NCBI RefSeq assembly: GCF_002872335.1
Contig: NZ_NJAG01000045.1
Coordinates: 186,001-250,000 of the forward strand
Direction: 5' to 3'
DNA: 64,000 nt
From: Siphonobacter sp. BAB-5405
GTDB taxonomy: Bacteria > Bacteroidota > Bacteroidia > Cytophagales > Spirosomataceae
Below are positions 1 to 64,000 of this stretch, one piece after another. Position 1 is the first letter of the stretch, and each line of letters starts with the position of its first letter. The position numbers were made by a program, and so were the translations under genes. The notes under the pieces are model-generated. The model saw nothing but the letters and a program-made list of their open reading frames with translations, searched no databases and was not told where the DNA came from.

Positions 1-1
1 G

Positions 2-1513
2 GTAAAGAAAATGGGCAAAACGGTACTGGTCGTTTCGCCCGACAAGCATTTGGGCGGCTTGTCCTCGGGTGGACTGGGTTTCACCGATACGGGAAATAAA
101 GAGGTGATTGGTGGATTGTCACGGCAGTTTTACCAGCGACTTTACCAGCATTACCAGCAGGATTCCGCCTGGAAATGGCAAAAACGCGAAGCCTACGGCA
201 ACAAAGGGCAGGGGACCCCCGCCATTGATGGCAACGCCCGGACCATGTGGATTTTCGAACCCCACGCCGCCGAACAAATTTTTGAGGATCTGATTCGGGA
301 ACATCGTATTACGGTGTATCGCGAAGAGTGGCTGGACCGTTCGACCAAAGGTCTTACAAAAAAAGGCGGAGCAATCCAGTCTTTTCGGACGCTCAGTGGA
401 CAGGTATACGAGGGCAAACGCTTCATCGATGCTACGTATGAAGGCGACCTGATGGCGGCGGCGGGCGTGAAGTATCACGTGGGCCGCGAAGCCAACCGGG
501 TGTACGGTGAAACCTGGAATGGCGTGCAGCCCAACGTATTTCAACACGGCCATTACTTCAAAGCGAAGGTGAGTCCGTACAAAGTACCCGGTGATCCGAA
601 GAGTGGCTTGTTACCGGAAATTGCTGCCGAAGGGCCGGGGCAGAAGGGTGAGGGGGATTCTAAAATTCAGGCGTATTGCTTCCGGATGTGCATGAGTAAC
701 CATCCCGATAACCGCGTACCCTTTCCCAAACCCGAAGGCTACGATCCCGCCCAGTACGAGTTGCTGGGCCGGGTATTTGACAGCGGCTGGCGGGAGACGT
801 TCCAGAAGTTTGATCCCATTCCCAACCGTAAAACGGATACTAACAATCACGGACCATTCAGCAGTGACTATATCGGTAAAAATTACGATTACCCCGAAGC
901 CACGTACGAGCGGCGGCGACAGATCATTCAGGACCATCAACGGTATCAGCAGGGTTTGCTGTACTTTATGGCCAATGATCCCCGCGTTCCGGAAGACGTA
1001 CGTCAGGAAATGAGTCAGTGGGGACTGGCGAAAGATGAGTTTACCGATAACAATCACTGGCCGCATCAAATTTACGTTCGCGAAGCCCGCCGGATGCTAG
1101 GCGAGTACGTGATGAAGGAAGCAGATGCTCTGGGCGAAACGACCGTACCGAACCCGATTGGCATGGGCTCGTACTCGCTGGATGCCCACAACGCCCAGCG
1201 GTATGTCACGCCCGAAGGGTACGTACAAAACGAAGGCGACATTGGCGTGCATCCCAAACAGCCGTATTCCATTGCCTACGGCTCGATCTTACCCAAAGAG
1301 AAGGAATGTTCAAATTTGCTGGTGCCCGTCTGCGTATCCAGTTCGCACATCGCCTACGGCTCCATTCGGATGGAACCAGTATTCATGATTTTGGGTGAAT
1401 CGGCGGCGACGGCGGCGGTGCTTTCGATCGATAAGAATATCAGTCCACAACGATTGCCGTACGGGGAGTTGAAAGCGGTTTTGCTGAAGAATGGACAGCG
1501 ATTGACGTTGTAA
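2..1513 (+). CDS. FAD-dependent oxidoreductase, N-terminus cut by window edge
   Basis: The frame is open to the left edge (V-K-K precede the first ATG at 11), so the true start and the GxGxxG dinucleotide-binding turn lie outside the window. What remains begins in the second half of the Rossmann unit (GKTVLVVSPDKHLGGLSSGG), followed by the GLGFTDTGN segment typical of the FAD_oxidored family (PF12831) common in Bacteroidota polysaccharide loci. The C-terminal third holds the family's IRMEPVFMILGESAATAA segment that closes the FAD site. About 500 residues are visible, near full family length, so only roughly 30 residues are missing. The substrate cannot be told; relatives are annotated vaguely as 'xanthan lyase' or FAD-dependent oxidoreductase. 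The gene is followed by a repeat cluster, not by an operon partner. Confidence 0.85.
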   Translation, partial: VKKMGKTVLVVSPDKHLGGLSSGGLGFTDTGNKEVIGGLSRQFYQRLYQHYQQDSAWKWQKREAYGNKGQGTPAIDGNARTMWIFEPHAAEQIFEDLIREHRITVYREEWLDRSTKGLTKKGGAIQSFRTLSGQVYEGKRFIDATYEGDLMAAAGVKYHVGREANRVYGETWNGVQPNVFQHGHYFKAKVSPYKVPGDPKSGLLPEIAAEGPGQKGEGDSKIQAYCFRMCMSNHPDNRVPFPKPEGYDPAQYELLGRVFDSGWRETFQKFDPIPNRKTDTNNHGPFSSDYIGKNYDYPEATYERRRQIIQDHQRYQQGLLYFMANDPRVPEDVRQEMSQWGLAKDEFTDNNHWPHQIYVREARRMLGEYVMKEADALGETTVPNPIGMGSYSLDAHNAQRYVTPEGYVQNEGDIGVHPKQPYSIAYGSILPKEKECSNLLVPVCVSSSHIAYGSIRMEPVFMILGESAATAAVLSIDKNISPQRLPYGELKAVLLKNGQRLTL

Positions 1514-1543
1514 GAGCGAGAAATAGAAAAGGACATCTCTCTT

Positions 1544-1645
1544 CCCGTATTGCATACGGGGCTATTGAGATTCAACCCCTTCGGGTTCAGGTATTCTTAA
1601 CCCCGAAGGGGTTCAATACGAATAGCCATGGGTGCAACCCATGGG
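1544..1645. repeat. REP-like composite palindromic repeat, copy 1
   Basis: Three nested hairpins in a row: CCCGTAT/ATACGGG (1544-1560), a long stem TTCAACCCCTTCGGG/CCCGAAGGGGTTCAA (1571-1616), then CCATGGGT/ACCCATGG (1626-1644). The order and sequence recur in the copies at 1707 and 1911, showing an interspersed family rather than a terminator. Such units resemble the non-autonomous REP/MITE elements of Bacteroidota; no transposase lies nearby. Confidence 0.75.
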
Positions 1646-1706
1646 TTATTGATAACGCTATGCTAAAGACCAAGAATGGCGAAGGAATTGGCACAGGGGT
1701 ATTTTT

Positions 1707-1774
1707 CCCCGCATTTTATACGGGGCTATTGAAATTTAACCCCTTCAGGGTTATGATCTTTGTTTGAAGGGGGG
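1707..1774. repeat. REP-like palindromic repeat, copy 2 (shortened)
   Basis: CCCCG/CGGGG hairpin (1707-1725), then CTATTGAAATTTAACCCCTTC paired with a GAAGGGG arm near 1766-1772. It matches copy 1 in its first two hairpins, including the linker CTATTGA, but lacks the CCATGGGT hairpin. It appears to be a degraded or truncated member of the same family. Confidence 0.65.
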
Positions 1775-1783
1775 AGGGACTGA

Positions 1784-1880
1784 TGCAGGTTTCCAAACCT
1801 GTACCCACTATCTGGCAGCTTCCAACTACCGTATGCTGGCCATTATTGACCCAATGAAGGCAGGTAGGAACCTGCCAGGG
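1784..1880. repeat. Small hairpins between REP-like copies
   Basis: GCAGGTTTCCAAACCTG (about 1785-1801) and GGCAGGTAGGAACCTGCC (about 1860-1877) are short inverted repeats built on the same CAGGT/ACCTG arm. A further AGGTTAAGAAACCT follows near 1890. They look like a second small palindromic family interleaved with the REP-like units. No coding potential is convincing between 1514 and 2009. Confidence 0.5.
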
Positions 1881-1910
1881 TATAGGTACAGGTTAAGAAA
1901 CCTGCACCAG

Positions 1911-1986
1911 TTGGAACCCCTTCGGACTCAGGTACTCCTAATCCCGAAGGGGTTCAATATGAATAGCCATGGGTACAATCCATGGA
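1911..1986. repeat. REP-like palindromic repeat, copy 3
   Basis: TTGGAACCCCTTCGG (1911-1925) pairs with CCCGAAGGGGTTCAA (1943-1957), followed by the linker TATGAATAG and a CCATGGGT...ATCCATGG hairpin (about 1968-1986). This is copy 1 minus its first hairpin. It lies about 25 bp beyond the 3' end of cobN. Confidence 0.7.
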
Positions 1987-2009
1987 ACGTTTTAACGTCA
2001 CGGTTACCT

Positions 2010-5000
2010 TTATTCGTTTCGCCCTTCCAATACCCCCTCACTTAACGCATACAGTTGTTGCAAGGCCTGTACCGTTTCCGGCGAAGGTTCCTCCCACAAA
2101 TTTCGTTGGGCGGCTTCGAGCAGACGTTCGGTAATAGCCTGCAAGGCCCACGGATTGCTTTCCCGCAGGAAATCCTGGAGTTGCGGGTCGAGGGCGTAGG
2201 TTTGGGCTACTTTTTCATACATCCAGTCTTCAAGAACCTGGGCCGTGGCGTCGTACCCGAAGAGGTAATCGACCGTGGCCGTCAGTTCCAGACCGCCCTT
2301 GTAGCCGTGGCGTTGCATACTTTCCAGCCATTTCGGATTCACCACCCGCGAACGGAATACCCGCAGAGCCTCTTCCTTCAAATCCCGCACCACGGGTCGG
2401 GCGGGGTTTTGCGAGTCGCCGAAGTAATGCTTGGGCTGTTGTCCGGTCAGACTACGAATGGTTGCGATCATGCCGCCGTGGAATTGCAGGTAATCATCAC
2501 TATCGAAAATGTCGTGTTCGCGGTTATCCTGGTTGTGCAGGGCCACTTCTACGCCCGAAAGCCGCTGCTGAAATTCCTGTCGGGCATCTACCCCGCCGCC
2601 TGTTTGCCGTAGGCGTATCCACCCCAATTCAGATAAGCTTGAGCGAAATCCGCTTCATTCTGCCAGTTTTTTTCGTTAATCAGGGGCAAAATCCCTGCTC
2701 CGTAACTGCCTGGTGCCGCTCCAAAAATGCGGTACGCCGCCCGTTCCTCCGCCTCTTCCAGCGGCAAATCCTGTAGTTGACTTAAATCCTTTAAGTAATG
2801 CTTGCGGACAAAATTCTGATCCTCGGGTTCGTCCAAGGCGATGACCAGCTGTACGGCTTCATCCAGTAAATCAATCAAATGCGGGAAGGCATCGCGGAAG
2901 AACCCACTGATCCGGGTCGTGACGTCGATTCGGGGTCTTCCCAAGTCCGTCAGCGGAATGATTTCAACGCCCGTAATTCGCCGGCTTTCGGTTTGCCAAA
3001 CGGGTTGCACGCCCAGCAGGGCCAGAATTTCGGCCACGTCATCGCCGTGCGTTCGCATGGCACTCGTTCCCCAGATGCTGATGCCTACACTTTCGGGGTA
3101 AGTTCCAGATTCCCGCTTATGTCGTTCGAGTACCTCGCGGGCCAGTTGCTGACCCACTTCCCAGGCCGCCTGTGAGGGTAGGGCACGGGGATCGACGGCG
3201 TAAAAATTGCGTCCGGTCGGGAGGATATGAGCCATACCCCGGGTAGGAGCCCCACTCGGACCGGCGGGTACATACCCACCCGAAAGACCGTGTAAAAGGT
3301 TGGAAATCTCCTCGTCCGTTCGGGTCAGGTTTGGTACCAGCTGTTTGCACACGTACTGTAATACGGGTCGCAACTGATCCAGCTGGGCCGGAGGAAGCTG
3401 GAAGGTTTCAAAGAGTACTTCATCCAGTCGCGACGGCTGGAACCGATGTTGTAGCAATACCCGAAACAGGTGATTACTCATCTCATCGATCACTTCCAGA
3501 GCATCCGCCGCCGTAATGAGGGGACGGCCCGCCCATTCCTGAAAATGCGGGTCAACCTGCGGCAGTTTCTGTCCTTTGTGTTCCTGTAAACGTGAAAAAT
3601 CAAGGTTGAACAGGCCCGCAATCGTCTCCGGTAAGCTGGCGAAATCCTGATTGGGCAGGCGAGTCATGGCCTGTAATAAATCAACCAGAGCGTCGCCTTC
3701 GGGTACTTGCCCCAGGGTGTGCAAGCCATTGCGAATCTGAGCCGCTCCCAGTTCGCAGAGGTAGCCGTCAATGTCTTCAATCAAGTGAGCAATGTCCTTG
3801 CCTGCCATCTCCGTCAGCGTTACGGGTACGCCTTCGGGCGTCAGTTCATCGTCCCAGTCATGTTTGTGATCGCCATGGTCGCGACTCAGCAGGGCCGACA
3901 AATCCGTATCCAGATTCGTCCGCTGAATCAACTCCCAGATCTGCCGCTGGAGTAGGGGGAGTTTAGCCGGATCTAGCATTTCCACCTGATAATATTCATC
4001 CACCAGTTGCGTGAGCTGAGCCAGTTCACCGTACTGATCGGCGGTAGTCATGGGCGGCGTCAGGTGGTCAACAACAACGGCGTGGCCCCGGCGTTTGGCC
4101 TGCGACCCTTCGCCGGGATCGTTGATAATGAAGGGATAAAACAGGGGTAAATCACCCAGAATCGCATCGGGAAAACAGTTTTCCGACAAGCCCATCCCCT
4201 TGCCCGGCAGCCATTCCAGCGTACCGTGCTTGCCCACGTGCACCAGAGCATCGGCTTTCCAGACATCCCGGAGCCAGCGGTAAACGGCGTAGTAATGGTG
4301 CGTCGGAGCCAGGTCCGGCTGGTGATAAATGGCATCGGGGTCCATGCCATACCCCCGGGGAGGCTGAAGCAGTACGATGGCATTTCCCAGCTCGATACCC
4401 GCGAATGAAATTTTTCCTTCGTGTACATAGGTTTCGCCCGGCGGCGGTCCCCATTGCTTGAGCATTTTCTGCTGGAGGGGTTCAGGTAACTCCTTCAACC
4501 ACTGTGTGTATTGCGAATTAGATACGCGTCCTACTGCCTGTGCAAGTTGCTCGGGTGTCAAATACGTTTCATCGTACGAACAGCGGTCAATGAGCTGGTG
4601 AATCAGTTCCGTGCCCGTGGCCGGCAGATTCTCCAGCGAATACCCTTCATCCTGCATGGCCTGTAACATCGCCAAGAGGGAAGCCGGAGCGTCGAGTCCG
4701 ACGGCATTCCCAATCTGGGAAGCTTTGGCGTTGGAATTGGTAAAAATGAAAGCGACCCGTTTCTGAGCGTTCGGCGTATGCCGAAGGCGGGCCAGTCGCT
4801 GAGCGATTCCGGTTACCCGCTCGATGCGGTCGGGGACAGGCTCATACGCTGTGGTATCGCCGTTTTTTTCCTTGAAAGAAATGGGAACGGTGATGATACG
4901 CCCGTCAAATTCGGGAATGGCGACGTTCATGGCCGTATCCAGGGGTGTCAGGCCGCGACTCGATAATTCCCAGGGCACACGACTCATTCCACTCGTGATG

Positions 5001-6265
5001 GCCTGTAAAATCGGTACATCGAGCTGACGTAAAGCCCCGGACGAACCCTGCTGATCGGCATCCGTCATGGCATAGGAAACCGTATTGATCAGCGTATCAA
5101 TGGCCACGCCTGTCGTTCGATCAAAAAACTGAAAGGCCTGCGGGCAGCCCGTTTCGGGATGAATCGCTTTCAAAGAAGAAGTATACACTGCCAGGGCATT
5201 GATCTGACGATCTTCCAGCGAACGAATCAAGGCATCCACGAAAGCCGTGTTCCCACTGATCCAGTGCGAACGGTAAAAGGTAATTCCGACCGTCGGTTGC
5301 CGGGGATCGTAGTGCTTTTGCCAGTCGCTCAACTCCGCATTTTCGGGTAAGTCGGGATGGTAAAGGCCGTGTTCGGGCAGCGTCTGGGGCAGGTCGGCTC
5401 CGTACCCCGTCAGCAACAGGTGATCGGAAAGGTAGTACAGCAGCGACGTAAAATTCCCCGCTCCGCCCGCCTGCACGTAGGACAAGGCATCCTGCTGAAT
5501 GGCTGGAGATACCGTAGAAACCGCCGCAAATTCGGGGTTTAGTTCGCCCGTACCGCTGATGACAATCAAATGCTGCTGATTCTGCTGGGCCCGCTTCACC
5601 AGTTCATGAAAACCCGGTACGCTACTGGGCCGTCCGTGAATTCGCAGAATAATCACCTGAGCCGCTCCAATCTCCCGTTCCAGCAACTGAGCCATGTGGG
5701 CTTCGGTCTTGATTGCCAGTAAGCTTAGGCCCAGTACTTTGGGAAAATCGTCCGGTAGACTGATCCGGCTGAGGGTCAGCAAATCCGTATCGGCGTGCGT
5801 CAGAAACACGATTCCATCGGTGGGCGAGGGCGTTTCCCCGCGTAGGGTGGCCGTTTCCGAGCCTTTCCAGGTGTAATACTGAAAGACAAATTCGGCCAGT
5901 TCGGCGGGCGGACTCAGGAAGCAGTCGGCGGCCAGCATGCGGTCAATGTAATCGAAAATGGCTTTGATGTGCCATTCGCTATTGACCGAATGAAACCAGA
6001 CCGAATGCCCGTCGAAAAGCAACGTAGCCACGTTCGCCAGCGTGCAGGGGCCCAGGCAGCCGCCTTTGGTCAGGTGAACCTGATTCCGCATTTTTCGGCG
6101 GAGCCATTCGTTTTTGTAGACGTCAACCAGTACCGGGGCGTACCCGCGGTCGGTTCGCCCGCAGCAGCAGGCATTATAGCAGTAGGACAAATGTCCCCGC
6201 CGCTGGACCAGATTAATGGCTTTTCCGTCGGGTCGCATGACCCGTTGCCGTTTGATTTCAGCCAT
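2010..6265 (-). CDS. cobN: Cobaltochelatase large subunit CobN with N-terminal ferredoxin-like domain; one-base frameshift near its 3' end
   Basis: CobN is the large subunit of the ATP-dependent chelatase that inserts cobalt into hydrogenobyrinate a,c-diamide. The hallmark [16 protein letters not shown] segment is near residue 680. Residues 1-110 are an extra domain with Cys29, Cys33-35, Cys70 and Cys74 (GGCLGPC), resembling thioredoxin-fold 2Fe-2S ferredoxins. The frame starting at 6265 stops at 2588 after [13 protein letters not shown], while the next frame continues with GVDARQEF...HNQDNREHD, the normal CobN C-terminus, to 2010. One G missing from the run at 2591-2594 (CCCC on the plus strand) restores a protein of about 1,415 residues. 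The start codon overlaps the end of cobB by 8 bp, so the two are translationally coupled. The small chelatase subunits are not in this window. Confidence 0.92.
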
Positions 6266-7592
6266 GTTGATGCGTGGAAAGGGAAGTAGAAAGCGTACGA
6301 AGCAGATCCGTTAGCCACGTTGGGCCATCGCCCCAGTATAAGTGTACGTACGAAGCCAGGGTATTTTGTACGCGGTAGATTTTAGTCCCGACTTCCAGAC
6401 CCCGGGCATTGCGGACCGGAGCCAGGGAGAATAGTTCTTCCGCTTCCTGTAAGGTAGAATAATGAAACTCGTGACCTTTCAGTAAGGTATTTTGAAACTG
6501 AATTTGTCGATAACCCAGGGTTAGCTTCGCGTGTTGCAGACTCGTTGAAAAGGGAAACACCCCCGCCATTGGATAGCTGTGACCTTCCGCATCGGTTAAC
6601 TGCCGGCCCAGGTACATCAACCCGCCACATTCCGCGTAGGCGTATCCGCCGTTCTGGCAATACGCTCGCACGCTTTCCCGAAAGGACGTATTGGCACTCA
6701 GGGCCTGAGCGTGCAATTCAGGATAGCCACCGGGCAGGTACAAGAGATCCGTTTCGGGCAGCTCGCTATCCCGTAGCGGACTTACGTACTGTACTTCCGC
6801 CAGGGCTTCCAGCACCGCTAGATTTTGGTGATACTGAAATGAAAACGCTTCATCCCGGGCGATAGTCACCTTACAGGCCGTACGATGGGACAAGGCTTGA
6901 GCTAGGGGACCCTCTTCATTGGTTTTAGTAAGGGCTAAGAGCCGATCCAGGTCAATGCTCTGCGGAATCTTTTGAGCGATGGCTTCGATGATTCGCTCGT
7001 AGTCGATCTCTGAAGACGTACGTAACCCGAGGTGCCGCGATGGAATGGTAAAATCGGGATGGGTAGGGAAATAGCCCACACAGGGCAACCCTACATCCTG
7101 ACAGGCTTCTTCCAGAAAACGGAAATGCGAGGCCGTCTGTACACCATTGAAAAGGACGCCGGCGATTTGTATGCCCGCGTAAAAATGCCTGAAGCCGTAC
7201 AGGAGTGGTGCTGCCGAGTACGCCATTGCCTTGGCCTGTACCACCAGGATGATGGGTATACCCAGGCATTCGGCCAGCGAGGCCGTACTCGCCTGCATGC
7301 GGTCGGCTCCGTCGAACAGGCCCATCACGCCTTCGGTAACGGCCACATCTACCCCGGAACAGTACGTTTGATACAGCGTTTTCAGGTGTTCGGGGGAGGC
7401 CATAAACAGATCCAGATTGATACTGGCTCGTCCGGCGGCCGTGCGATGGTGCTGACTATCAATGTAATCCGGCCCGCACTTGAAGGGCTGAACCGTTAAT
7501 CCCCGGTGTCGCAAAGCCCGCAACAGACCCAGCGTAAGCGTCGTCTTGCCCGAACCACTGTGCGGAGCCGCAATGAGAAAATGACTGGCCAT
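6258..7592 (-). CDS. cobB: Cobyrinate / hydrogenobyrinate a,c-diamide synthase
   Basis: Glutamine- and ATP-dependent amidation of the corrin ring at side chains a and c, the step before cobalt insertion in the aerobic pathway. I chose ATG 7592 over the upstream in-frame ATG at 7625 because the protein then begins [18 protein letters not shown], placing the P-loop where the family has it. The N-terminal half is the dethiobiotin-synthetase-like ATPase domain ([15 protein letters not shown]). The C-terminal half is a class I glutamine amidotransferase with nucleophile Cys in [13 protein letters not shown] and a final HEFHYS segment. It is first in a two-gene operon with cobN, downstream of a cobalamin riboswitch. 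Confidence 0.95.
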
Positions 7593-7704
7593 GAAAGAAT
7601 AAGCTGGCCTTCCTGAAAAAGACAAAAAAGAAGAATCGGAGACGTGTACACCCCTCCAGCAAACCTACTTCTGATTTCCGCCTTAGTCCGTGAAAGCGTG
7701 TAAC

Positions 7705-7965
7705 CGATACAAAAAGGCAGGTCTCCTGGCTCGTTTCCTTTCCAATGCCTTCCCATACGCGAGGTACAGTGGCATGATTGTTGGAAAGTGTGTAGAGTTT
7801 TGAGTTTAGTGTGGTGCAAGGGCAGGTACTCAAAACCCCAAATTCACAACTCAAAACCTTCTAAAACATACAGTTGCACGACAGCTCGTGATTTAAACCG
7901 CATCGGCGGTCCGCACGATTCCCTATTCATCCGCGGTTAAGCAGAACCTTTTCGGGGACGAAGAT
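7705..7965 (-). promoter_or_regulatory. Cobalamin riboswitch upstream of cobB-cobN
   Basis: Read on the minus strand this leader holds the core in order: GGTTC near the 5' end, AATAGGGAA, the CACGAGCTGTCGTGCAACTG stem region, GCCACTG, TGGGAAGG, and the B12 box GAGCCAGGAGACCTGCC (plus coordinates 7716-7732). About 115 bp separate the B12 box from the cobB start, enough for an expression platform. A weak GGAG...CTCC hairpin and a T-rich stretch (7610-7650) lie in that spacer. Cobalamin binding would be expected to lower cobB-cobN expression. A palindromic insert sits in a peripheral loop. Confidence 0.93.
7797..7857. repeat. Palindromic insert inside riboswitch 1
   Basis: In plus orientation it starts GTTTTGAGTTTAG and ends ACTCAAAAC, with CAAAACCCCAAA inside. 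The same start, middle and end occur at 51660-51706 in the second cobalamin riboswitch. It sits between the core hairpin and the conserved GCCACTG segment, a variable region of this riboswitch class. Confidence 0.65.
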
Positions 7966-8050
7966 ACGTTGCTTTGCTTGCCTTTCAGTAGGATAAACCC
8001 TGGGATTCGTCCGCAAGGGTTGAGATAGTAGTAAGATTAGCGACTCCGTT

Positions 8051-8092
8051 AACTGTCAAAAGGAAAGATTATCTAATGAAAATTTGACAGTT
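8051..8092. promoter_or_regulatory. Inverted repeat upstream of hsp20
   Basis: AACTGTCAAA (8051-8060) and TTTGACAGTT (8083-8092) are perfect 10-bp arms separated by 22 bp, and a further half-like GCTGACAAAAGG follows. The spacing suits two contacts by a dimeric regulator. Candidate operator; the regulator is unknown. Confidence 0.45.
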
Positions 8093-8121
8093 TTCGCTGA
8101 CAAAAGGTAAGAGAAAGAATT

Positions 8122-8137
8122 TTGGCACGCCCGTTTA
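8122..8137 (+). promoter_or_regulatory. Sigma-54-like promoter element of hsp20 (weak -12)
   Basis: TTGGCACG at 8122-8129 is a full -24 match to the sigma-54 consensus. Four bases later, where TTGC is expected, the sequence is TTTA, so the -12 half does not match. It lies 70 bp before the hsp20 ATG. Suggestive only. Confidence 0.3.
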
Positions 8138-8193
8138 AAAGAGCGGAAGTGATGAAGAAACGTCTTCATCGCATTCGTTTGATCAACTTTTAA

Positions 8194-8202
8194 AAAGGAG
8201 GT
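8194..8202 (+). promoter_or_regulatory. Perfect Shine-Dalgarno sequence of hsp20
   Basis: AAAGGAGGT ends 4 bp before the ATG at 8207, a near-complete complement of the 16S rRNA tail. Other starts in the window (tkt, zwf, HD hydrolase) show no such site, as is usual in Bacteroidota, so this one stands out and fixes the start. Confidence 0.85.
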
Positions 8203-8206
8203 AACT

Positions 8207-8659
8207 ATGTCACTCATGAGAAAAAAGGATGAGCTGTTTCCCAGCTTCCCCAGCTTTTTTGATGATTTTCTAGGTCGCGATCTTTTTAACTGGAATCAGT
8301 CGCATTTTTCATCGACGGGTACGACCGTTCCGGCGGTGAATATTCGCGAAACGGCCGATGCGTTTGAAGTCGAAATGGCTTCCCCGGGGATGAGAAAAGA
8401 AGATTTTCACATCCAGCTTGACGGAAATACGCTGAAGATTTCCTCTCAAAAGCAATCGGTAACGGAAGACAAAAAAGAAGAACACTACTCCCGCCGGGAG
8501 TTTAGCTACCAGTCTTTCGAGCGGACCTTTGTACTGCCGAAAGATGTGGTCAATGAAGAAGGCATCCAGGCCCGCTACGAAAATGGACTGCTGCATCTGA
8601 CGATTCCGAAACGGGAAGAGGTAAAACAGAAAGCTCCCCGGTTGATTAGTATTCAGTAA
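8207..8659 (+). CDS. Small heat shock protein, Hsp20/alpha-crystallin family
   Basis: ATP-independent holdase that binds unfolding proteins in the cytoplasm. The 150-residue protein has a short N-terminal arm with a Phe-rich stretch (FPSFPSFFDDFLG), an alpha-crystallin domain from about residue 42 (PAVNIRETADAFEVEMASPG) to about 140 including NGLLHLTIPKRE, and a short tail ending RLISIQ with the I-x-I oligomerisation motif. The start is set by a strong ribosome binding site. It stands alone, with its own upstream regulatory region and a good terminator, as expected for a stress-induced single gene. Confidence 0.95.
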   Translation: MSLMRKKDELFPSFPSFFDDFLGRDLFNWNQSHFSSTGTTVPAVNIRETADAFEVEMASPGMRKEDFHIQLDGNTLKISSQKQSVTEDKKEEHYSRREFSYQSFERTFVLPKDVVNEEGIQARYENGLLHLTIPKREEVKQKAPRLISIQ

Positions 8660-8681
8660 TTACTGCGATACTTCACTTTTG

Positions 8682-8709
8682 AAAGGACTGCTTCTAAAGC
8701 AGTCCTTTT
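8682..8709 (+). terminator. Rho-independent terminator of hsp20
   Basis: AAGGACTGCT and AGCAGTCCTT form a stem of about 10 bp with a short loop, followed by TTTTG. It begins about 24 bp after the hsp20 stop codon. Confidence 0.85.
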
Positions 8710-8753
8710 GTATATAGGGGCTATTGAGGGGTAGGGAGCTTTTTTATTGTGGT

Positions 8754-8809
8754 TTGACGAGCGTCTGTGACGCTTGTCAATACGTTCTACAAGGCAAAGC
8801 TTTGCGACA
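8754..8809. repeat. REP-like hairpins between hsp20 and the isomerase
   Basis: TTGACGAGCGTC and GACGCTTGTCAA (8754-8780) are arms with a TGT loop and one mismatch; GCAAAGCTTTGC (about 8798-8809) is a second perfect palindrome. The rest of this 275-bp gap shows no gene. The structure recalls the dispersed palindromes at 1544-1986 but the sequence differs. Confidence 0.5.
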
Positions 8810-8934
8810 GTTCCTAGATACAAAAGGATTACTCCCGGAGCAGACAAACCAGCAACGAACTTTCCTACCCAAACGAAAACCACTCGATCCACAAGGAGTG
8901 TATCTTTGAATACAAAACGTATCTAAACCTTTGT

Positions 8935-9788
8935 ATGAAAGCATTCCTTGTCCGCACGCTTTTGGTAGCTCTGCTGGGGCTGGAGGTCACCTTTGCCCAA
9001 AGTAACAAACCTTTATACACCTTTCCCATTGGCGTTCAGGCGTATACCTATCGCAATGAGTTTGCGAAAGACGTGGAGAAAACATTGGATCTGATTGCCT
9101 CGCTGGGCATTACGGAAATCGAGGGGAATACGCCGAAAGGCCTGACTCCGGAAGCGTACAAGCAGATGCTTCAGAAGCGGAAGCTTACCATACCCGCTAC
9201 GGGAGCTTCGTACGAGGAGCTGGTCAGTGACCCTCAGAGCGTTATCAAACAGGCAAAAGCCTGGGCTCCCGGTACGTCATGGTTGCCTGGATCCCGCATC
9301 AGGGAGCATTTACCATCGATCATGCGAAAAAAGCCGTTGACGATTTTAACAAAGCGGGAAAAGCACTAAAAGCCGCGGGTCTGACCTTCTGTTACCACAA
9401 TCACGGTTACGAGTTTAGTCCTTATGAACAAGGAACTTTGTTTGACTACATCGTCAAAAACACCAATCCGGCGGATGTTTCCTTTGAGCTGGATGTGCTT
9501 TGGGCTCAACACGGCGGGGCCGACCCCGTGGCTTTGCTCAAAAAATACGGCAAACGGTTTCAGTTGATTCACCTGAAAGACCTTAAGAAAGGAGTAAAAG
9601 GAGACTTTACGGGATCAACTCCGCTGGAAAACGACGTAGCCTTAGGAACGGGCCAGATCGACATTCCCGGCGTTATTAGAGAAGCCAAACGACTGGGCAT
9701 TCGGCATTACTTCATTGAAGATGAAAGTCCCAGTATTGCTCAGCAGGTGCCCCAAAGCATTGCGTACCTGAAAGGATTAAAAGAATAA
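8935..9788 (+). CDS. Exported sugar phosphate isomerase/epimerase (TIM barrel), split by a one-base frameshift
   Basis: The N-terminal frame begins with a signal peptide (MKAFLVRTLLVALLGLEVTFAQ) and continues FPIGVQAYTYRNEF, the usual start of the AP endonuclease family 2 barrel (PF01261). It runs out of frame at about 9260. The next frame continues MVAWIPHQGAFTIDHAKKAV and carries the metal-site segments CYHNHGYEF, FELDVLW and LIHLKD to the stop at 9786-9788. One extra C at 9260-9261 (GCCC instead of GCC) gives KALGSRYVMVAW, joining both parts into about 284 residues. Relatives are periplasmic and found with sugar-degradation genes; the substrate is unknown. TATCTTTG at 8899-8906 resembles a Bacteroidota -7 element. 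Confidence 0.88.
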
Positions 9789-9801
9789 ACTACCTTTAGA
9801 C

Positions 9802-9847
9802 AAAAAGCCCCCGCTTACAAATCAGCTTTGTAAGCGGGGGCTTTTTT
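9802..9847. terminator. Bidirectional terminator
   Basis: AAAAGCCCCCGCTTACAAA and TTTGTAAGCGGGGGCTTTTTT form a perfect stem of more than 16 bp between two converging genes. T tracts on both strands suit termination of both. Confidence 0.93.
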
Positions 9848-9858
9848 GTATACATACC

Positions 9859-12265
9859 TTACAAGGCCAGTACCTGAGATCCTTCCTGAAGGGGATAGAC
9901 TTTGCCTTTCCAATGGAACGTTCCGCTCGTCGCCGGAGGTAAGGTGATGCGGGCGGTTAGCTTGCCTTGTGCGTTCAAGGTATACTGGGTTTTGATCGTC
10001 CCTGCGGGGTGCGGTATACTCCCTGAAGCTTCTTTCAGGGTACCCAGGGCCGGAGCAATCCGGATTTTCTTAAAACCAGCCGCCTCGGAATCAATGCCGA
10101 GTACGATGCGGTAAAACTCAATATTCGGACTCGAACCCCAGGCGTGGCAGTCCGACCGGGACGGTTCGGGCATTTCGGCCCAGGTCGTCAGGCCCAGTCC
10201 CATCTGATCCTGCCAGAGTTGCAGATGATTCAGCAGAAGATCGCCTAGTCCGGCTTTACTCAGGGCCTGATTCACGTAGTAGCGAAAGTAAATGGTGGTT
10301 TGCGTCAGACTACGATCCGAAAGTACCGTTTGCATCACCTGTTTCGCCTGATCTGCTTCGACTACGTCCGCGAGTACCGCCAAGGCATTGACGTGCTGGG
10401 AGTACGAACGCTGTGTTTTCGTATCGGCCAGTAGCCCTTTTTCCGGGTTCCAGTAATGCTGATAAATGGCTTTCTTCAGGTTCGTTTGTAGCGTTTGGTA
10501 ATGCTGTGCCAAAGCGGGCAGGCCCAGGTTTTGTTCGAGTTCAGCGGCCATTTGCAGGGACATCAGATACAGCAAATCCTGAAAAGCCGAGTCGCCGTCT
10601 TTTTCACGGGGCGGTTCGCCGTAATCGAAGCTGTCTGCCCAGTCGGCAAAAAACCAGTTCGGAACGTAGCCTAAACTGTAATCGGGCTTGAGCCATTGTT
10701 CGTACCAGGATAAAATCTGCCGGTGGGCGGGAAGCAGCGTTTTCAGATAATTCGCATCGTCCCGGTAGCGGTAGTAATCATAACCCATGCCAATCCAGAG
10801 CAGCGAAAAGGAAGAAATAAACTGATGTAGATTGGAAGGATAGCGGCTCATGGTCAGTCCATCGGCTACCATCGATTGCCGTCCCTGCTCCAGGGCATTT
10901 TTCACCAGCCAGGGGTCGCGGGTGTTGTAGAGGGTAATCAAAGCCTGAATGCGGGTATCGCCGAAATACTGCAACTGTTCGTAGTACGGACAATCCATGT
11001 ACGTTTCGTTGGCACATAGTCGGGCCGTACGCCAGCCGATGTCGAGCATTTGCTGCAAATCTTTACGCTCCGGTACCGAAAAAGTCGTCTCCTGTTTTAA
11101 AGGATACCGCGAAGACGTTCCAAATAAATCTTCTAGTACGAGCGGTTCGTCGGCCGTCGTAACGAGCAAATTGAGGTAACGATACGTTCGCCACCACAGT
11201 GAGGTAAAGTCACGATTTGAACCGCCGTCAGCCTGAATCCGATCTTCGTATCCAACAAAAAACTTTCCTTCCATCTGATCGCGATGGCCTTTGGCGTGCG
11301 TCAGGGAATCACTGTACAGGGCTTCGCTGTAACCAATTCGAATTTCCGCGTTTTTCCCGCGACTGAATTGAAGTGACAGATAGCCCGTCGTTAGCTGTTC
11401 ATTGTCGAGTAGCAGCCGCACCTTCGAATGAGCGGGAATGGTCAGGGACCTGGTTCCTTTCAAAAAACCGGACGCAGGTTTCTCCATTCCTTCGGAAAGC
11501 CGGATGCGGGCCAGCCGTTCAGTAGCCATTTCCATGGGTGGAATCGGACTCGGTACCAGCAGGCGGTTTGGATAGTCGCGGTGGCCCTTGGTCGCCGCCG
11601 GCATACCCTGTCGGGCGGGTACCCAGGCCTGGTCGTTAAAGGAGGGTTGCTGCCAGCCCCAGGGGTAGGGCTGGGCATTCAGGTTATCGCCCGGACCGGC
11701 CACGTAATAGCCGTAAACGGGTTTTTGCCAGGGCGTATAGGCCGGATTACGCAGGCACCGCCAGCTGGTATCGGTGTTGACCAGTTGTTCAGCCTCCGTA
11801 TCACCCTGTAGCAAAAACTCAGTCCGATTAAAACTCATTTGAGCTACGGGTTTGTACTCGGCAAAATTCCAAACTATGGCGGCGAGTACATTCTTCCCTT
11901 TTTTCAAATGAGGACCCAGATCGACGGTTTCAAAATTCCAGTTATACGGATCGCTGCGGGCTGGTCCCAGACTTACGAGCTTCCCATTCACAAAAAGCTT
12001 ATAGCGATTATCCGCGGAAACGTGTACGTAGAAGTGTTCAGGACGGGCCGTCAGTTCAAAGCTTTTCTCGGAAATGATACACGCCGTAGGCGTTGTCGGA
12101 GGCATTGGGTACCGAAATCCAGCGGGCCGCCCAGGCTCGCTGGAATAATTCGGGATTGATGTGGGCCTGCTGGTAACCCGTTAAACGGATTTGAGCCGGT
12201 ACGGGAAGAATCATAAGGCAGTAGAGCGTAAGCGGAAGAATAACGGTTCGAAGCAATCCACGCAT
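9859..12265 (-). CDS. Alpha-L-rhamnosidase-like glycoside hydrolase, split by a one-base frameshift near its 5' end
   Basis: The reading begins at 12265 with a signal peptide (MRGLLRTVILPLTLYCLMILPVPAQ) and WAARWISVPNA, the opening of the rhamnosidase N-terminal beta-sandwich. It stops after YGVYHFREKL. The continuing frame reads EKSFELTARPEHFYVHVSAD and runs to 9859. One A missing from the AAAA run (TTTT at 12063-12066) gives HFREKSFEL. The central (alpha/alpha)6 barrel carries YMDCPYYEQLQYFGDTRIQA, typical of GH78-like enzymes, and SDCHAWGSSPNIEFYRIVLG; a C-terminal beta domain follows. About 800 residues in total. Probably periplasmic, cutting terminal rhamnose or a related sugar; family assignment is from motif memory. 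Confidence 0.88.
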
Positions 12266-12474
12266 GAGTAAAGAATTAAATACAACCAGGATAGAGGAGA
12301 CGTTAAAGGTAGCAGTTTGAAGAGAATGCGTCGTTTATAAAGTATTAAATTTAGCGTTAGACCTGCGTAATCCAGGACATTTAAAACCGCCGGAATGCAT
12401 ACAGTGAAAAGTATATTTCTGTTAACCTCAGCTTATCGCGTATTTTTAAAACGTTATCACCCAAACATTAGCAA

Positions 12475-13605
12475 ATGAAGCCCCTTTTTACCTTTCTGAT
12501 TGCCCTCAGTTTATTGATTTCATGCAAAAGAAAAGACCCTAAACCTATTCAAAATGAATGGATTTACGTAACCCTTAGCGACCGGGAAGTCCACGCCTTT
12601 AACGCGGCTAATGGAAGGGAAGTATGGCAATCGGCTACTCAAAAGTCAGTGGCTACCAATCCGGTGGTAAACAATGGGCAGGTGTCTGTCTTTAACATGG
12701 ACGGGAAGCTCATACAGTTTGATGCCAAAACAGGCATTAGAAAAAACGAAATTCAGCTCATCACTGATTATGTACTGAATGTACCGGGGGATGGTTTTCT
12801 TTTAGCCCACGAAACCTTATACATTGGTGGTAAGTACGAAAGTATACTGGCCTACAACATCCGTACCGGACAGAGTAAATGGCAATTGCGATACGGCTGG
12901 AATTCCGTAACCGAAGACCCCGTGCTGGTAGGCAACACCCTTTACTATGCAGCAATGTCCAAGCTATACGCCGTTAACTCCGAAACAGGAGCCATTCGCT
13001 GGCAGGTGGATCAGCTGGCACAACATACCCGTAAACCCTTTTACTACCAGGGAATGGTTTACCTGGCTACTTCGCATTATCCGGTAGGGAAGTTATTCGC
13101 TTTTGATGCGGCTACGGGGATTAAAAAGTGGGAAAGCTCTGAGGTAGATACCGGAACTACGCTGACGGCTCATGATGGACTGCTATTTATTGGAAGTGAA
13201 AAAACCGGCCGCTTTTGTGCACTGGATGCCAAGACGGGACAAATCCGCTGGAATCAGGCTACGCCTAAAATCAGCGTGAGTTCTAATGCTTACTATGCGA
13301 ACAATCTGATTTACGTAGGAGGCTTCGAAAATACTCTGTATGCTTTTGATGCTCAGACTGGAACGCTCAAGTGGCATTCCACGGATCAGGGGTCTTCAGC
13401 GGGTAATTTTTCCATCGTGGTAGCCAACGGTGTTCTGTACACGCTCGGCCAGAAACTAAGGGCCATCAACCCGCAAAACGGCGTAGAACTCTGGTCCTCG
13501 GCAGAGACGCCTGGTCAGTTTTACGGGGTTTCTACGCTGATCGTTACAGACTCCAATCAGAAAAACCATTATTCCGCCCAATCGGGTATGCAAGAGGTAC
13601 AGTAA
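12475..13605 (+). CDS. PQQ-binding-like beta-propeller lipoprotein
   Basis: A 376-residue protein with a lipoprotein signal (MKPLFTFLIALSLLISC, Cys17) followed by repeated blades of the kind V/L-x-A-x-d-x-x-T/N-G-x-x-x-W, for example NAANGREVWQ, NIRTGQSKWQ, NSETGAIRWQ, DAKTGQIRWN and DAQTGTLKWH. Seven to eight such repeats fit a PQQ-like propeller (BamB/PQQ_2 type). The catalytic residues of PQQ dehydrogenases are not apparent, so a binding or scaffold role is more likely than an enzyme. It is monocistronic, ended by a clear terminator. Confidence 0.85.
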   Translation: MKPLFTFLIALSLLISCKRKDPKPIQNEWIYVTLSDREVHAFNAANGREVWQSATQKSVATNPVVNNGQVSVFNMDGKLIQFDAKTGIRKNEIQLITDYVLNVPGDGFLLAHETLYIGGKYESILAYNIRTGQSKWQLRYGWNSVTEDPVLVGNTLYYAAMSKLYAVNSETGAIRWQVDQLAQHTRKPFYYQGMVYLATSHYPVGKLFAFDAATGIKKWESSEVDTGTTLTAHDGLLFIGSEKTGRFCALDAKTGQIRWNQATPKISVSSNAYYANNLIYVGGFENTLYAFDAQTGTLKWHSTDQGSSAGNFSIVVANGVLYTLGQKLRAINPQNGVELWSSAETPGQFYGVSTLIVTDSNQKNHYSAQSGMQEVQ

Positions 13606-13624
13606 GGGTATTCGTTCCAGAGAG

Positions 13625-13655
13625 AGGAGACTTCGTTGAGGAGTCTCCTTTTTTA
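13625..13655 (+). terminator. Rho-independent terminator
   Basis: AGGAGACT and AGTCTCCT are perfect 8-bp arms (13625-13632, 13642-13649) followed by a T run, 20 bp after the propeller gene. Confidence 0.88.
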
Positions 13656-13947
13656 GTTACAAACCTTACAGATGCGTTGAGTTATGTCAACTTTAGATCA
13701 CATAAAGGCCTTATTATTAGGGTTTTTCAATTTATAGTACTACCTTGTTAAACAAATACCGTTAACTATCGTTGATAGGAATAGACACGCTCGGAATCCC
13801 TCGCTCCTTTGTGTTCGCTGAGTAGCTACTTCTCGATCCCCGATCATTCTTTAGCTTTCCAGTACTTCTCTTTCACAGGAAAAAATGATTTTTCTGTAAA
13901 TCGTATCTGCCTTAACCCGCGGGTATTTACCATTTATCGCTGAACCT

Positions 13948-14241
13948 ATGGAAACGATGATCGTTAAATTTACCGTAGAAAATACTCGTTTAACCGTATT
14001 GACGCCTTTGCGAGAAGGGGTTATGTTGACCACCGCAGTAAGCTCAGTTCCTAAAATTGGCGATACGCTTTCGGGCTCGGGCATCCGGCATAAACGCTCA
14101 TACCTGTTCCAGGATTCGTCCTTTACGCAGGACCGCCACGTGCAATTACTGTTGCAGTGGTTAAAAACGCATTCCTTTGAAATCAAGGAGGTCGACACCA
14201 AGTTTGACCCTAAAATTCTCTGGATACAAGTGCTGGATTAA
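13948..14241 (+). CDS. Small protein of unknown function
   Basis: 97 residues, no family recognised. It begins METMIVKFTVENTRLTVLTPL; a second ATG at 13957 is possible. It looks soluble, mixed beta then alpha, ending KFDPKILWIQVLD, with no signal or membrane segment. The opposite strand also holds an open frame here (13851-14201), but that one is Cys- and basic-rich and reads like a shadow. The next small gene starts 57 bp later on the same strand, so the two may be co-transcribed. The 290-bp gap upstream is AT-rich and shows no gene. Confidence 0.5.
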   Translation: METMIVKFTVENTRLTVLTPLREGVMLTTAVSSVPKIGDTLSGSGIRHKRSYLFQDSSFTQDRHVQLLLQWLKTHSFEIKEVDTKFDPKILWIQVLD

Positions 14242-14298
14242 ATACAGCACGCTTTCGTCGATAGACGAAACTTCATTTTTTATTCTTACCATCCACGC

Positions 14299-14556
14299 AT
14301 GAAACCATCCGAAAATCAGATCCAGCGTACCATTACGTTACTCGATAAAAAACTACTCTCTCTACAGGGCCGCACTACTGAGGAATCCCCTCTGGAGGAA
14401 GGTATTCAGGAAGCATTGTCCATTCTGCTGGACGGACGAACCACGTATGCTTCCATTCCGAGTATGAAAAGCCGGCAGGGTCGGGCCATTGCTCTGCTTA
14501 CCATCGATTACATGAATGGCGTTTGTGAACAAAGCACGTTGTTAAAAGCCACCTAA
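14299..14556 (+). CDS. Small helical protein of unknown function
   Basis: 85 residues, predicted mostly helical and soluble, no family recognised. It begins MKPSENQIQRTITLLDKKLL; the run SPLEEGIQEALSILLDGR looks amphipathic and the tail RQGRAIALLTIDYMNGVC could form a short helix. It follows the 97-residue gene with a 57-bp gap. Its use of common codons and a clean ATG support a real gene; function cannot be inferred. Confidence 0.5.
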   Translation: MKPSENQIQRTITLLDKKLLSLQGRTTEESPLEEGIQEALSILLDGRTTYASIPSMKSRQGRAIALLTIDYMNGVCEQSTLLKAT

Positions 14557-14687
14557 TCCGATTTGGCAGAAATGGAGTTACGGCAGAAGATTATCTTCTT
14601 ACGATAGGTCAGAAATTTATTGATGGAAGCAGTACCGTACTCCCTTTCTGCGTCATGAAAGGATTTATTTCCTGTAGACTACCCCCT

Positions 14688-15874
14688 TTATTCTTCCCTG
14701 AATTGCTGCAACTCCTGCATGAGGTCCGTGAGCGAAAGAGCGGTGACTTCACTGGAAAGCGGAAAGCGTTCCTTTCCCGCGTACACCACCAAGCGACGCG
14801 TAGCCCTGACGTCTTCACACCCCAGATAAAACCCTTTCGAGACCGTTGGGGTAAGCGAACGCTTGATTTCAATGGCGTAGATCTCCCGGGTATTTCGTTC
14901 CAGCACCAGATCAATTTCAGCCCCGGCGGAAGTACGGTAAAACCAGGGCGTCCAGCCACGGGTAGTACCGATAGAATATTTTCCACCACAAAACCTTCCC
15001 AACTGGCTCCCACTATGGGGTGGCTTAACACGTCGTCCAGGGTGGTTAATTGTAAGAGGGCGTGCGTAAGGCCGCTGTCACGTATATACACTTTAGGCGT
15101 TTTGACGAGCCGTTTCCCCACGTTGCCTGACCAGGGCCGAAGCGTACGAATCAGTAGTAAATCTTCGAGCAGTTCCAGGTAACGTTTAATAGTAGGAGCC
15201 GTTAGATCCAGACTGGCCCCCAGTTGAGCCAGATTTACCTGAGCTCCCTGTTGATGAGCCAGCATGGTCCAAAGTCGCCGTAGCGTAACGGCGGGAATAC
15301 GCGGGCCCAGTTGCGGTACGTCCCGCTCCAGATAGGTACTAATGAAATTCATTCGCCACCGCAAACTGGCGGTATGTGTCCGGGCCAGATAGCTATCGGG
15401 AAAACCTCCCCGTAACCAAAGCTGGTCCTGAATGGCCGGACTTGCCTGTAAAATTTCGAGTGCATTCAGACCGGGTAGTTCCACGTAGGCAATTCGTCCG
15501 GCCAGCGATTCGGAGGACTGCTTAAGCAAATCCAGCGAAGCCGAGCCCAGAATCAAAAACTGTGACGTTTTGTAGCCTTGCCGCCGCCGCCGGTCGATGA
15601 CGCCGCGAAGAATGGAGAACAGCTCGGGAACCCGCTGTATTTCATCCAGAATGATAAGTTTACCCTCGTGCAATTGAAAATAGGCTTCCGGCTGACTAAG
15701 TTTAGCCAGGTCGCTCGGACTTTCCAGATCCAGGTAGAGGGGGTCAGGACTAATCCTGGCGGCAATCTCTTCCGCCAGCGTCGTTTTGCCCACCTGCCGC
15801 GGGCCTAACACGCCTACCGCCGGATATTCTTCCAGCAAACGAATAATTTCAGCTTGTGCTTCTCGATTAATCAT
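14688..15874 (-). CDS. AAA ATPase with DUF4143 (archaeal ATPase-like), split by a one-base frameshift
   Basis: N-terminal P-loop GPRQVGKTTL near residue 25, Walker B LIILDEIQRVPEL near residue 75, sensor region FLILGSASLDLL, then the DUF4143 part with SYLARTHTASLRW. The frame is lost after ENILSVLP: the +1 reading resumes as RGWTPWFYRTSAGAEIDLVLE, which carries the conserved GAEIDLV motif and a following IEIK, both typical of this family's nuclease-like end. Adding one C to the CCC run (GGG at 14960-14962) repairs it. The repaired protein is about 395 residues, ending at 14688. Function in these proteins is poorly known. It may be made from a leaderless mRNA. Confidence 0.87.
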
Positions 15875-15913
15875 CCTTGTAAATCTAATACTTTATTTTC
15901 GATTTGCAAGGAT
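15873..15913 (-). promoter_or_regulatory. Promoter and inverted repeat overlapping the start of the DUF4143 ATPase
   Basis: ATCCTTGTAAATC (15873-15885) and GATTTGCAAGGAT (15901-15913) are 13-bp arms with one mismatch. On the minus strand they contain TTGC, 18 bp, then TAGATTTA, close to the Bacteroidota -33/-7 pattern. The -7 element ends 6 bp before the ATG, so the transcript would be leaderless or nearly so. The repeat may be an operator. Confidence 0.45.
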
Positions 15914-16071
15914 GAAATCCGTGCTTGATTGCAGAGCTGAAGCGTTACGAAATGGAATACCTGGCATTTTCAACAACGCCTGCTTCTGTACGTCTCGGTA
16001 ATACAAACGTAAGCCTAGGAACTTTTACAACGCTATTCATTTTTAGCTATCAGCTCATCATTTACTTCCCT

Positions 16072-16464
16072 ATGATCGATAAATTGGCCTGGGTACACCT
16101 GGAAAATCACCGGATTCTGGTCGCCCGCAGTCGTAACAAAGACGTGTATTACATTCCCGGTGGCAAACGCGAAGCTGGCGAAACGGATGCCGAGGCTTTG
16201 ATACGGGAAATTCAGGAAGAACTCAGCGTACAACTTCAGTTCGAAACAATAACCTGGATTGGAACCTTCGAAGCCCAGGCCCACGGGCAGGCTGCAGGCG
16301 TACGGGTACGACTGAGCTGCTACACCGCCGCGTACGAAGGAATGCTGCAACCAGACTCAGAAATTGAAGAAATGGTATACCTGTCTTACGCAGATCGGGC
16401 GAACGTTTCCGTGGCGGCCCAGTTACTGTTTGATTCTCTTTTCGAAAGTGGTCTGTTACGATAG
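16072..16464 (+). CDS. Nudix hydrolase
   Basis: I place the start at ATG 16072 (MIDKLAWVHLENHRILVARS) because the 49 residues encoded upstream in the same frame are unlike the family. The 130-residue protein has a Nudix box near residues 30-52: GGKREAGETDAEALIREIQEE, matching G-x5-E-x7-R-E-x2-E-E, with Ser replacing the last conserved Gly (EELSV). It hydrolyses a nucleoside diphosphate linked to some moiety; similar short proteins are annotated as MutT/8-oxo-dGTPase-like but the substrate is open. The HD hydrolase gene follows in the same direction from its own promoter. Confidence 0.88.
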   Translation: MIDKLAWVHLENHRILVARSRNKDVYYIPGGKREAGETDAEALIREIQEELSVQLQFETITWIGTFEAQAHGQAAGVRVRLSCYTAAYEGMLQPDSEIEEMVYLSYADRANVSVAAQLLFDSLFESGLLR

Positions 16465-16477
16465 GGTACGAACAGGC

Positions 16478-16508
16478 TTTGGCTCGTCTAAAAATCCGCG
16501 TACTTTTG
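16478..16508 (+). promoter_or_regulatory. Bacteroidota-type promoter of the HD hydrolase gene
   Basis: TTTG at 16478-16481, exactly 19 bases, then TACTTTTG at 16501-16508: a full match to the -33/-7 consensus TTTG-N19-TAnnTTTG of the primary Bacteroidota sigma factor. It lies 31 bp before the ATG at 16540. Confidence 0.85.
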
Positions 16509-16539
16509 CGGTTTTAACCATCCTTCAATCATCTAGACT

Positions 16540-17148
16540 ATGTCATTTGACAAATTGCTTCAACAACTTTCCTTCATTCAGGAAATCGACAAACTCAAGT
16601 ACATCAAGCGGAAAACCCGTCTGTTTAACAGCGATCGGCACGAAAACGACGCTGAACATAGCTGGCATCTGGCCCTCATGGCGATGGTACTGGCCGAGCA
16701 CGCCAACGAACCCGTCGATGTGTCGAAAGTCGTTAAAATGCTTTTGATTCACGACATCGTCGAAATTGATTCAGGAGACGTGTTTCTGTTCGATACCCTG
16801 CTCAATCACGATGATGCAACGGCTGAACACAAAGCCGCCCTTCGCATTTTTGGTTTACTTCCCGAAGAACAAAGCAAAGAATTCCTGACAATCTGGGAAG
16901 AATTTGAGGCCCGCGAAACGCCCGAGTCCCGGTTTGCTCACGCCATCGACCGCTTTGAGCCCGTACTGCAAAACGTGTCCAATCAGGGCGGAAGCTGGAA
17001 GGAATTTAACGTGGATTACGAAAAAGTCATCAAGAAAGTCGGCGTGATTGACAAAGGTTCGAGTCACATCTGGGACTTCGCCAAAACGATGATCGACGAT
17101 AGTCTGGAAAAGGGTTACATCCATAAACCGGAACTTCCGCAGGAATAA
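16540..17148 (+). CDS. HD-domain metal-dependent phosphohydrolase (YfbR/HD_3-like)
   Basis: 202 residues. The HD motif set is clear: ENDAEHSWHLALMAM near residues 35-50 gives the first His pair, and LLIHDIVEIDSGDVF near residues 68-82 gives the HD dyad and the E-I-D segment of the HD_3 family, which includes the 5'-deoxynucleotidase YfbR. A later conserved Asp lies in RFAHAIDRFEPVLQN. Probably a cytoplasmic nucleotidase; the exact substrate is not shown by the sequence. It is driven by its own consensus promoter and faces the serine hydrolase gene. Confidence 0.88.
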   Translation: MSFDKLLQQLSFIQEIDKLKYIKRKTRLFNSDRHENDAEHSWHLALMAMVLAEHANEPVDVSKVVKMLLIHDIVEIDSGDVFLFDTLLNHDDATAEHKAALRIFGLLPEEQSKEFLTIWEEFEARETPESRFAHAIDRFEPVLQNVSNQGGSWKEFNVDYEKVIKKVGVIDKGSSHIWDFAKTMIDDSLEKGYIHKPELPQE

Positions 17149-17157
17149 TACGGGCTC

Positions 17158-17199
17158 GGTTGCTTACGCGTCGAAAGCCTTTCGACGTCGTAAGCAACC
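17158..17199. terminator. Long intergenic hairpin between converging genes
   Basis: GGTTGCTTACG...CGTAAGCAACC form the outer arms and GTCGAAAG/CTTTCGAC the inner arms, giving a 42-bp near-perfect palindrome. There is no strong T tract. It probably terminates transcription from both sides or shields 3' ends. Confidence 0.65.
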
Positions 17200-17204
17200 G
17201 GCAT

Positions 17205-18083
17205 TTATTGAATCGACTGGTAGATCATTTCTGAAACCGTAGCCATCGTTTCAACAGCCGCTTCGCGATCCGGCTCCTGCCAGTTTTTGGAAAGCAAAAC
17301 CAGGACGTATTTCCGGCCATCGGGCAAATACACAATGCCCGAATCGTGCATAATACTTACGATCGAGCCAGTTTTATGAGCGACTTTAACGCTTTTCGGT
17401 AGTTTGGCCGGAATGACGGAATTGAATTTCTGATCCAGCAGGATACTGATCATCGCTTGCGAAGCCTCCGGGCTAACGGCTTTTCCTTTCGCAATTTTCT
17501 CAAACAGCAGGGCTAAATCATACGCGGAAACCTTATTATTCAGTCCCTGAGCGAACGCTTTTTTGTCTTCGACCCCCCGGAGTACCTGCGTATGTTTCGC
17601 TCCCATTTTACAGAGTGTTTTGGTGACATTCCGGGCATCTACCAGATCAATGATGATGTTCGTCGCCAGATTACTGCTGTAAATAATCATTTCGTACATC
17701 AGATCGTAGATAGTCCGTTTCTGGCCCACTTTCTCGTAAAGTTTTGGCTCACTATCGTCCGTCGCTACCAGCGAATACGGACTTCCATCCACAATACTCT
17801 TGAATTCATTCTTTACCACAATCGAATCTAGAACCGAAAATTTTCCCTTGTACGCCTGCCGGTATACTTCCAGCATGACGGGGGTTTTCATGGTACTGGC
17901 CGCGTGAAAGGAGTCGTTTTCATTGATGTAGACGTGCTCGCCCGTGGCCAGATTCTTGTAAGCGACGGCGTAGGTGCCTTTTCTACCGGATAAATAATGC
18001 TGAATTTGTTCTTTGAGGGAAGTAGACTGGGCCTGAACCAGTCCGGGAAGCAACAGCAGGAATAACCATTTCATAGGAAGCAA
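17205..18083 (-). CDS. Secreted serine hydrolase of the class A beta-lactamase fold
   Basis: 292 residues with a signal peptide (MLPMKWLFLLLLPGLVQAQ; ATG at 18074 is an alternative start). The catalytic set of penicillin-recognising enzymes is present: S63-T-M-K66, S136-S-N138 and K237-T-G239. The Glu166 of true class A enzymes is not clearly placed; the equivalent loop reads RGVEDKKAFAQGLNN, as in the broader PF13354 serine hydrolases. This argues for a house-keeping peptidase or esterase-like role rather than proven antibiotic resistance. Location: periplasm. It is transcribed alone, toward the HD gene. Confidence 0.85.
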   Translation of the reverse strand: MLPMKWLFLLLLPGLVQAQSTSLKEQIQHYLSGRKGTYAVAYKNLATGEHVYINENDSFHAASTMKTPVMLEVYRQAYKGKFSVLDSIVVKNEFKSIVDGSPYSLVATDDSEPKLYEKVGQKRTIYDLMYEMIIYSSNLATNIIIDLVDARNVTKTLCKMGAKHTQVLRGVEDKKAFAQGLNNKVSAYDLALLFEKIAKGKAVSPEASQAMISILLDQKFNSVIPAKLPKSVKVAHKTGSIVSIMHDSGIVYLPDGRKYVLVLLSKNWQEPDREAAVETMATVSEMIYQSIQ

Positions 18084-18189
18084 GGAAGCGTGAGTCGGTA
18101 AGATACAGCCAAAATGCTAAAATCCGGCAGATTAGCTCTGACCTTAACGTTTACAATACTCTTAACATCATACGTAAGCTGATTTCTGA

Positions 18190-19161
18190 TTAGGCGTGCC
18201 CGGTAGAGAGAGCAGCGGGGGATTGCTGCGATAAACTGTTACCGGATTGCGGCTCAATGAAAACGTGCGTCAGGGTTGGAATCGCTTCCTGTAACTGCTG
18301 ATGAATCTGCTCAATGCTTTGCGTAAGCTGAATGGCGGTTAAATGAGATAAAAACCGCACCCGCTGTACCAATACAATCTGCTCGGGACCTACCTGAAAC
18401 GTCAAGGTTTGAACAACGGTTTCGACGGATGGATGAGCCTTCGTAACCTCCGTAATCTGGGCCTCAATGGCGAATCCGGCACCTTCACCCATCAGCAAGC
18501 TCCGGCTTTCCCGGGCCAATACCAGCGAAACAGCTGTGAGGATCAGTCCGATCAGAATGGAAGCGGCTCCATCGAAGTACGGATTTTGCAGCGTATGACC
18601 TAAAAAAACGCCCAGGAACGCAATCATTAACCCCAGCACATCGGCTGCGTCTTCAAAAAGCACGACAAAAGAAGAGGGGTCTTTGCTTTCGCGTACCGCC
18701 GACCAGAAGGCCTGCTCGCCCCGCTGGGCATTGAAGGCCCTGGTTGCCGTGATTAAAGAGAAGCCATCCAGAGCAAAAGCAATGCCCAGTACAATGTAAT
18801 TCCAAAACGGGTCTTCGATGACGTGCGGATCGAGAATGTGCGTAACACCTTCGTAAAAGGATACACCACCCCCTACGGCAAAAATCAGAATGGAAACCAG
18901 GTAGGAATAAAAGTAAATCTCTTTGCCGTACCCAAAGGGGCGTCGCTGGTCGGCGGGTTGCTGGCTTTTCCGTAGACCCACCAGTAACAAAACTTCATTG
19001 AGCGTATCGACCAGCGAGTGAATTCCTTCAGAAACCATCGCGGAACTGCCACTAATGCTGGCCGCAACAAATTTGGTCACGGCAATCAGCAAATTAGCTC
19101 CTAAAGCCGTATAGATGGCAAGTTTGGTAGAAGGCATAAAATCACGAAACGGTTGAAGCAA
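18190..19161 (-). CDS. Cation diffusion facilitator (CDF/SLC30) family transporter
   Basis: 323 residues with six predicted membrane segments and a cytoplasmic C-terminal domain (from about residue 225). Segment 2 carries SEGIHSLVDTLNE and segment 5 FEDAADVLGL, the two metal-site helices; the second His/Asp pair is E-D-A-A-D, as in the SLC30A9-like branch rather than the ZitB branch. It probably exports zinc or another divalent metal from the cytoplasm by proton antiport. ATG 19137 is an alternative start. It is divergent from the pentose phosphate operon, with a 227-bp gap between them. Confidence 0.9.
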   Translation of the reverse strand: MLQPFRDFMPSTKLAIYTALGANLLIAVTKFVAASISGSSAMVSEGIHSLVDTLNEVLLLVGLRKSQQPADQRRPFGYGKEIYFYSYLVSILIFAVGGGVSFYEGVTHILDPHVIEDPFWNYIVLGIAFALDGFSLITATRAFNAQRGEQAFWSAVRESKDPSSFVVLFEDAADVLGLMIAFLGVFLGHTLQNPYFDGAASILIGLILTAVSLVLARESRSLLMGEGAGFAIEAQITEVTKAHPSVETVVQTLTFQVGPEQIVLVQRVRFLSHLTAIQLTQSIEQIHQQLQEAIPTLTHVFIEPQSGNSLSQQSPAALSTGHA

Positions 19162-19352
19162 AAATAAGGTCTAGGCCACTAAAGCTAAGGGAACGTTTAA
19201 AGAAATCGGAGGGCAAGCAAAAAAGTACGTGCCAGAAAGTATTTGTTGGAAGTGTCTGAAAAACACCCGGAAAGGAATAATTTTTTTGCCTCACTCACCA
19301 GCTTCACGATAGTTTCTAATAACTACACCCTTGTATTCTGAAGTGTGAAACC

Positions 19353-19375
19353 CGAAAGGATCGTTTCCTTTCTTT
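19353..19375. promoter_or_regulatory. Small inverted repeat before tkt
   Basis: GAAAGGA and TTCCTTTC arms with a short spacer end about 14 bp before the tkt ATG, in the expected 5' leader. It could be a leader hairpin; no consensus promoter was found. Confidence 0.3.
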
Positions 19376-19388
19376 TCAAACGTGACCA

Positions 19389-21401
19389 ATGGCTTCTACA
19401 AATTCCGACCTTGAACAGTTAGGCATCAACACCGTACGGGTGTTGTCCATTGATGCCGTACAGAAAGCAAACTCCGGACACCCCGGTATGCCCATGGGGG
19501 CCGCTCCGATGGGGCACGTACTGTGGGCTCACCACATGCATTACAACCCGAAAAATCCCGAATGGCCCAACCGCGACCGCTTCCTGCTGTCGGCGGGTCA
19601 CGGGAGTATGTTGCAGTATAGTTTTCTGTATTTGACGGGCTATAATCTGACGATTGAGGATATTAAACAATTCCGTCAGTTGCACAGCAAAACGGCGGGC
19701 CACCCCGAGTACGGTATGCTCGACGGCATCGACATTACGACGGGACCGCTGGGTCAGGGCTTTGCCAACGGGATTGGCTTTGCCATTGCCCAGCAGCATC
19801 TGGCCGCCCGCTATAACAAGCCCGGCTTTGATCTTTTCGATTATAAAATTTACGCCATTTGCAGTGATGGCGATATGATGGAGGGGGTTACCTCCGAGGC
19901 GGCTTCCCTGGCGGGTCATCTCAAGCTGGGAAACCTGATTTACCTCTACGACGATAATCACATTTCTATCGAAGGAAACACCAATCTGGCCTTTGATGAG
20001 GACGTAGCCAAACGCTTTGAGGCTTACGGCTGGCACGTACAAGTGGTGGAAGATGGCAACGACATCGAGGCCATTTCGGCGGCCGTGGAAAAGGCCAAGC
20101 AGGAAACGACTCGCCCTTCGCTGATTAAGGTACGAACGCAAATTGCCTACGGTAGTCCAAACAAGGTTAATACGGCAGGTTCACATGGCTCACCCCTGGG
20201 GGAAGAAGAAGTGAAACTGGTGAAAAAGAACTTTGGTTTTGATCCCGAACAGTCCTTTGTCGTACCCGAAGAAGTACTGAACTATTACCGGGAAATCGGT
20301 GAAAAAGGAACGCAACTAGAGCAGGAGTGGGGCGACTTGTTCGAAGCTTATAGCAAAGAATACCCCGAACTAGCCGCTCAGTACGAACAGGAACGTAGTC
20401 TGAAACTGCCCGAAGGCTGGGAGGAAAAATTGCCCGTATTCAAGGCCGAAGAGGGTAAAATGGCCACGCGGAAAGCCTCTGGTAAGGTTCTGAACGCTCT
20501 GGCTTCCGTACTGCCGAGTCTGATGGGTGGAGCGGCGGATTTGGCTCCCTCAACGGATACGCTGCTGAAGGATTACGGATCATTCACGGCGGAAGATCGG
20601 CTAGGCCGCAATTTCCACTTTGGTATTCGCGAGCACGCGATGGGAGCCGCCCTCAATGGCATGGCCCTGACCAAGGGTATTATTCCCTACGGAGCTACCT
20701 TCCTGATTTTCTCCGAATACATGCGGCCACCGATCCGGATGGCTGCTATTATGAAAATTCGGGTCGTACTGGTGTTCACGCACGACAGCATTGGTCTGGG
20801 TGAAGATGGGACTACGCACCAACCCGTCGAGCAATTGATGGCCTTACGGGCCATGCCCAATATCGTGGTGATCCGGCCAGCGGATGCCAACGAAACCGCT
20901 CAGGCCTGGAAAGCGGCTTTGCAGCATACCACTGGACCCGTACTGCTGGTATTGACCCGTCAGGATTTGCCCATTCTGGATCAGGAAAAATACGCCCCGG
21001 CGACGAATTTGCACAAGGGAGCCTATATCCTTTCCGACACTGAAGGCGAGCCAGACGTTATTCTCATTGCGACGGGTTCGGAAGTACCCCTCATTCTGGA
21101 AGCTCAGCAAAAGCTTGCCGAAGAATCCATTCAGGCCCGCGTGGTGAGCATGCCCTGCTGGGAGTTTTTTGAAGTACAGGATGAAGCGTACAAGGAAAGC
21201 GTACTGCCCAAACGAATCAAAAAACGCCTGGCCGTAGAGGCTGCTTCCGTTTTTGGCTGGCATAAATACGTGACCGACGAAGGGGATGTCATTGGTATGA
21301 CCACCTTTGGCGAATCCGCTCCGGCCAAGGACTTATTTAAGGAATTTGGCTTTACGGTTGAGAACGTAGTCAGTCGGACGAAAGCATTACTCCAGAAATG
21401 A
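19389..21401 (+). CDS. tkt: Transketolase
   Basis: 670 residues, the normal length. Transfers a two-carbon ketol unit between pentose, erythrose, fructose and glyceraldehyde phosphates using thiamine diphosphate and Mg. Visible marks: [19 protein letters not shown] near residue 28, the ThDP-binding G-D-(G/M) segment [14 protein letters not shown] near 158 ending in DDNHISIEG, the second-domain [17 protein letters not shown], and [20 protein letters not shown] near 470. First gene of the tkt-tal-gnd-zwf-pgl run; gaps to the next genes are 197, 104, 69 and 62 bp, all on one strand. Confidence 0.97.
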
Positions 21402-21598
21402 GAGCTTAATCCGAGCGGATCATTTCTAAATCCGCTCATTCCACAAAATAAATACTAAGTTTGGGGGCCGTATGGCCGGAATAGGGTCAACCCTTTACGG
21501 GTAGCCTGACTTGAAATTTCAAATTTCTCCGGTTCACAGGCACTATCCTAATCTTCAAAAAGTTCACTCTGTAGAAACAACCTCAAATTACTTCAGTT

Positions 21599-22690
21599 AT
21601 GGCAACCAATCGCGTAAAGGCAATTCATGAGCATGGTCAGAGTATCTGGCTGGATTTCATCGAGCGTAAATTCATTCGGTCAGGCGAATTACAAAAACTG
21701 ATCGATGAAGATGGCGTTCGGGGGATTACTTCCAATCCAGCTATTTTCGAAAAAGCGATCAGTGGCAGTACTGAATACGACGAGCAATTGAAAGACCTGG
21801 TCAGCCAGTCTGACGAGGACGTATTTTATAATCTGGCCATCACCGACATCCAGGATGCCGCCGATTTATTTAAAAAAGTATACGACGAAGAAGTAGAAGG
21901 AGCCGATGGCTATGTAAGTCTGGAAGTGTCTCCTGAACTGGCCCGTGATACGCAGGGAACGATTGATCAGGCCCTGGATTTGTGGGAGCGAGTAGATCGC
22001 AAAAACGTAATGATCAAAATTCCGGGTACGGCAGAAGGTCTGCCCGCGATTCGTAAAGCCATCAGCGAAGGCCTGAACATCAACGTAACCCTGCTGTTTA
22101 GCCTGGATCGCTACGAAGCCGTAACGGACGCATACATTTCAGGTTTGGAAGATCGTCTGGCCGCTGGTCAGCCCATCAACCGGATTTCTTCCGTAGCCAG
22201 TTTCTTCCTGAGCCGTATCGACGTGGCCGTGGATCCCTTGCTGGAAAAAGCCGGTAACACGGACCTGAAGGCTAAAGTGGCCGTTGCTTCAGCGAAGAAA
22301 GCGTACGAAATCTACAAGCGGGTATTCAGCAGCGAACGTTTCAAAAAGCTGGAAGCGGAAGGTGCCAAGCCCCAACGTTTGTTGTGGGCCAGTACGAGTA
22401 GTAAAGATCCCGCCATTGCGGATACGTACTACGTGGAAGCACTCATCGGTCCGGATACGGTAGATACCGTTCCGATGGAAACGTTGGTCGCGTTCCGTGA
22501 TCACGGGAATGCCGCCAACCGTCTGGAAGAAGGGATGGACGAAGCCACTCAAACGCTGGAAACACTCAAGGAATTAGGCATTAATCTGGATGAAGTAACG
22601 ACGAAACTTGAAGAAGAAGGCATCGAGAAATTCATCCAGCCCTACCAGAAACTGCTGAAAGCCATTCACGAAAAAACGGCAGGTCTTTAA
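21599..22690 (+). CDS. tal: Transaldolase
   Basis: 363 residues, matching the longer actinobacterial/cyanobacterial-type transaldolase rather than the 220-residue form. Moves a dihydroxyacetone unit between sedoheptulose 7-phosphate and glyceraldehyde 3-phosphate through a Schiff-base lysine. Signature residues: GVRGITSNPAIFEKAI near residue 40, and RKNVMIKIPGTAEGLPAI near 135, with the catalytic Lys in MIKIPGT. INVTLLFSLDRYE and LWASTSSKDP follow. Encoded between tkt and gnd, so it completes the non-oxidative branch of the operon. Confidence 0.96.
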   Translation: MATNRVKAIHEHGQSIWLDFIERKFIRSGELQKLIDEDGVRGITSNPAIFEKAISGSTEYDEQLKDLVSQSDEDVFYNLAITDIQDAADLFKKVYDEEVEGADGYVSLEVSPELARDTQGTIDQALDLWERVDRKNVMIKIPGTAEGLPAIRKAISEGLNINVTLLFSLDRYEAVTDAYISGLEDRLAAGQPINRISSVASFFLSRIDVAVDPLLEKAGNTDLKAKVAVASAKKAYEIYKRVFSSERFKKLEAEGAKPQRLLWASTSSKDPAIADTYYVEALIGPDTVDTVPMETLVAFRDHGNAANRLEEGMDEATQTLETLKELGINLDEVTTKLEEEGIEKFIQPYQKLLKAIHEKTAGL

Positions 22691-22794
22691 TCTTTTTAGC
22701 AGACGTTACGTCTAGCTACTTGTATTCTTCGGTTCGGCGGTTGGGGTCTACGGGCTTCAACCGCCCCACCTTCAAATAAACCATCCTATCCCTA

Positions 22795-24228
22795 ATGAGT
22801 GCTCAACAGTACACCATAGGAATGATCGGCCTGGGAACCATGGGCCGAAACCTCCTGCTGAATATGGCCGATCACGACGTGGCCGTAGCCGGCTACGATA
22901 CGGACGCCTCCAAAGCTGAATTACTCGAAACGGAAGGGCAAGGTAAACGCGTAAAGGGTTTTGTCTCTTTACCCGATTTCATTGAAAGCCTGACCAGTCC
23001 TCGTACCATCATCATGCTGGTACCGGCGGGCAAAGTGGTAGATAGCGTCATTGCCAATCTGGAACCACTTTTAAGTGAGGGCGATATTCTGATTGATTCC
23101 GGAAATTCACACTTTACGGATACCAATCGCCGCGTAGCTGAACTGCAAAGCAAAGGCATCCACTTCTTCGGAATGGGGATTTCGGGTGGTGAAGCGGGGG
23201 CTCGTCGCGGACCGAGTATGATGCCCGGCGGTGACAAACACGCCTACGAAGTAATGAAACCCGTCTTTGAAGCCATTGCGGCGAAAGTAGATGGGGATCC
23301 CTGTGTAACCTACATCGGTCCCGGAGCATCGGGACACTTTGTGAAAATGGTACACAATGGCATTGAATACGGTCTGATGCAATTGATTGCCGAGACGTAT
23401 TCTTTGCTGAAAAATGGTTTGAAAATGGACAATACCGCCATTGGTGATGTATTTGACCAGTGGGACCAGGGCCGTCTGCAATCCTTCCTGATTAACATTA
23501 CCAAGGATATTTTCCACTACCGTGAACCCGGAGCCGACCACGAGCTGCTCGACGACATCAAAGATGAAGCGAAGGCCAAAGGTACGGGCAAGTGGACCTC
23601 ACAGGCCGCCATGGATCTGGAAACGCCCATTCCAACGATTGATGTTGCCGTTTCGCAGCGGGATTTGTCCAAGTACAAAAAGCTTCGCGAACAGGCCGCT
23701 GAATTATACAGCGGTGAAGGCCGGGGAATTGATGCCGTAAAACAGGAGTATTTAAAGGCATTGGAAGAAGCGTTCTTCGCCAGCATGATTATTACCTATG
23801 CTCAGGGTATGCACATGTTGCTGAAGGCTTCCCGGGAATTTGGCTACGAACTTCAGCTCACCGAAATCGCTAAAATCTGGCGGGGTGGCTGTATCATTCG
23901 TTCGAAGTTCCTCAACAGTATTTACCAGGCTTACGAGAAGAATCCTCAACTCGAGCACCTGTTGCTGGATGAAGGAGTAAAAACGCAGTTGACTGCGGCC
24001 TTACCGGGCCTGCGTACGGTGGTTACGAGTGCCGTTCAGTCGGGTATTGCGGCTCCGGCCTATGCCACTTCCCTGAGTTATTTTGATGCCTTCCGTACGG
24101 GTCGTTCTGCCCTGAACCTGATCCAGGCTCAGCGGGATTATTTCGGAGCCCACTTGTACGAAGTTATTGGTAAAGAAGGCGTTTTCCATACCGAATGGGT
24201 ACCCAAAGAAGAAGTTGATTTAGAGTAA
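22795..24228 (+). CDS. gnd: 6-phosphogluconate dehydrogenase, decarboxylating
   Basis: 477 residues, close to the long homodimeric form. Oxidises 6-phosphogluconate to ribulose 5-phosphate and CO2 with NADP. N-terminal Rossmann motif GMIGLGTMGRNLLLNMADH, the ISGGEAGARRGPSMMPGG signature near residue 128, and the catalytic Lys in ASGHFVKMVHNGIEYG near 187. The C-terminal helical domain includes WRGGCIIRSKFLN. It lies directly before zwf, so the two oxidative-branch dehydrogenases are adjacent. Confidence 0.97.
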   Translation: MSAQQYTIGMIGLGTMGRNLLLNMADHDVAVAGYDTDASKAELLETEGQGKRVKGFVSLPDFIESLTSPRTIIMLVPAGKVVDSVIANLEPLLSEGDILIDSGNSHFTDTNRRVAELQSKGIHFFGMGISGGEAGARRGPSMMPGGDKHAYEVMKPVFEAIAAKVDGDPCVTYIGPGASGHFVKMVHNGIEYGLMQLIAETYSLLKNGLKMDNTAIGDVFDQWDQGRLQSFLINITKDIFHYREPGADHELLDDIKDEAKAKGTGKWTSQAAMDLETPIPTIDVAVSQRDLSKYKKLREQAAELYSGEGRGIDAVKQEYLKALEEAFFASMIITYAQGMHMLLKASREFGYELQLTEIAKIWRGGCIIRSKFLNSIYQAYEKNPQLEHLLLDEGVKTQLTAALPGLRTVVTSAVQSGIAAPAYATSLSYFDAFRTGRSALNLIQAQRDYFGAHLYEVIGKEGVFHTEWVPKEEVDLE

Positions 24229-24297
24229 GACCGCTTAGCGGCTCCCTTACCTGAAGAAACAGGGACTTGTTACTAATCAACTTCAACAACATTCCCC

Positions 24298-25812
24298 ATG
24301 AATTCAACAACAACGCCAACTATATTTATCATTTTCGGCGGTACGGGCGATTTGAATTCCCGTAAACTGGCACCCGCCTTATATAATTTGTTTCTGGACG
24401 GCTACCTGCCCGAAAAATTTGCCATCATTGGCACGGGACGTACGGAGCTGACGGACGAGGTTTTTGCCGAACGTTTACTCGAAGGGATCAACTCGTTTTC
24501 CCGTCGCGGGAAGGCAGAATCCGACAAATGGGAAACGTTTGCCAAGCACGTTGCGTACCAACCTTCGGATTTGAAAGATGCGGAAACCTACAAAGAGTTT
24601 GGTAACCGTATCGATCAATATACGCAGGAGTGGGGTGAGAAAGCCAACGTTGTGTATTACCTGGCGGTTTCCCCCAATTTCTTCCCCATTATTGCCGAAA
24701 ATATTTCTAAAGCAGGACTGGCTTCGGATACCGAACGCGTACGGATCGTGATTGAAAAACCGATCGGTCACGACCTGGAATCGGCCAAGAAGCTGAACTC
24801 GCTGCTGGCTCATATCTTCGACGAACGCCAGATTTACCGCATTGACCACTACCTGGGCAAAGAAACGGTACAGAATATCATGGCGTTCCGTTTTGCCAAT
24901 GCCATTCTGGAACCTCTATGGAATCGCAACTACATTGAACATGTACAGATTTCAGTAACCGAACAGCTGGGCATGGGCGAACGCGGCGACTACTACGACG
25001 GAGCCGGTGCCCTGCGGGATATGATTCAGAACCACCTGCTGCAATTACTGTGTCTGGTGGCGATGGAACCCCCCGTTAGCTTCAGTGCCGACGAAGTACG
25101 CAACCGCAAGGTGGACGTCCTCAAAGCCATGCGTCGTTTTACGGCCGAAGATGTACGTCTGTCGGCCGTACGCGGTCAGTACGGCAGTGGCTGGATGGAA
25201 GGCAAACAGGTACCTGGCTACCGCGAAGAGGCCAAAGTAGACCCACAATCCAATACGGAAACCTTTGCAGCCGTGAAGTTTTTCGTGGACAACTGGCGTT
25301 GGCAGGGCGTACCCTTCTACGTACGGACGGGTAAGCGGATGCACCAGTCGGCTTCGGTGATCTCCATTCAGTTCCGGGAGGTTCCTCACGATATTTTCCC
25401 CTCTGGTACGAAAGACAGTCTGCCCCAAAATCGTCTGATTATCAGTATTCAGCCCGAAATGAGCATTCGCCTGCAAGTACAGGCGAAACGTCCGGGACTG
25501 GATATGATTCTCAACACGGTCGATATGGTTTTCGATTACAAAGGTACGTATACCAATCAGGCTCCCGAAGCATACGAGACGCTATTACTGGATACGATGC
25601 TGGGCGATCAGACCCTGTTTATGCGGGGTGATCAGGTCGAAGCAGCCTGGGATTTACTCATGCCCGTACTGGATACCTGGGCGGCGAAACCCAGTCTGAG
25701 CTTCCCCAACTACGCCGCAGATTCCTGGGGACCGGAGTCGGCAGAGGCCCTGATTGCCCGCGATGGCTTCCACTGGTTTTCATTACCGCTAAAGAGTAAT
25801 GTGAAGCATTAG
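24298..25812 (+). CDS. zwf: Glucose-6-phosphate 1-dehydrogenase
   Basis: 504 residues. First step of the oxidative pentose phosphate pathway, making 6-phosphogluconolactone and NADPH. The N-terminal [19 protein letters not shown] is the NADP-binding turn (GxxGDLxxRKL), [15 protein letters not shown] follows near residue 152, and the active-site [15 protein letters not shown] near 180 contains the catalytic His and the substrate-binding Lys. The C-terminal beta domain is complete. Ends 62 bp before pgl, with a hairpin in between. Confidence 0.97.
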
Positions 25813-25818
25813 GCTATT

Positions 25819-25856
25819 CAAAAAAAGGGGGGCGGATTATCGCCTCCCTTTGCTCA
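25819..25856 (+). terminator. Hairpin between zwf and pgl
   Basis: AAAGGGGGGCG and CGCCTCCCTTT form an imperfect stem after the zwf stop. The tail is not a clean T tract, so it may reduce rather than stop read-through into pgl, or stabilise the upstream mRNA. Confidence 0.5.
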
Positions 25857-25874
25857 CTTGATTATGAAACGATT

Positions 25875-26603
25875 ATGAAAATTACAATTGCGGATACTGT
25901 CGATGAAACGCTGCAAAATCTGGCGGTATTTTTTGTAGAAACGGCCCAGCGGAATATTCAGGAAAAAGGCCGCTTTTCAATAGCTCTGTCGGGGGGAAGT
26001 TCGCCCAAGAAGTTGTATGAGTTACTGGTAGCCCAGCACGCCCATGATCTGGACTGGAAAAAAGTACATTTCTTTTTCGGTGATGAGCGGTACGTACCCC
26101 ATACGGATCCGGACAGTAACTACCTGATGGCGAAGCAGACGCTGTTCGATCCGCTTTTTATTAATCCTCTGCAGGTATATGCGGTCGATACCAGCCTGGA
26201 ACCCAGGCAGGCGGCTGAGGCGTATACGGAGACCATTCTAAAGTTCTTTCACGGCGAGAAGCTAAGTTTTGATCTGATCCTGCTCGGATTGGGTGATAAT
26301 TCGCATACGGCTTCCCTGTTTCCTTACACCAGCATTCTGGCGGACGATTCACAATCCGTAAAAGAAGTGTTTCTGAATGATCAGGGCATATACCGGATTT
26401 CGTTCACGGCTCCGCTGATCAATCAGGCAGATCGTACGGCTTTTCTGGTTTATGGAGCTGGAAAGGCGGAGGCGGTTCGCCACGTAATTGAAGATCCAAT
26501 CGATATTGAGCAATTCCCTGCTCAACTCATTATTCCCGTTAACGGCTATCTGGACTGGTTTCTGGATCGGGCGGCGGCGGCGGAGTTGTCGATGCATTAC
26601 TAA
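25875..26603 (+). CDS. pgl: 6-phosphogluconolactonase (DevB/SOL type)
   Basis: 242 residues. Hydrolyses 6-phosphogluconolactone, between the Zwf and Gnd reactions. Family marks: FSIALSGGSSPKKLYELL near residue 35, HFFFGDERYVPHTDPDSNY near 66, and LILLGLGDNSHTASLFP near 140, the usual catalytic region. It is the last gene of the operon and faces the LuxR-type regulator; a terminator lies between them. With it, the whole oxidative branch is encoded in one cluster. Confidence 0.95.
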   Translation: MKITIADTVDETLQNLAVFFVETAQRNIQEKGRFSIALSGGSSPKKLYELLVAQHAHDLDWKKVHFFFGDERYVPHTDPDSNYLMAKQTLFDPLFINPLQVYAVDTSLEPRQAAEAYTETILKFFHGEKLSFDLILLGLGDNSHTASLFPYTSILADDSQSVKEVFLNDQGIYRISFTAPLINQADRTAFLVYGAGKAEAVRHVIEDPIDIEQFPAQLIIPVNGYLDWFLDRAAAAELSMHY

Positions 26604-26639
26604 GAAAGCCTGGCGGAGCTTTCTCCGGTTTTCTGCAAG

Positions 26640-26668
26640 CGTTCGGCCCCTTGGGTCGAACGTTTTTT
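26640..26668. terminator. Terminator between pgl and the LuxR-type gene
   Basis: CGTTCG and CGAACG flank an inner GCCC/GGGT pair, followed by TTTTTT on the plus strand. It ends 2 bp before the stop codon of the converging regulator gene. Confidence 0.82.
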
Positions 26669-26669
26669 G

Positions 26670-27431
26670 TTAAATCCAGCCTTCGCGGACGGCTTTGGCG
26701 ACCAGCTCAGCCGAGCTGCGTACTTCCGCTTTGCCGAGCATGTTTTTCCGGTGTCTGTCCACGGTTTCTTTAGTAATGCACAGTAAATCAGCGATTTGCT
26801 TGCTGGCATAGCCGGATACGATGGCTCGTAATACTTCTTTTTCCCGTTGGCTCAGTACTTCTTTGCGGGGAATGAACACCTTCTCAATAGGCATATTCAG
26901 GTAAGAAGGCTCTCCATCGATTCCTACAAACGAAAGGATCGACGGGCCCGTTGCTTTCAAATGTGAAATGTCGGTATGTACGCCTAACGTGCGTACATTT
27001 TCGCCATATTGAATCACAACGATTTGCTGTAAAATCCGGGCGTATTGTCCATTTTTCCTACGTAGGCGGTAATCGTAGCTCACTTTGTACTTGTAGACTT
27101 TTTCGGGGGGAATCTGGTTAAAGAACTCCACAACACTGTTTTCGTGATTCAGAAAAACGGGAACATCATCGGGATGCAGGTGCTCAAGCACGTAGGGCAG
27201 AGTAAATTCTTCGGGTGAGCAGCCGAGTACTTCCGCCACTGAATTACTGGTATGCTCAATTTGACCCGTACGACAATTGAAAAGGTAGTAGTAATAAGGA
27301 CCTAAATGAAATAAGTCGAGAATCGACTTAAAGTTTTCAATGGAGTCCATTACCTCCAGGCGGTCAGTGGGTAAATCCCGGTTAATGCGATCCCAGATTT
27401 TCCGGGCTTCACGGTAGATTGGCGTTTGCAT
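26670..27431 (-). CDS. PAS-domain LuxR-type transcriptional regulator
   Basis: 253 residues. Residues about 35-165 form a PAS fold (YYYYLFNCRTGQIEHTSNSV, then CSPEEFTLPYVLEHLHPDD and a C-terminal DISHLK), of the type used to sense small molecules or redox state. A helix-turn-helix of the LuxR/NarL type follows at the C-terminus: LSQREKEVLRAIVSGYASKQ with KETVDRHRKNML. There is no receiver domain, so it is not a standard response regulator. It is read toward the pentose phosphate operon; whether it controls it cannot be seen. Confidence 0.88.
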   Translation of the reverse strand: MQTPIYREARKIWDRINRDLPTDRLEVMDSIENFKSILDLFHLGPYYYYLFNCRTGQIEHTSNSVAEVLGCSPEEFTLPYVLEHLHPDDVPVFLNHENSVVEFFNQIPPEKVYKYKVSYDYRLRRKNGQYARILQQIVVIQYGENVRTLGVHTDISHLKATGPSILSFVGIDGEPSYLNMPIEKVFIPRKEVLSQREKEVLRAIVSGYASKQIADLLCITKETVDRHRKNMLGKAEVRSSAELVAKAVREGWI

Positions 27432-27784
27432 AGGGGTGTAGGTTATTGGCTGAGAAGGCTAGGTAAATATATTAATATCAATGCATTAACTTTTACTTAT
27501 CGGTTATCTGACCGTTCACTTTAGAACCATTTTAAAATCCAGTTTTCTTAAAAAGACCTTTTTTGAGAACTTATTCTTACGAAGAACTACGTGCTTTTTA
27601 GGTGTAAGTGATTAAATAAATGACGTCTGAATAAAAATTAAATTTTTAAAAATTTTTTATACCGATTGGGTTAGGTAGGGTTACGCATGACATAAAGTTG
27701 GGAGCCAGAATTGACCAGTCGAAGGCGGGCACAGTTTTATTCAGCATATAGCCTTCTATAATGAGCGTACTTGCTAACTCCGCC
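27432..27784. other. AT-rich intergenic region, no gene seen
   Basis: About 350 bp between the divergent LuxR-type and LEA-like genes, rich in A and T with several runs. It includes ATATTAATAT near 27469. Likely holds both promoters; no consensus -33/-7 pair or RNA gene was recognised. Confidence 0.4.
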
Positions 27785-28711
27785 ATGAAAAAGAAATCGA
27801 TCCTTTGGGTTGTGTTACTGGTCGTCATAGGACTGGCCGGCTGGTTTTTGTACCAGCGGTATGTAGGTAAAAACGCGAATCCAGTATCGGGTCTCAAACC
27901 CCGGGTGGGAGTCAGTATTGCAGAAATTCATTCCATTACGGATTCAAAAATGGACGTAAACCTGAGCGTATTGATTGACAATCCACTTCCGGTTGGCATG
28001 AATATTCAGGATTTTGCCTATACAGTGCGGGTGGACGGAGTTAAAATTGCGGAAAGTGATTATGCCAAGCCCATTGAAATCAAAGCCCGGGACAGTAGTG
28101 TGGTGACAGTGCCTACCCAAATCAAGCTCGATGCATTTTCGTCCATCGCCAAAGAGGGTGAGGCCCGCGGGCAGGATAGTGCTACCTATCACATCGCCGC
28201 TCTCCTTCACTTGGCCAAACCTTTTCTGGGTAAGGATACGCTGCGACTGGAAGCCGATAAACGCCTACCCTTGTTTCATCTGCCGGAAATTCAGCTGGTG
28301 GGTTATGATGTGGAAAAATTTCGGTTGAAAAACACGGACCTTGATCTTCAGATTCGCTTCATCAATAAAAATGACTTCGATATCAGCTTCAAAGACATGA
28401 CTTATTCCGTTGATCTCGGTAAGGAAGGCAATACGATTCGGGGTCAATCGCCGGGGATTACTAAAGTACCCGCCCGCAGTGATAAAGTATATACCATTCC
28501 GGTACAGCTAACGATAGGAAAGATGTTGAAAGCCAGCGTACAGATGCTGTTTCAAGGTAAGGATTTTCCATATGCCCTGCACATGGACTGTAAAATGGCA
28601 TCCAGTAACGATATACTGAAGAATAGTCAGATGAAAACCGTTATTCGTGGCAATCTGGAAGATATCAAAGGCCTTAAAAAAACGGTCGAAGTGAAATCAA
28701 AAAAAGATTAA
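27785..28711 (+). CDS. Membrane-anchored LEA type 2 (LEA14/WHy) family protein
   Basis: Start placed at ATG 27785 (MKKKSILWVVLLVVIGLAGW), which gives a single N-terminal membrane anchor; the listed upstream ATG at 27761 adds only MSVLANSA. About 308 residues. Two LEA_2-like beta-sandwich repeats follow, about 55-165 and 170-290, recognisable by DVNLSVLIDNPLPVGMNIQD and DLDLQIRFINKNDFDISFKD, each an N-P/N-x-[FY]-type strand pattern. LEA14 relatives bind or stabilise membranes or proteins under dehydration. The LtrA-like gene starts 20 bp after its stop, so they are likely co-transcribed. Confidence 0.85.
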   Translation: MKKKSILWVVLLVVIGLAGWFLYQRYVGKNANPVSGLKPRVGVSIAEIHSITDSKMDVNLSVLIDNPLPVGMNIQDFAYTVRVDGVKIAESDYAKPIEIKARDSSVVTVPTQIKLDAFSSIAKEGEARGQDSATYHIAALLHLAKPFLGKDTLRLEADKRLPLFHLPEIQLVGYDVEKFRLKNTDLDLQIRFINKNDFDISFKDMTYSVDLGKEGNTIRGQSPGITKVPARSDKVYTIPVQLTIGKMLKASVQMLFQGKDFPYALHMDCKMASSNDILKNSQMKTVIRGNLEDIKGLKKTVEVKSKKD

Positions 28712-28730
28712 CCTCTCATAACCCACACGT

Positions 28731-29903
28731 TTGAATCAGAAAAACGACTTAGCCCGAGGAAATGACGAACGGGGGCAAACCATTGCTGACCGCTGGATTG
28801 AACCTTTTTATGACTTAGTGATTGGTACCGTCATTGGTCAGCTAGCCGATGTGTTTACGGGAGCCGTTTACGCAAAGGAGTACCTGCATTTTTGCAGTCT
28901 CTTCATTCCGGCCTGGTGGCTATGGACGGGTTTTTCGTTGTACTTTGATCGGTTTGATCGAAATGCTCGCTTCCAGCAGGCTCTCCTTTTACTGAGTCTG
29001 GTTCCTATCATTTTACTTTCTGTGAAGGCTCCCGATACGCTGGAGGGAGACGTGGCAGGATTTACCTGGTTTTACGCGGCAGCCCGTATCCTCTTGGTGG
29101 GGTTGTACGTATATACTATCTGGGTAGACGAAGAGGCCCGAAAGCCCGCCCGCCATTTGTTGATAGGTTATAGTGTAGGTCTTGTTTTCTGGATTGTCGG
29201 CGGAATTACCCAGAATCACGTGTGGCAGGTGGTCAGTTTGGTCATTGAATTGACAACCCCCTGGCTGGCCCGAAAATCGCTGGAGAAGATTGGACCTACG
29301 GAACAACATTTCCCCCAACGACTGGGTATGTTTACGCTCATTGTCGTCGAGCAGAACATCATGGGTATATCCACCTCACTAAGCGAGGGACTTTGGCATT
29401 CGTATCGACTCATTGCGGCCGGCTGTGGTTTGATACTGGTGATTCTGCTCTGGTGGTGGTATTTCTTTCATCAGGAAGAATTTCTTAATGGTCGTCTCAA
29501 AGGCAATGGGTTACGGTATTCCTTTGGGCATTTGCCGCTCTATCTGGGTACGGGTACGATGGCAATCGGCGTAACGGCCGCTATTGATGACAATGATACG
29601 TCCTGGTGGATGCTGGTTTGGGGAATGACACTGTACCTGGCTGCTATGACCTGGATGAGCCTGAAAAAGATAAACGCCGCCCGTCGCCGCCCCTACGTAG
29701 GGCTGACCGGGATCACGCTGGCCCTCATGTGGAGTGCAGCCTACCTGATTCAGCTGGGTTGGGAAACGTTGGTAGCGATAACCGGGATTTATGGCCTGTA
29801 TCTGTTATTAGCGTATCGGATCATTAAAGATCAGGGCGAACCAGTACCCGATGAGCTGAGTGATACGGAAGACGATTCGAAGCAGCCCTTACAGATTGGG
29901 TAA
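28731..29903 (+). CDS. Low temperature requirement protein A (LtrA) family membrane protein
   Basis: 390 residues with roughly ten membrane segments and a charged C-terminal tail (DELSDTEDDSKQP). The start codon is TTG at 28731, directly after the LEA-like gene; a downstream ATG would cost the conserved N-terminal RWIEPFYDLVIGTVIGQL segment, in which the Glu is a family mark. The LtrA family is widespread but biochemically undefined, named for a cold-growth mutant in Listeria. Likely inner membrane. Followed by a strong terminator. Confidence 0.85.
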   Translation: MNQKNDLARGNDERGQTIADRWIEPFYDLVIGTVIGQLADVFTGAVYAKEYLHFCSLFIPAWWLWTGFSLYFDRFDRNARFQQALLLLSLVPIILLSVKAPDTLEGDVAGFTWFYAAARILLVGLYVYTIWVDEEARKPARHLLIGYSVGLVFWIVGGITQNHVWQVVSLVIELTTPWLARKSLEKIGPTEQHFPQRLGMFTLIVVEQNIMGISTSLSEGLWHSYRLIAAGCGLILVILLWWWYFFHQEEFLNGRLKGNGLRYSFGHLPLYLGTGTMAIGVTAAIDDNDTSWWMLVWGMTLYLAAMTWMSLKKINAARRRPYVGLTGITLALMWSAAYLIQLGWETLVAITGIYGLYLLLAYRIIKDQGEPVPDELSDTEDDSKQPLQIG

Positions 29904-29915
29904 TAAGCAGTGTAT

Positions 29916-29953
29916 AACACAAAAGCCAGCGATCAGAGCCGGCTTTTGTGTTG
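29916..29953. terminator. Bidirectional terminator after the LtrA-like gene
   Basis: AACACAAAAGCC and GGCTTTTGTGTT are perfect 12-bp arms with a 13-nt loop, the loop containing AGCGATCAGAG. Starts 13 bp after the stop. Confidence 0.88.
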
Positions 29954-30281
29954 AAGAAATAGGATTGTTTATTATAGAGTAACAAGGCGGCTTTTTATTC
30001 CGCAGACAAGGTTGGCTTTTAGTTGGTATACAATGTTTATAAAAAGTTTCTAGCAACAAATAGTATCACAGTGGCAGTATTTCTTCCCGTAGGCACGGCT
30101 GGTCTTTTAGTCTAGGAGAGGCTTACGGGTTACCGAACAGCCCTATCTGAGCACCAAACTCAGTCTAGGTAAATGACGAAATACTAAAAAAAGTAAAGCT
30201 TCGGTTACGGATATTATTCGCGATGGAAAGAGTACGTCCTACTGAGCAGACCTGTCTAGAGTAATAAAACGGACCAAAAAA
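29954..30281. other. Intergenic region without recognised content
   Basis: About 330 bp after the terminator and before the GDPD gene's 3' end. No open frame over 40 codons with gene-like composition, no strong palindrome and no RNA motif was seen. Confidence 0.4.
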
Positions 30282-31187
30282 TCAATCTTGTTTCTTCTGA
30301 TAACTCCCATACAACCCAATCAGCCGTTCGGGATAATTTGAGATAATCCCGTCGACGCCGTAGGAAGCCATACGTTGCATATCTTTTTCTTCATCTACTG
30401 TCCAGGGTAACATTCGCATCTTCTTTTCGTGTACTTCTTTCACAGTTTCGGAAGTGACCAGGGTGTAATGCGGACTGTAGTACTGTGGCGTGAATCCCAG
30501 TTTGGCCAGGTTATCGGCTACGCTGTCTTTGTTATAAAGCAGCAGCGAAAGGCTTTGTTTGGGGTACTTTTTGTGGAGTTCCTGAAGGGTACGCACGTCG
30601 AAAGACTGAATAGTTACGCGGTTGGCGATGCCTTTTTTCTGGATGACCTGCATGAGCAGTTGTACGAATACATCCGGTGAAGGATTGTACTTTCCGTCAC
30701 CCTGCGGGGAACACTTGGTTTCGATGTTGTAAGCAACCGGCTTCAAATGATGCTTGCGAACGTAAGTTTCCACGCTGTCGATGACTTCCGAAAGCAGAGG
30801 TTTATACGTTTTCATTTTCTTTTGCTGCGGAAAATTCGGGTGCGGTTTGCTCCCGGCATCGAAGGTCCGGATGCTGTCGTACTTCATTTGATAGAGAGCG
30901 TAGGACTTTTCTTCCTCTTTCGTGATGTCGTTACCATCAGGTTTCCGCATGAAAACGGACGACATATACGGGTCGTGGGAAACCACCACCTTCTGGTCTG
31001 CCGAAATAACGCAATCCAGCTCCAGCGTCCGGCAACCCAGCCGTACCGCATGGATCATGGATGTAACCGTGTTTTCCGGGACCAGGCCCATACCGCCCCG
31101 GTGGGCCTGTACATCGAGGGTTTGTTGGGCTTGTACACGCGGAAGTACAAGTCCACTGAAAAGTAAAGCGTACCAAAGACGTTTCAT
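30282..31187 (-). CDS. Secreted glycerophosphodiester phosphodiesterase
   Basis: Start chosen at ATG 31187 (MKRLWYALLFSGLVLPRVQAQ), a signal peptide; the upstream ATG at 31226 adds 13 residues. About 301 residues. TIM-barrel marks: HRGGMGLVPENT near residue 29, LELDCVISADQKVVVSHD with the metal-binding E-x-D and HD, AYNIETK, and FDVRTLQELHKK. Releases glycerol 3-phosphate from deacylated phospholipids in the periplasm. The converging LtrA region and MATE gene on either side are unrelated. Confidence 0.93.
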   Translation of the reverse strand: MKRLWYALLFSGLVLPRVQAQQTLDVQAHRGGMGLVPENTVTSMIHAVRLGCRTLELDCVISADQKVVVSHDPYMSSVFMRKPDGNDITKEEEKSYALYQMKYDSIRTFDAGSKPHPNFPQQKKMKTYKPLLSEVIDSVETYVRKHHLKPVAYNIETKCSPQGDGKYNPSPDVFVQLLMQVIQKKGIANRVTIQSFDVRTLQELHKKYPKQSLSLLLYNKDSVADNLAKLGFTPQYYSPHYTLVTSETVKEVHEKKMRMLPWTVDEEKDMQRMASYGVDGIISNYPERLIGLYGSYQKKQD

Positions 31188-31355
31188 CGTCAGGAAATAA
31201 TAGAGTGAATGGAGAAGAAAGAGCATACGAACGGGAAGGTCCGTCTGCGGATAAAATTGGGTCCAAAAGTAAAGACTTTCCCAAGGGAGCCTGTTACGGC
31301 TAGATTAAATCAAAAAGGCTTTCCGTAACGATCGCTTCATGTACCAAGCGTCGTT

Positions 31356-31401
31356 AAAAAAAGCACCGTTTGCTTTTCCAGACAGAAAAAACAAACGGTG
31401 C
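31356..31401 (-). terminator. Terminator of the MATE gene
   Basis: On the minus strand GCACCGTTTG and CAAACGGTGC form a 10-bp perfect stem with a 19-nt loop, followed by a seven-T run. It begins 20 bp after the MATE stop. Confidence 0.9.
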
Positions 31402-31421
31402 AGAGAGGTGTCCCTAAAAAA

Positions 31422-32762
31422 CTAGCTGACCAGTACCGGGGCGTTTCGTTTGGACATTCGCAGAAAACGAGCAATCAGGAAAATGGAGGCAAACGTCAGA
31501 CCACTGATGAAGCCCAGCCACATACCCGAAGCTCCCATGCCGCCGTGAAAGGCAAACCAGTAGCCCATTGGAATACCCACTACCCAGTACGCCACGGCAA
31601 TGAGCAGGGTAGGCGTTCGGACGTCCTTGATCCCACGTAAGAGGCCCGCTCCGATGGCTTGCGTCGCGTCAGAAATCTGGAAAATGGCCGCAAACAGCAG
31701 CAGCATACTGGCCAGCGAAACGACTTCCGCATTGCTGTTGAAGAAATGGGGTAAATGGTCTTTGAGTAGTACAAAACCCAGGGCACAGCAAACGCCGTAA
31801 GCCAGAGCCGTAAGTAAGGTACTCTTGCCAATGGTAGCAATCAACGGCCAGTCCGAACGACCAAAGGCATTGCTGACCCGGATGGAACCCGCCTGAGCCA
31901 GTCCCATCGAGACCATAAACGTAGCCGACGCACAACTCAGGGCAATCTGGTGGGACGCCTGAGCGACGGCACCAATCGTACCGATGATGATGCCCGAAAC
32001 GGCGAAGGCTCCCGCCTCCATACCGACCTGCAGGCTACTGGGTACCCCGATGTGCAGCAATTCCTGAATCGTCGAGCGACGCAGGTACCATTCCTCTTTC
32101 CGAAGCTGAATGTACTTTTTATACGAATGGTGGGTCAGAATAACCGCCGCCAACGCTATGGTAATCAGCGTACGGGTGATGAGCGTACCCCAGGCGGCTC
32201 CCAGTAGTTCGAGTCGCGGGAAGCCCCAGTTGCCATAAATCAACAGCCAGTTAATGAAAATGTTAATGGGCATGGCCGCCAGCGAAAACAGCATGGCCGT
32301 GCGGGTTTGTTCGAGGCCATCCGTGAATTGCTTGAGTGTCATGAACAGCAGCATGGGAATAATGGAAATCCCCATCAACTGCATGAATGGCACGGCCAGG
32401 GTAGCAACTTCCGGGTCCTGACCCAAGTGAAAGAGGAGGTCTTTCCCGAAAAACAGGGTAAATGAAATCAGCAGGGCCGTTAGGGCACAGATGCAAAAGC
32501 CATTGTACAGGTAATGGGAAACCTGACGGGCGTCGTTCTGACCGTGGGCCATGGATACCATCTGGGAAACGGAAATGGTCATGCCGATGCCGATCACAAA
32601 GGGAATATTCATGGCATTGAATACCAGCGAAACGGCGGCCAGTTGTTTGTAATTAATGGACCCCACCATGGCTGTATCAATGATGTGCAGGGCCATTTGA
32701 GCAAGTTCACCAATAATAATGGGTAAAGCTAATCGAATAGTTTTGAAGGCTTCCGTTTTCAT
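31422..32762 (-). CDS. MATE family multidrug efflux transporter (NorM-like)
   Basis: 446 residues with about twelve membrane segments in two pseudo-symmetric bundles. The N-terminal MKTEAFKTIRLALPIIIGEL, then the NTM/CTM signatures HIIDTAMVGSINYKQLAAVS near residue 28 and the matching second half GMEAGAFAVSGIIIGTIGAV near 245, suit the NorM/YdhE branch. Expected to export cationic drugs or toxic metabolites across the inner membrane by Na or H exchange. Monocistronic, ended by a strong terminator. Confidence 0.92.
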   Translation of the reverse strand: MKTEAFKTIRLALPIIIGELAQMALHIIDTAMVGSINYKQLAAVSLVFNAMNIPFVIGIGMTISVSQMVSMAHGQNDARQVSHYLYNGFCICALTALLISFTLFFGKDLLFHLGQDPEVATLAVPFMQLMGISIIPMLLFMTLKQFTDGLEQTRTAMLFSLAAMPINIFINWLLIYGNWGFPRLELLGAAWGTLITRTLITIALAAVILTHHSYKKYIQLRKEEWYLRRSTIQELLHIGVPSSLQVGMEAGAFAVSGIIIGTIGAVAQASHQIALSCASATFMVSMGLAQAGSIRVSNAFGRSDWPLIATIGKSTLLTALAYGVCCALGFVLLKDHLPHFFNSNAEVVSLASMLLLFAAIFQISDATQAIGAGLLRGIKDVRTPTLLIAVAYWVVGIPMGYWFAFHGGMGASGMWLGFISGLTFASIFLIARFLRMSKRNAPVLVS

Positions 32763-33017
32763 GACTCAATCGTATCGCAACTTAAGAAAGCCGCAAAGGT
32801 ACGAAAGCTTCCCGAGCAGGTCGGCAAAAAATCCGAAACTAGCGGACGCACTTCCCGCAGAAGGACCATTTTAGGCCACTTGAACCTTCAGAATCGCCGG
32901 ATTTGTCGCAAGACTATATCATTTTTAACAAATTCCTGTAATTTCAGCGATTCAACCACCCGTCTGCTCAGGTCCGCTTCGGACGAGGCACGGGCGTATC
33001 AAAGCCTCTAATTCCTT

Positions 33018-34355
33018 ATGGAAAAATCCAGACGATCGTTTCTTAAAAAAACGGCTCTTACGACGGCCGGACTGACCCTCGGCGGGGTCGGGATGTCCGC
33101 CAAAAGTTACGCTAAAATCATCGGCTCCAACGAACGGCTCCAGGTAGCCATTGCCGGATTAGGTCGGCGGTTGGGAGCCTATTTTGAACCCATTGGGAAG
33201 AAAGACAGTAACGTCGAGTTGGTATACCTCTGCGACGTAATGCAGAAGCAGCGGGAGTCGGCTCTCAAGCAGTTCTCGAAACATATCGATTACCAGCCTA
33301 AGCTTGAAAATGACATTCGGAAGGTCATTGCCGATAAGGATGTCGATGTACTCATCAATGCTACCCCCGACCACTGGCATGCTCCGGGTACCTGGCTGGC
33401 AGTACAGGCGGGCAAGCACGTGTATGTGGAGAAACCCTGTAGCCATAACCCCCGGGAAGGCGAAATTCTGGTGGCGATTCAGAAGAAATACGGCAAGGTG
33501 ATTCAGATGGGAAATCAACAGCGTTCATCGCCGGAAACCATCGATATTATCCATCAAATTCATAATGGAGCCATCGGCACGCCTTATAAAGCCGTGGCTT
33601 TTTACGTGGCTACCCGAGGCGAAGTACCGGTACCGAAAAAAGCTCCTGTACCCACGGGGCTGGACTGGGATTTGTTTCAGGGTCCTGCTCCCCGTCGCGA
33701 ATACACGCACGATACCTGGGATTACAACTGGCACTGGTACGGCTGGACTTACGGCACGGCTGAAAGCGGCAACAACGCCACGCACGAGCTGGACGTCGCC
33801 CGTTGGGCCTTACAGGTAGATTATCCTGAATACGTGAATGTGGAAGCAGCGAAACGCCATTTTCCCAACGATGGCTGGGAGATGTACGATACCATGGAAG
33901 CGTCGTTCCGTTTTCCGGGCAACAAAATCATCCAATGGGACGGGAAAAGCCGATCGGGTTACAAAACCTACGGCACCGACCGCGGTACCGTAATCTACGG
34001 CTCGACGGGTACGGTATACGTTGATCGGGATGGGTACAAGCTCTTCAGCCGGGAAGGCAAGCTGGTGAAAGACAGCAAGGCCAAAGGTTCCGAAGCGGGC
34101 ACGGCACTGGGCGGTGGCGGTGACATGACGACTGGCCACATGGTTAATTTTTTCGAAGCCATTCGCGGAAAAGCCAAACAAAATTCACCCATTGATGAAG
34201 GAGCTAAAAGTGTACTGCTCTGCCATCTAGCGAACATTTCTTCCCGCATTAATAAATCCTTCGAAGTCGATACCAAAAACGGTCACATCCGGGATAAAGA
34301 AGCCATGAAGCTCTGGAGCCGCACCTACGAAAAAGGCTGGGAACCACCCGTTTAA
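33018..34355 (+). CDS. Tat-exported Gfo/Idh/MocA family oxidoreductase
   Basis: 445 residues. The N-terminus has a twin-arginine signal (SRRSFLKKTALTTAG), so the folded, cofactor-bound enzyme goes to the periplasm. The Rossmann domain follows: VAIAGLGRRLGAYFE and the EKPCSH turn, with catalytic Lys in the E-K-P motif near residue 142, then the C-terminal beta-sheet domain with TGHMVNFFEAIRG. Bacteroidota carry many paralogs that act on sugars or inositol derivatives; the substrate is not shown. Monocistronic, ended by a terminator. Confidence 0.9.
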   Translation: MEKSRRSFLKKTALTTAGLTLGGVGMSAKSYAKIIGSNERLQVAIAGLGRRLGAYFEPIGKKDSNVELVYLCDVMQKQRESALKQFSKHIDYQPKLENDIRKVIADKDVDVLINATPDHWHAPGTWLAVQAGKHVYVEKPCSHNPREGEILVAIQKKYGKVIQMGNQQRSSPETIDIIHQIHNGAIGTPYKAVAFYVATRGEVPVPKKAPVPTGLDWDLFQGPAPRREYTHDTWDYNWHWYGWTYGTAESGNNATHELDVARWALQVDYPEYVNVEAAKRHFPNDGWEMYDTMEASFRFPGNKIIQWDGKSRSGYKTYGTDRGTVIYGSTGTVYVDRDGYKLFSREGKLVKDSKAKGSEAGTALGGGGDMTTGHMVNFFEAIRGKAKQNSPIDEGAKSVLLCHLANISSRINKSFEVDTKNGHIRDKEAMKLWSRTYEKGWEPPV

Positions 34356-34375
34356 TTTTTTACGAGCTAAGTACG

Positions 34376-34407
34376 AAAAAAGCAGCCTCCGAAGGGCTGC
34401 TTTTTTT
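34376..34407 (+). terminator. Rho-independent terminator
   Basis: AAAAAGCAGCC and GGGCTGCTTTTTTT arms around TCCGAA, 21 bp after the Gfo/Idh stop. Confidence 0.92.
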
Positions 34408-34480
34408 GATGCTGGAAATTACGCACTATTTATGGCTTTGAGCGTAGCATCATTCGGTACGCATGCTTCCGTAACTCTGG

Positions 34481-34903
34481 TTAAAAATATCCCCGCCCCA
34501 CATTCGAGTAGGTTACTTTCCATTTCCCCTTGTTACGGTTAAAATACAGGTATTTGTAGCCGTCTTTTAGTGGAAAGTAAGCACAGTCATTAGTCATTTG
34601 AATCCTAATGAGCTCACCGGGTTGTGCTTTAATAGAAAAGCTTTGGGCCATTCCGGTGGTCAGGTCACTAATCAAATGTCCGGTAATGGCTACCCGGTTT
34701 CCCACGGTAATCGATACGGAGTCATTAAAAAACATCTCGAACGTCAAAACCCGTGAGGAATCGCGGTGAAAAGGCTCGGAGGCCTTCTGGTTGTCCACCT
34801 CTTCGCTGACGGTCTTGCACGTCACTTCATTCTCTTTTTTGCAGCCGAGCATGCCCAGGAGAAAGGCACTCAAAACAAGAAGCGGAATACAAAGGAGTCT
34901 CAT
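34481..34903 (-). CDS. Small lipoprotein of unknown function, last gene of the sigma/SusCD/peroxidase run
   Basis: Start at ATG 34903 gives MRLLCIPLLVLSAFLLGMLG followed by Cys, a lipobox; the 18-residue N-terminal extension to 34957 is unlike a signal. 140 residues. After Cys21 the mature part is beta-rich and includes a second pair of Cys (VTCKTVSEE and TNDCAYFPL), with a Tyr-rich tail (GYKYLYFNRN). No family is recognised. It lies 84 bp after the di-heme peroxidase gene on the same strand. It could bind a ligand or support the peroxidase; that is inference from position. Confidence 0.7.
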   Translation of the reverse strand: MRLLCIPLLVLSAFLLGMLGCKKENEVTCKTVSEEVDNQKASEPFHRDSSRVLTFEMFFNDSVSITVGNRVAITGHLISDLTTGMAQSFSIKAQPGELIRIQMTNDCAYFPLKDGYKYLYFNRNKGKWKVTYSNVGRGYF

Positions 34904-34987
34904 TGCAGATACGTTTGCTCTAAGACCCTTTGTCCGGCCTAAGCGTTGGAAGAGCAAAAAAAAATGGGCAGTCGAACCACCTGTTCG

Positions 34988-36109
34988 CTACTGAGGCAAC
35001 TCAAACGGATTGATTTTCTGGGAAGGAACGGAAATCGTTTTCAGAAACGCTTCCAGTTGAAGCTGCTCCGTTTGGGTGAGATGGAGTTTCCGGAGCAGGG
35101 GTGAGGTGACAGGCCGCAGTCGTTCGTCTACGACTACCCTTCGCTGAATGGGCGAGGGGTTGCCCAGGTTGTAGTATTCAATAACATCCCGGAGCGTCGG
35201 GAAATTGCCGTGGTGCATCCAGGGGCCGGTACGAGCCACTTCCCGCAGCGAAGGCGTACGAAATTTGCCGACGTCCTGAGGATCACCCGTCTGGAGATAC
35301 TTTCCAAAGTCCTGCTGTGAAGAGCCGTACAGGGTTTGCCCGTCGTTGTGAAACTGATTGTCTGAAAATAAAGGTGAGTTGTGGCAGTTGATACAGCGGG
35401 CTTTCGTGCGAAATAAATGCAAGCCCATCACTTCATCGTCGTTCAGCAGCCGGGCATTTCCCTGAACAAAACGATCAAAACGGCTCGGCGGACTGACAAC
35501 CGTTCGTTCAAACGTGGCAATGGCCTGCTGAATGCGTTTGACCGTCACTTCTTCCGTACCAAAGGCGGCGGCGAAATGCGGCCGGTACCCTTTTACCTTG
35601 CGAATATTTCGCTGCATGGTTTTCAGATTCTGAGCCATTTCCAGCGGATCCTGCACCGGGAAGTTCACCTGTTCTTCCAGACTCGCCGCCCGCCCATCCC
35701 AGAATAGCCGCTGGTAATGGCCCGTATTGAGAATGGTCATGGCGTTTCGTTTGCCGTTCTGGCGATTGTGACCGAACGATAAATGCCGGCCATCGCCCCA
35801 GCCCAGCTCCGGATCGTGGCAGGAGGCACAGGCAATTTGTTTGGATTGCGAAAGTCGCGGATCAAAAAAGAGCAATTTTCCCAACTTCGCTTTCGCTTCC
35901 GAATACGGGTTGGAAGCCGGATGGCTAACCTTGCCCAGCACCCCGATTTCCTGAAACGTACCTACGACGGAAGAATCAATCTCCGGTTTAGGCCAGCGGG
36001 AAACATCTCCACTGCTGTACAAGTGCCGAAGTTCATCCACCGAATACTCGTGCTGGAAGGCCGTAAGTCCGATGAAAAAGGCTACGGAAAGCAAAAAGAA
36101 AAATCGCAT
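34988..36109 (-). CDS. Di-heme cytochrome c peroxidase family protein, periplasmic
   Basis: 373 residues with an N-terminal signal (MRFFFLLSVAFFIGLTAFQ, no lipobox Cys). Two c-type heme sites: CASCH near residue 94 and CINCH near 240. Other family marks: FWDGRAASLEEQ near 140, IATFERTVVSP near 197, and a TGPWMHHGNFPTLRDVIEYY segment near 300, typical of the CCP/MauG superfamily. It would reduce H2O2 or oxidise a bound substrate using electrons from a cytochrome. Position inside a SusCD operon, rather than an oxidative-stress operon, makes a role in substrate or metal handling plausible. Confidence 0.92.
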   Translation of the reverse strand: MRFFFLLSVAFFIGLTAFQHEYSVDELRHLYSSGDVSRWPKPEIDSSVVGTFQEIGVLGKVSHPASNPYSEAKAKLGKLLFFDPRLSQSKQIACASCHDPELGWGDGRHLSFGHNRQNGKRNAMTILNTGHYQRLFWDGRAASLEEQVNFPVQDPLEMAQNLKTMQRNIRKVKGYRPHFAAAFGTEEVTVKRIQQAIATFERTVVSPPSRFDRFVQGNARLLNDDEVMGLHLFRTKARCINCHNSPLFSDNQFHNDGQTLYGSSQQDFGKYLQTGDPQDVGKFRTPSLREVARTGPWMHHGNFPTLRDVIEYYNLGNPSPIQRRVVVDERLRPVTSPLLRKLHLTQTEQLQLEAFLKTISVPSQKINPFELPQ

Positions 36110-36197
36110 AGGCAGTCTACTGAACTTCCCGAAAACCCATGAAAAGCCTTCGGGAAGTAATAAAGAATCGCTACGGTTAAATGCAGTACGAGGCTAC

Positions 36198-36812
36198 TTA
36201 ATTGAGACTTAATGCGTCCACGCTGATTTTGTAGGTACGCGAGACTTTCGCCGCACCGCCAATGGTCGTTTCGTTGAAATGCACCACCAGATCCATCACT
36301 TTGGTTTGGGTATCATACGTACCCTCTCCGCTAATACCAATTTTGAACGGAGCACCGTCTTTACGCGAAATGGTCACGTCCTGAGTTAGTACTTTGACTT
36401 TACCCTTCGTGGCACCAACGGCATCCGGAAAAAATTGCAGGACTTTTTCAGCGTTAATTTTTGCTTCCTTGATGTTGTTGGTACCAATCTGAGTCGCGTA
36501 CAGGGTAACCATTCCAAAAAGATTAACGCCGCTGTCTACCACGTTGGGGTTCGTGAAACCAATGTAGGTAGGATCACTAGCCGGAACCGTTGAAAAGTGG
36601 GAAGCAATCCGGTTGGTCCATTTTCTTGCGGTCGAATCGTAGCGATACACGTAGGGCTGGTAATACTGATCGGTTTTATGGAAGACCGAAACGACATCTT
36701 TCGAAGCCTGCTCTTCAGCTGGTTTTTCGGGTTCGATGGAATTATCCTTCGAGCAACTGTTCAACAATAAAAGGCCGGCCATCAGGAGGGAAAGGAAGCG
36801 AAACAACTTCAT
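36198..36812 (-). CDS. Lipoprotein of unknown function in the SusCD operon
   Basis: 204 residues with a lipoprotein signal, Cys20 in MKLFRFLSLLMAGLLLLNSC, then an acidic linker (SIEPEKPAEEQ) and a mostly beta protein ending TYKISVDALSLN. It follows susD by 42 bp and precedes the peroxidase. Its slot matches where SusE/F-type surface lipoproteins sit in polysaccharide loci, but no carbohydrate-binding or HmuY-type signature was recognised. Probably surface- or periplasm-facing. Confidence 0.75.
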   Translation of the reverse strand: MKLFRFLSLLMAGLLLLNSCSKDNSIEPEKPAEEQASKDVVSVFHKTDQYYQPYVYRYDSTARKWTNRIASHFSTVPASDPTYIGFTNPNVVDSGVNLFGMVTLYATQIGTNNIKEAKINAEKVLQFFPDAVGATKGKVKVLTQDVTISRKDGAPFKIGISGEGTYDTQTKVMDLVVHFNETTIGGAAKVSRTYKISVDALSLN

Positions 36813-36853
36813 GGTGAATGTAGGATTTGTAGTAAGGAATTGAAATGAACGAA

Positions 36854-38314
36854 TTAATACCCCGGATTCTGGGAAATGAGCGGGTTGACCAGCACCGTTC
36901 GGGCGGGCAGGGGAAGGATGTAAAAGTGCGAGGGATACGGCAAACTACACCGCAAACCCTGGCAATCCTGTCGAAGCAGCGGCTGGTGCGTACGTGAAAG
37001 GTCTAGCAGTAGGAAGCCTTCAAAACACAACTCTTTCCGGCGTTCGAGCCAGATCAGCTTTAGAGCCACCTCGGCATCAGTGCCCTGCAAGGGTACCGCA
37101 GCCGTATCGGCCCGCGTCCGGATGGTATTCAGATCCTGGTAGGCCTGGCTCAACTGGCCCAGGCGGGCGGCTGCTTCGGCCCGGATCAGGTAGAGTTCGG
37201 ACAAGCGGATGACTTTTACACCCGTTGCATTGGCCTCTCCCCGGGCGTACTTTTTACTGAAAGAATATTCGCTACCCGCCATGGTAAGGGTGTTGTACAA
37301 GTGGGCTTTGCCCCGCACGTCGGTGGGCGAGTACAGTTGCAATAAGTCGTTGGTGGCGGCCATTTGCAAATAGGTAGTAGAAACACCCGCCGTGGTCGCA
37401 TCGAAGTAACTGCCCAGGCTCGTACCCGTATAATTGGCCGGAACAGAGACTTCGAAAATGGCTTCCGACGTATTCTTCTGTGACCAGGATTCCACGTAAT
37501 TCTGATTTGTATACAGGCGATAGGACGCACTGGTAATGACGGCGTTGGCCTGCTTATACGCCTGCTGGTAATCGGCTTTGTGGAGGTACACCCGGGCCAG
37601 CAGGGCCCGTACTACGGAGGGGTTCATGTAGTTTTTGGTACTGCCCGAACTCCAGATCGCCGTACTGTTTTCGAAAAGTACCAGCGATTGTTCCAAATCC
37701 GCAAGGATTGCTGCGTAACATTCCGCCACACTGGCTCGGGGACGCTGCGATTCCGTCACTAAAATGGGTTTCAAATTCAGGATGATACCCGGATGCGACG
37801 CATCTGCTGTATACGTATAGGGCTGGGCGTACAACTGGACCAGATCGAAATGAATCATTGCCCGCAGTGCCATTGCTTCGGCTACGAGCCGCGTTCGTGT
37901 ACGTTCGGAGCCATTAGGAATCTGCGGAGTCCGGGTAATAATGTTATTCAAGTTGTTGAGAATTGCGTACAACTGGGCGTAGGTACTGTTCATGCTCCCG
38001 GCGTCGGGATCGGCCGTAAAGTTGTACACGTCGCCTAGGATCTGCCGGTTGGTCGCCGAATACTTGAGATTGCCCCCTGCGAGGTCGGGATAAAACGTCC
38101 GGTTTCCGTTCAGGTAATTACTTTCAAACAGCGAACGATAGGCTCCGCTCAGGGCCACCGTAGCCGACTCAATGTCCTGAAAGGTTTCTTCCAGTGAAAT
38201 TTTATTTTGAGGCTCTTTATCAAGCAAAGCCTGACAACTGCCCAATACCGCCAGCAAGCCCAGGACTCCCAGTTTTCGCACGAGGCGTTTGTACGATGGT
38301 ATGAAAGAAAACAT
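36854..38314 (-). CDS. SusD/RagB family nutrient-binding outer membrane lipoprotein
   Basis: 486 residues with a lipobox signal ending LGSCQ near residue 28. The mature protein starts LLDKEPQNKISLEETFQDIE as in most SusD members, then the TPR-type helices (AMALRAMIHFDLVQLYAQPY) and the C-terminal VIRLSELYLIRAEAAARLGQ followed by TIRTRADTA and IWLERRKELCFEG. The usual RagB C-terminus is present. It forms the lid on the adjacent SusC pore. The ligand is unknown; SusD proteins are best known for glycans, but some partner metal-linked receptors. Confidence 0.94.
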   Translation of the reverse strand: MFSFIPSYKRLVRKLGVLGLLAVLGSCQALLDKEPQNKISLEETFQDIESATVALSGAYRSLFESNYLNGNRTFYPDLAGGNLKYSATNRQILGDVYNFTADPDAGSMNSTYAQLYAILNNLNNIITRTPQIPNGSERTRTRLVAEAMALRAMIHFDLVQLYAQPYTYTADASHPGIILNLKPILVTESQRPRASVAECYAAILADLEQSLVLFENSTAIWSSGSTKNYMNPSVVRALLARVYLHKADYQQAYKQANAVITSASYRLYTNQNYVESWSQKNTSEAIFEVSVPANYTGTSLGSYFDATTAGVSTTYLQMAATNDLLQLYSPTDVRGKAHLYNTLTMAGSEYSFSKKYARGEANATGVKVIRLSELYLIRAEAAARLGQLSQAYQDLNTIRTRADTAAVPLQGTDAEVALKLIWLERRKELCFEGFLLLDLSRTHQPLLRQDCQGLRCSLPYPSHFYILPLPARTVLVNPLISQNPGY

Positions 38315-38321
38315 GATGCGT

Positions 38322-41300
38322 TTACAAACTAAGATTTAAACCTACACTGAGCGTACGGGCTTCGGGAAAGGCAAAGCGGGTTTCTCGTACGCCATTACGT
38401 CCCGTGGGACTTTTGTCCTTGTAGCAGTACGCAACGTTGGTAACATTGAGGAAGGCGGAAACACCCTGCATCCGAAGCCGTCTGCTCAAGGCGGAAGTCA
38501 GACTGTAATGGAGCGTAACGTTGGAAAGCTTCAGGTGCGTCAGATCCTGTAGGTACCGGGAAGAGTTGGTTACCAGTCCTTTTTCAATTAACAACTTCGA
38601 GACGGGTGCTACATCCCCGGGTTTCTGCCAGCGATCCAGCAGATTGACACTCATGTTGGAATGCTGTATGTTCCTTCCATCGCCCATAAATTGGGTGGGT
38701 TCCATCCGATTTTCGCCCAGGTTATATAGAATATTGAGCGTCAGAGAGAATTGCTTGTAGCTCAGTTCGTTCACCCAGCCCCCCTGAGCTTTGGGCAGGC
38801 GATCGCCCAGCACGACGTAACTCGAACGGGGATAGGTGCGAATGGTGGTTCGGTCCACGACAGAGCCATCGGGAGCGTAGAATTGCTCATTACCCGTCTC
38901 CGGATTCACGCCCGCCCAGCGAATCCCCCAGATCGCCGTGGTACTGTAGCCTTCCCGAATGGCGGCGTTGGCCTCGCTCGCAGTAGAGGCCGGGTCGCTG
39001 TACACGGAAGTAAAACCCTGATTGTACTGCAAAATCCGGTTGCGGTTAAAACCCGTCGTCAGCGTCGAACGCCATTTAAAGTGCTTGCTCTGAATGAAGT
39101 GCGTTTGCAGCGTGATATCAAAACCCTGATTACGCATATTAGCGGTATTGTAGGAAATGCTACCATAACCCGTTTCCAGCGGAACTTCTACGTTGGAAAT
39201 CAGGTCGTGGATCGTATTCTGATAATATTCCGCCGTAATTGAAAGCCGGTCAAACAGCGTAAGATCCAGTCCCAGGTTGAGTTTCAGGTTTTTTTCCCAG
39301 CTTAAATTGGGGTTGGGAGCGGAAGAAGTTTCCGGTACGGCAGCTACGTAGCCGTTATAATTGCCATAACTAAAATTGTACAGACCCCGGGCGGCATACG
39401 AGCCAATGCGGGAATTGCCCGTTGAGCCGTAGCTGGTTCGAAGTTTCAGAAAAGTAAATGCCGGATGATTTTGCAAAAACGGCTCCTTGCTGATAATCCA
39501 GCTCAGACCGACGGCGGAATTAAGGGCCAGGTTGAAATCACTGCCAAACATGGACGACTGATCCGCCCGGATGCTGCTGGTAAACAGGTACTTTTTCTTA
39601 AAATCGTACGTAGCCTGAGTGTAATACGAAACAGTTGCATTTTCCTGTCTGGAAGAAGAAGCGGACTGGCGGGTAGCCTGGCTGATCTCCCGAATGCGAT
39701 CGTAGGTAAAGTTCGTGCCTGATCCGGCCAGTAACACGGTTCGCTGGTCCTGGGCTTCCAGTCCTGCAATCACCTGCACGGAATGCTTCTGTTGGAAGGT
39801 TTGGGTATACGTACCCTGCAGATAGCCCAGCCAGCCCAGGGTCTGCCGATCAAAAATCTGTAACTGTCCGCCTTTGGTACTACCCGTCGCGTTTTTGGCT
39901 GAATCGTAGCTTACATCCTTACTCTGCGAAAAATTAGTTCCGATGGTTCCCGAAATCGTAAAGTTCGGGGCAACCGCGTAGTGCAGATTGGCGTTGCCAT
40001 TAAAAGCCAGTGCATCGGTAACGGCCTCATTTTGAGCCAGCACGGCTAAGGGGTTGGGCACACCCAGTAAGGTCGTAAAGTTCCCTTCCGCATCGTAAGG
40101 CGACAGGTTAGGGGGGAGGTACGCGTTGTTTTTGAAGTTATCGAGTCCGCTTTTTTTAATAATGGTCGGTGATAGTGTTACGCCTAGTTTAAGTTTCCGA
40201 TTCAGGATACTATTTACCTTCAAGCTCAGATTGATCTGCTGCAAATCATTCTTCAGTGCACTGGCCTGCTGGTAACGATAGCCCGTTGAAAAGCGGTAGG
40301 TCGTGCCTTCCTTACCCCCCGAGACATCCGCATTGATCGCCGTGTAGGAAGCATTCCGGGTGGTAAGGCCCAGCCAGTCGGTATCAATTGTAGAGCTACC
40401 GGCCTGGGCGGCGGCCTGCGATTCCGTGAAACCACTGTTGAGCAAGGCTTCCCGTTTGAGTGTAAAATACTCCGGACCACTCAACAGCTTCATGCGGTTG
40501 ATGAACGTTGACACGCCCCGGGAGACGGAGACGTGAGCCGCCGTCCGGCCCGCTGAGCCTGCTTTGGTGGTAATGATGATGACTCCGTTGGCCGCATTGG
40601 CTCCGTAAATGGTAGTCGCCGAGGCATCCTTAAGAATGGAAATAGAGGCAATATCCTGCGGATTGATACCCGCGATGGGGTTAATCAGCGTTTCACCGGA
40701 GAAGATTTGAGCGGCATCGCCGCGTTCCTGCTCCATGATGGGGATACCATCGATGACAAACAGCGGTTGCGTCGAGGTCGTTCGCGTACCACCAACGGGT
40801 GTAAGCGTACCCTGACCACGAATGTTGATTTTCACGGGTGTACCCAGTTGCGTCGTCGGTTCCACGTATACGCCAGCGGCGAGTCCTTCCAGCATTTTGT
40901 CGAAGCTCTCAATGGGTCGATACGGTTGTAATTCTTTCGCGTTGATCTGCGAAATGCTACCGATTACCTCCTCTTTGGGTGTGCCGTTGGTATAGGCATT
41001 GGTGATGACCAGTTCATTCATTTGCCGGGATTCGGGTTCCATTTCGATATCCAGCGTGGACGATGAACCCAGGGGCTGGGAAAGGATCGGCTTCATGCCC
41101 ACCATCCGGAACTCCAGCCGGGCCTGGTTCAGGTCCACGGCCGAAATCGTACCCGTGTAGTAGCCTTCCGCATTGGTAACGGCCAGCACGCGTCCCGTTG
41201 ACGAACGCACCGATACCCCCGGTAAGGGTATTTTCTCGGACCGATCCATGACCCGGCCGCTCACGCGTCGCTGGGCCTGCGTCCGTACCAGAATGCGATT

Positions 41301-41573
41301 GCCTTTTTGCAGAAAAGCCAGATTGCTGAGGCTGGACAGGTCCCGTAAAATGACCGGGAACGGCCCCGTACTGTTGAAATCAAACCGGCGTTTAAGGGGA
41401 ATATCCTGGGCGTCGTAGTGAAACTGAACGCCCGCCTGTTTTTCGATTTCTGAAAAAATAGTAGTCAGGCTGGCTTGCTGGAGTCGTAGGGTAAGCTGCT
41501 GGGCTCCCGCCTGATTCCATATGCCAAAACTAATCCAAAGGGCTACAAGCAGCCCAGGTACCCGTGTAATCAT
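38322..41573 (-). CDS. SusC/RagA family TonB-dependent receptor with STN domain
   Basis: 1,083 residues. After a signal peptide comes an STN domain (about 25-100), which in sensor receptors contacts the FecR anti-sigma protein, then a carboxypeptidase-like beta domain, the plug (KINIRGQGTLTPVG, PLFVIDGIP, ISILKDASATTIYGANAANG) and a large beta-barrel ending RTLSVGLNLSL. A TonB-box-like stretch would be NELVITNAY, not the usual D-E-V-V-V-V-G-Y-G. Its start overlaps the fecR stop by 4 bp (ATGA), so the two are translationally coupled. The ligand is unknown. Confidence 0.95.
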   Translation of the reverse strand: MITRVPGLLVALWISFGIWNQAGAQQLTLRLQQASLTTIFSEIEKQAGVQFHYDAQDIPLKRRFDFNSTGPFPVILRDLSSLSNLAFLQKGNRILVRTQAQRRVSGRVMDRSEKIPLPGVSVRSSTGRVLAVTNAEGYYTGTISAVDLNQARLEFRMVGMKPILSQPLGSSSTLDIEMEPESRQMNELVITNAYTNGTPKEEVIGSISQINAKELQPYRPIESFDKMLEGLAAGVYVEPTTQLGTPVKINIRGQGTLTPVGGTRTTSTQPLFVIDGIPIMEQERGDAAQIFSGETLINPIAGINPQDIASISILKDASATTIYGANAANGVIIITTKAGSAGRTAAHVSVSRGVSTFINRMKLLSGPEYFTLKREALLNSGFTESQAAAQAGSSTIDTDWLGLTTRNASYTAINADVSGGKEGTTYRFSTGYRYQQASALKNDLQQINLSLKVNSILNRKLKLGVTLSPTIIKKSGLDNFKNNAYLPPNLSPYDAEGNFTTLLGVPNPLAVLAQNEAVTDALAFNGNANLHYAVAPNFTISGTIGTNFSQSKDVSYDSAKNATGSTKGGQLQIFDRQTLGWLGYLQGTYTQTFQQKHSVQVIAGLEAQDQRTVLLAGSGTNFTYDRIREISQATRQSASSSRQENATVSYYTQATYDFKKKYLFTSSIRADQSSMFGSDFNLALNSAVGLSWIISKEPFLQNHPAFTFLKLRTSYGSTGNSRIGSYAARGLYNFSYGNYNGYVAAVPETSSAPNPNLSWEKNLKLNLGLDLTLFDRLSITAEYYQNTIHDLISNVEVPLETGYGSISYNTANMRNQGFDITLQTHFIQSKHFKWRSTLTTGFNRNRILQYNQGFTSVYSDPASTASEANAAIREGYSTTAIWGIRWAGVNPETGNEQFYAPDGSVVDRTTIRTYPRSSYVVLGDRLPKAQGGWVNELSYKQFSLTLNILYNLGENRMEPTQFMGDGRNIQHSNMSVNLLDRWQKPGDVAPVSKLLIEKGLVTNSSRYLQDLTHLKLSNVTLHYSLTSALSRRLRMQGVSAFLNVTNVAYCYKDKSPTGRNGVRETRFAFPEARTLSVGLNLSL

Positions 41574-42565
41574 TGCTCCGCTCTTAAATAAATCGTACGC
41601 TGATGGATGCTATAAGTCAGGTGTTTAGAGAAGCAAATAGTTTCAAGGACCTGGCGAACGTCCTCCCGGTGGAAGGTGCCCGTATACTGCCAGGGTTGGG
41701 TTGGATGTTGGAGAATCAGTTGGTAGCCGTAGGTTCGCTCCATGGCTTCCGCAATGGTTTTAAAATCAGCATTTCTGAAAACCAGATAGTCGTCCTTCCA
41801 GCCGCTGACGGCCAGCGAATCGAAGCTGGTTTGCCTGAGCTGCTGCCGGGCTAGCTGGTACACGGCCTGCTGGCCCGGCAGCAATTGAAGCTGTTGATGA
41901 AGCGTATCTTCCAGTTGTACTTTTCCTTTGAGTAAAGCCACCGAAATCTCCGACTTTTGTGGGTAAGCTGACACGTTAAATTCAGTTCCGAGTACCCGGG
42001 TTGTTAACCCGCCGGTACGCACCAGAAACGGTTTCTGGGCATCATGGTGGATGGAAAAGTAGGCTTCTCCCTCAAGTCGAATTTCGCGGGTGTTTGAAAC
42101 AAAAGCCTTAGGGTAATGAATGGTACTGGCGGCGTTCAGAATCACCGTACTGCCGTCCGATAAGGTCAGTTTGGTTTTTTTGCCATTCGGGTTCGAATAA
42201 TGTACCCATTCCGTAGGCGGTGTTTTCGTACGGGTTTCGCGGTTTACGTACCAAAAACCCACTCCCAGACTTACTACCAGCAAAATCGAAGCGGCAATGA
42301 GCCAGGGTTTTCGTTGGGGCAACTGTACCGTCGGGGTTTCGTCGATGTAGGCCTGTAAACGGTCTTTTTCCTGTTCAAACTCCAGGGCGGGCAATCGTCC
42401 GGTCAGCAGATCAAGCAGGCTTTCGGCCGCTACGACTTCATCGAGCTTCTCCGGGTGCGTGCGTATCCAATGCTCCCAGAAGGCAACGGCCTCCGGGTCG
42501 CTTTTCAGATAGTAAGCCAGAAAGGATTCGTCGGCGGCAAAGTCTTCGGCCTGGTAATGATCCAT
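41570..42565 (-). CDS. fecR-like: FecR family anti-sigma regulator
   Basis: 331 residues: a cytoplasmic N-terminal part, one membrane segment at about 86-106 (WLIAASILLVVSLGVGFWYV), then the periplasmic FecR domain (GKKTKLTLSDGSTVILNAAS, LEGEAYFSI) and a C-terminal STN-binding-like module (FKTIAEAMERTYGYQL). It would hold the neighbouring ECF sigma factor inactive until the SusC receptor reports ligand. It follows the sigma gene after 140 bp and couples into susC by overlap. Symbol used in family sense only. Confidence 0.93.
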   Translation of the reverse strand: MDHYQAEDFAADESFLAYYLKSDPEAVAFWEHWIRTHPEKLDEVVAAESLLDLLTGRLPALEFEQEKDRLQAYIDETPTVQLPQRKPWLIAASILLVVSLGVGFWYVNRETRTKTPPTEWVHYSNPNGKKTKLTLSDGSTVILNAASTIHYPKAFVSNTREIRLEGEAYFSIHHDAQKPFLVRTGGLTTRVLGTEFNVSAYPQKSEISVALLKGKVQLEDTLHQQLQLLPGQQAVYQLARQQLRQTSFDSLAVSGWKDDYLVFRNADFKTIAEAMERTYGYQLILQHPTQPWQYTGTFHREDVRQVLETICFSKHLTYSIHQRTIYLRAEQ

Positions 42566-42705
42566 GGTTGACTGCGTTTGAAAACCAGTGCAGGAAAGCA
42601 GTCATTTTTACCGGTGGATATTGAATTATTTTTAAAATATCAAGACAAAGTGCTGTATAACAGGCTATTGGATAGGTAAATTTTTAGAAAAGAAAAGTAC
42701 AAGCC

Positions 42706-43275
42706 TTACCGTACCAGAAAGAAAAGGAGTAGGCTCATCAGAACCTGTACGTGTTTGCGAAGCGTTTTCAGGGCTTCGGATATCTGATTGTATACGGTGC
42801 GGGGCTGCACCTGTAGCTGCTCGGCAATCGACTCGTAGCTGAGTTGTTCGTAGAACCGAAGGCGGATCATTTCCCGCTGGCCGGGGGTAAGTTTGGTTAG
42901 CAGCTGCTGCATGCGAAGGCGGTTGCCCTCGTCGGTTTGCTGGTCCATGAGCACCTCTTCGTAGGAGCGTTCGCTGGGCTGAGGCGTCGTCACCTGAAGC
43001 GAATCGAAGGAAAACGATTGCTCTTTCAGCAATTTCCGTTTGAGGTAGGTAAATAGATAGGACTTGATCTGTGTTACTTCCGGCAAGTGAAATCGGCGGT
43101 CCCACAATTCACAAAATAATTCGTGAATGGCATCTTTCACGAGTTCGCGGTCCGTACTAACCCGGCAACCGAACGTATACAAGGCCTGGTAATAAGACTC
43201 GTAGAGGCTTAGAAAAGCGGCTCGGTTGCCTTTTCGGAGTTGATTCCAGTAGGTATGTTCAGTCGTGTCAGCCAT
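42706..43275 (-). CDS. ECF RNA polymerase sigma factor (FecI-like / Bacteroidota type)
   Basis: 189 residues. Region 2 (AAFLSLYESYYQALYTFGC, then DAIHELFCELWDRR) binds the -10 and core enzyme; region 4 is a helix-turn-helix near the C-terminus (LTPGQREMIRLRFYEQLSYE, VQPRTVYNQISEALKTLRK). It is paired with the FecR anti-sigma gene and would transcribe this SusCD operon. On the minus strand TACTTTTG (43286-43293) is a perfect -7 element only 10 bp from the ATG, so the mRNA would be nearly leaderless. A Fur-like palindrome overlaps this promoter. Confidence 0.94.
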   Translation of the reverse strand: MADTTEHTYWNQLRKGNRAAFLSLYESYYQALYTFGCRVSTDRELVKDAIHELFCELWDRRFHLPEVTQIKSYLFTYLKRKLLKEQSFSFDSLQVTTPQPSERSYEEVLMDQQTDEGNRLRMQQLLTKLTPGQREMIRLRFYEQLSYESIAEQLQVQPRTVYNQISEALKTLRKHVQVLMSLLLFFLVR

Positions 43276-43285
43276 TGAATGGCCG

Positions 43286-43293
43286 CAAAAGTA
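43286..43293 (-). promoter_or_regulatory. Consensus -7 element of the sigma gene
   Basis: Read on the minus strand this is TACTTTTG, an exact TAnnTTTG match. The -33 position is AT-rich and lacks TTTG, as expected for an activator-dependent or repressed promoter. Confidence 0.6.
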
Positions 43294-43300
43294 GTGAAAT

Positions 43301-43321
43301 TATTTATAATCATTATAAATA
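43301..43321. promoter_or_regulatory. Fur-box-like 10-1-10 palindrome in the sigma gene promoter
   Basis: The 21 bp are perfectly symmetric around C43311. The inner 15 bp, TTATAATCATTATAA, match the 7-1-7 Fur consensus TGATAATnATTATCA at 12 of 14 positions. It lies in the spacer/-33 region of the sigma promoter, where a repressor would block it, and about 110 bp upstream of the divergent PepSY gene's promoter. Confidence 0.6.
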
Positions 43322-43329
43322 GAAAACAG

Positions 43330-43351
43330 ATCTGCCCGGATCCGGGCAGAT
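43330..43351. promoter_or_regulatory. 22-bp perfect GC-rich palindrome
   Basis: ATCTGCCCGGATCCGGGCAG with its final AT is a perfect loopless palindrome (11 + 11). AGAAAA and TTTTCT lie just outside. It lies next to the Fur-like site in the divergent promoter region. It could be a second operator or a terminator-like hairpin insulating the two promoters. Confidence 0.55.
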
Positions 43352-43428
43352 TTTCTGGTGAGAAGCGGCTCTTTTACGTGGCCGCCGGGCTAAATATAGG
43401 CAGGATTAGTAAAATAAAGGTTATTTAA

Positions 43429-43461
43429 TTTGGACTAAATACAAATAGCGTTCTAGTTTTG
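43429..43461 (+). promoter_or_regulatory. Promoter of the PepSY gene
   Basis: TTTG (43429-43432), 21 bp, then TAGTTTTG (43454-43461), an exact TAnnTTTG -7 element with a slightly long spacer. It lies about 97 bp before the ATG chosen at 43558. Confidence 0.55.
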
Positions 43462-43557
43462 TAGCTGTTGAGAAAACAGACGCACGTTTCCCGACGCACG
43501 ATCCCATTCTCTAAGGCCCGGTTTATACCCATCTTAAATTTCTTTGTACAACCAATG

Positions 43558-44780
43558 TCCCTGTTTCGAAAAGTTAACAACTGGCTCCATTTGTGGTTAG
43601 GACTCATTTCCGGTGTCATTGTCTTCATTGTCTGTATCACCGGATGTATCTGGGTGTTTAACGATGAAATTACCGCCCTGCTGGAGCCCAACAGTCGCAT
43701 TGAAAAACAGAACAAACCCGTTCTCAAACCCTCGGAACTCAAGCAAATCGCCTCAAACGTGTTTCCGGGTAAACGCGTCGTGTACGCCATTTACCGCATG
43801 GGTCGGGCTGCCGAGGTTTCGCTGGGCGAAGGACGTCGGGGTGATCACACCGTCAGTTTGAATCCCTATACGGGTGAAGTACTGGGCAAGAAGGTGCTCG
43901 AAAAAGATGGAACGGACTTCTTCCGCTTCATTCTCAACGGTCACCGGGCGTTGTGGCTGCCGTATCCCATTGGTCGGCCCATTGTTAATTACGGTACCCT
44001 CGTGTTTGTGGTGTTGCTGATTACGGGACTGATCTGGTGGTATCCCAAGAAATGGAATAAAAGTACGATAGATAAGAGCTTCAAAATAAAGTGGGGAGCT
44101 TCATTCAAACGCCTTAACCTTGATCTGCACAACGTACTCGGCTTTTACTCGTTACTATTTTTACTGGCCATTGCCATGACGGGTATGGTATACGGCATTG
44201 AATGGTACAGTAAAGGCTTGTACTGGGTTACTTCGGGAGGCGATCATCTGCCGCCTTTTGCCCGGAATAGCTCAGATACGTTACAAGCCCAAAAATTCTA
44301 CACCGTGGATCAGGCGATGGACAAGGCCTGGAATACGGTCATCAGCCGTCATCCCGAAGCGGAAGGATTTTTCTACAGCTATCCAAGTCCTAAAGACGCC
44401 AAAGCTCCGATTTCCATCACCATTTACCCGAGCCGTACGCATTTCTACGATAATCAGGGGTACGCCTTCGATCAACATACACTCAAGGAATTTCCGAAAG
44501 ATAAAATCTATGGCAAGCCCTTTGCTGAAGCTTCCACCGGGCTCAAATCCGCCGTATGAACTATGATATTCACGTGGGAAGTGTACTGGGCTTTCCGGGA
44601 AAAGTACTAGCCTTCCTGGCCAGTTTAATTGGAGCTTCCCTGCCGGTTACGGGTTTTCTGGTCTGGTGGAACCGCAAAGGTTTTGGTAAAGGGAAGGGTA
44701 AGAAAAAAGCGAGTGGTGACCGTACATTGCGTCCGGCGAATGCCACCCCGGCCGCCGGCCGACGTTTAAACCCGTCATGA
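43558..44780 (+). CDS. PepSY-associated TM helix protein (iron-uptake-type), split by a one-base frameshift
   Basis: Start chosen at ATG 43558 (MSLFRKVNNWLHLWLGLISG), the usual N-terminus of the PepSY_TM family (PF03929); the 30 residues upstream in frame are not conserved. Four membrane segments flank a periplasmic part; the family has NGHRALWLP near residue 150 and LHNVLGFYSLLFLLAIAMTG near 220. The frame stops at 44559 after TGLKSAV while the next continues MNYDIHVGSVLGFPGKVLAF, the family's last membrane helix. One A missing from AAA at 44545-44547 restores KIRRMNYDIHVG. Relatives accompany siderophore and heme receptors and may reduce ferric iron. Confidence 0.87.
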
Positions 44781-44828
44781 ACCATACCCGCCAGACACTT
44801 CCAGAAAATAGCTAGTCGTTTGCAGCAC

Positions 44829-44865
44829 AAAAGCCCCTCCGGTTCAAGTACCGGAGGGGCTTTTT
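44829..44865. terminator. Rho-independent terminator after the PepSY gene
   Basis: AAAAGCCCCTCCGG and CCGGAGGGGCTTTTT form a perfect 14-bp stem with an 8-nt loop; T tracts on both strands suit either direction. Confidence 0.92.
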
Positions 44866-45014
44866 CGTTTACCAACCCTCAGAAAGAGCCGATGGATTCC
44901 ATAAGATGCTTAAGCTAACCTATATACGGAGTGAGCTGACCGACATGATGTTGTCCATACCTGACAGAGTGCTTTCAACCTCAAATCTGAAACAACGCTC
45001 AAACCTCAAACCCC

Positions 45015-46136
45015 TCAGACCAGCGTAGCCAGCGACTGATTATTGAAACCGCTTAATTCATCCAGGCGTCCTTCCCGAACTTTCTTCACCCAGGTGGGAT
45101 CTGAAAGCAGCGAACGTCCGATAGCCACCAGATCAAAATCTCCACGATCCATGCGGCGAAGGAGTTCATCAATCGAACTGGCCTGAGAGCTTTGACCCTG
45201 GAAGGCACCCATGAAGTCGCTGTTCAGGCCAATGGAACCTACCGTGATGGTGGCTTTACCCGTTACTTTCTTTGCCCATCCGGCAAAATTCAGGTCTGAA
45301 CCTTCAAATTCGGCTTCCCAGAAACGGCGTTGTGAGCAGTGAAAAATATCTACACCGGCATCGGCCAGCGGATTCAGCCAGGCTTCAAGTTCCTGGGGCG
45401 TTTTAGCCAGCTGAACCGTGAAATCCTGTTGTTTCCACTGCGATAATCGCAAAATGATGGCGAAATCATCGCCTACGGCCGCCCGCATCGCTTTCACGAC
45501 TTCCACACCAAAGCGGCTCCGTTCGGCCAGGGTTTTTCCACCAAAAACGTCCGTGCGGGTGTTGAGGCCTTCCCAGAAAAACTGATCGACCAGATAGCCG
45601 TGGGCTCCGTGAATTTCCAGGGAATCGAAACCCAGCCGCTTGGCTTCCGCCGCGGCCTTAGCAAAAGCGGCGATGGTATCAGCAATGTCCGTATCGGTCA
45701 TGGCGACCCCGCCCGTCTGACCCGGCATAACGTAGCCTGAAGGACCTTCGAAGGGTTGGGAAGGCAACCAACCCGACTGGCTGGGTTGCATCACGCCCAT
45801 GTGCCACAGCTGGGGAGCCATGGCTCCACCGGCCTGATGTACGCCATCAATAACTTTTTTCCAGCCAGCAAGGGCTTGGTCACCGTAAAAATGAGGAATG
45901 CTGGGTTCGTTGGAGGAGGCAGGACGATCAATGACCGTACCTTCCGAAAGAATAAGACCAACTTCTCCTTCCGCCCGGCGGCGATAATAAGCCGTGACGT
46001 CATCCGTTGGTACACCCTGGGGCGAAAAGGCCCGGGTCATGGGAGCCATAACGATACGGTTCCGCAGGTGTAATGATTTAAGATCGAAAGGGCGAAACAG
46101 GGCCTCTACCTTTTCAAGGTCTGCAAGGGTTTTCAT
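45015..46136 (-). CDS. NADH:flavin oxidoreductase, Old Yellow Enzyme family (alkene reductase)
   Basis: 373 residues, FMN-binding TIM barrel. The N-terminal RNRIVMAPMTRAF segment, LEIHGAHGYLVDQFFWEG with the substrate-anchoring His pair (H-G-A-H), then TDVFGGKTLAERSRFGVEVV and the FMN-phosphate loop AIGRSLLSDPTWVKK identify it. It reduces activated C=C bonds such as enones, nitro compounds or quinones using NAD(P)H. The gene starts 24 bp from a perfect 21-bp hairpin and points away from a broken HxlR regulator, a common partner of such reductases. Confidence 0.93.
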   Translation of the reverse strand: MKTLADLEKVEALFRPFDLKSLHLRNRIVMAPMTRAFSPQGVPTDDVTAYYRRRAEGEVGLILSEGTVIDRPASSNEPSIPHFYGDQALAGWKKVIDGVHQAGGAMAPQLWHMGVMQPSQSGWLPSQPFEGPSGYVMPGQTGGVAMTDTDIADTIAAFAKAAAEAKRLGFDSLEIHGAHGYLVDQFFWEGLNTRTDVFGGKTLAERSRFGVEVVKAMRAAVGDDFAIILRLSQWKQQDFTVQLAKTPQELEAWLNPLADAGVDIFHCSQRRFWEAEFEGSDLNFAGWAKKVTGKATITVGSIGLNSDFMGAFQGQSSQASSIDELLRRMDRGDFDLVAIGRSLLSDPTWVKKVREGRLDELSGFNNQSLATLV

Positions 46137-46159
46137 GGGAATGTACGGTTAATATCTAG

Positions 46160-46205
46160 GCGTATTCATTAGCCCCACAGTTTCCTGTGGGGCTAATGAA
46201 TACGC
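46160..46205. promoter_or_regulatory. Perfect 21-bp inverted repeat with 4-nt loop upstream of the OYE gene
   Basis: Arms 46160-46180 and 46185-46205 are exactly complementary around TTTC; the arm core is ATTAGCCCCACAG. It lies between the divergent OYE start and the HxlR remnant. A leader hairpin, an operator, or a MITE/REP-type insertion are all possible; it resembles the perfect palindromes at 1544-1986 in style, not sequence. Confidence 0.85.
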
Positions 46206-46257
46206 AAAACGGGATGCATAGGTTCCTGAAAGCAAGTAGGGATAGTTTAATTAGCTA

Positions 46258-46473
46258 GTGACAAATTTGTCACCATACACAAAAAGGTGTGTACGAACGC
46301 AAGGATCCCAGGCAATACACCTGCGGATGGCGGTTACGGGAGAAATTATTGATGGTAAGTGGAAGCCAGCAATTATTTTTTGCCTGAGTGGGGAACTTCG
46401 GCGACCCAGTGAATTACAGCGGAGCATACCGCAGGCCAGTCGCCGGGTACTTAATGCTTGGGGTCTTCAATAG
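46258..46473 (+). pseudogene. HxlR-family regulator remnant (truncated)
   Basis: 71 codons from ATG 46258. The reading keeps the HxlR winged-helix core: IIDGKWKPAIIFCLSG near residue 30 and RRPSELQRSIPQASRRVLN, the recognition helix, near residue 48, with a Cys at residue 11 where redox-sensing members have one. The reading ends at AWGLQ, about 40 residues short, and the following sequence does not restore the C-terminal wing and dimer helix in any frame. Normal HxlR proteins are 100-130 residues. It is divergent from the OYE gene and would have controlled it. Confidence 0.7.
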
Positions 46474-46531
46474 GAGCAGGCGTTTGAAAAAATTTGGAAG
46501 GGAAAATGCTCCATGCCCGGAAGAGGCCGCT

Positions 46532-46987
46532 TCAGAATCTTAATTCTAAAATGAGTTGATGTTTACACTGAATCTGGTTTTCCCAAATCGGTTGAGGATA
46601 GGCTTCGAGAAAATAGTTGTAGCGGACGTCGATGAGATCAAAGCCCACTCGCTGATAGAGAGCGAACTGATTAATGCTGGAATTGCCAGTCTTAATGAGT
46701 ACTCGAGGGCAGTCTTGTTGGCGGGCTACTTCTATCAAATGGAGCAGCAGCATTTTACCCCATCCCTGGCCTTGGTAGGACGGAGCAATGGCCAGGTTGA
46801 CAATTTCAGCTTTTTGCTCCTGAACTTGTAATAACCCCACACCTTGTGTTTCCCCCTTAAGTTTCAGTAGATAAATTTGACTCAATGGCAAGTATTCCCT
46901 AATTAGTTGCGGGTTTTCATCCGCTAACAAAAGCAGATCCATGGGTAAAGGCTCGTGGGGCTGGAGGGGAGTAATCGAATAGAGCAC
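46532..46987 (-). CDS. GNAT family N-acetyltransferase
   Basis: 151 residues of the single-domain GCN5-type fold. The acetyl-CoA-binding motif is AIAPSYQGQGWGKMLLLHLI near residue 70 (Q-x-x-G-x-G form), preceded by the AEIVNLAI beta strand and followed by KTGNSSINQFALYQRVGFDL, the C-terminal V-loop. Substrate unknown; could be a small amine, peptide end or ribosomal protein. Its stop is 58 bp from the HxlR remnant's end and they converge. Confidence 0.9.
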   Translation of the reverse strand: MLYSITPLQPHEPLPMDLLLLADENPQLIREYLPLSQIYLLKLKGETQGVGLLQVQEQKAEIVNLAIAPSYQGQGWGKMLLLHLIEVARQQDCPRVLIKTGNSSINQFALYQRVGFDLIDVRYNYFLEAYPQPIWENQIQCKHQLILELRF

Positions 46988-47478
46988 ACGTTTAAGATTA
47001 AAAAATAACTAAACCCAAAGGTACACACGACAAGCTTCGTCTGTACGCAGCGGGTGATTCAACGAAGCATAGCTAGGCTTGAGACTTACGCTTGCTCTCC
47101 CTCGTACAAACGAACTATTTCTGATCCTGCCGTTTTATTTAAGGGTTTTATGAACTTAGTGTAGTAGTTACTCGTTTTACTACTACACTAGCGAATTTCC
47201 AAACGAGAAAAGGGGCTAGTAGTATATTGCCTTTAATGGCCTATTGCGTTCTTACACTGCTTCGGCTTGGGTTGGCAACCTGACTCGCTTCGGTTAATCC
47301 AAGATCTTTATCTCCCTTCATGGATACTGGTGTACTGGTTCAAAGGATTCAGCACCGTTACCTCTTACGATCTATTTAATGTACCTAACCTCCGCTTAAA
47401 CTTTGCATGCGGATGAATTACCTGATTTACTAAGACATCAGATCCCTTTCATCGAAAGGTTAGGCTAATGCTATCCTT
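46988..47478. other. 490-bp intergenic region with one strong hairpin, no gene seen
   Basis: Between the GNAT and desaturase genes. TAGTGTAGTAGT and ACTACTACACTA at 47157-47190 are perfect 12-bp arms around a 10-nt loop, with GGGGCTAGTAGTAT nearby repeating part of the arm. No ORF above 40 codons looks gene-like, and no tRNA or known RNA motif was recognised. Could hold a small RNA or long leader. Confidence 0.45.
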
Positions 47479-48561
47479 ATGCAAAACCAGTTAAAATTTA
47501 CCAATACGAATCGTTCGCAATTTTTTGCTACCGTTCGTCAACGCGTGGATACTTACTTTAAAGACAACGGAATTTCACCTCATGCCAATTCAGCCATGTG
47601 GTGGAAAGCGATTTTCTTTCTGGGCGGGTTTTTCCTGCTGTATGGACTCCTGCTTTCCAACCAGTTTAACGTCTGGGTGATGCTGGGCTTTGCAGTGGGG
47701 TTGGGAATGTTTGCGGCTTTTATCGGTTTTAATATTTCACATGATGCTTTGCACGGTGCTTTTTCTTCCAAAAGTTGGGTAAACCGGATCTTAGGGGCCA
47801 GTTTTTATCTGGTCGGAGCAAATCCGTACGTATGGAAGATTACGCATAATATTGTCCATCACACCTATACCAACATTCCCGGCCACGATGAGGATATTGA
47901 AATTGCTCCCGGTCTGATCCGGGTGGATACGGACGAGCCCGTACGGCCCTGGCAACGGTATCAGCACTGGTATGCATTTGCTTTGTACTCACTGGCGTCT
48001 TTGTCCTGGGTGTTTCGGAAAGATTATATCAAGTTTTTCAAAAAGCAGATTGGTCACCATGAAAACCAGTCACACCCGAAACGCGAATACGTCAAGCTGT
48101 TTGCTGCCAAGCTGGCGTACTATTTCCTGTTCCTGATTTTACCCTATCTGGTTCTTGAGCTGAGCTGGTGGCAAATTGGTATTGGCTTTCTGGTTATGCA
48201 TCTGGTTGAAGGAATCGTGCTGGGCTTAGTCTTTCAGTTAGCCCACGTTGTGGAAGGTACATCCTTCCCCGTTCCTTCAGACAAAGGAGCGATTGAAGAG
48301 GCCTGGGCCATTCACCAGTTACGCACCACGGCGAATTTTGCTCCACGTTCGGCGGTGGCTGCCTTTTTCTGCGGTGGCCTGAACCGTCAGATTGAACACC
48401 ATTTGTTCCCGAAAGTGTGTCACATTCATTATCCGGCTCTTACTCATCTGGTTAAGCAAACGGCCGCAGATTTTGACCTGCCGTATCTGGAAAATCGAAG
48501 CTTCTTTTCGGCCTTGCACTCCCATTACCGTTTACTAAAACTACTAGGGCGTCCGGCCTGA
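47479..48561 (+). CDS. Fatty acid desaturase, front-end (delta-6-like) type
   Basis: 360 residues with about four membrane segments. Three histidine boxes: HDALHG at 88-93 (HxxxH), HNIVHH at 123-128 (H-x3-HH), and QIEHH near residue 310, where Gln replaces the first His, a mark of front-end acyl desaturases. There is no cytochrome b5 domain. It introduces a double bond into an acyl chain using electrons from a ferredoxin or b5. Common in Bacteroidota, often cold-induced. Its own operon partner is not evident. Confidence 0.93.
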   Translation: MQNQLKFTNTNRSQFFATVRQRVDTYFKDNGISPHANSAMWWKAIFFLGGFFLLYGLLLSNQFNVWVMLGFAVGLGMFAAFIGFNISHDALHGAFSSKSWVNRILGASFYLVGANPYVWKITHNIVHHTYTNIPGHDEDIEIAPGLIRVDTDEPVRPWQRYQHWYAFALYSLASLSWVFRKDYIKFFKKQIGHHENQSHPKREYVKLFAAKLAYYFLFLILPYLVLELSWWQIGIGFLVMHLVEGIVLGLVFQLAHVVEGTSFPVPSDKGAIEEAWAIHQLRTTANFAPRSAVAAFFCGGLNRQIEHHLFPKVCHIHYPALTHLVKQTAADFDLPYLENRSFFSALHSHYRLLKLLGRPA

Positions 48562-48625
48562 TCCCGTACCAGCGGAAGCCTGACCCTGCCGTAGGGATTT
48601 TTTGCTCACCTATAAATGAAAAACC

Positions 48626-48760
48626 ATGTTACAAATCGCCCAGTCCGTAGGTTGTGTTGTTGCTTATCTGCTTGTAAAGATGGATTGGAATAGTCTTCGC
48701 GAGCGTACATTCCGACCCGTACTCATTCCGGATCGCATCCGGATGAGCTGGAATAAATAG
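48626..48760 (+). CDS. Possible 44-residue protein
   Basis: ATG at 48626, stop TAG at 48758-48760. The reading starts MLQIAQSVGCVVAYLLVK, a short hydrophobic run, then a basic tail (RERTFRPVLIPDRIRMSW). It lies 64 bp after the desaturase and ends about 20 bp before a terminator, so it may be the last piece of the same mRNA. No family recognised; it could be by chance. Confidence 0.35.
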   Translation: MLQIAQSVGCVVAYLLVKMDWNSLRERTFRPVLIPDRIRMSWNK

Positions 48761-48778
48761 CAGCTATAGTCGCGTAAT

Positions 48779-48828
48779 GTCCCGGTTCGTGCAGGAGTAA
48801 CCTCTTGTACGGACCGGGATTATTTTTT
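48779..48828 (+). terminator. Terminator after the desaturase region
   Basis: CCCGGTTCGT and ACGGACCGGG form a stem of about 10 bp with one mismatch around an 18-nt loop, followed by ATTATTTTTTG. Confidence 0.82.
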
Positions 48829-48958
48829 GCCCGAAAACCAGAACGCCGTAGCTGGGCATAGGCCAATAAAAAGCCCACGTGGCGTTTTTTTACTACCTTG
48901 CTTTTTTTTTGAGTTCAATCGTGTTCCAGGGCGGGTATGGAAGAAACCCACAGAAGGG

Positions 48959-50044
48959 ATGAGTAGAAAAATTTTAGTTACCGCCGATCAGATTGCTACA
49001 TCGAGCACAGGTTTGTATCATTTTGCCTTCGAACTGATTAAACAGCTTCAGGTACATCAGACCGACGAGCTGGATTTACAATACCTGATCCCCCGGTCAT
49101 TTACGAAAATAAAGCCCTTTGGGGAGGCCCATTACCGAACCCGGGGTGTGCTTACGAATTTGCGGTGGAAGAGTATTCCGGAGTTTGATCTGATACATTT
49201 TACGCAGCAAAATCCGACGCTGCTCAAGCCCCATAAAATCATTGGTCGGAAAATCCTGACCATTCATGATTTAAATTATCGCTACGAATATCCCGTTGAT
49301 TCGGCTCCTTACCGGCATTTTCAGGCTCAAACTCGCCGGTACCTGGATCAGGTGGATGCCATTACCACCATTTCTCAGTACGCGGCCCGTGATATTGCCG
49401 AACACCTGCAGTACCCACTTGATCAGATTCGGGTCATTTATAATGGCGTAAACGTATCGACTATCCCGGCGGAAGAGCTGGCTTGGCACCAGCCCGGTTT
49501 CCGGCCTGAACGCCCTTTTTTATTCACCGTCGGGACGGTGATGGCGAAGAAAAACTTCCATGTTTTGCCAGCCATGCTGGCTAATCTGGACTACGACCTG
49601 ATCATAGCCGGTCGAATCGACGACCATAGTCTGGAGTACTATAAACTGATCAAACGGGAGTGTGAACGCTTTGGGATTGCCCCCGGACGCGTGCATCTGC
49701 TGGGCGAAACGTCAGAGATTGATAAACACTGGTACTACCAGCACTGCAGTGCTTTTGTGTTTCCTTCAATTGCTGAGGGCTTTGGACTGCCGGTTCTCGA
49801 AGCCTTTAGCTACGAAAAGCCCACGTTTTTATCCACGCATACGGCCTTGCCAGAAGTAGGGGGGGAAGCGGCGTACTACTTTGACAGTTTTCACCCCGAT
49901 CGCATGAGTGAAGTAGTGAAGCAGGGACTAACCGATTTTCCGTATTCGAATAAAATTCAACTGGCTCGGGATCGGGTGACTGAATTTTCCTGGGAGAAAG
50001 CTGCTCAGGCGTATCTGGCGTTGTATAAGGAGATACTTCGGTAA
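48959..50044 (+). CDS. Glycosyltransferase, GT-B fold (GT4 family)
   Basis: Start placed at ATG 48959 (MSRKILVTADQIATSSTGLY); the 44 residues upstream in frame cross a terminator hairpin and are not conserved. 361 residues. The C-terminal domain carries the sugar-nucleotide site: KKNFHVLPAMLAN near residue 205, and EGFGLPVLEAFSYEKP near 285 with the E-x7-E motif of GT4. It transfers an activated sugar to a lipid-linked or cell-surface acceptor. No exopolysaccharide cluster accompanies it, and its acceptor cannot be told. Confidence 0.9.
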   Translation: MSRKILVTADQIATSSTGLYHFAFELIKQLQVHQTDELDLQYLIPRSFTKIKPFGEAHYRTRGVLTNLRWKSIPEFDLIHFTQQNPTLLKPHKIIGRKILTIHDLNYRYEYPVDSAPYRHFQAQTRRYLDQVDAITTISQYAARDIAEHLQYPLDQIRVIYNGVNVSTIPAEELAWHQPGFRPERPFLFTVGTVMAKKNFHVLPAMLANLDYDLIIAGRIDDHSLEYYKLIKRECERFGIAPGRVHLLGETSEIDKHWYYQHCSAFVFPSIAEGFGLPVLEAFSYEKPTFLSTHTALPEVGGEAAYYFDSFHPDRMSEVVKQGLTDFPYSNKIQLARDRVTEFSWEKAAQAYLALYKEILR

Positions 50045-50063
50045 TGATTCGCCGGGAGGCTGA

Positions 50064-50189
50064 TTAGATGGCCCGGCGAATCCACACACTCAGATAGTAG
50101 CCCCAGATCAAGGCCAGGATTACAATCACCGCGTAGGTGATAATCCACGCCCAGTTCCAGGAGGACATCTTTTCAAATAGTTTTTTCAT
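50064..50189 (-). CDS. Small single-pass membrane protein
   Basis: Start at ATG 50189 (MKKLFEKMSSWNWAWIITYA) gives 41 residues with one hydrophobic segment (AWIITYAVIVILALIWGYYL) and a basic tail (VWIRRAI). A longer reading to 50372 adds 61 residues that look unlike a gene. It converges on the glycosyltransferase gene with a 19-bp gap. Function unknown; small membrane proteins of this kind are common but rarely annotated. Confidence 0.5.
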   Translation of the reverse strand: MKKLFEKMSSWNWAWIITYAVIVILALIWGYYLSVWIRRAI

Positions 50190-50934
50190 TCGTACATGCA
50201 GCGTAACAAACGTAGCGACAGACGCGACATTCGACCCCGCAATATAAGCCCCGCTTTTTAATGCGAAAGGCCAAAAATTGATTTCTTGGGGCTTTTTCTG
50301 CGATTTCACTGCTTTTGAACGAGATAGGTAAGGCCTTTTATTACCCGGGAAAACGACCCGAATAGTCGTCAATAACCTGGGGTTTTAGATTAATACTGGT
50401 ACTAAATCTCGTAAAATCAGTCGCTTACTTATCAAAAGAAAGCTTTAGCGATCTAAAGATTAGGTTTGTAATAAAAAAGCTAGCTATTTGGTGGCGTAAA
50501 CACTTTACGTTCGGGGCCCTAGCGGTTTAATAAAGGGTGCCGCGAAACTTTGGTTATAGTAAACCCTAACTGGTCTCTGGTTAGGGTTTATCATTAGGAA
50601 AAGTGTGTAGAAAATAGAAGTAGTAAACCAAAAAAAAACTCCCCCATGAAGCACGAGAGAGTTTTGTGTTCAACCTTCAACCTATCTACTTCAAAAGTAC
50701 AGTCTACAGCCCTTAAACAGCAGTTTATTCTACGAATCGCAGGCTTTTTGCTTCCAATCGTACCTTCTGCTCGTTAAGCGTTTGGAGGGGATTACGAGTG
50801 GCCAGGGGCGGTACGGTTATAACGGGATTATTCCCCCTTTACAACGTCTAAATTCAGCTCTATTTCCCCCGGTTACTTCCCGGTTTAAAACTATTCCGTT
50901 ACCTTGTTATAAAGGTTGGTAAAGAAACCTTTTG
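50190..50934. other. Intergenic region of about 740 bp with two hairpins, no clear gene
   Basis: TAAACCCTAAC and GTTAGGGTTTA (50560-50570, 50580-50590) are perfect 11-bp arms with a 9-nt loop and no T tract. AAAACTC/GAGTTTT (50630-50665) on the minus strand is followed by a T run, as in a terminator. No gene-like ORF was recognised. A small RNA from the minus strand is possible; no transcription evidence is available. Confidence 0.45.
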
Positions 50935-51489
50935 ATGCCTATGAAAGCGTTTCGTTTATGGGGTGGATTACTTCTTTTGCTGGGACTCCTATACGGCGTT
51001 CAATACGTCTATCATCGCTGGCAACGGCCCTGGGCTTACGACTCGGCAACGCCCCGGCTGGTAGGGCACTGGTTCGGACCGTTTAAAGATCCCGATGGCG
51101 TTCCAAAAACACTTGAGCTGGAAATTTTTGAACCAGAAGTGGACTGGTTGTATCGGCGACGCCATCGGAAAAATGATCAAAATTTTAAAGGACTGGCCCG
51201 GGTAAAAAGCCGACTGGGTATGGAACAATACCGCGTTGAAGGGGTCATCCGGAATACAAAGCAGCAGACCCTGAACCGTATTACCTTTTTATTTCAGGAC
51301 GAACAAACCCGGCTGCGTAATAATTTTAATCTGATGACTGCAGAGGAAGGCGGTAACTGGGAATCTGAAGCCCTGACCCTGACGCTTACGTTCCGGTATA
51401 TCACCGAACGTGGAAGTGCCTTCTCCAGCAGCAATGATCTTCGTTATACAACGACGGTTCCGGTCCGTCTGAAACGGATGAACCCGTAA
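50935..51489 (+). CDS. Membrane-anchored protein of unknown function
   Basis: Starts at ATG 50935 or 50941 (MPMKAFRLWGGLLLLLGLLY), about 184 residues. One N-terminal membrane segment, then a soluble part with WFGPFKDPDGVPKTLELEIF and RRRHRKNDQNFKG, mostly beta, ending VRLKRMNP. No family is recognised. It is the last gene before the second cobalamin riboswitch and is on the same strand, separated by 80 bp, but the riboswitch is downstream so they are not linked. Confidence 0.7.
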   Translation: MPMKAFRLWGGLLLLLGLLYGVQYVYHRWQRPWAYDSATPRLVGHWFGPFKDPDGVPKTLELEIFEPEVDWLYRRRHRKNDQNFKGLARVKSRLGMEQYRVEGVIRNTKQQTLNRITFLFQDEQTRLRNNFNLMTAEEGGNWESEALTLTLTFRYITERGSAFSSSNDLRYTTTVPVRLKRMNP

Positions 51490-51567
51490 CCCTGAAGTAA
51501 TATTGAGCGGAAAAAATAGGCTTGGCTCTGTTGAATCCTGCAAATTGTCGTACTTTCGCGGCTCAAT

Positions 51568-51800
51568 TGGTGCCCAGTGGATCACTCATTGGGCTTAAAA
51601 GGGAATCCGGTGTAACTCCGGAGCAGTACCCGCTGCTGTAAGTTCCGAACGAGTCTAGTGTTTTGAGTTTAGAGTGCAAAATAACTCTAAACCCCAAACT
51701 CAAAACTCCCAACGTTTCTCAACGATACAAACCACTGTGCCTTCGAGCATGGGAAGGGGTTGAGAAAGGAACGAGCCAGAAGACCTGCCATTGAAATCAT
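51568..51800 (+). promoter_or_regulatory. Cobalamin riboswitch upstream of the cobalt transporter and BtuB-like receptor
   Basis: Core segments in order: GGTGCC near the 5' end, AAAAGGGAATCCGG with GGTGTAACTCCGGAGC, CCCGCTGCTGTAAG, CCACTG, TGGGAAGG, and the B12 box GAGCCAGAAGACCTGCC (51773-51789). TACTTTCG at 51551-51558 resembles a -7 element just before it. About 125 bp separate the B12 box from the transporter ATG. It would repress cobalt and corrinoid import when B12 is plentiful. Confidence 0.93.
51660..51706. repeat. Palindromic insert inside riboswitch 2
   Basis: Starts GTTTTGAGTTTAG and ends ACTCAAAAC with TAAACCCCAAA inside, the same ends and middle as the 61-bp insert at 7797-7857. 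It lies in the same peripheral region, but in the opposite orientation relative to its riboswitch. Confidence 0.65.
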
Positions 51801-51915
51801 ACCAACGTGCTTTCGGGAAGAAAAGCAGGAGGCTAGCCTAATCGGTGAGGAGACGCTTGCGTCATCCTCTAGCTTTGTTTTCCCGTAAGCAATAGAATCC
51901 ATCCGGGAAAACGAC

Positions 51916-52545
51916 ATGATTCATCCTTTACTGCTCGATTCGTTCGTACTGGGCATTCAGCACTCCTTCGAACCCGACCACCTGGCGGCTGTTTCCGTCC
52001 TGACCAGTGAAAAAAAGAAAGGTCAGCTGTGGCGGGTAGCCTGGCGGTCTTCGCACTGGGCGTTAGGGCACGCTTTTTCACTCATTCTCTTTGCCTGCCT
52101 GATCTTACTGCTTAAATCCCAGCTATCTCTGGAAGTTGCCTCCTGGGTTGAATACGTGGTAGGGCCATTAATGATCTATCTGGGCATTGTTGCCATTCGT
52201 AGAAACTTCAAAAATGACCTGGTACGCCCAACGGATGCATCCAACGCGGCAGCTACGCCATTAAACCGCTCCTTCGGCGTGGGAATGATTCACGGACTGG
52301 CGGGTACCGGAGGGGCCTGTACAGTTGCCCTTACGCTGGCAGCTAAAGACGCTTCTACCGCTGTCTGGATCATCATCATTCAAAGCCTGAGTATTCTGCT
52401 GGCTATGACTGTCTATGGTTGCGTTTTTGCCTTTTCACTACAAAAAGTAGCCCAGCGAACGGAACGTGTGCTTCGCTGGATGAATTATGTCATTGGCTTT
52501 TTTTCGATTGCAGTGGGCATCCTCACGCTAATTGACTCATTCTAG
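51916..52545 (+). CDS. Nickel/cobalt transporter (NiCoT/NicO-type), B12-regulated
   Basis: 209 residues with six predicted membrane segments. The N-terminal metal site is GIQHSFEPDHLAAVSVLTSE, H16-x4-D21-H22, the signature of this transporter class. SSHWALGHAFSLILF and VGMIHGLAGTGGACTVAL give two more family His residues. Location directly behind a cobalamin riboswitch argues for cobalt uptake for B12 synthesis, consistent with cobB-cobN elsewhere in the window. The BtuB-like receptor gene follows on the same strand after 40 bp, so both lie on one transcript. Confidence 0.9.
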   Translation: MIHPLLLDSFVLGIQHSFEPDHLAAVSVLTSEKKKGQLWRVAWRSSHWALGHAFSLILFACLILLLKSQLSLEVASWVEYVVGPLMIYLGIVAIRRNFKNDLVRPTDASNAAATPLNRSFGVGMIHGLAGTGGACTVALTLAAKDASTAVWIIIIQSLSILLAMTVYGCVFAFSLQKVAQRTERVLRWMNYVIGFFSIAVGILTLIDSF

Positions 52546-52585
52546 GTTATTGCTTTCGTATTCGTTTACTCTCTATTACTCATTC

Positions 52586-54727
52586 ATGTTTTCTTCCCCC
52601 CAGAAAAAAGCCCTTTGGGCCAGTATGCTTTTATTGCCTGGACTGGCTTACGCTCAAACACCAGCGGACTCGGTGTACGCCCTTCAACCCATCGTGGTGA
52701 CGGCGACCCGCTCGGAGGCTACCTTAGCCGAGGTGCCCCGCAGTTTACGCGTGATTACCCGTCAGGACATCGCTTTAACTCCCGCCAACGATTTGACGGA
52801 TATTGCCAAGAAAACCGCTGGCGTACACGTCATTCAGTATCCGAACCTTTCTTCGGGTATCGGAATTCGCGGTTTTCGGCCCCAGTTTTCGGGATTGAAT
52901 CAACGCACGCTGTTACTGATTGATGGCCGCCCGGCGGGGGCTACTAACCTTTCGACGATCTCTCTCAATGGCGTTGAACGCATCGAGGTACTGAAAGGCC
53001 CCGCCTCGGCTCTATACGGATCGCAGGCCATGGGCGGCGTAATTAACGTCATCACCCGCCGATCTCAGGGAACGCCTCAGGGATCCGCGTATGTGGAGTA
53101 CGGTAGTTTTAAAACCCTGCAGGCGGGTCTGCAAACGGGTGGCAATCTAACCAAACAGCTGGATTACGATTTGTCCTTTGCCTACTTTCAGCGGGCCAAT
53201 GATTATAAAATCGGGAAGAATAACTGGTTACGCAATGCCTTCGATTTTCGCAATGCGGTCAAACATTACGCTAACCAACCGGATGTGGAGGTCGATGACC
53301 GTACTGGCGATGGTCAAACCCGACCGTATACGCAGCTGAGTTACTATACCGGAGCCTTGCGACTGGGCTATCAACTGAGTTCGAAATGGAGGCTGGACGT
53401 TCGCGGCGAAACCTTTCAGGCCCGAAATGTACAGTCGCCCGGCGATATTGCTTACGGCATCACGGAATCCAGCAGTAAGGACGTCGAGCGGGCCTCGGGT
53501 GAAGTCGCTTTGTCGGGGAATCTGGGGGCCCATCAGCCGAGTCTGAAAGTGTTCACCGCGGATGAATCGAACACGAATTATACCCTCAATGCTTCCGGCA
53601 AACCGGTGGTTCCGTACCGTTCCAACCGTACCGCCAACGCCTGGACGGGCGTACAGGTCAAGGATGTATGGACACTGGGGCAGCATTCCCTGGTCGTAGG
53701 TTACGATTACCTGAAGGCTTCGACCAAAGGCCGTCGCTGGGCAGACTTAACCACGGAACGGGCTCCTACGCAGCCGAATTACGCGTTGATTTCTTCGGCC
53801 TTTTACGCTCAGGCTAATTTGAAATGGGGCAAATTAACGCTTCAACCCGGTCTGCGATTTGATCAGATTACCTTTGATGTACAGACCACGCCCTTGTTGA
53901 CTGCCTACCAGCCGGGTAAAAAGACGAACCCGTTTCTGAGTCCGAGTGTAGCCGCCGGGTACGAGATTCTGGAGAATTTACGGATAAAAGCCAGCGTAGG
54001 ACGAGCCTTTGTTACGCCGGATGCCTACAACGTAGCCGGATACTCCGAAGCTCGTACGACGGCTGGAAAAATTGCGGTGACGAGCGGTAATCCCGATTTG
54101 AAGAATGAAAGCAGCTGGAGTCAGGAAGTAGGGATTTCCTTCGAAAAAAGTGGCTTCTACGCCAATGCCACCTATTTTGCTACGCAGGTGAAAGACCGGA
54201 TTGCCCGACTGGTGACGGCGGTGAACGAACCTGTGGGGAATGGTGATGTCATTGTTTCGCGGACCCGTTTTGTGAATGCTGCCGATTCCGATATGAACGG
54301 TCTGGAAGCCGAAGCGGGGTATGGGAAGGAAGGCGTCTGGAAGGTATACGCCAATCTGACGTCCATGTTTGAAGCCAAAGAAGTCATTGTAGGTACCGAT
54401 GATTCACGTACCAGCCGTGATATTGCCAACGTAGCCCGGAATCTGGTTTCTTATGGGGCGGAGTATAGTCCGATCAACAATGTTCGTCTGCGACTGACCG
54501 GACGTTACGTAGGCTCCCGCAAGGACATTGACTATACCGATGCCGCCAATCCGGAGATCACGTACGCTCCCTTCATGGTACTCGATGCCGTAGCCGTGTA
54601 TTCGTTCCAGCAGAAACATCGACTGACCCTGTCCGTTTCGAACCTGACAGACGAAAATTACTACGAAAAACGGGGGTATAACTTACCGGGCCGTACGGTT
54701 TCATTACGGTACACGCTGGCGTTCTAA
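52586..54727 (+). CDS. TonB-dependent outer membrane receptor, probably for corrinoids or cobalt chelates (BtuB-like)
   Basis: Start placed at ATG 52586 (MFSSPQKKALWASMLLLPGL), a signal peptide. About 713 residues. A TonB-box-like PIVVTATRSEATLAEV leads, then the plug (VRVIT-like SLRVITRQDI, GIRGFRPQFSG, LLLIDGRPAG, VLKGPASALYGSQAMGGVIN) and a 22-strand barrel ending VSLRYTLAF. There is no STN domain and no SusD partner, unlike the SusC genes here. Riboswitch control and the cobalt transporter next door make a vitamin B12 or corrinoid substrate likely; that is inference from context. Confidence 0.93.
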   Translation: MFSSPQKKALWASMLLLPGLAYAQTPADSVYALQPIVVTATRSEATLAEVPRSLRVITRQDIALTPANDLTDIAKKTAGVHVIQYPNLSSGIGIRGFRPQFSGLNQRTLLLIDGRPAGATNLSTISLNGVERIEVLKGPASALYGSQAMGGVINVITRRSQGTPQGSAYVEYGSFKTLQAGLQTGGNLTKQLDYDLSFAYFQRANDYKIGKNNWLRNAFDFRNAVKHYANQPDVEVDDRTGDGQTRPYTQLSYYTGALRLGYQLSSKWRLDVRGETFQARNVQSPGDIAYGITESSSKDVERASGEVALSGNLGAHQPSLKVFTADESNTNYTLNASGKPVVPYRSNRTANAWTGVQVKDVWTLGQHSLVVGYDYLKASTKGRRWADLTTERAPTQPNYALISSAFYAQANLKWGKLTLQPGLRFDQITFDVQTTPLLTAYQPGKKTNPFLSPSVAAGYEILENLRIKASVGRAFVTPDAYNVAGYSEARTTAGKIAVTSGNPDLKNESSWSQEVGISFEKSGFYANATYFATQVKDRIARLVTAVNEPVGNGDVIVSRTRFVNAADSDMNGLEAEAGYGKEGVWKVYANLTSMFEAKEVIVGTDDSRTSRDIANVARNLVSYGAEYSPINNVRLRLTGRYVGSRKDIDYTDAANPEITYAPFMVLDAVAVYSFQQKHRLTLSVSNLTDENYYEKRGYNLPGRTVSLRYTLAF

Positions 54728-54752
54728 GCAACGGTAAAACCTTGATTACTAC

Positions 54753-54792
54753 AAATCCCTCAACCGGTAACTAACGGGTTGAGGGATTTTTG
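54753..54792 (+). terminator. Rho-independent terminator of the cobalt/BtuB operon
   Basis: AAATCCCTCAACC and GGGTTGAGGGATTTTTG form a 12-13 bp stem around a 10-nt loop, 26 bp after the receptor stop. Confidence 0.92.
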
Positions 54793-55191
54793 TTGAACCA
54801 CTAATAACTTTAGGAGCAAGGCCTGTCGGGCCCTTCTGCCCAGGTGGCCGGCTCTTATGTTTTTAATGAAATCTTTTGTATAGCCTCCAGCGATGCCTGT
54901 TTTAACGTATCAGAAAGGAATGTTGTTCTAAAACGTTTTATGGTTCAGTAGGCAGATCAGATTGCTGAAATAAAGAGATACTTTTTAGGGATTGAGCCGG
55001 ATCAGCAATTTAGGTAGGCGACTCGTTATTAACAGGGGAAGGCATTTCCGACTAGTTTTGTTGAATTCCCGTTTATTTCTCTGGCGTAAAGAAGACTGAC
55101 AGTGAAAAAATGCCTGAAAACCTATAGTACAGTTAATGCACTCTCTCAGAATCAGTATAATCGTTACGAACCAACCTAAGCGTCTATCCCC
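54793..55191. other. Intergenic region without recognised content
   Basis: About 400 bp from the terminator to the AraC-family start. A GGCCTGTCGGGCCC stretch is GC-rich, the rest AT-rich. No ORF of note and no RNA motif was seen; the AraC promoter should be here. Confidence 0.4.
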
Positions 55192-56172
55192 GTGATCTTC
55201 AGTTTTACCGCTACCCCCGATTTTGATTTCATGACGTACTTTGCCCGTCATATTCAGGCAACGGTACAGAACGGCTTATTAATCATTCCGGATAATCTGG
55301 GGCAGGGGTCAATCCGGAAATTAGCCTTCGGGGCCGACTTTAAAATTACCATTCACCAGTATTTGTTAAAGGAAGATTTAGTCATCCACCGGAATACCTC
55401 CGGCCAGGGAAATGACTTGATTACCGTCTTTTTTTACAACAACGAGCAGGCATTGGAAATCGCTTATAATGAGGATACTCAGGTACTGTTTTCGCAGCGG
55501 GACGAATCAGCGATCCAGGTGACGTCGAATGATCTTAGCTCAACGATCCGCTTTCCGGCCCATCAGCAGATTCATTACGTAGTCGTGGCCATTACGCCGC
55601 CTCGTTTGCATGGATTATTAGCCGTCAGCGAGCCCAACCCGGTACTACAAACCATTACGGGCAGCAGCAATTCTTTTCTGTTTTTCGAACGTATGACCGC
55701 TGAAACCAAGTTACTACTGAAGACTATGGCCGCGGTGGACATGGAGGATCACCTCAGTAACTTTTACGTACAGATCAAAGCACAGGAATTGCTGTATCAG
55801 GTGTTCCATACTTTGTCATTACGCGAGAACGCCACCTACCAAACCATCAATAGCGTGGATGCGGAAAGACTCCTGCAGATCCGCTATGAGATTATCAATG
55901 ATTTGAGTGTACCGCCCGTCATTCGTGACCTGGCTCAGGGGGCGGCCATGAGCGAAACCAAGCTAAAACAGCTTTTCAAGCAAACCTTTGGTACAACCAT
56001 TTACAATTATTACCAGCAAGCCCGGATGGAAGAGGCGGCCTTTCTGCTCAAACAGGGCAGACATTCCGTAGGCGAGGTGGGATACAGGCTGGGTTTTTCC
56101 AATTTGAGCCACTTCAGTCGGCTGTTTGAAAAGCATTACGGCCTCAATCCAAAGCGATACTCATATTCCTGA
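55192..56172 (+). CDS. AraC family transcriptional regulator
   Basis: 326 residues. The start is GTG 55192 or ATG 55231 (MTYFARHIQATVQNG). The N-terminal 210 residues are a ligand-binding domain with no recognised motif. The C-terminal 105 residues are the AraC double helix-turn-helix: DLAQGAAMSETKLKQLFKQT and VGEVGYRLGFSNLSHFSRLF followed by KHYGLNPKRY, the family's signature. It converges on the cupin gene with a 6-bp gap, so the two share a 3' end, not a promoter. Confidence 0.9.
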   Translation: MIFSFTATPDFDFMTYFARHIQATVQNGLLIIPDNLGQGSIRKLAFGADFKITIHQYLLKEDLVIHRNTSGQGNDLITVFFYNNEQALEIAYNEDTQVLFSQRDESAIQVTSNDLSSTIRFPAHQQIHYVVVAITPPRLHGLLAVSEPNPVLQTITGSSNSFLFFERMTAETKLLLKTMAAVDMEDHLSNFYVQIKAQELLYQVFHTLSLRENATYQTINSVDAERLLQIRYEIINDLSVPPVIRDLAQGAAMSETKLKQLFKQTFGTTIYNYYQQARMEEAAFLLKQGRHSVGEVGYRLGFSNLSHFSRLFEKHYGLNPKRYSYS

Positions 56173-56178
56173 ATCAAA

Positions 56179-56676
56179 CTATCCCAGATAATCGGGTGGA
56201 AACAGGTGCTGCCCGTGTTTCCCGGCAATACCCTGTAGCTTTTTTAACGTAGCTGCATCGAGTACGGGTGGCGGGAGAAACTGCCCCGTTGCTACGGGTT
56301 GACCCACCTCTTCGAAGAATAACTCCAGACCGGCCGGTACTACCGTGCAAAGCAAATGGGCCGTCTGCTGGGTCTTATTTTTGAAGCCGTGCACAACGCC
56401 GCCTTTGGGAATGCTAATGAACGATCCTTGCGTAGCTACGTGCGTACCAAACTCGGATTTGAATTCTACTTCGCCCGCTACTACATAAAAGGATTCCTCA
56501 AAGTCTGCATGGGCGTGTGGTCCGGGGCCACCACCCGGAGGGATCAGCATATCAATCGTAGCAAAAGCTCCGCCCGTGCCTTTCCCGGTAACCAGGATTC
56601 GATAGTTGTTACCCGCTACGGAAATGCTGTTTCCTGCTTCAGGGGTAATGGTCAATGGTTTGATGTGATTTTCCAT
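56179..56676 (-). CDS. Cupin domain protein
   Basis: Start placed at ATG 56676 (MENHIKPLTITPEAGNSISV); the longer reading up to 56808 covers a promoter-like repeat. 165 residues. The single cupin barrel has motif 1 PGPHAHADFEESFYVVAGEV with two His and Glu metal ligands, and motif 2 GSFISIPKGGVVHGFKN with the third His. A C-terminal helical tail follows. Likely a small metal-dependent dioxygenase, isomerase or binding protein; substrate unknown. Confidence 0.88.
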   Translation of the reverse strand: MENHIKPLTITPEAGNSISVAGNNYRILVTGKGTGGAFATIDMLIPPGGGPGPHAHADFEESFYVVAGEVEFKSEFGTHVATQGSFISIPKGGVVHGFKNKTQQTAHLLCTVVPAGLELFFEEVGQPVATGQFLPPPVLDAATLKKLQGIAGKHGQHLFPPDYLG

Positions 56677-56689
56677 ACCAACGGTTTTA

Positions 56690-56905
56690 AGTACCCCACA
56701 AAGCTCAGGCGATTTTAGGATGGAAAATATCCCGATAGGACGGTAAATTAGTCGAATCCGACAAACTCGATTTAACACCTTCCATTCATTCCAACTAAAC
56801 GTACCCAAGTCATCAGGCAGCGATGCAGCTCTGTCGCATTCGACTGTTTTTCCGGCTTTTCGTGCTATTTATAATTCTGAAATTCCGACACCTTTGCTGT
56901 ATACT
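56690..56905. repeat. Inverted pair of related leader/promoter segments
   Basis: Read outward from a central point near 56797, both strands show TGTCGnATTCGACT (minus at 56750-56763, plus at 56832-56845), then similar AT-rich text ending GTATACTTA on the plus strand and GGGTACTTA on the minus strand. GTCG/CGAC inside each copy is itself a small palindrome. The minus copy leads into the cupin; the plus copy leads to an 18-codon reading only. Probably a duplicated promoter region with an operator. Confidence 0.5.
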
Positions 56906-57162
56906 TAGTCAAACATACAGCAATGAAAAGAGTACGGTTATCTTTTGCCAAAGGCGAACTGCGGTTGAAAAGCACGTAGTCATGGCCCGCATGCGACGGG
57001 GCAGAGTTCAGTTTTATGTCGTCCCTGAGAAATAGTCCTACTGCTTACTCATAGCTAGTAACTTAACTAAAACCAGGGTTACCAGGTGAACACTTCGCTC
57101 ACACGTGATCCGGAGCAAAAAGACGAACCTCAGTTTCCTGAATGTGATCAAATGAAACCATC
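56906..57162. other. Intergenic region, short broken readings only
   Basis: From the plus-oriented leader copy to the quinone reductase. ATG 56923 opens 18 codons (MKRVRLSFAKGELRLKST) and stops. No longer gene-like frame exists, so if a gene once stood behind this promoter copy it is gone. Confidence 0.35.
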
Positions 57163-58103
57163 ATGAAAAAAGTAATCTACAACCAATTTGGTGATGAACG
57201 TGTGCTCGAATTGGCAGAGCAGGCCGTACCAGCTATCCAGAACGATCAGCTACTAATCCGGGTCAAAGCCGTATCGATTAATCCGCTGGACTGGAAGGTC
57301 TACGGGGGAGAAATGAAATTGATGTCAGGCTCCCGGTTTCCTAAATCGTTGGGCATTGATTTCTCGGGAATGGTCGAACAAGCGGGTAGCCAAGTAACAC
57401 GGTTTAAAGAAGGAGATGCGGTCATGGGTTTGCTGGACGCATTCAAAGGCGGAGCGTTAGCCGAGTACGTAGTCGTTACAGAGAAAGATATTACCAGAAA
57501 ACCGGCTTTGGTCTCATTTGAGCAAGCCGCCGCTTTGCCCGTAACCGGATTATCCGCTCTGCAAATCATGGATCAGCTAGCCGCAGTAAGGCCCAAACAA
57601 GAGGTATTAATCAACGGTGCCAGCGGTGGAATCGGCGTGTTTGCTGTACAGATTGCCAAAAACGCGGAGCCCACGTCACGGCCGTGGTAAGCACCGATGC
57701 GGTTACCGCAGCCACCCAATGGGGAGCGGATACGGTCATCGACTATACAAAACAACCGATCAACCAGCTCACGCAACGCTTCGATGTCCTGATTGATTTA
57801 TCCACCAAGTTATCCTTGGGTGAGGCCAAGCCATTGATGAAACCGCGATCGGTCTTCGTCAGTACACTTCCTTCGCCTGTGACGCTTTTATCCTCGTTCG
57901 TGACTAATCTCTTCTCCGGGAAAAAGCATAAAATTCTGATTTTGAAACCGACGGTGGAACGGCTTACGACCTTGACGAATCTTGCCGGAGCGGGATTACA
58001 GATTGAAGTGGCTAACACATATACCCTGAGCAATGTTAGGGAAGCGTATGCGGAAGCCCGTCACCGGAAGCGTATCGGGAAGTCGGTTATTGTGCTGGAC
58101 TGA
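57163..58103 (+). CDS. Zinc-type alcohol dehydrogenase-like / quinone oxidoreductase (MDR superfamily), split by a one-base frameshift
   Basis: The first frame runs MKKVIYNQFGDERVLEL through VSINPLDWKVYGGEMK and the NADPH-binding GASGGIGVFAVQIAKN near residue 155, then stops after TSRPW. The second frame resumes VVSTDAVTAATQWGADTVID and ends KRIGKSVIVLD at 58103. One G missing from GG at 57666-57667 restores AKNAGAHVTAVVS. Joined, about 312 residues of the zinc-free quinone reductase branch (no structural Cys lobe). It would reduce quinones or enones with NADPH. Neighbours are unrelated. Confidence 0.88.
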
Positions 58104-58249
58104 TCTTTCACCCAGCCATTGAGTCGTTAGGGTAGCTGATACAAAAAAGAGACAAGAAATGATCAATCACATACCAGCTCTGAAAAATGAAAGCAGTGAC
58201 GGAGGTAACAATTCTTTGAATAAAAAACAAGTCCGGGTCCATCCATAGT

Positions 58250-59422
58250 CTATCTTACCGTAAGGGTGTCTTTCTGGGTCTTTCCGTGAGAATCGGTTAA
58301 TTCCAGTACAAACGAGCCCTGTGGTAGGATGAGTGATTGTTCCGCCGGATTCCGGAGTTCAATCTGATCCAAAGGCACACTGTTCGATTCACCAGGATAA
58401 TAAGCTTTAATCAAACAGGGAAAAGCAACCTGAAACCGAAATTTTTTCAGGCTGACTTCCTGCCAGGAGCCGTTTCGGAGTAGCCAGCGGGGCCTTCCCC
58501 GCACAAACGGCGTGCGGGGATGCATTACCTGAAGATCCGTTAGCTCACGTTCCCCATCCAGCCGGATCGGATGACCCTGTTTATTAAGTAGAATCGCTGA
58601 GTAAGTCAGCTGGCCAGGATTATAATAGGCAGATTCACAAATCGGCTCGTGGTGCTCGGTGAGTTCCTGCTGGTCAATGGTCAGGGGATCTAGTCCCGAT
58701 AAAGCTTTTAGCTCGCCTGCCATGGCCTTTCCCCAGCCGGGATACGGGCCTTCCACTACATGACTGAACCCGCAGTGAATGAGGATTTTGGCGGTAGCGT
58801 CTTTCTGCAAAATCCGGTAAATGTGCTGGGCCTGTCCTTTTTCACGAACCGTACCGCTACTATCCGCTTCGTAACCAAATACCCGAAAACCCAGACTCAG
58901 GGCCTTACGGATCAGGTTGCCAAATTGCGGCTCTCGCGAGTAATAGCCGTCTTCCACCAGCGGCCATTTGCGAAGATTGAGGAGGGAGTCTTCGGCCAGC
59001 GTTTCCAGGCCCAGGTACCGAAAACCCTGGGCATACAAACCCTCCAGTAACGATTCCGTGAAGACCCGGTGTAAGGGCTGATGATGAGCCTCATTGATGA
59101 TGACGAGCCTTTTTCCCTGACTTTGTTTTAAAATGTACGGGGCAGCGGGTGTAAAAACCGTGTTGGGAGGGAGGGGAATTTTCGCTTCCTCAGAAGAAGA
59201 ATCAGCCCTGAGAGCCTGGTCAAAGGCAGCCAGCGACTTCCTGTACTCACCAATAAAGGAATAATTCCAGGCGGCCATGTAATAACTCATTTCAGAGCGA
59301 TCGCGAAGCGTAGCCTGAATCTGCTGACCATTTACATAGCTGTTTTCTGACTGAGCCTGTACCAGGGGAAGGGTAAACACACCAATGAACAGTGAGGTCC
59401 AGATGTAACGCGTATAGTGCAT
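58250..59422 (-). CDS. Secreted Tiki/EreA-ChaN-like protein of unknown function
   Basis: 390 residues with a signal peptide (MHYTRYIWTSLFIGVFTLPL...QAQ). After a short helical region the protein carries IINEAHHQPLHRVFTESLLE near residue 110, an E-x-H-H motif with a downstream His as in the Tiki/ChaN/erythromycin-esterase superfamily, then GLYAQGFRYLGLETLAED and ILIHCGFSHVVEGPYPGWG with another conserved His. A C-terminal beta module follows (residues about 300-390). Probably a periplasmic metal hydrolase or heme-linked protein; the substrate is unknown and no resistance claim is made. Confidence 0.7.
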   Translation of the reverse strand: MHYTRYIWTSLFIGVFTLPLVQAQSENSYVNGQQIQATLRDRSEMSYYMAAWNYSFIGEYRKSLAAFDQALRADSSSEEAKIPLPPNTVFTPAAPYILKQSQGKRLVIINEAHHQPLHRVFTESLLEGLYAQGFRYLGLETLAEDSLLNLRKWPLVEDGYYSREPQFGNLIRKALSLGFRVFGYEADSSGTVREKGQAQHIYRILQKDATAKILIHCGFSHVVEGPYPGWGKAMAGELKALSGLDPLTIDQQELTEHHEPICESAYYNPGQLTYSAILLNKQGHPIRLDGERELTDLQVMHPRTPFVRGRPRWLLRNGSWQEVSLKKFRFQVAFPCLIKAYYPGESNSVPLDQIELRNPAEQSLILPQGSFVLELTDSHGKTQKDTLTVR

Positions 59423-59623
59423 AGACGGAAAGGGTTAGAGATTGTGCCGTCTAAGGTAAAACAAACAACTAAAATAATAGTTAATAAACTTAAAAATTAG
59501 TTGTCGTGGGTGTGAATTGGAGATATTGAAAGCACAGGACAATGTCAGGTTGTTTGCAGACTAAATAAACCCACTCAACGTAATGCTTCTTTAGCCAAAA
59601 AGACTTATCAATTATATACAATA

Positions 59624-59634
59624 TAGTCTATATA
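59624..59634. promoter_or_regulatory. TAGTCTATATA motif upstream of the second sigma gene
   Basis: TAGTCTATATA about 30 bp before the ATG at 59664; the reverse complement TATATAGACTA occurs 8 bp before the fecR ATG (60320-60330). ATATAGTCTATAT here is also a 13-bp palindrome. Candidate shared regulator site. Confidence 0.35.
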
Positions 59635-59663
59635 TTAAATAGATTACTATTTTTGTCGTCTTA

Positions 59664-60245
59664 ATGCCCGACAGACTGACAGCCATACCCGCATCCGAAC
59701 ACACGCTGCTGACCGCTTTAGCTCAAAGCGATGCAGCGGCGTTTACGGAAATTTATGATCGGTACTGGCAATTGTTGCTGGAAACGGCCTATCAGCGGCT
59801 GGGTGATCAAGACCAGGCCATGGATGTCGTACAGGACGTTTTTGTTAAACTATGGGATCAGCGGGAAACGCTGGATATTCAGCATCTGCGAGCGTACCTC
59901 CAGACCGCCGTTCGTTACCGGGTATATAATCTCATTGCTCTTCAGAAGGTAAACGATACCTACTTTAAATACCTGTCGCTGCTGGATCAATCGTCCGGTG
60001 CGGCCGATTACTTCGTGTTGTATACGGAGCTGGAGCAGCAGTTCAAACAGATTCTGGAACAAATGCCCAAGAAAAGACGGGAAGTTTTCGACTTACGTCA
60101 CGTAGAGGGGCTCTCGACGAAAGAAATTGCGGCTCAACTCAATATTACACAGAAGACTGTTCAAAATCAGCTTATTAAGGCCCTGGATTCCATCCGGGAG
60201 ATTCTGACTGCCCTGCTGATTCTGCTCATCAACGGGCCACATTAA
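59664..60245 (+). CDS. ECF RNA polymerase sigma factor of the second FecR/SusC system
   Basis: 193 residues. Region 2: AAAFTEIYDRYWQLLLETAY and DVVQDVFVKLWDQRETLDIQ; region 4: MPKKRREVFDLRHVEGLSTK with KEIAAQLNITQKTVQNQLIK. The C-terminus has a hydrophobic tail (LTALLILLI). It is 93 bp before the FecR gene, on the same strand, and the SusC gene follows. It would transcribe this receptor when the anti-sigma protein is relieved. TATTTTTG at 59648-59655 resembles a -7 element just before the start. Confidence 0.94.
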   Translation: MPDRLTAIPASEHTLLTALAQSDAAAFTEIYDRYWQLLLETAYQRLGDQDQAMDVVQDVFVKLWDQRETLDIQHLRAYLQTAVRYRVYNLIALQKVNDTYFKYLSLLDQSSGAADYFVLYTELEQQFKQILEQMPKKRREVFDLRHVEGLSTKEIAAQLNITQKTVQNQLIKALDSIREILTALLILLINGPH

Positions 60246-60338
60246 GGCCTGTTCGCCCACCAGAACTAATTTTTTTTCACAAGAGCGTAGGACATTTCAA
60301 GTTGATATTGACTAGTTAGTATATAGACTAATAGATTA

Positions 60339-61319
60339 ATGAATGCAAAGTCTTTTACTACCCTGATCAAACGATTGCTGGCAGGCCATGCTACACCCGA
60401 AGAAAAGCAATTTCTGGAGCAGTACGACGCGTTATTCGACGACCCGTCGTTACCCCGACTTCCGTCTCCGGTTAATGAAGTCTTAGGGAAAGAGCTATTC
60501 AGTCGCATTCAGACGACGATTCAGAACGATCCGAAGCTCAAACGCCTGCGTCAAAGACGAACCTTCCTTCGCGTAGCCAGCGTGATCGCAAGCATAGGAG
60601 CAGTCGGGATGGCTTATCTCTACCGGGATACGCTCCTGGGTTTCGTAAATCCGATTGCCTATACGGAGCTACGCGTGAAGTCTGGACAAATCGCCGAAGT
60701 TACGCTTGCCGATGGTACGCACGTCACGCTGAATGCGGGCAGTATGCTGCGTTATCCCAGTCAATTCAAAGGAACTACCCGTCAGGTTGAACTGCAAGGG
60801 GAAGGTTTTTTTAACGTGGTTAGCAACCCGAAACAACCCTTTCAGGTACAGACTTCAAAACTGAACATACGGGTAGTAGGAACCCAGTTTAATGTTCGGT
60901 CCTATCCGCAGGATGCGGAGCAGCAGGTAGCGGTTACGAAAGGGAAAGTGCAGGTGAGTGATCCGCAAAAAAACACTCATCCGGGGATTCTGCTCACGGC
61001 TCAGCAAAAAGTAACCTACGCCTTATCTACCGGAGTCCTGCGAAAAGGAACCGTAGAAGGGAATGAGGAAACCGACTGGATGGAGGGAATACTGAACTTC
61101 AAAAACAAGCCCTTTCGCGAAGTAGCCGCCGCGTTGGAACGCCGGTTCGCCATTGAAATCAGACTGGATCCGAGGCTGGAAGACTGTAGCATTTACGCAA
61201 AAATCGGTACTGAGCCCGTGGAAAGTACCCTGAAAGCCCTCACGTACCTGATCGGGGCAGAACTTCAAAAATCGGGTACCCGCTATTCGATAACCGGGTC
61301 GGGCTGCCCTTCCAGTTAA
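60339..61319 (+). CDS. fecR-like: FecR family anti-sigma regulator
   Basis: 326 residues. The N-terminal cytoplasmic region includes HATPEEKQFLEQYDALF, a membrane segment lies at about 78-98 (RVASVIASIGAVGMAYLY), and the periplasmic FecR domain (ELRVKSGQIAEVTLADGTHV, LQGEGFFNVV) and C-terminal module (KPFREVAAALERRFAIEIRL) follow. It is the partner of the preceding sigma factor; the STN domain of the next gene would contact it. Symbol used in family sense only. Confidence 0.94.
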   Translation: MNAKSFTTLIKRLLAGHATPEEKQFLEQYDALFDDPSLPRLPSPVNEVLGKELFSRIQTTIQNDPKLKRLRQRRTFLRVASVIASIGAVGMAYLYRDTLLGFVNPIAYTELRVKSGQIAEVTLADGTHVTLNAGSMLRYPSQFKGTTRQVELQGEGFFNVVSNPKQPFQVQTSKLNIRVVGTQFNVRSYPQDAEQQVAVTKGKVQVSDPQKNTHPGILLTAQQKVTYALSTGVLRKGTVEGNEETDWMEGILNFKNKPFREVAAALERRFAIEIRLDPRLEDCSIYAKIGTEPVESTLKALTYLIGAELQKSGTRYSITGSGCPSS

Positions 61320-61459
61320 TCTACCATCCCTCATGCGAGCACCCCCTGAAAAACCTCCCCGCTGAGCGAGTGGGGAAGTACCCCTCAAACCGCCCAGATC
61401 ATGCCTGGCCTATCGCTCAGTTGCCTTCACAAACACTCCTTCCTTTTAATGAATAACCT

Positions 61460-64000
61460 ATGAAATCTGTATCGTTTTCCCAACGATCCTATGGTATAGC
61501 CTTGCCTATGACGCTGATTTTGCTGCTGATCATGGAAATGGCCCGTGCCCTTACATTTTCAAATCCAGCTCTGGGTCAGGGGTTTATGGATCAGAATATA
61601 AGTATAACGGCCCGTAACCAATCCCTGGCCTCGGTGCTGGATCAGCTTTCTATGCAGACCCGGGTGAAATTTATGTTTGGGTCCGATATCGTCCGAAAGG
61701 CCAGTACGGTTTCCATTCAGGCGAAAGAGCAACCGCTTAAATCCGTACTCAAGAGGATTCTGGATCCTAATCAGCTGCAGTATGAACGGCAAGGAAACTA
61801 TATCCTGATTAAACCGAAGCCCAGACCAGTGGTGCCTGCTCTACCGGCCCCGGCAGAAACGAAGTCCGTTTCCGTTTCAGAAAGTTCTGAACGCATCATT
61901 CGGGGAACCGTAACGGATGAAAAAGGCGAGGGCTTACCCGGCGTAAATGTGACGGTAAAAAACACACAACGGGGCGTTACGACGGATGTTACGGGTGCTT
62001 TTCAGATCAATGCATCGGAGCAGGATGTTCTTGTCTTTTCATTCGTCGGTTATAAAACGCAGGAAGTACCCATCCGCAACCAGACCAGTCTGCAAGTAAC
62101 GCTGCAACCCGATCCGAGTGTATTGGATGAAGTAGTCGTAGTTGGCTACGGAGTTCAGAAGCGGAATAGCCTGACGAACGCAGTCTCGCAGATTACGGGC
62201 GAGGAAGTAACCCGAAGACCCGTCTCCAACCTCCAGCAGTCCTTTCAGGGATTGATGCCGGGGGTGACCGTCAGTGATCTGGGCGGTTCGCCGGGCAAAT
62301 CCAACGCTACGATCCGGGTCAGGGGCATTACGACTTTCAACATCAATAGCAGTAGTACGAGTGGGTTTGACCTCGTGAAAAACGACGCCCTAATCATCGT
62401 GGATGGCATCGAACAGCAATTAAGTGACATCAATCCTGATGATATTGAAACGGTTTCGATCCTGAAAGACGCGGCCTCTACGGCTATTTACGGCTCCCGG
62501 GCCACGAATGGGGTAGTGCTGATTACTACCAAACGAGCGAAAAATAATCAGGTACAGGTGGATTATCACGGTTATTACGCCATTCAGAAAGCCATCAACG
62601 TACCTCAGATGATGGGTCTGGAAGACTACATGCGACTTCAGGTCGCTGCGTATACCAACGCGGGGTCAACGCTTCCTGCCCGTTTTACCGAGGAGTCCAT
62701 TCAGGCGTACGTCAACGCGACGGATCGGGAAAAGTACCCGCTCGCTAATAACTGGTTCCATACGCTGCTACGACCAGCACCCCAGCAAAATCACAGTCTA
62801 TCCGTGGCCGGAGGAAATGATGTTTTACGAACCCGACTCAGCATTCGGTATCAGGATCAGCAGGGGGTGATTAAAAACTTTGACAATCAGATTGGTGAAA
62901 TTCGCCTCAACTCGGATTATACCGTTTCTCCTAAAATCCGGATCAGTGCGGATGTCAACTATCGGTATAGTAGCAATCAAAGTCCAACGACGAATGCAGC
63001 GGCTCCCCTCAATAATTTTTTTCACGGTAGTTTATGGGCCGTTCCGAAGTACGCGGATGGAACGTATGGCTTAAGCTCGCAGGGCAATAACCCGCTGATG
63101 TTTATTGAAATCGGGGGGCAGTCCCGGCAAAAAACCGATTACCTGGCGGGATACGTGAAAGGGGAATGGGATATTCTGGAAGGCTTAACCTTTTCCACCC
63201 AAATCGCGGGCCGGGGCCTTTTTACCCAGCAGAAAAACTTTACCAACGCCTACACGAATACCGATAAGCTGAATAACGTGACCAAAACCGTTGCCAATAA
63301 TAGCCTGACGGAAGTAAGAAACAACCTGCGGGAGTATACGCTGAATAGTCTACTGACGTATGACAAAAGCCTTGGAAACCACAATTTCAAAGCTTTAGTC
63401 GGTTATTCACAGATTGGTAATACGCAGACTTTCCTTTCGGCGTACCGGGAGCGTTTCTACAACAATGATATTGGGTCGATCGGGCAGGGAGCTAATGACG
63501 GTACGCGTTCCAACGATGGCCGCGATGCCGTATATGGGCTTCGTTCCTATTTTGGCCGGATCAACTACGACTATAACCATAAGTACCTCTTCGAAGTAAA
63601 CGGACGTTACGACGGATCATCGAAATTCACCGGAGCCAGGCAGTATAGTTTCTTTCCTTCCTTTTCAGGGGGCTGGCGTATTTCGAAGGAAAACTTCTGG
63701 AATACGCTTTCACAGACCGTTAATGACCTGAAAGTGAGAGGCTCGTGGGGGATCACGGGGAATCAGTCGGTGGACCTCTATAGCTACTACGCGGCTCTTA
63801 CGGCCAGTGGGTATACGTTTGGCGGACTGCCCGTGCAGGGATACCGGCAAACCGTACTGGCCAACTCGGATTTGGGCTGGGAATCCACCACGCAGCTGGA
63901 TCTTGGGCTGGATGCTGCGTTCTTTCAACGGAAATTAAACGTTACCATTGATTACTACCGCAAGCGTACCAACGACATCCTGCTTAACCTTGATATTCCG
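61460..64000 (+). CDS. SusC/RagA TonB-dependent receptor with STN domain, 3' end outside the window
   Basis: The frame from ATG 61460 is open to the right edge, giving 847 residues so far; a full protein is about 1,050-1,150. Signal region, then an STN domain (about 42-125, ITARNQSLASVLDQLSMQTR), carboxypeptidase-like domain (GTVTDEKGEGLPGVNVTVKN), the canonical TonB box DEVVVVGYGVQKR, and the plug (TIRVRGITTFN, ALIIVDGIEQ, SILKDAASTAIYGSRATNG). The barrel has begun and continues off the edge. It follows sigma and FecR genes, so the set is a trans-envelope signalling system. A SusD gene would be expected just beyond the window. Confidence 0.95.
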   Translation, partial: MKSVSFSQRSYGIALPMTLILLLIMEMARALTFSNPALGQGFMDQNISITARNQSLASVLDQLSMQTRVKFMFGSDIVRKASTVSIQAKEQPLKSVLKRILDPNQLQYERQGNYILIKPKPRPVVPALPAPAETKSVSVSESSERIIRGTVTDEKGEGLPGVNVTVKNTQRGVTTDVTGAFQINASEQDVLVFSFVGYKTQEVPIRNQTSLQVTLQPDPSVLDEVVVVGYGVQKRNSLTNAVSQITGEEVTRRPVSNLQQSFQGLMPGVTVSDLGGSPGKSNATIRVRGITTFNINSSSTSGFDLVKNDALIIVDGIEQQLSDINPDDIETVSILKDAASTAIYGSRATNGVVLITTKRAKNNQVQVDYHGYYAIQKAINVPQMMGLEDYMRLQVAAYTNAGSTLPARFTEESIQAYVNATDREKYPLANNWFHTLLRPAPQQNHSLSVAGGNDVLRTRLSIRYQDQQGVIKNFDNQIGEIRLNSDYTVSPKIRISADVNYRYSSNQSPTTNAAAPLNNFFHGSLWAVPKYADGTYGLSSQGNNPLMFIEIGGQSRQKTDYLAGYVKGEWDILEGLTFSTQIAGRGLFTQQKNFTNAYTNTDKLNNVTKTVANNSLTEVRNNLREYTLNSLLTYDKSLGNHNFKALVGYSQIGNTQTFLSAYRERFYNNDIGSIGQGANDGTRSNDGRDAVYGLRSYFGRINYDYNHKYLFEVNGRYDGSSKFTGARQYSFFPSFSGGWRISKENFWNTLSQTVNDLKVRGSWGITGNQSVDLYSYYAALTASGYTFGGLPVQGYRQTVLANSDLGWESTTQLDLGLDAAFFQRKLNVTIDYYRKRTNDILLNLDIP

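Follow-up and report, generated by a model that had tools for sequence, protein, structure and literature searches.

A conserved SusCD locus of Siphonobacter with a MauG/MbnH-like di-heme enzyme, a Fur-type box and a probable role in iron-linked uptake

The locus described here lies in a 64-kb window of Siphonobacter sp. BAB-5405 (the window being the whole stretch of 64,000 nucleotides that was analysed). It is probably a Fur-type-repressed SusCD importer, controlled by iron starvation and sensing its own cargo, which would take up an iron-bearing compound and oxidise either the cargo or a partner in the periplasm. The link to iron is well supported; the cargo and the reaction of the system are what we infer. 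The genes run on the minus strand from 34481 to 43275 in the order sigma, FecR, SusC, SusD, 204-aa lipoprotein, di-heme peroxidase (CCP) and 140-aa lipoprotein, with a PepSY_TM gene diverging from them (Table 1). The seven minus-strand reading frames and the divergent one are located where the original prediction had placed them. By comparison across genomes, the genes from sigma to CCP form a conserved core and the others are bystanders.

Table 1. Features of the Siphonobacter locus (positions in the window)
Feature	Position	Strand	Evidence or remark
140-aa lipoprotein, probably outside the system	34481..34903	-	only in sister species, 81% identical
Secreted di-heme c-type peroxidase (CCP), MauG/MbnH kind	34988..36109	-	CCP_MauG E 1.6e-56
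204-aa lipoprotein, predicted small beta-barrel	36198..36812	-	AlphaFold2 pLDDT 84
SusD-like lipoprotein	36854..38314	-	SusD_RagB E 4.7e-22, over cut-off
SusC/RagA TonB-dependent transporter	38322..41573	-	TIGR04056 597.6 bits (cut-off 368.25); Plug E 2.1e-15
FecR-type anti-sigma / signal transducer	41570..42565	-	FecR E 7.9e-19, FecR_C E 8.1e-15
ECF sigma factor (FecI-like), opens the core	42706..43275	-	TIGR02985 E 9e-28, Sigma70_r4_2 E 3.3e-14
Bacteroidota -7 promoter element TACTTTTG (TAnnTTTG)	43286..43293	-	8 bp downstream of box
Predicted Fur-type operator, perfect 21-bp palindrome	43301..43321	.	19-bp box 43302-43320
Second box, weaker, tentative, upstream of PepSY gene	43428..43446	.	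4 mismatches; 3 in sister species
Divergent PepSY_TM gene, frameshifted near 44559	43468..44780	+	PepSY_TM E 2.2e-53; other frame 1.2e-9

The search of Bacteroidota genomes for this gene order, which had been proposed as a check, showed that the arrangement from sigma to CCP is kept across distant families. The core is also present in other Siphonobacter, in another genus of the family and in a distant family of the class, and two more families of the order have a reduced form of it. In all nine other loci with a complete sigma-FecR core, the sigma orthologue comes first. No genes for siderophore synthesis, ferric reductase or an inner-membrane importer occur in the core, which weighs against the iron-uptake reading. 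A literature search found no description of the gene set. Of the overall interpretation given originally, the Fur-box and iron reading was maintained, on much more evidence than had originally been given for it, and the PepSY protein and the 140-aa lipoprotein were dropped from the system: they occur in two sister species alone, so that their membership is unsupported. The PepSY gene was absent from the core loci compared, except in the sister species (L007), where it is an intact 420-aa gene; the copy in the window is frameshifted at about 44559. Between the CCP gene and that of the 140-aa lipoprotein lies a gap of 84 bp with a weak terminator-like hairpin; the lipoprotein has no Pfam or NCBIfam match, and its structure model, obtained from a two-row alignment, was unusable (pLDDT 50).

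Within the core, a SusC/RagA receptor adjoins a SusD lipoprotein, both over their profile cut-offs, which is the mark of a SusCD uptake system. In addition, ECF sigma and FecR genes stand directly before the receptor, as in systems of the FecI/FecR/FecA type, and susC and fecR overlap by the 4 bp noted earlier. The receptor had been described as an STN-SusC protein. The SusC assignment holds; the STN part comes down to an N-terminal extension that resembles FecR_C/STN, where residues 29-96 of the protein match FecR_C, a related profile, at a sub-threshold E of 0.005.

The palindrome TATTTATAAT-C-ATTATAAATA, which lies upstream of the sigma gene, is indeed perfect over 21 bp, and its 7-1-7 core TTATAATGATTATAA agrees with TGATAATNATTATCA in 12 of 14 positions, both as originally claimed. 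It forms part of a 19-bp box, ATTTAkAATNATTmTAAAT, which was derived from orthologues. Since no other site in the 64-kb window comes within three mismatches of this box, and dinucleotide shuffling of the sigma promoter never produced so good a match, the palindrome exceeds what chance would give. The box lies 7-8 bp upstream of TAnnTTTG, a motif with a background frequency of 0.2%, in 10/10 sigma genes. The operator site is supported by computation, and its repressor is presumably of the Fur family, which has five matches in the genome. A box-like site was also found upstream of four of the six TonB receptor-DUF4876-DUF6850-CCP operons; a recognisable box was absent upstream of one SusCD locus (G250) and of two DUF4876 operons, which speaks against the iron reading.

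Genome-wide counts of the box were made by pattern searches allowing two mismatches at most, against a reversed control. The Siphonobacter genome contains nine sites (two for the control); among those outside the locus are sites at three TonB receptors (one receptor has a ferritin gene next to it as well), at a second sigma/FecR locus and at a DUF4198/Fur-family gene pair. The Fur-type promoter box is common to other iron genes of the genome, as in a Fur regulon. Of three further genomes examined, two showed enrichment of the box (13 v 1 and 24 v 6) and the third gave 16 v 12; the box again had TonB receptors and hemA-like and fumarase-like genes as neighbours. A narrower first motif, TWATAATNATTATWA, had poor specificity (18 v 10 for the control) and gave way to the orthologue-derived box. 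The iron reading is backed by the preservation of box and promoter spacing in distant orthologues and by the presence of the same motif before TonB receptors and a second sigma/FecR set. It is also backed by sister CCPs in DUF4876-type operons, published examples of which are induced by iron starvation. These DUF4876/TonB receptor operons of two Bacteroidales rise strongly, 21-215-fold in P. gingivalis and 37-128-fold in B. thetaiotaomicron (PMC10434189), and the likeness to them lies in DUF4876 and the TonB receptor.

The last gene of the core deserves separate treatment. Classical CCPs carry a Met at the axial position of the electron-transferring heme. The CCP of the locus has instead Tyr313, invariant in 13 orthologues; the alignment places it at MauG residue 294 and opposite a Tyr of MbnH 6e1c. 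Together with two CxxCH heme motifs (94-98 and 239-243, with C94/C97/H98 and C239/C242/H243 invariant), this axial Tyr at the second heme makes the protein MauG/MbnH-like and not a classical bacterial CCP. Its scores against MauG (TIGR03791, 219.9 bits) and MbnH (TIGR04039, 223.6 bits) are below the curated cut-offs of 443.85 and 362.85, respectively. CCPs of the locus type form one clade with 100/100 support. Among 16 genomes of the phylum sample with this clade, the gene belongs to a SusCD operon in six, to a TonB receptor-DUF4876-DUF6850 operon in six, lies beside a TonB receptor in one and stands alone in three; one of the lone CCPs is preceded, at 47 bp, by a box of its own. In the same sample, MbnP (PF20243) is found next to more distantly related CCPs.

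A stand-alone CCP of the same clade with its own box implies that the enzyme can be useful without SusCD. It is conceivable, with less probability than the iron-linked uptake with oxidation of cargo or partner, that the CCP is a mere peroxide scavenger in an iron-regulated uptake locus, which shields the periplasm from Fenton chemistry during iron loading and leaves the cargo untouched. Its fold and distal-side motifs (GH loop H114, E157), which match those of bacterial CCPs, would suit such a role. However, a Tyr in place of the CCP Met is the MauG/MbnH pattern, tied to substrate oxidation and not to electron intake from a cytochrome, and a rare lipoprotein domain that is always paired with the enzyme indicates a specific partner.

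That partner, the 204-aa lipoprotein, has no Pfam or NCBIfam family match and no PDB sequence match. Its C-terminal domain is common to larger lipoproteins at the equal operon position in other families. The domain profile matched in 13 genomes in all, with a CCP at the same locus in 13/13 (matches at E>1e-4, mainly signal-peptide coverage, were disregarded), and the domain is found solely beside CCPs of this clade. A Foldseek search with the model returned no match at E<=0.001, and the nearest PDB shapes are avidin/nitrobindin-type barrels at Z 6-7.6, which is background. The structural comparison with HmuY, MbnP and SusE/F suggested by the original prediction gave no significant fold match (best Z 7.6), and the Pfam/NCBIfam, PDB-sequence and Foldseek results gave identity with these proteins no support. 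This outcome, including a second look at the avidin-/nitrobindin-like shapes at background Z, covers the families on the compared list. A kynurenine-type modification of the partner was also rejected, as the alignment of the 13 lipoproteins contains no invariant tryptophan.

It is improbable that the locus is an iron counterpart of MbnP/MbnH, in which the CCP would oxidise residues of the lipoprotein to make or mature a metal site on a protein displayed beside SusCD. The absence of an invariant Trp argues against it, the 204-aa lipoprotein is not MbnP by Pfam, and sister CCPs occur in operons without the lipoprotein. Even so, an outer-membrane receptor, a partner lipoprotein and a di-heme enzyme do parallel MbnP/MbnH, MopE/SACCP and CorA/CorB (PMC3621798), the lipoprotein domain is restricted to the side of these CCPs, and MbnP adjoins their more distant relatives. 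An ordinary polysaccharide utilisation locus with an incidental peroxidase is very improbable: the combination of SusC/SusD and sigma/FecR is typical of glycan loci in Bacteroidota and single CAZymes lie near two core loci examined (GH65-like in G070, PL11 in G521), but the iron box and the sister CCPs in DUF4876 operons speak against it and, in line with the argument made originally, the conserved core holds no glycan-degrading enzyme in the window or in any orthologous locus.

In the iron-linked uptake that we favour, a Fur-type repressor would sit on the palindrome beside the TAnnTTTG promoter of the sigma gene under iron sufficiency, and iron starvation would lead to the production of sigma and FecR. 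Cargo on SusC/SusD would cause the N-terminal domain of SusC to signal via FecR, and the freed sigma factor would amplify the operon in the FecI/FecR/FecA manner, as the protein families suggest. SusCD and the beta-barrel lipoprotein, probably surface-exposed, may capture a compound that carries iron, for which a ferric chelate or siderophore is the best candidate; heme, which had also been envisaged, could take the place of the chelate. The secreted di-heme enzyme, with its MauG/MbnH-type axial Tyr, would then perform a peroxide-driven oxidation in the periplasm and might, as first proposed, process or guard the cargo. In this, the least certain step of the scheme, the likeliest target would be the imported chelate, with release of the iron, and next the partner lipoprotein or peroxide itself. 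Tentatively, iron acquisition might include a dedicated step by a MauG-like di-heme enzyme, which would open an imported ferric chelate by oxidation or activate a partner binding protein and which different lineages would have combined with either a SusCD importer or a classical TonB receptor, usually under a Fur-type box.

Several known systems resemble parts of the locus. Ferric citrate uptake by FecI/FecR/FecA shares the Fur-type operator in front of sigma and FecR genes and, after these, a TonB-dependent receptor that has an N-terminal extension; unlike it, the Siphonobacter operon has a SusC with a SusD lid as receptor, a lipoprotein and a di-heme enzyme, and lacks an ABC importer. The TonB receptor-DUF4876-DUF6850-CCP operons contain the nearest CCP relatives, also as the last gene of a TonB uptake operon, but with a classical TonB receptor and unrelated accessory proteins in place of SusCD and the beta-barrel lipoprotein. 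MbnP/MbnH, MopE/SACCP and CorA/CorB likewise combine an outer-membrane or surface partner with a MauG-like di-heme enzyme and often have a TonB receptor as neighbour; they are tied to copper, whereas the regulation in Siphonobacter is of the iron type and the partner is not MbnP (PF20243). MauG itself is a di-heme enzyme with the same Tyr, but the CCP scores below the equivalog cut-off and methylamine dehydrogenase genes are absent from the locus. In R. anatipestifer, the SusCD loci B739_0095-0103 are induced by iron limitation (PMC5429918); the likeness lies in the iron-induced SusCD pair, and the gene set differs. In F. johnsoniae, SusCD is likewise induced by iron limitation (PMC8115612), a likeness in SusCD and iron response, and a different MauG-like gene, Fjoh_2477, is induced by phosphate depletion, so that di-heme enzymes as such are not specific to iron.

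SusCD pairs are nearly always classed as glycan importers, and the gene set suggests that they have a role in iron acquisition too, with an oxidation step within that pathway. Together with the box, which also marks TonB receptors, it offers a sequence-level rule to recognise iron-linked SusCD loci and would tie one MauG/MbnH-like clade to iron and not to copper or amine metabolism. Furthermore, with ATTTAkAATNATTmTAAAT as a defined operator at 7-8 bp before TAnnTTTG, the iron regulon of these little-studied Bacteroidota can be tested directly.

The window (C192:186001-250000 of a 6.49-Mb genome) carries on its minus strand, in this order, genes for an ECF sigma factor, FecR, a SusC/RagA receptor, SusD, a 204-aa lipoprotein, a di-heme CCP/MauG-family protein (CCP) and a 140-aa lipoprotein, with a PepSY_TM gene divergent from them; open reading frames and family matches confirm this predicted arrangement. 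The first six genes, the core, are separated by 140, -4, 7, 41 and 88 bp, and a gap of 84 bp, which contains a weak terminator-like hairpin, parts the CCP gene from that of the 140-aa lipoprotein. In the family sample the core order was unbroken wherever the contig was long enough (that of genome G179 is short and covers the SusD end, lipoprotein and CCP), and the 204-aa lipoprotein was present in 6 of 222 genomes, from 2 genera. The 140-aa lipoprotein and the PepSY gene, which the original prediction had counted as members, should be dropped, since among the compared family loci they are shared with the sister species (G177) only. The PepSY_TM gene presents a frameshift with respect to the intact 420-aa gene of that species; sequencing error and recent inactivation cannot be told apart here. 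Elsewhere in the window, a CobN-type chelatase gene adjoins CobB/CbiA-like genes, possibly a corrinoid locus.

Coordinates of the features (window, or loci from compared genomes)
Feature	Sequence	Position	Strand
Seven-gene set	window	34481-43275	-
CCP	window	34988-36109	-
204-aa lipoprotein	window	36198-36812	-
Box	window	43302-43320	
22-bp palindrome	window	43330-43351	
PepSY_TM gene	window	43468-44780	
PepSY_TM frameshift	window	near 44559	
Chelatase, CobB/CbiA-like genes	window	2588-7625	
ELWxxDGT-repeat protein	L051	10279-12222	
ELWxxDGT-repeat protein	L052	9963-11882	
ELWxxDGT-repeat protein	L055	11391-12962	
P-type ATPase, CzcABC-like genes	L053 and neighbours	5000-7000 (L053)	
Lone same-clade CCP	L066	9040-10164	
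MbnP-CCP pair	L071	8805-10563	
MbnP-CCP pair	L076	9289-11119	

Relatives of the lipoprotein turned up by profile search in two other families of the order (G250 and G312) and in 5 genomes of a single distant genus of the class, termed Flavobacterium-like on its sequences only. The loci of this genus have the whole core, with a lipoprotein of ~490 aa; the relatives share the C-terminal domain, and the larger versions carry extra N-terminal modules. In G250 and G312 no sigma/FecR genes adjoin SusC, and an extra small lipoprotein and an ELWxxDGT-repeat protein are present; the CCP gene of G312 is divergent. Few genomes carry the domain (3 of 395 in the class sample, E<=1e-5), and each of the 13 genomes in which it was detected has a same-clade CCP in the same locus. 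ELWxxDGT-repeat proteins were observed beside SusCD-lipoprotein-CCP genes in three distant genomes, with a T9SS sorting tail confirmed in two. Near several Flavobacterium-like cores there are also CzcABC-like efflux genes and a P-type (E1-E2) ATPase with a Cys/His-rich N-terminal stretch, which may be simple synteny.

AlphaFold2 models the 204-aa lipoprotein with fair confidence (pLDDT 84) as a small, beta-rich barrel. Foldseek gave no significant PDB match for it, and the hits of a second structure comparison (avidin, designed barrels and nitrobindin, Z 6-7.6) stayed at background level; a ligand-binding barrel is thus hypothetical. The residues following the lipid Cys in the lipoproteins (SKDN, SKDD, SDSE) resemble reported Bacteroidota surface-export signals, so the lipoprotein would stand beside SusD.

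An export signal, two CxxCH motifs and a complete CCP_MauG domain were recognised in the CCP. Among PDB entries it best matches classical CCPs and MbnH (6e1c), the latter being the top match of the C-terminal part; it scores under the MauG and MbnH equivalog cut-offs. Tyr313, invariant in 13 orthologues, aligns with MauG residue 294, the known axial Tyr, and, as in classical CCPs, the GH loop is present (H114). In a 296-genome phylum sample, 16 genomes had full-length CCPs of at least 405 bits vs at most 268 bits for other CCPs, and the maximum-likelihood tree supported this clade at 100/100; within it each context may have arisen once or several times. The CCP stands in SusCD operons in 6 of these genomes, in TonB receptor-DUF4876-DUF6850-CCP operons in 6 (both domains Pfam-confirmed in part of these, and assigned by gene order, size and sequence appearance in those of G642, G736 and G592), beside a TonB receptor in 1 and alone in 3. 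CCPs adjoining MbnP fall outside the clade; such pairs were seen in other Bacteroidota genomes (L071 and L076, one set with a TonB receptor), their CCPs belonging to a different clade.

The box ATTTAkAATNATTmTAAAT was kept upstream of sigma in 10 of 10 promoters examined (0-3 mismatches), each with a TAnnTTTG element, the Bacteroidota -7 consensus, 7 or 8 bp downstream; the background frequency of this placing is 0.2%. This puts the box at the presumed RNA polymerase binding region, the position expected of a repressor site. The core TTATAATGATTATAA of the palindrome that holds it matches the 7-1-7 Fur consensus at 12/14 positions, the genome has five Fur-family matches, and we infer binding by Fur rather than by another family. 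A perfect, terminator-like 22-bp palindrome, ATCTGCCCGGATCCGGGCAGAT, adjoins the operator; it was not found in the sister species' promoter.

In this genome, the box with up to 2 mismatches occurs at 9 sites vs 2 for the reversed control. The sites other than that of the sigma gene precede another sigma/FecR locus, a DUF4198 gene with a Fur-family gene behind it, nuoA (assigned by eye), a small gene and three TonB receptors the size of siderophore receptors, one of which has tandem boxes, with ferritin encoded on the opposite side. Three other genomes gave 13 v 1, 24 v 6 and 16 v 12, a clear enrichment in two, with boxes near TonB receptors, AraC-type regulators and fumarase-like and hemA-like genes (the last two identified by eye from first residues). 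A box also lies 47 bp upstream of the lone CCP of L066, which suggests that the enzyme itself is under iron control. In Porphyromonas gingivalis (PG1019-22, 21-215-fold) and Bacteroides thetaiotaomicron (BT3625-33, 37-128-fold, also encoding PepSY proteins), DUF4876/TonB receptor operons rank with those most strongly induced by iron starvation (PMC10434189). As that report does not state a CCP in those operons, the link of the CCP to iron runs via its DUF4876 partner. SusCD pairs are likewise reported to be induced by iron limitation in R. anatipestifer (PMC5429918) and F. johnsoniae (PMC8115612). The iron reading of the locus is supported by the conserved box, its place before TonB receptors and the induction of DUF4876 operons.

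The sequence establishes the gene set and its conservation, the operator with its geometry and the heme-ligand residues; beyond this, family membership points to a mechanism in which Fur would repress the operon, SusC would signal through FecR to sigma, and SusCD would import the cargo. As cargo we tentatively favor a ferric chelate over heme, since neither HmuY nor a heme oxygenase or heme ABC gene could be recognised among the core genes. The CCP might oxidize the chelate, the lipoprotein or peroxide alone, a choice on which our confidence is low. The locus is a new combination of known kinds, not a new kind.
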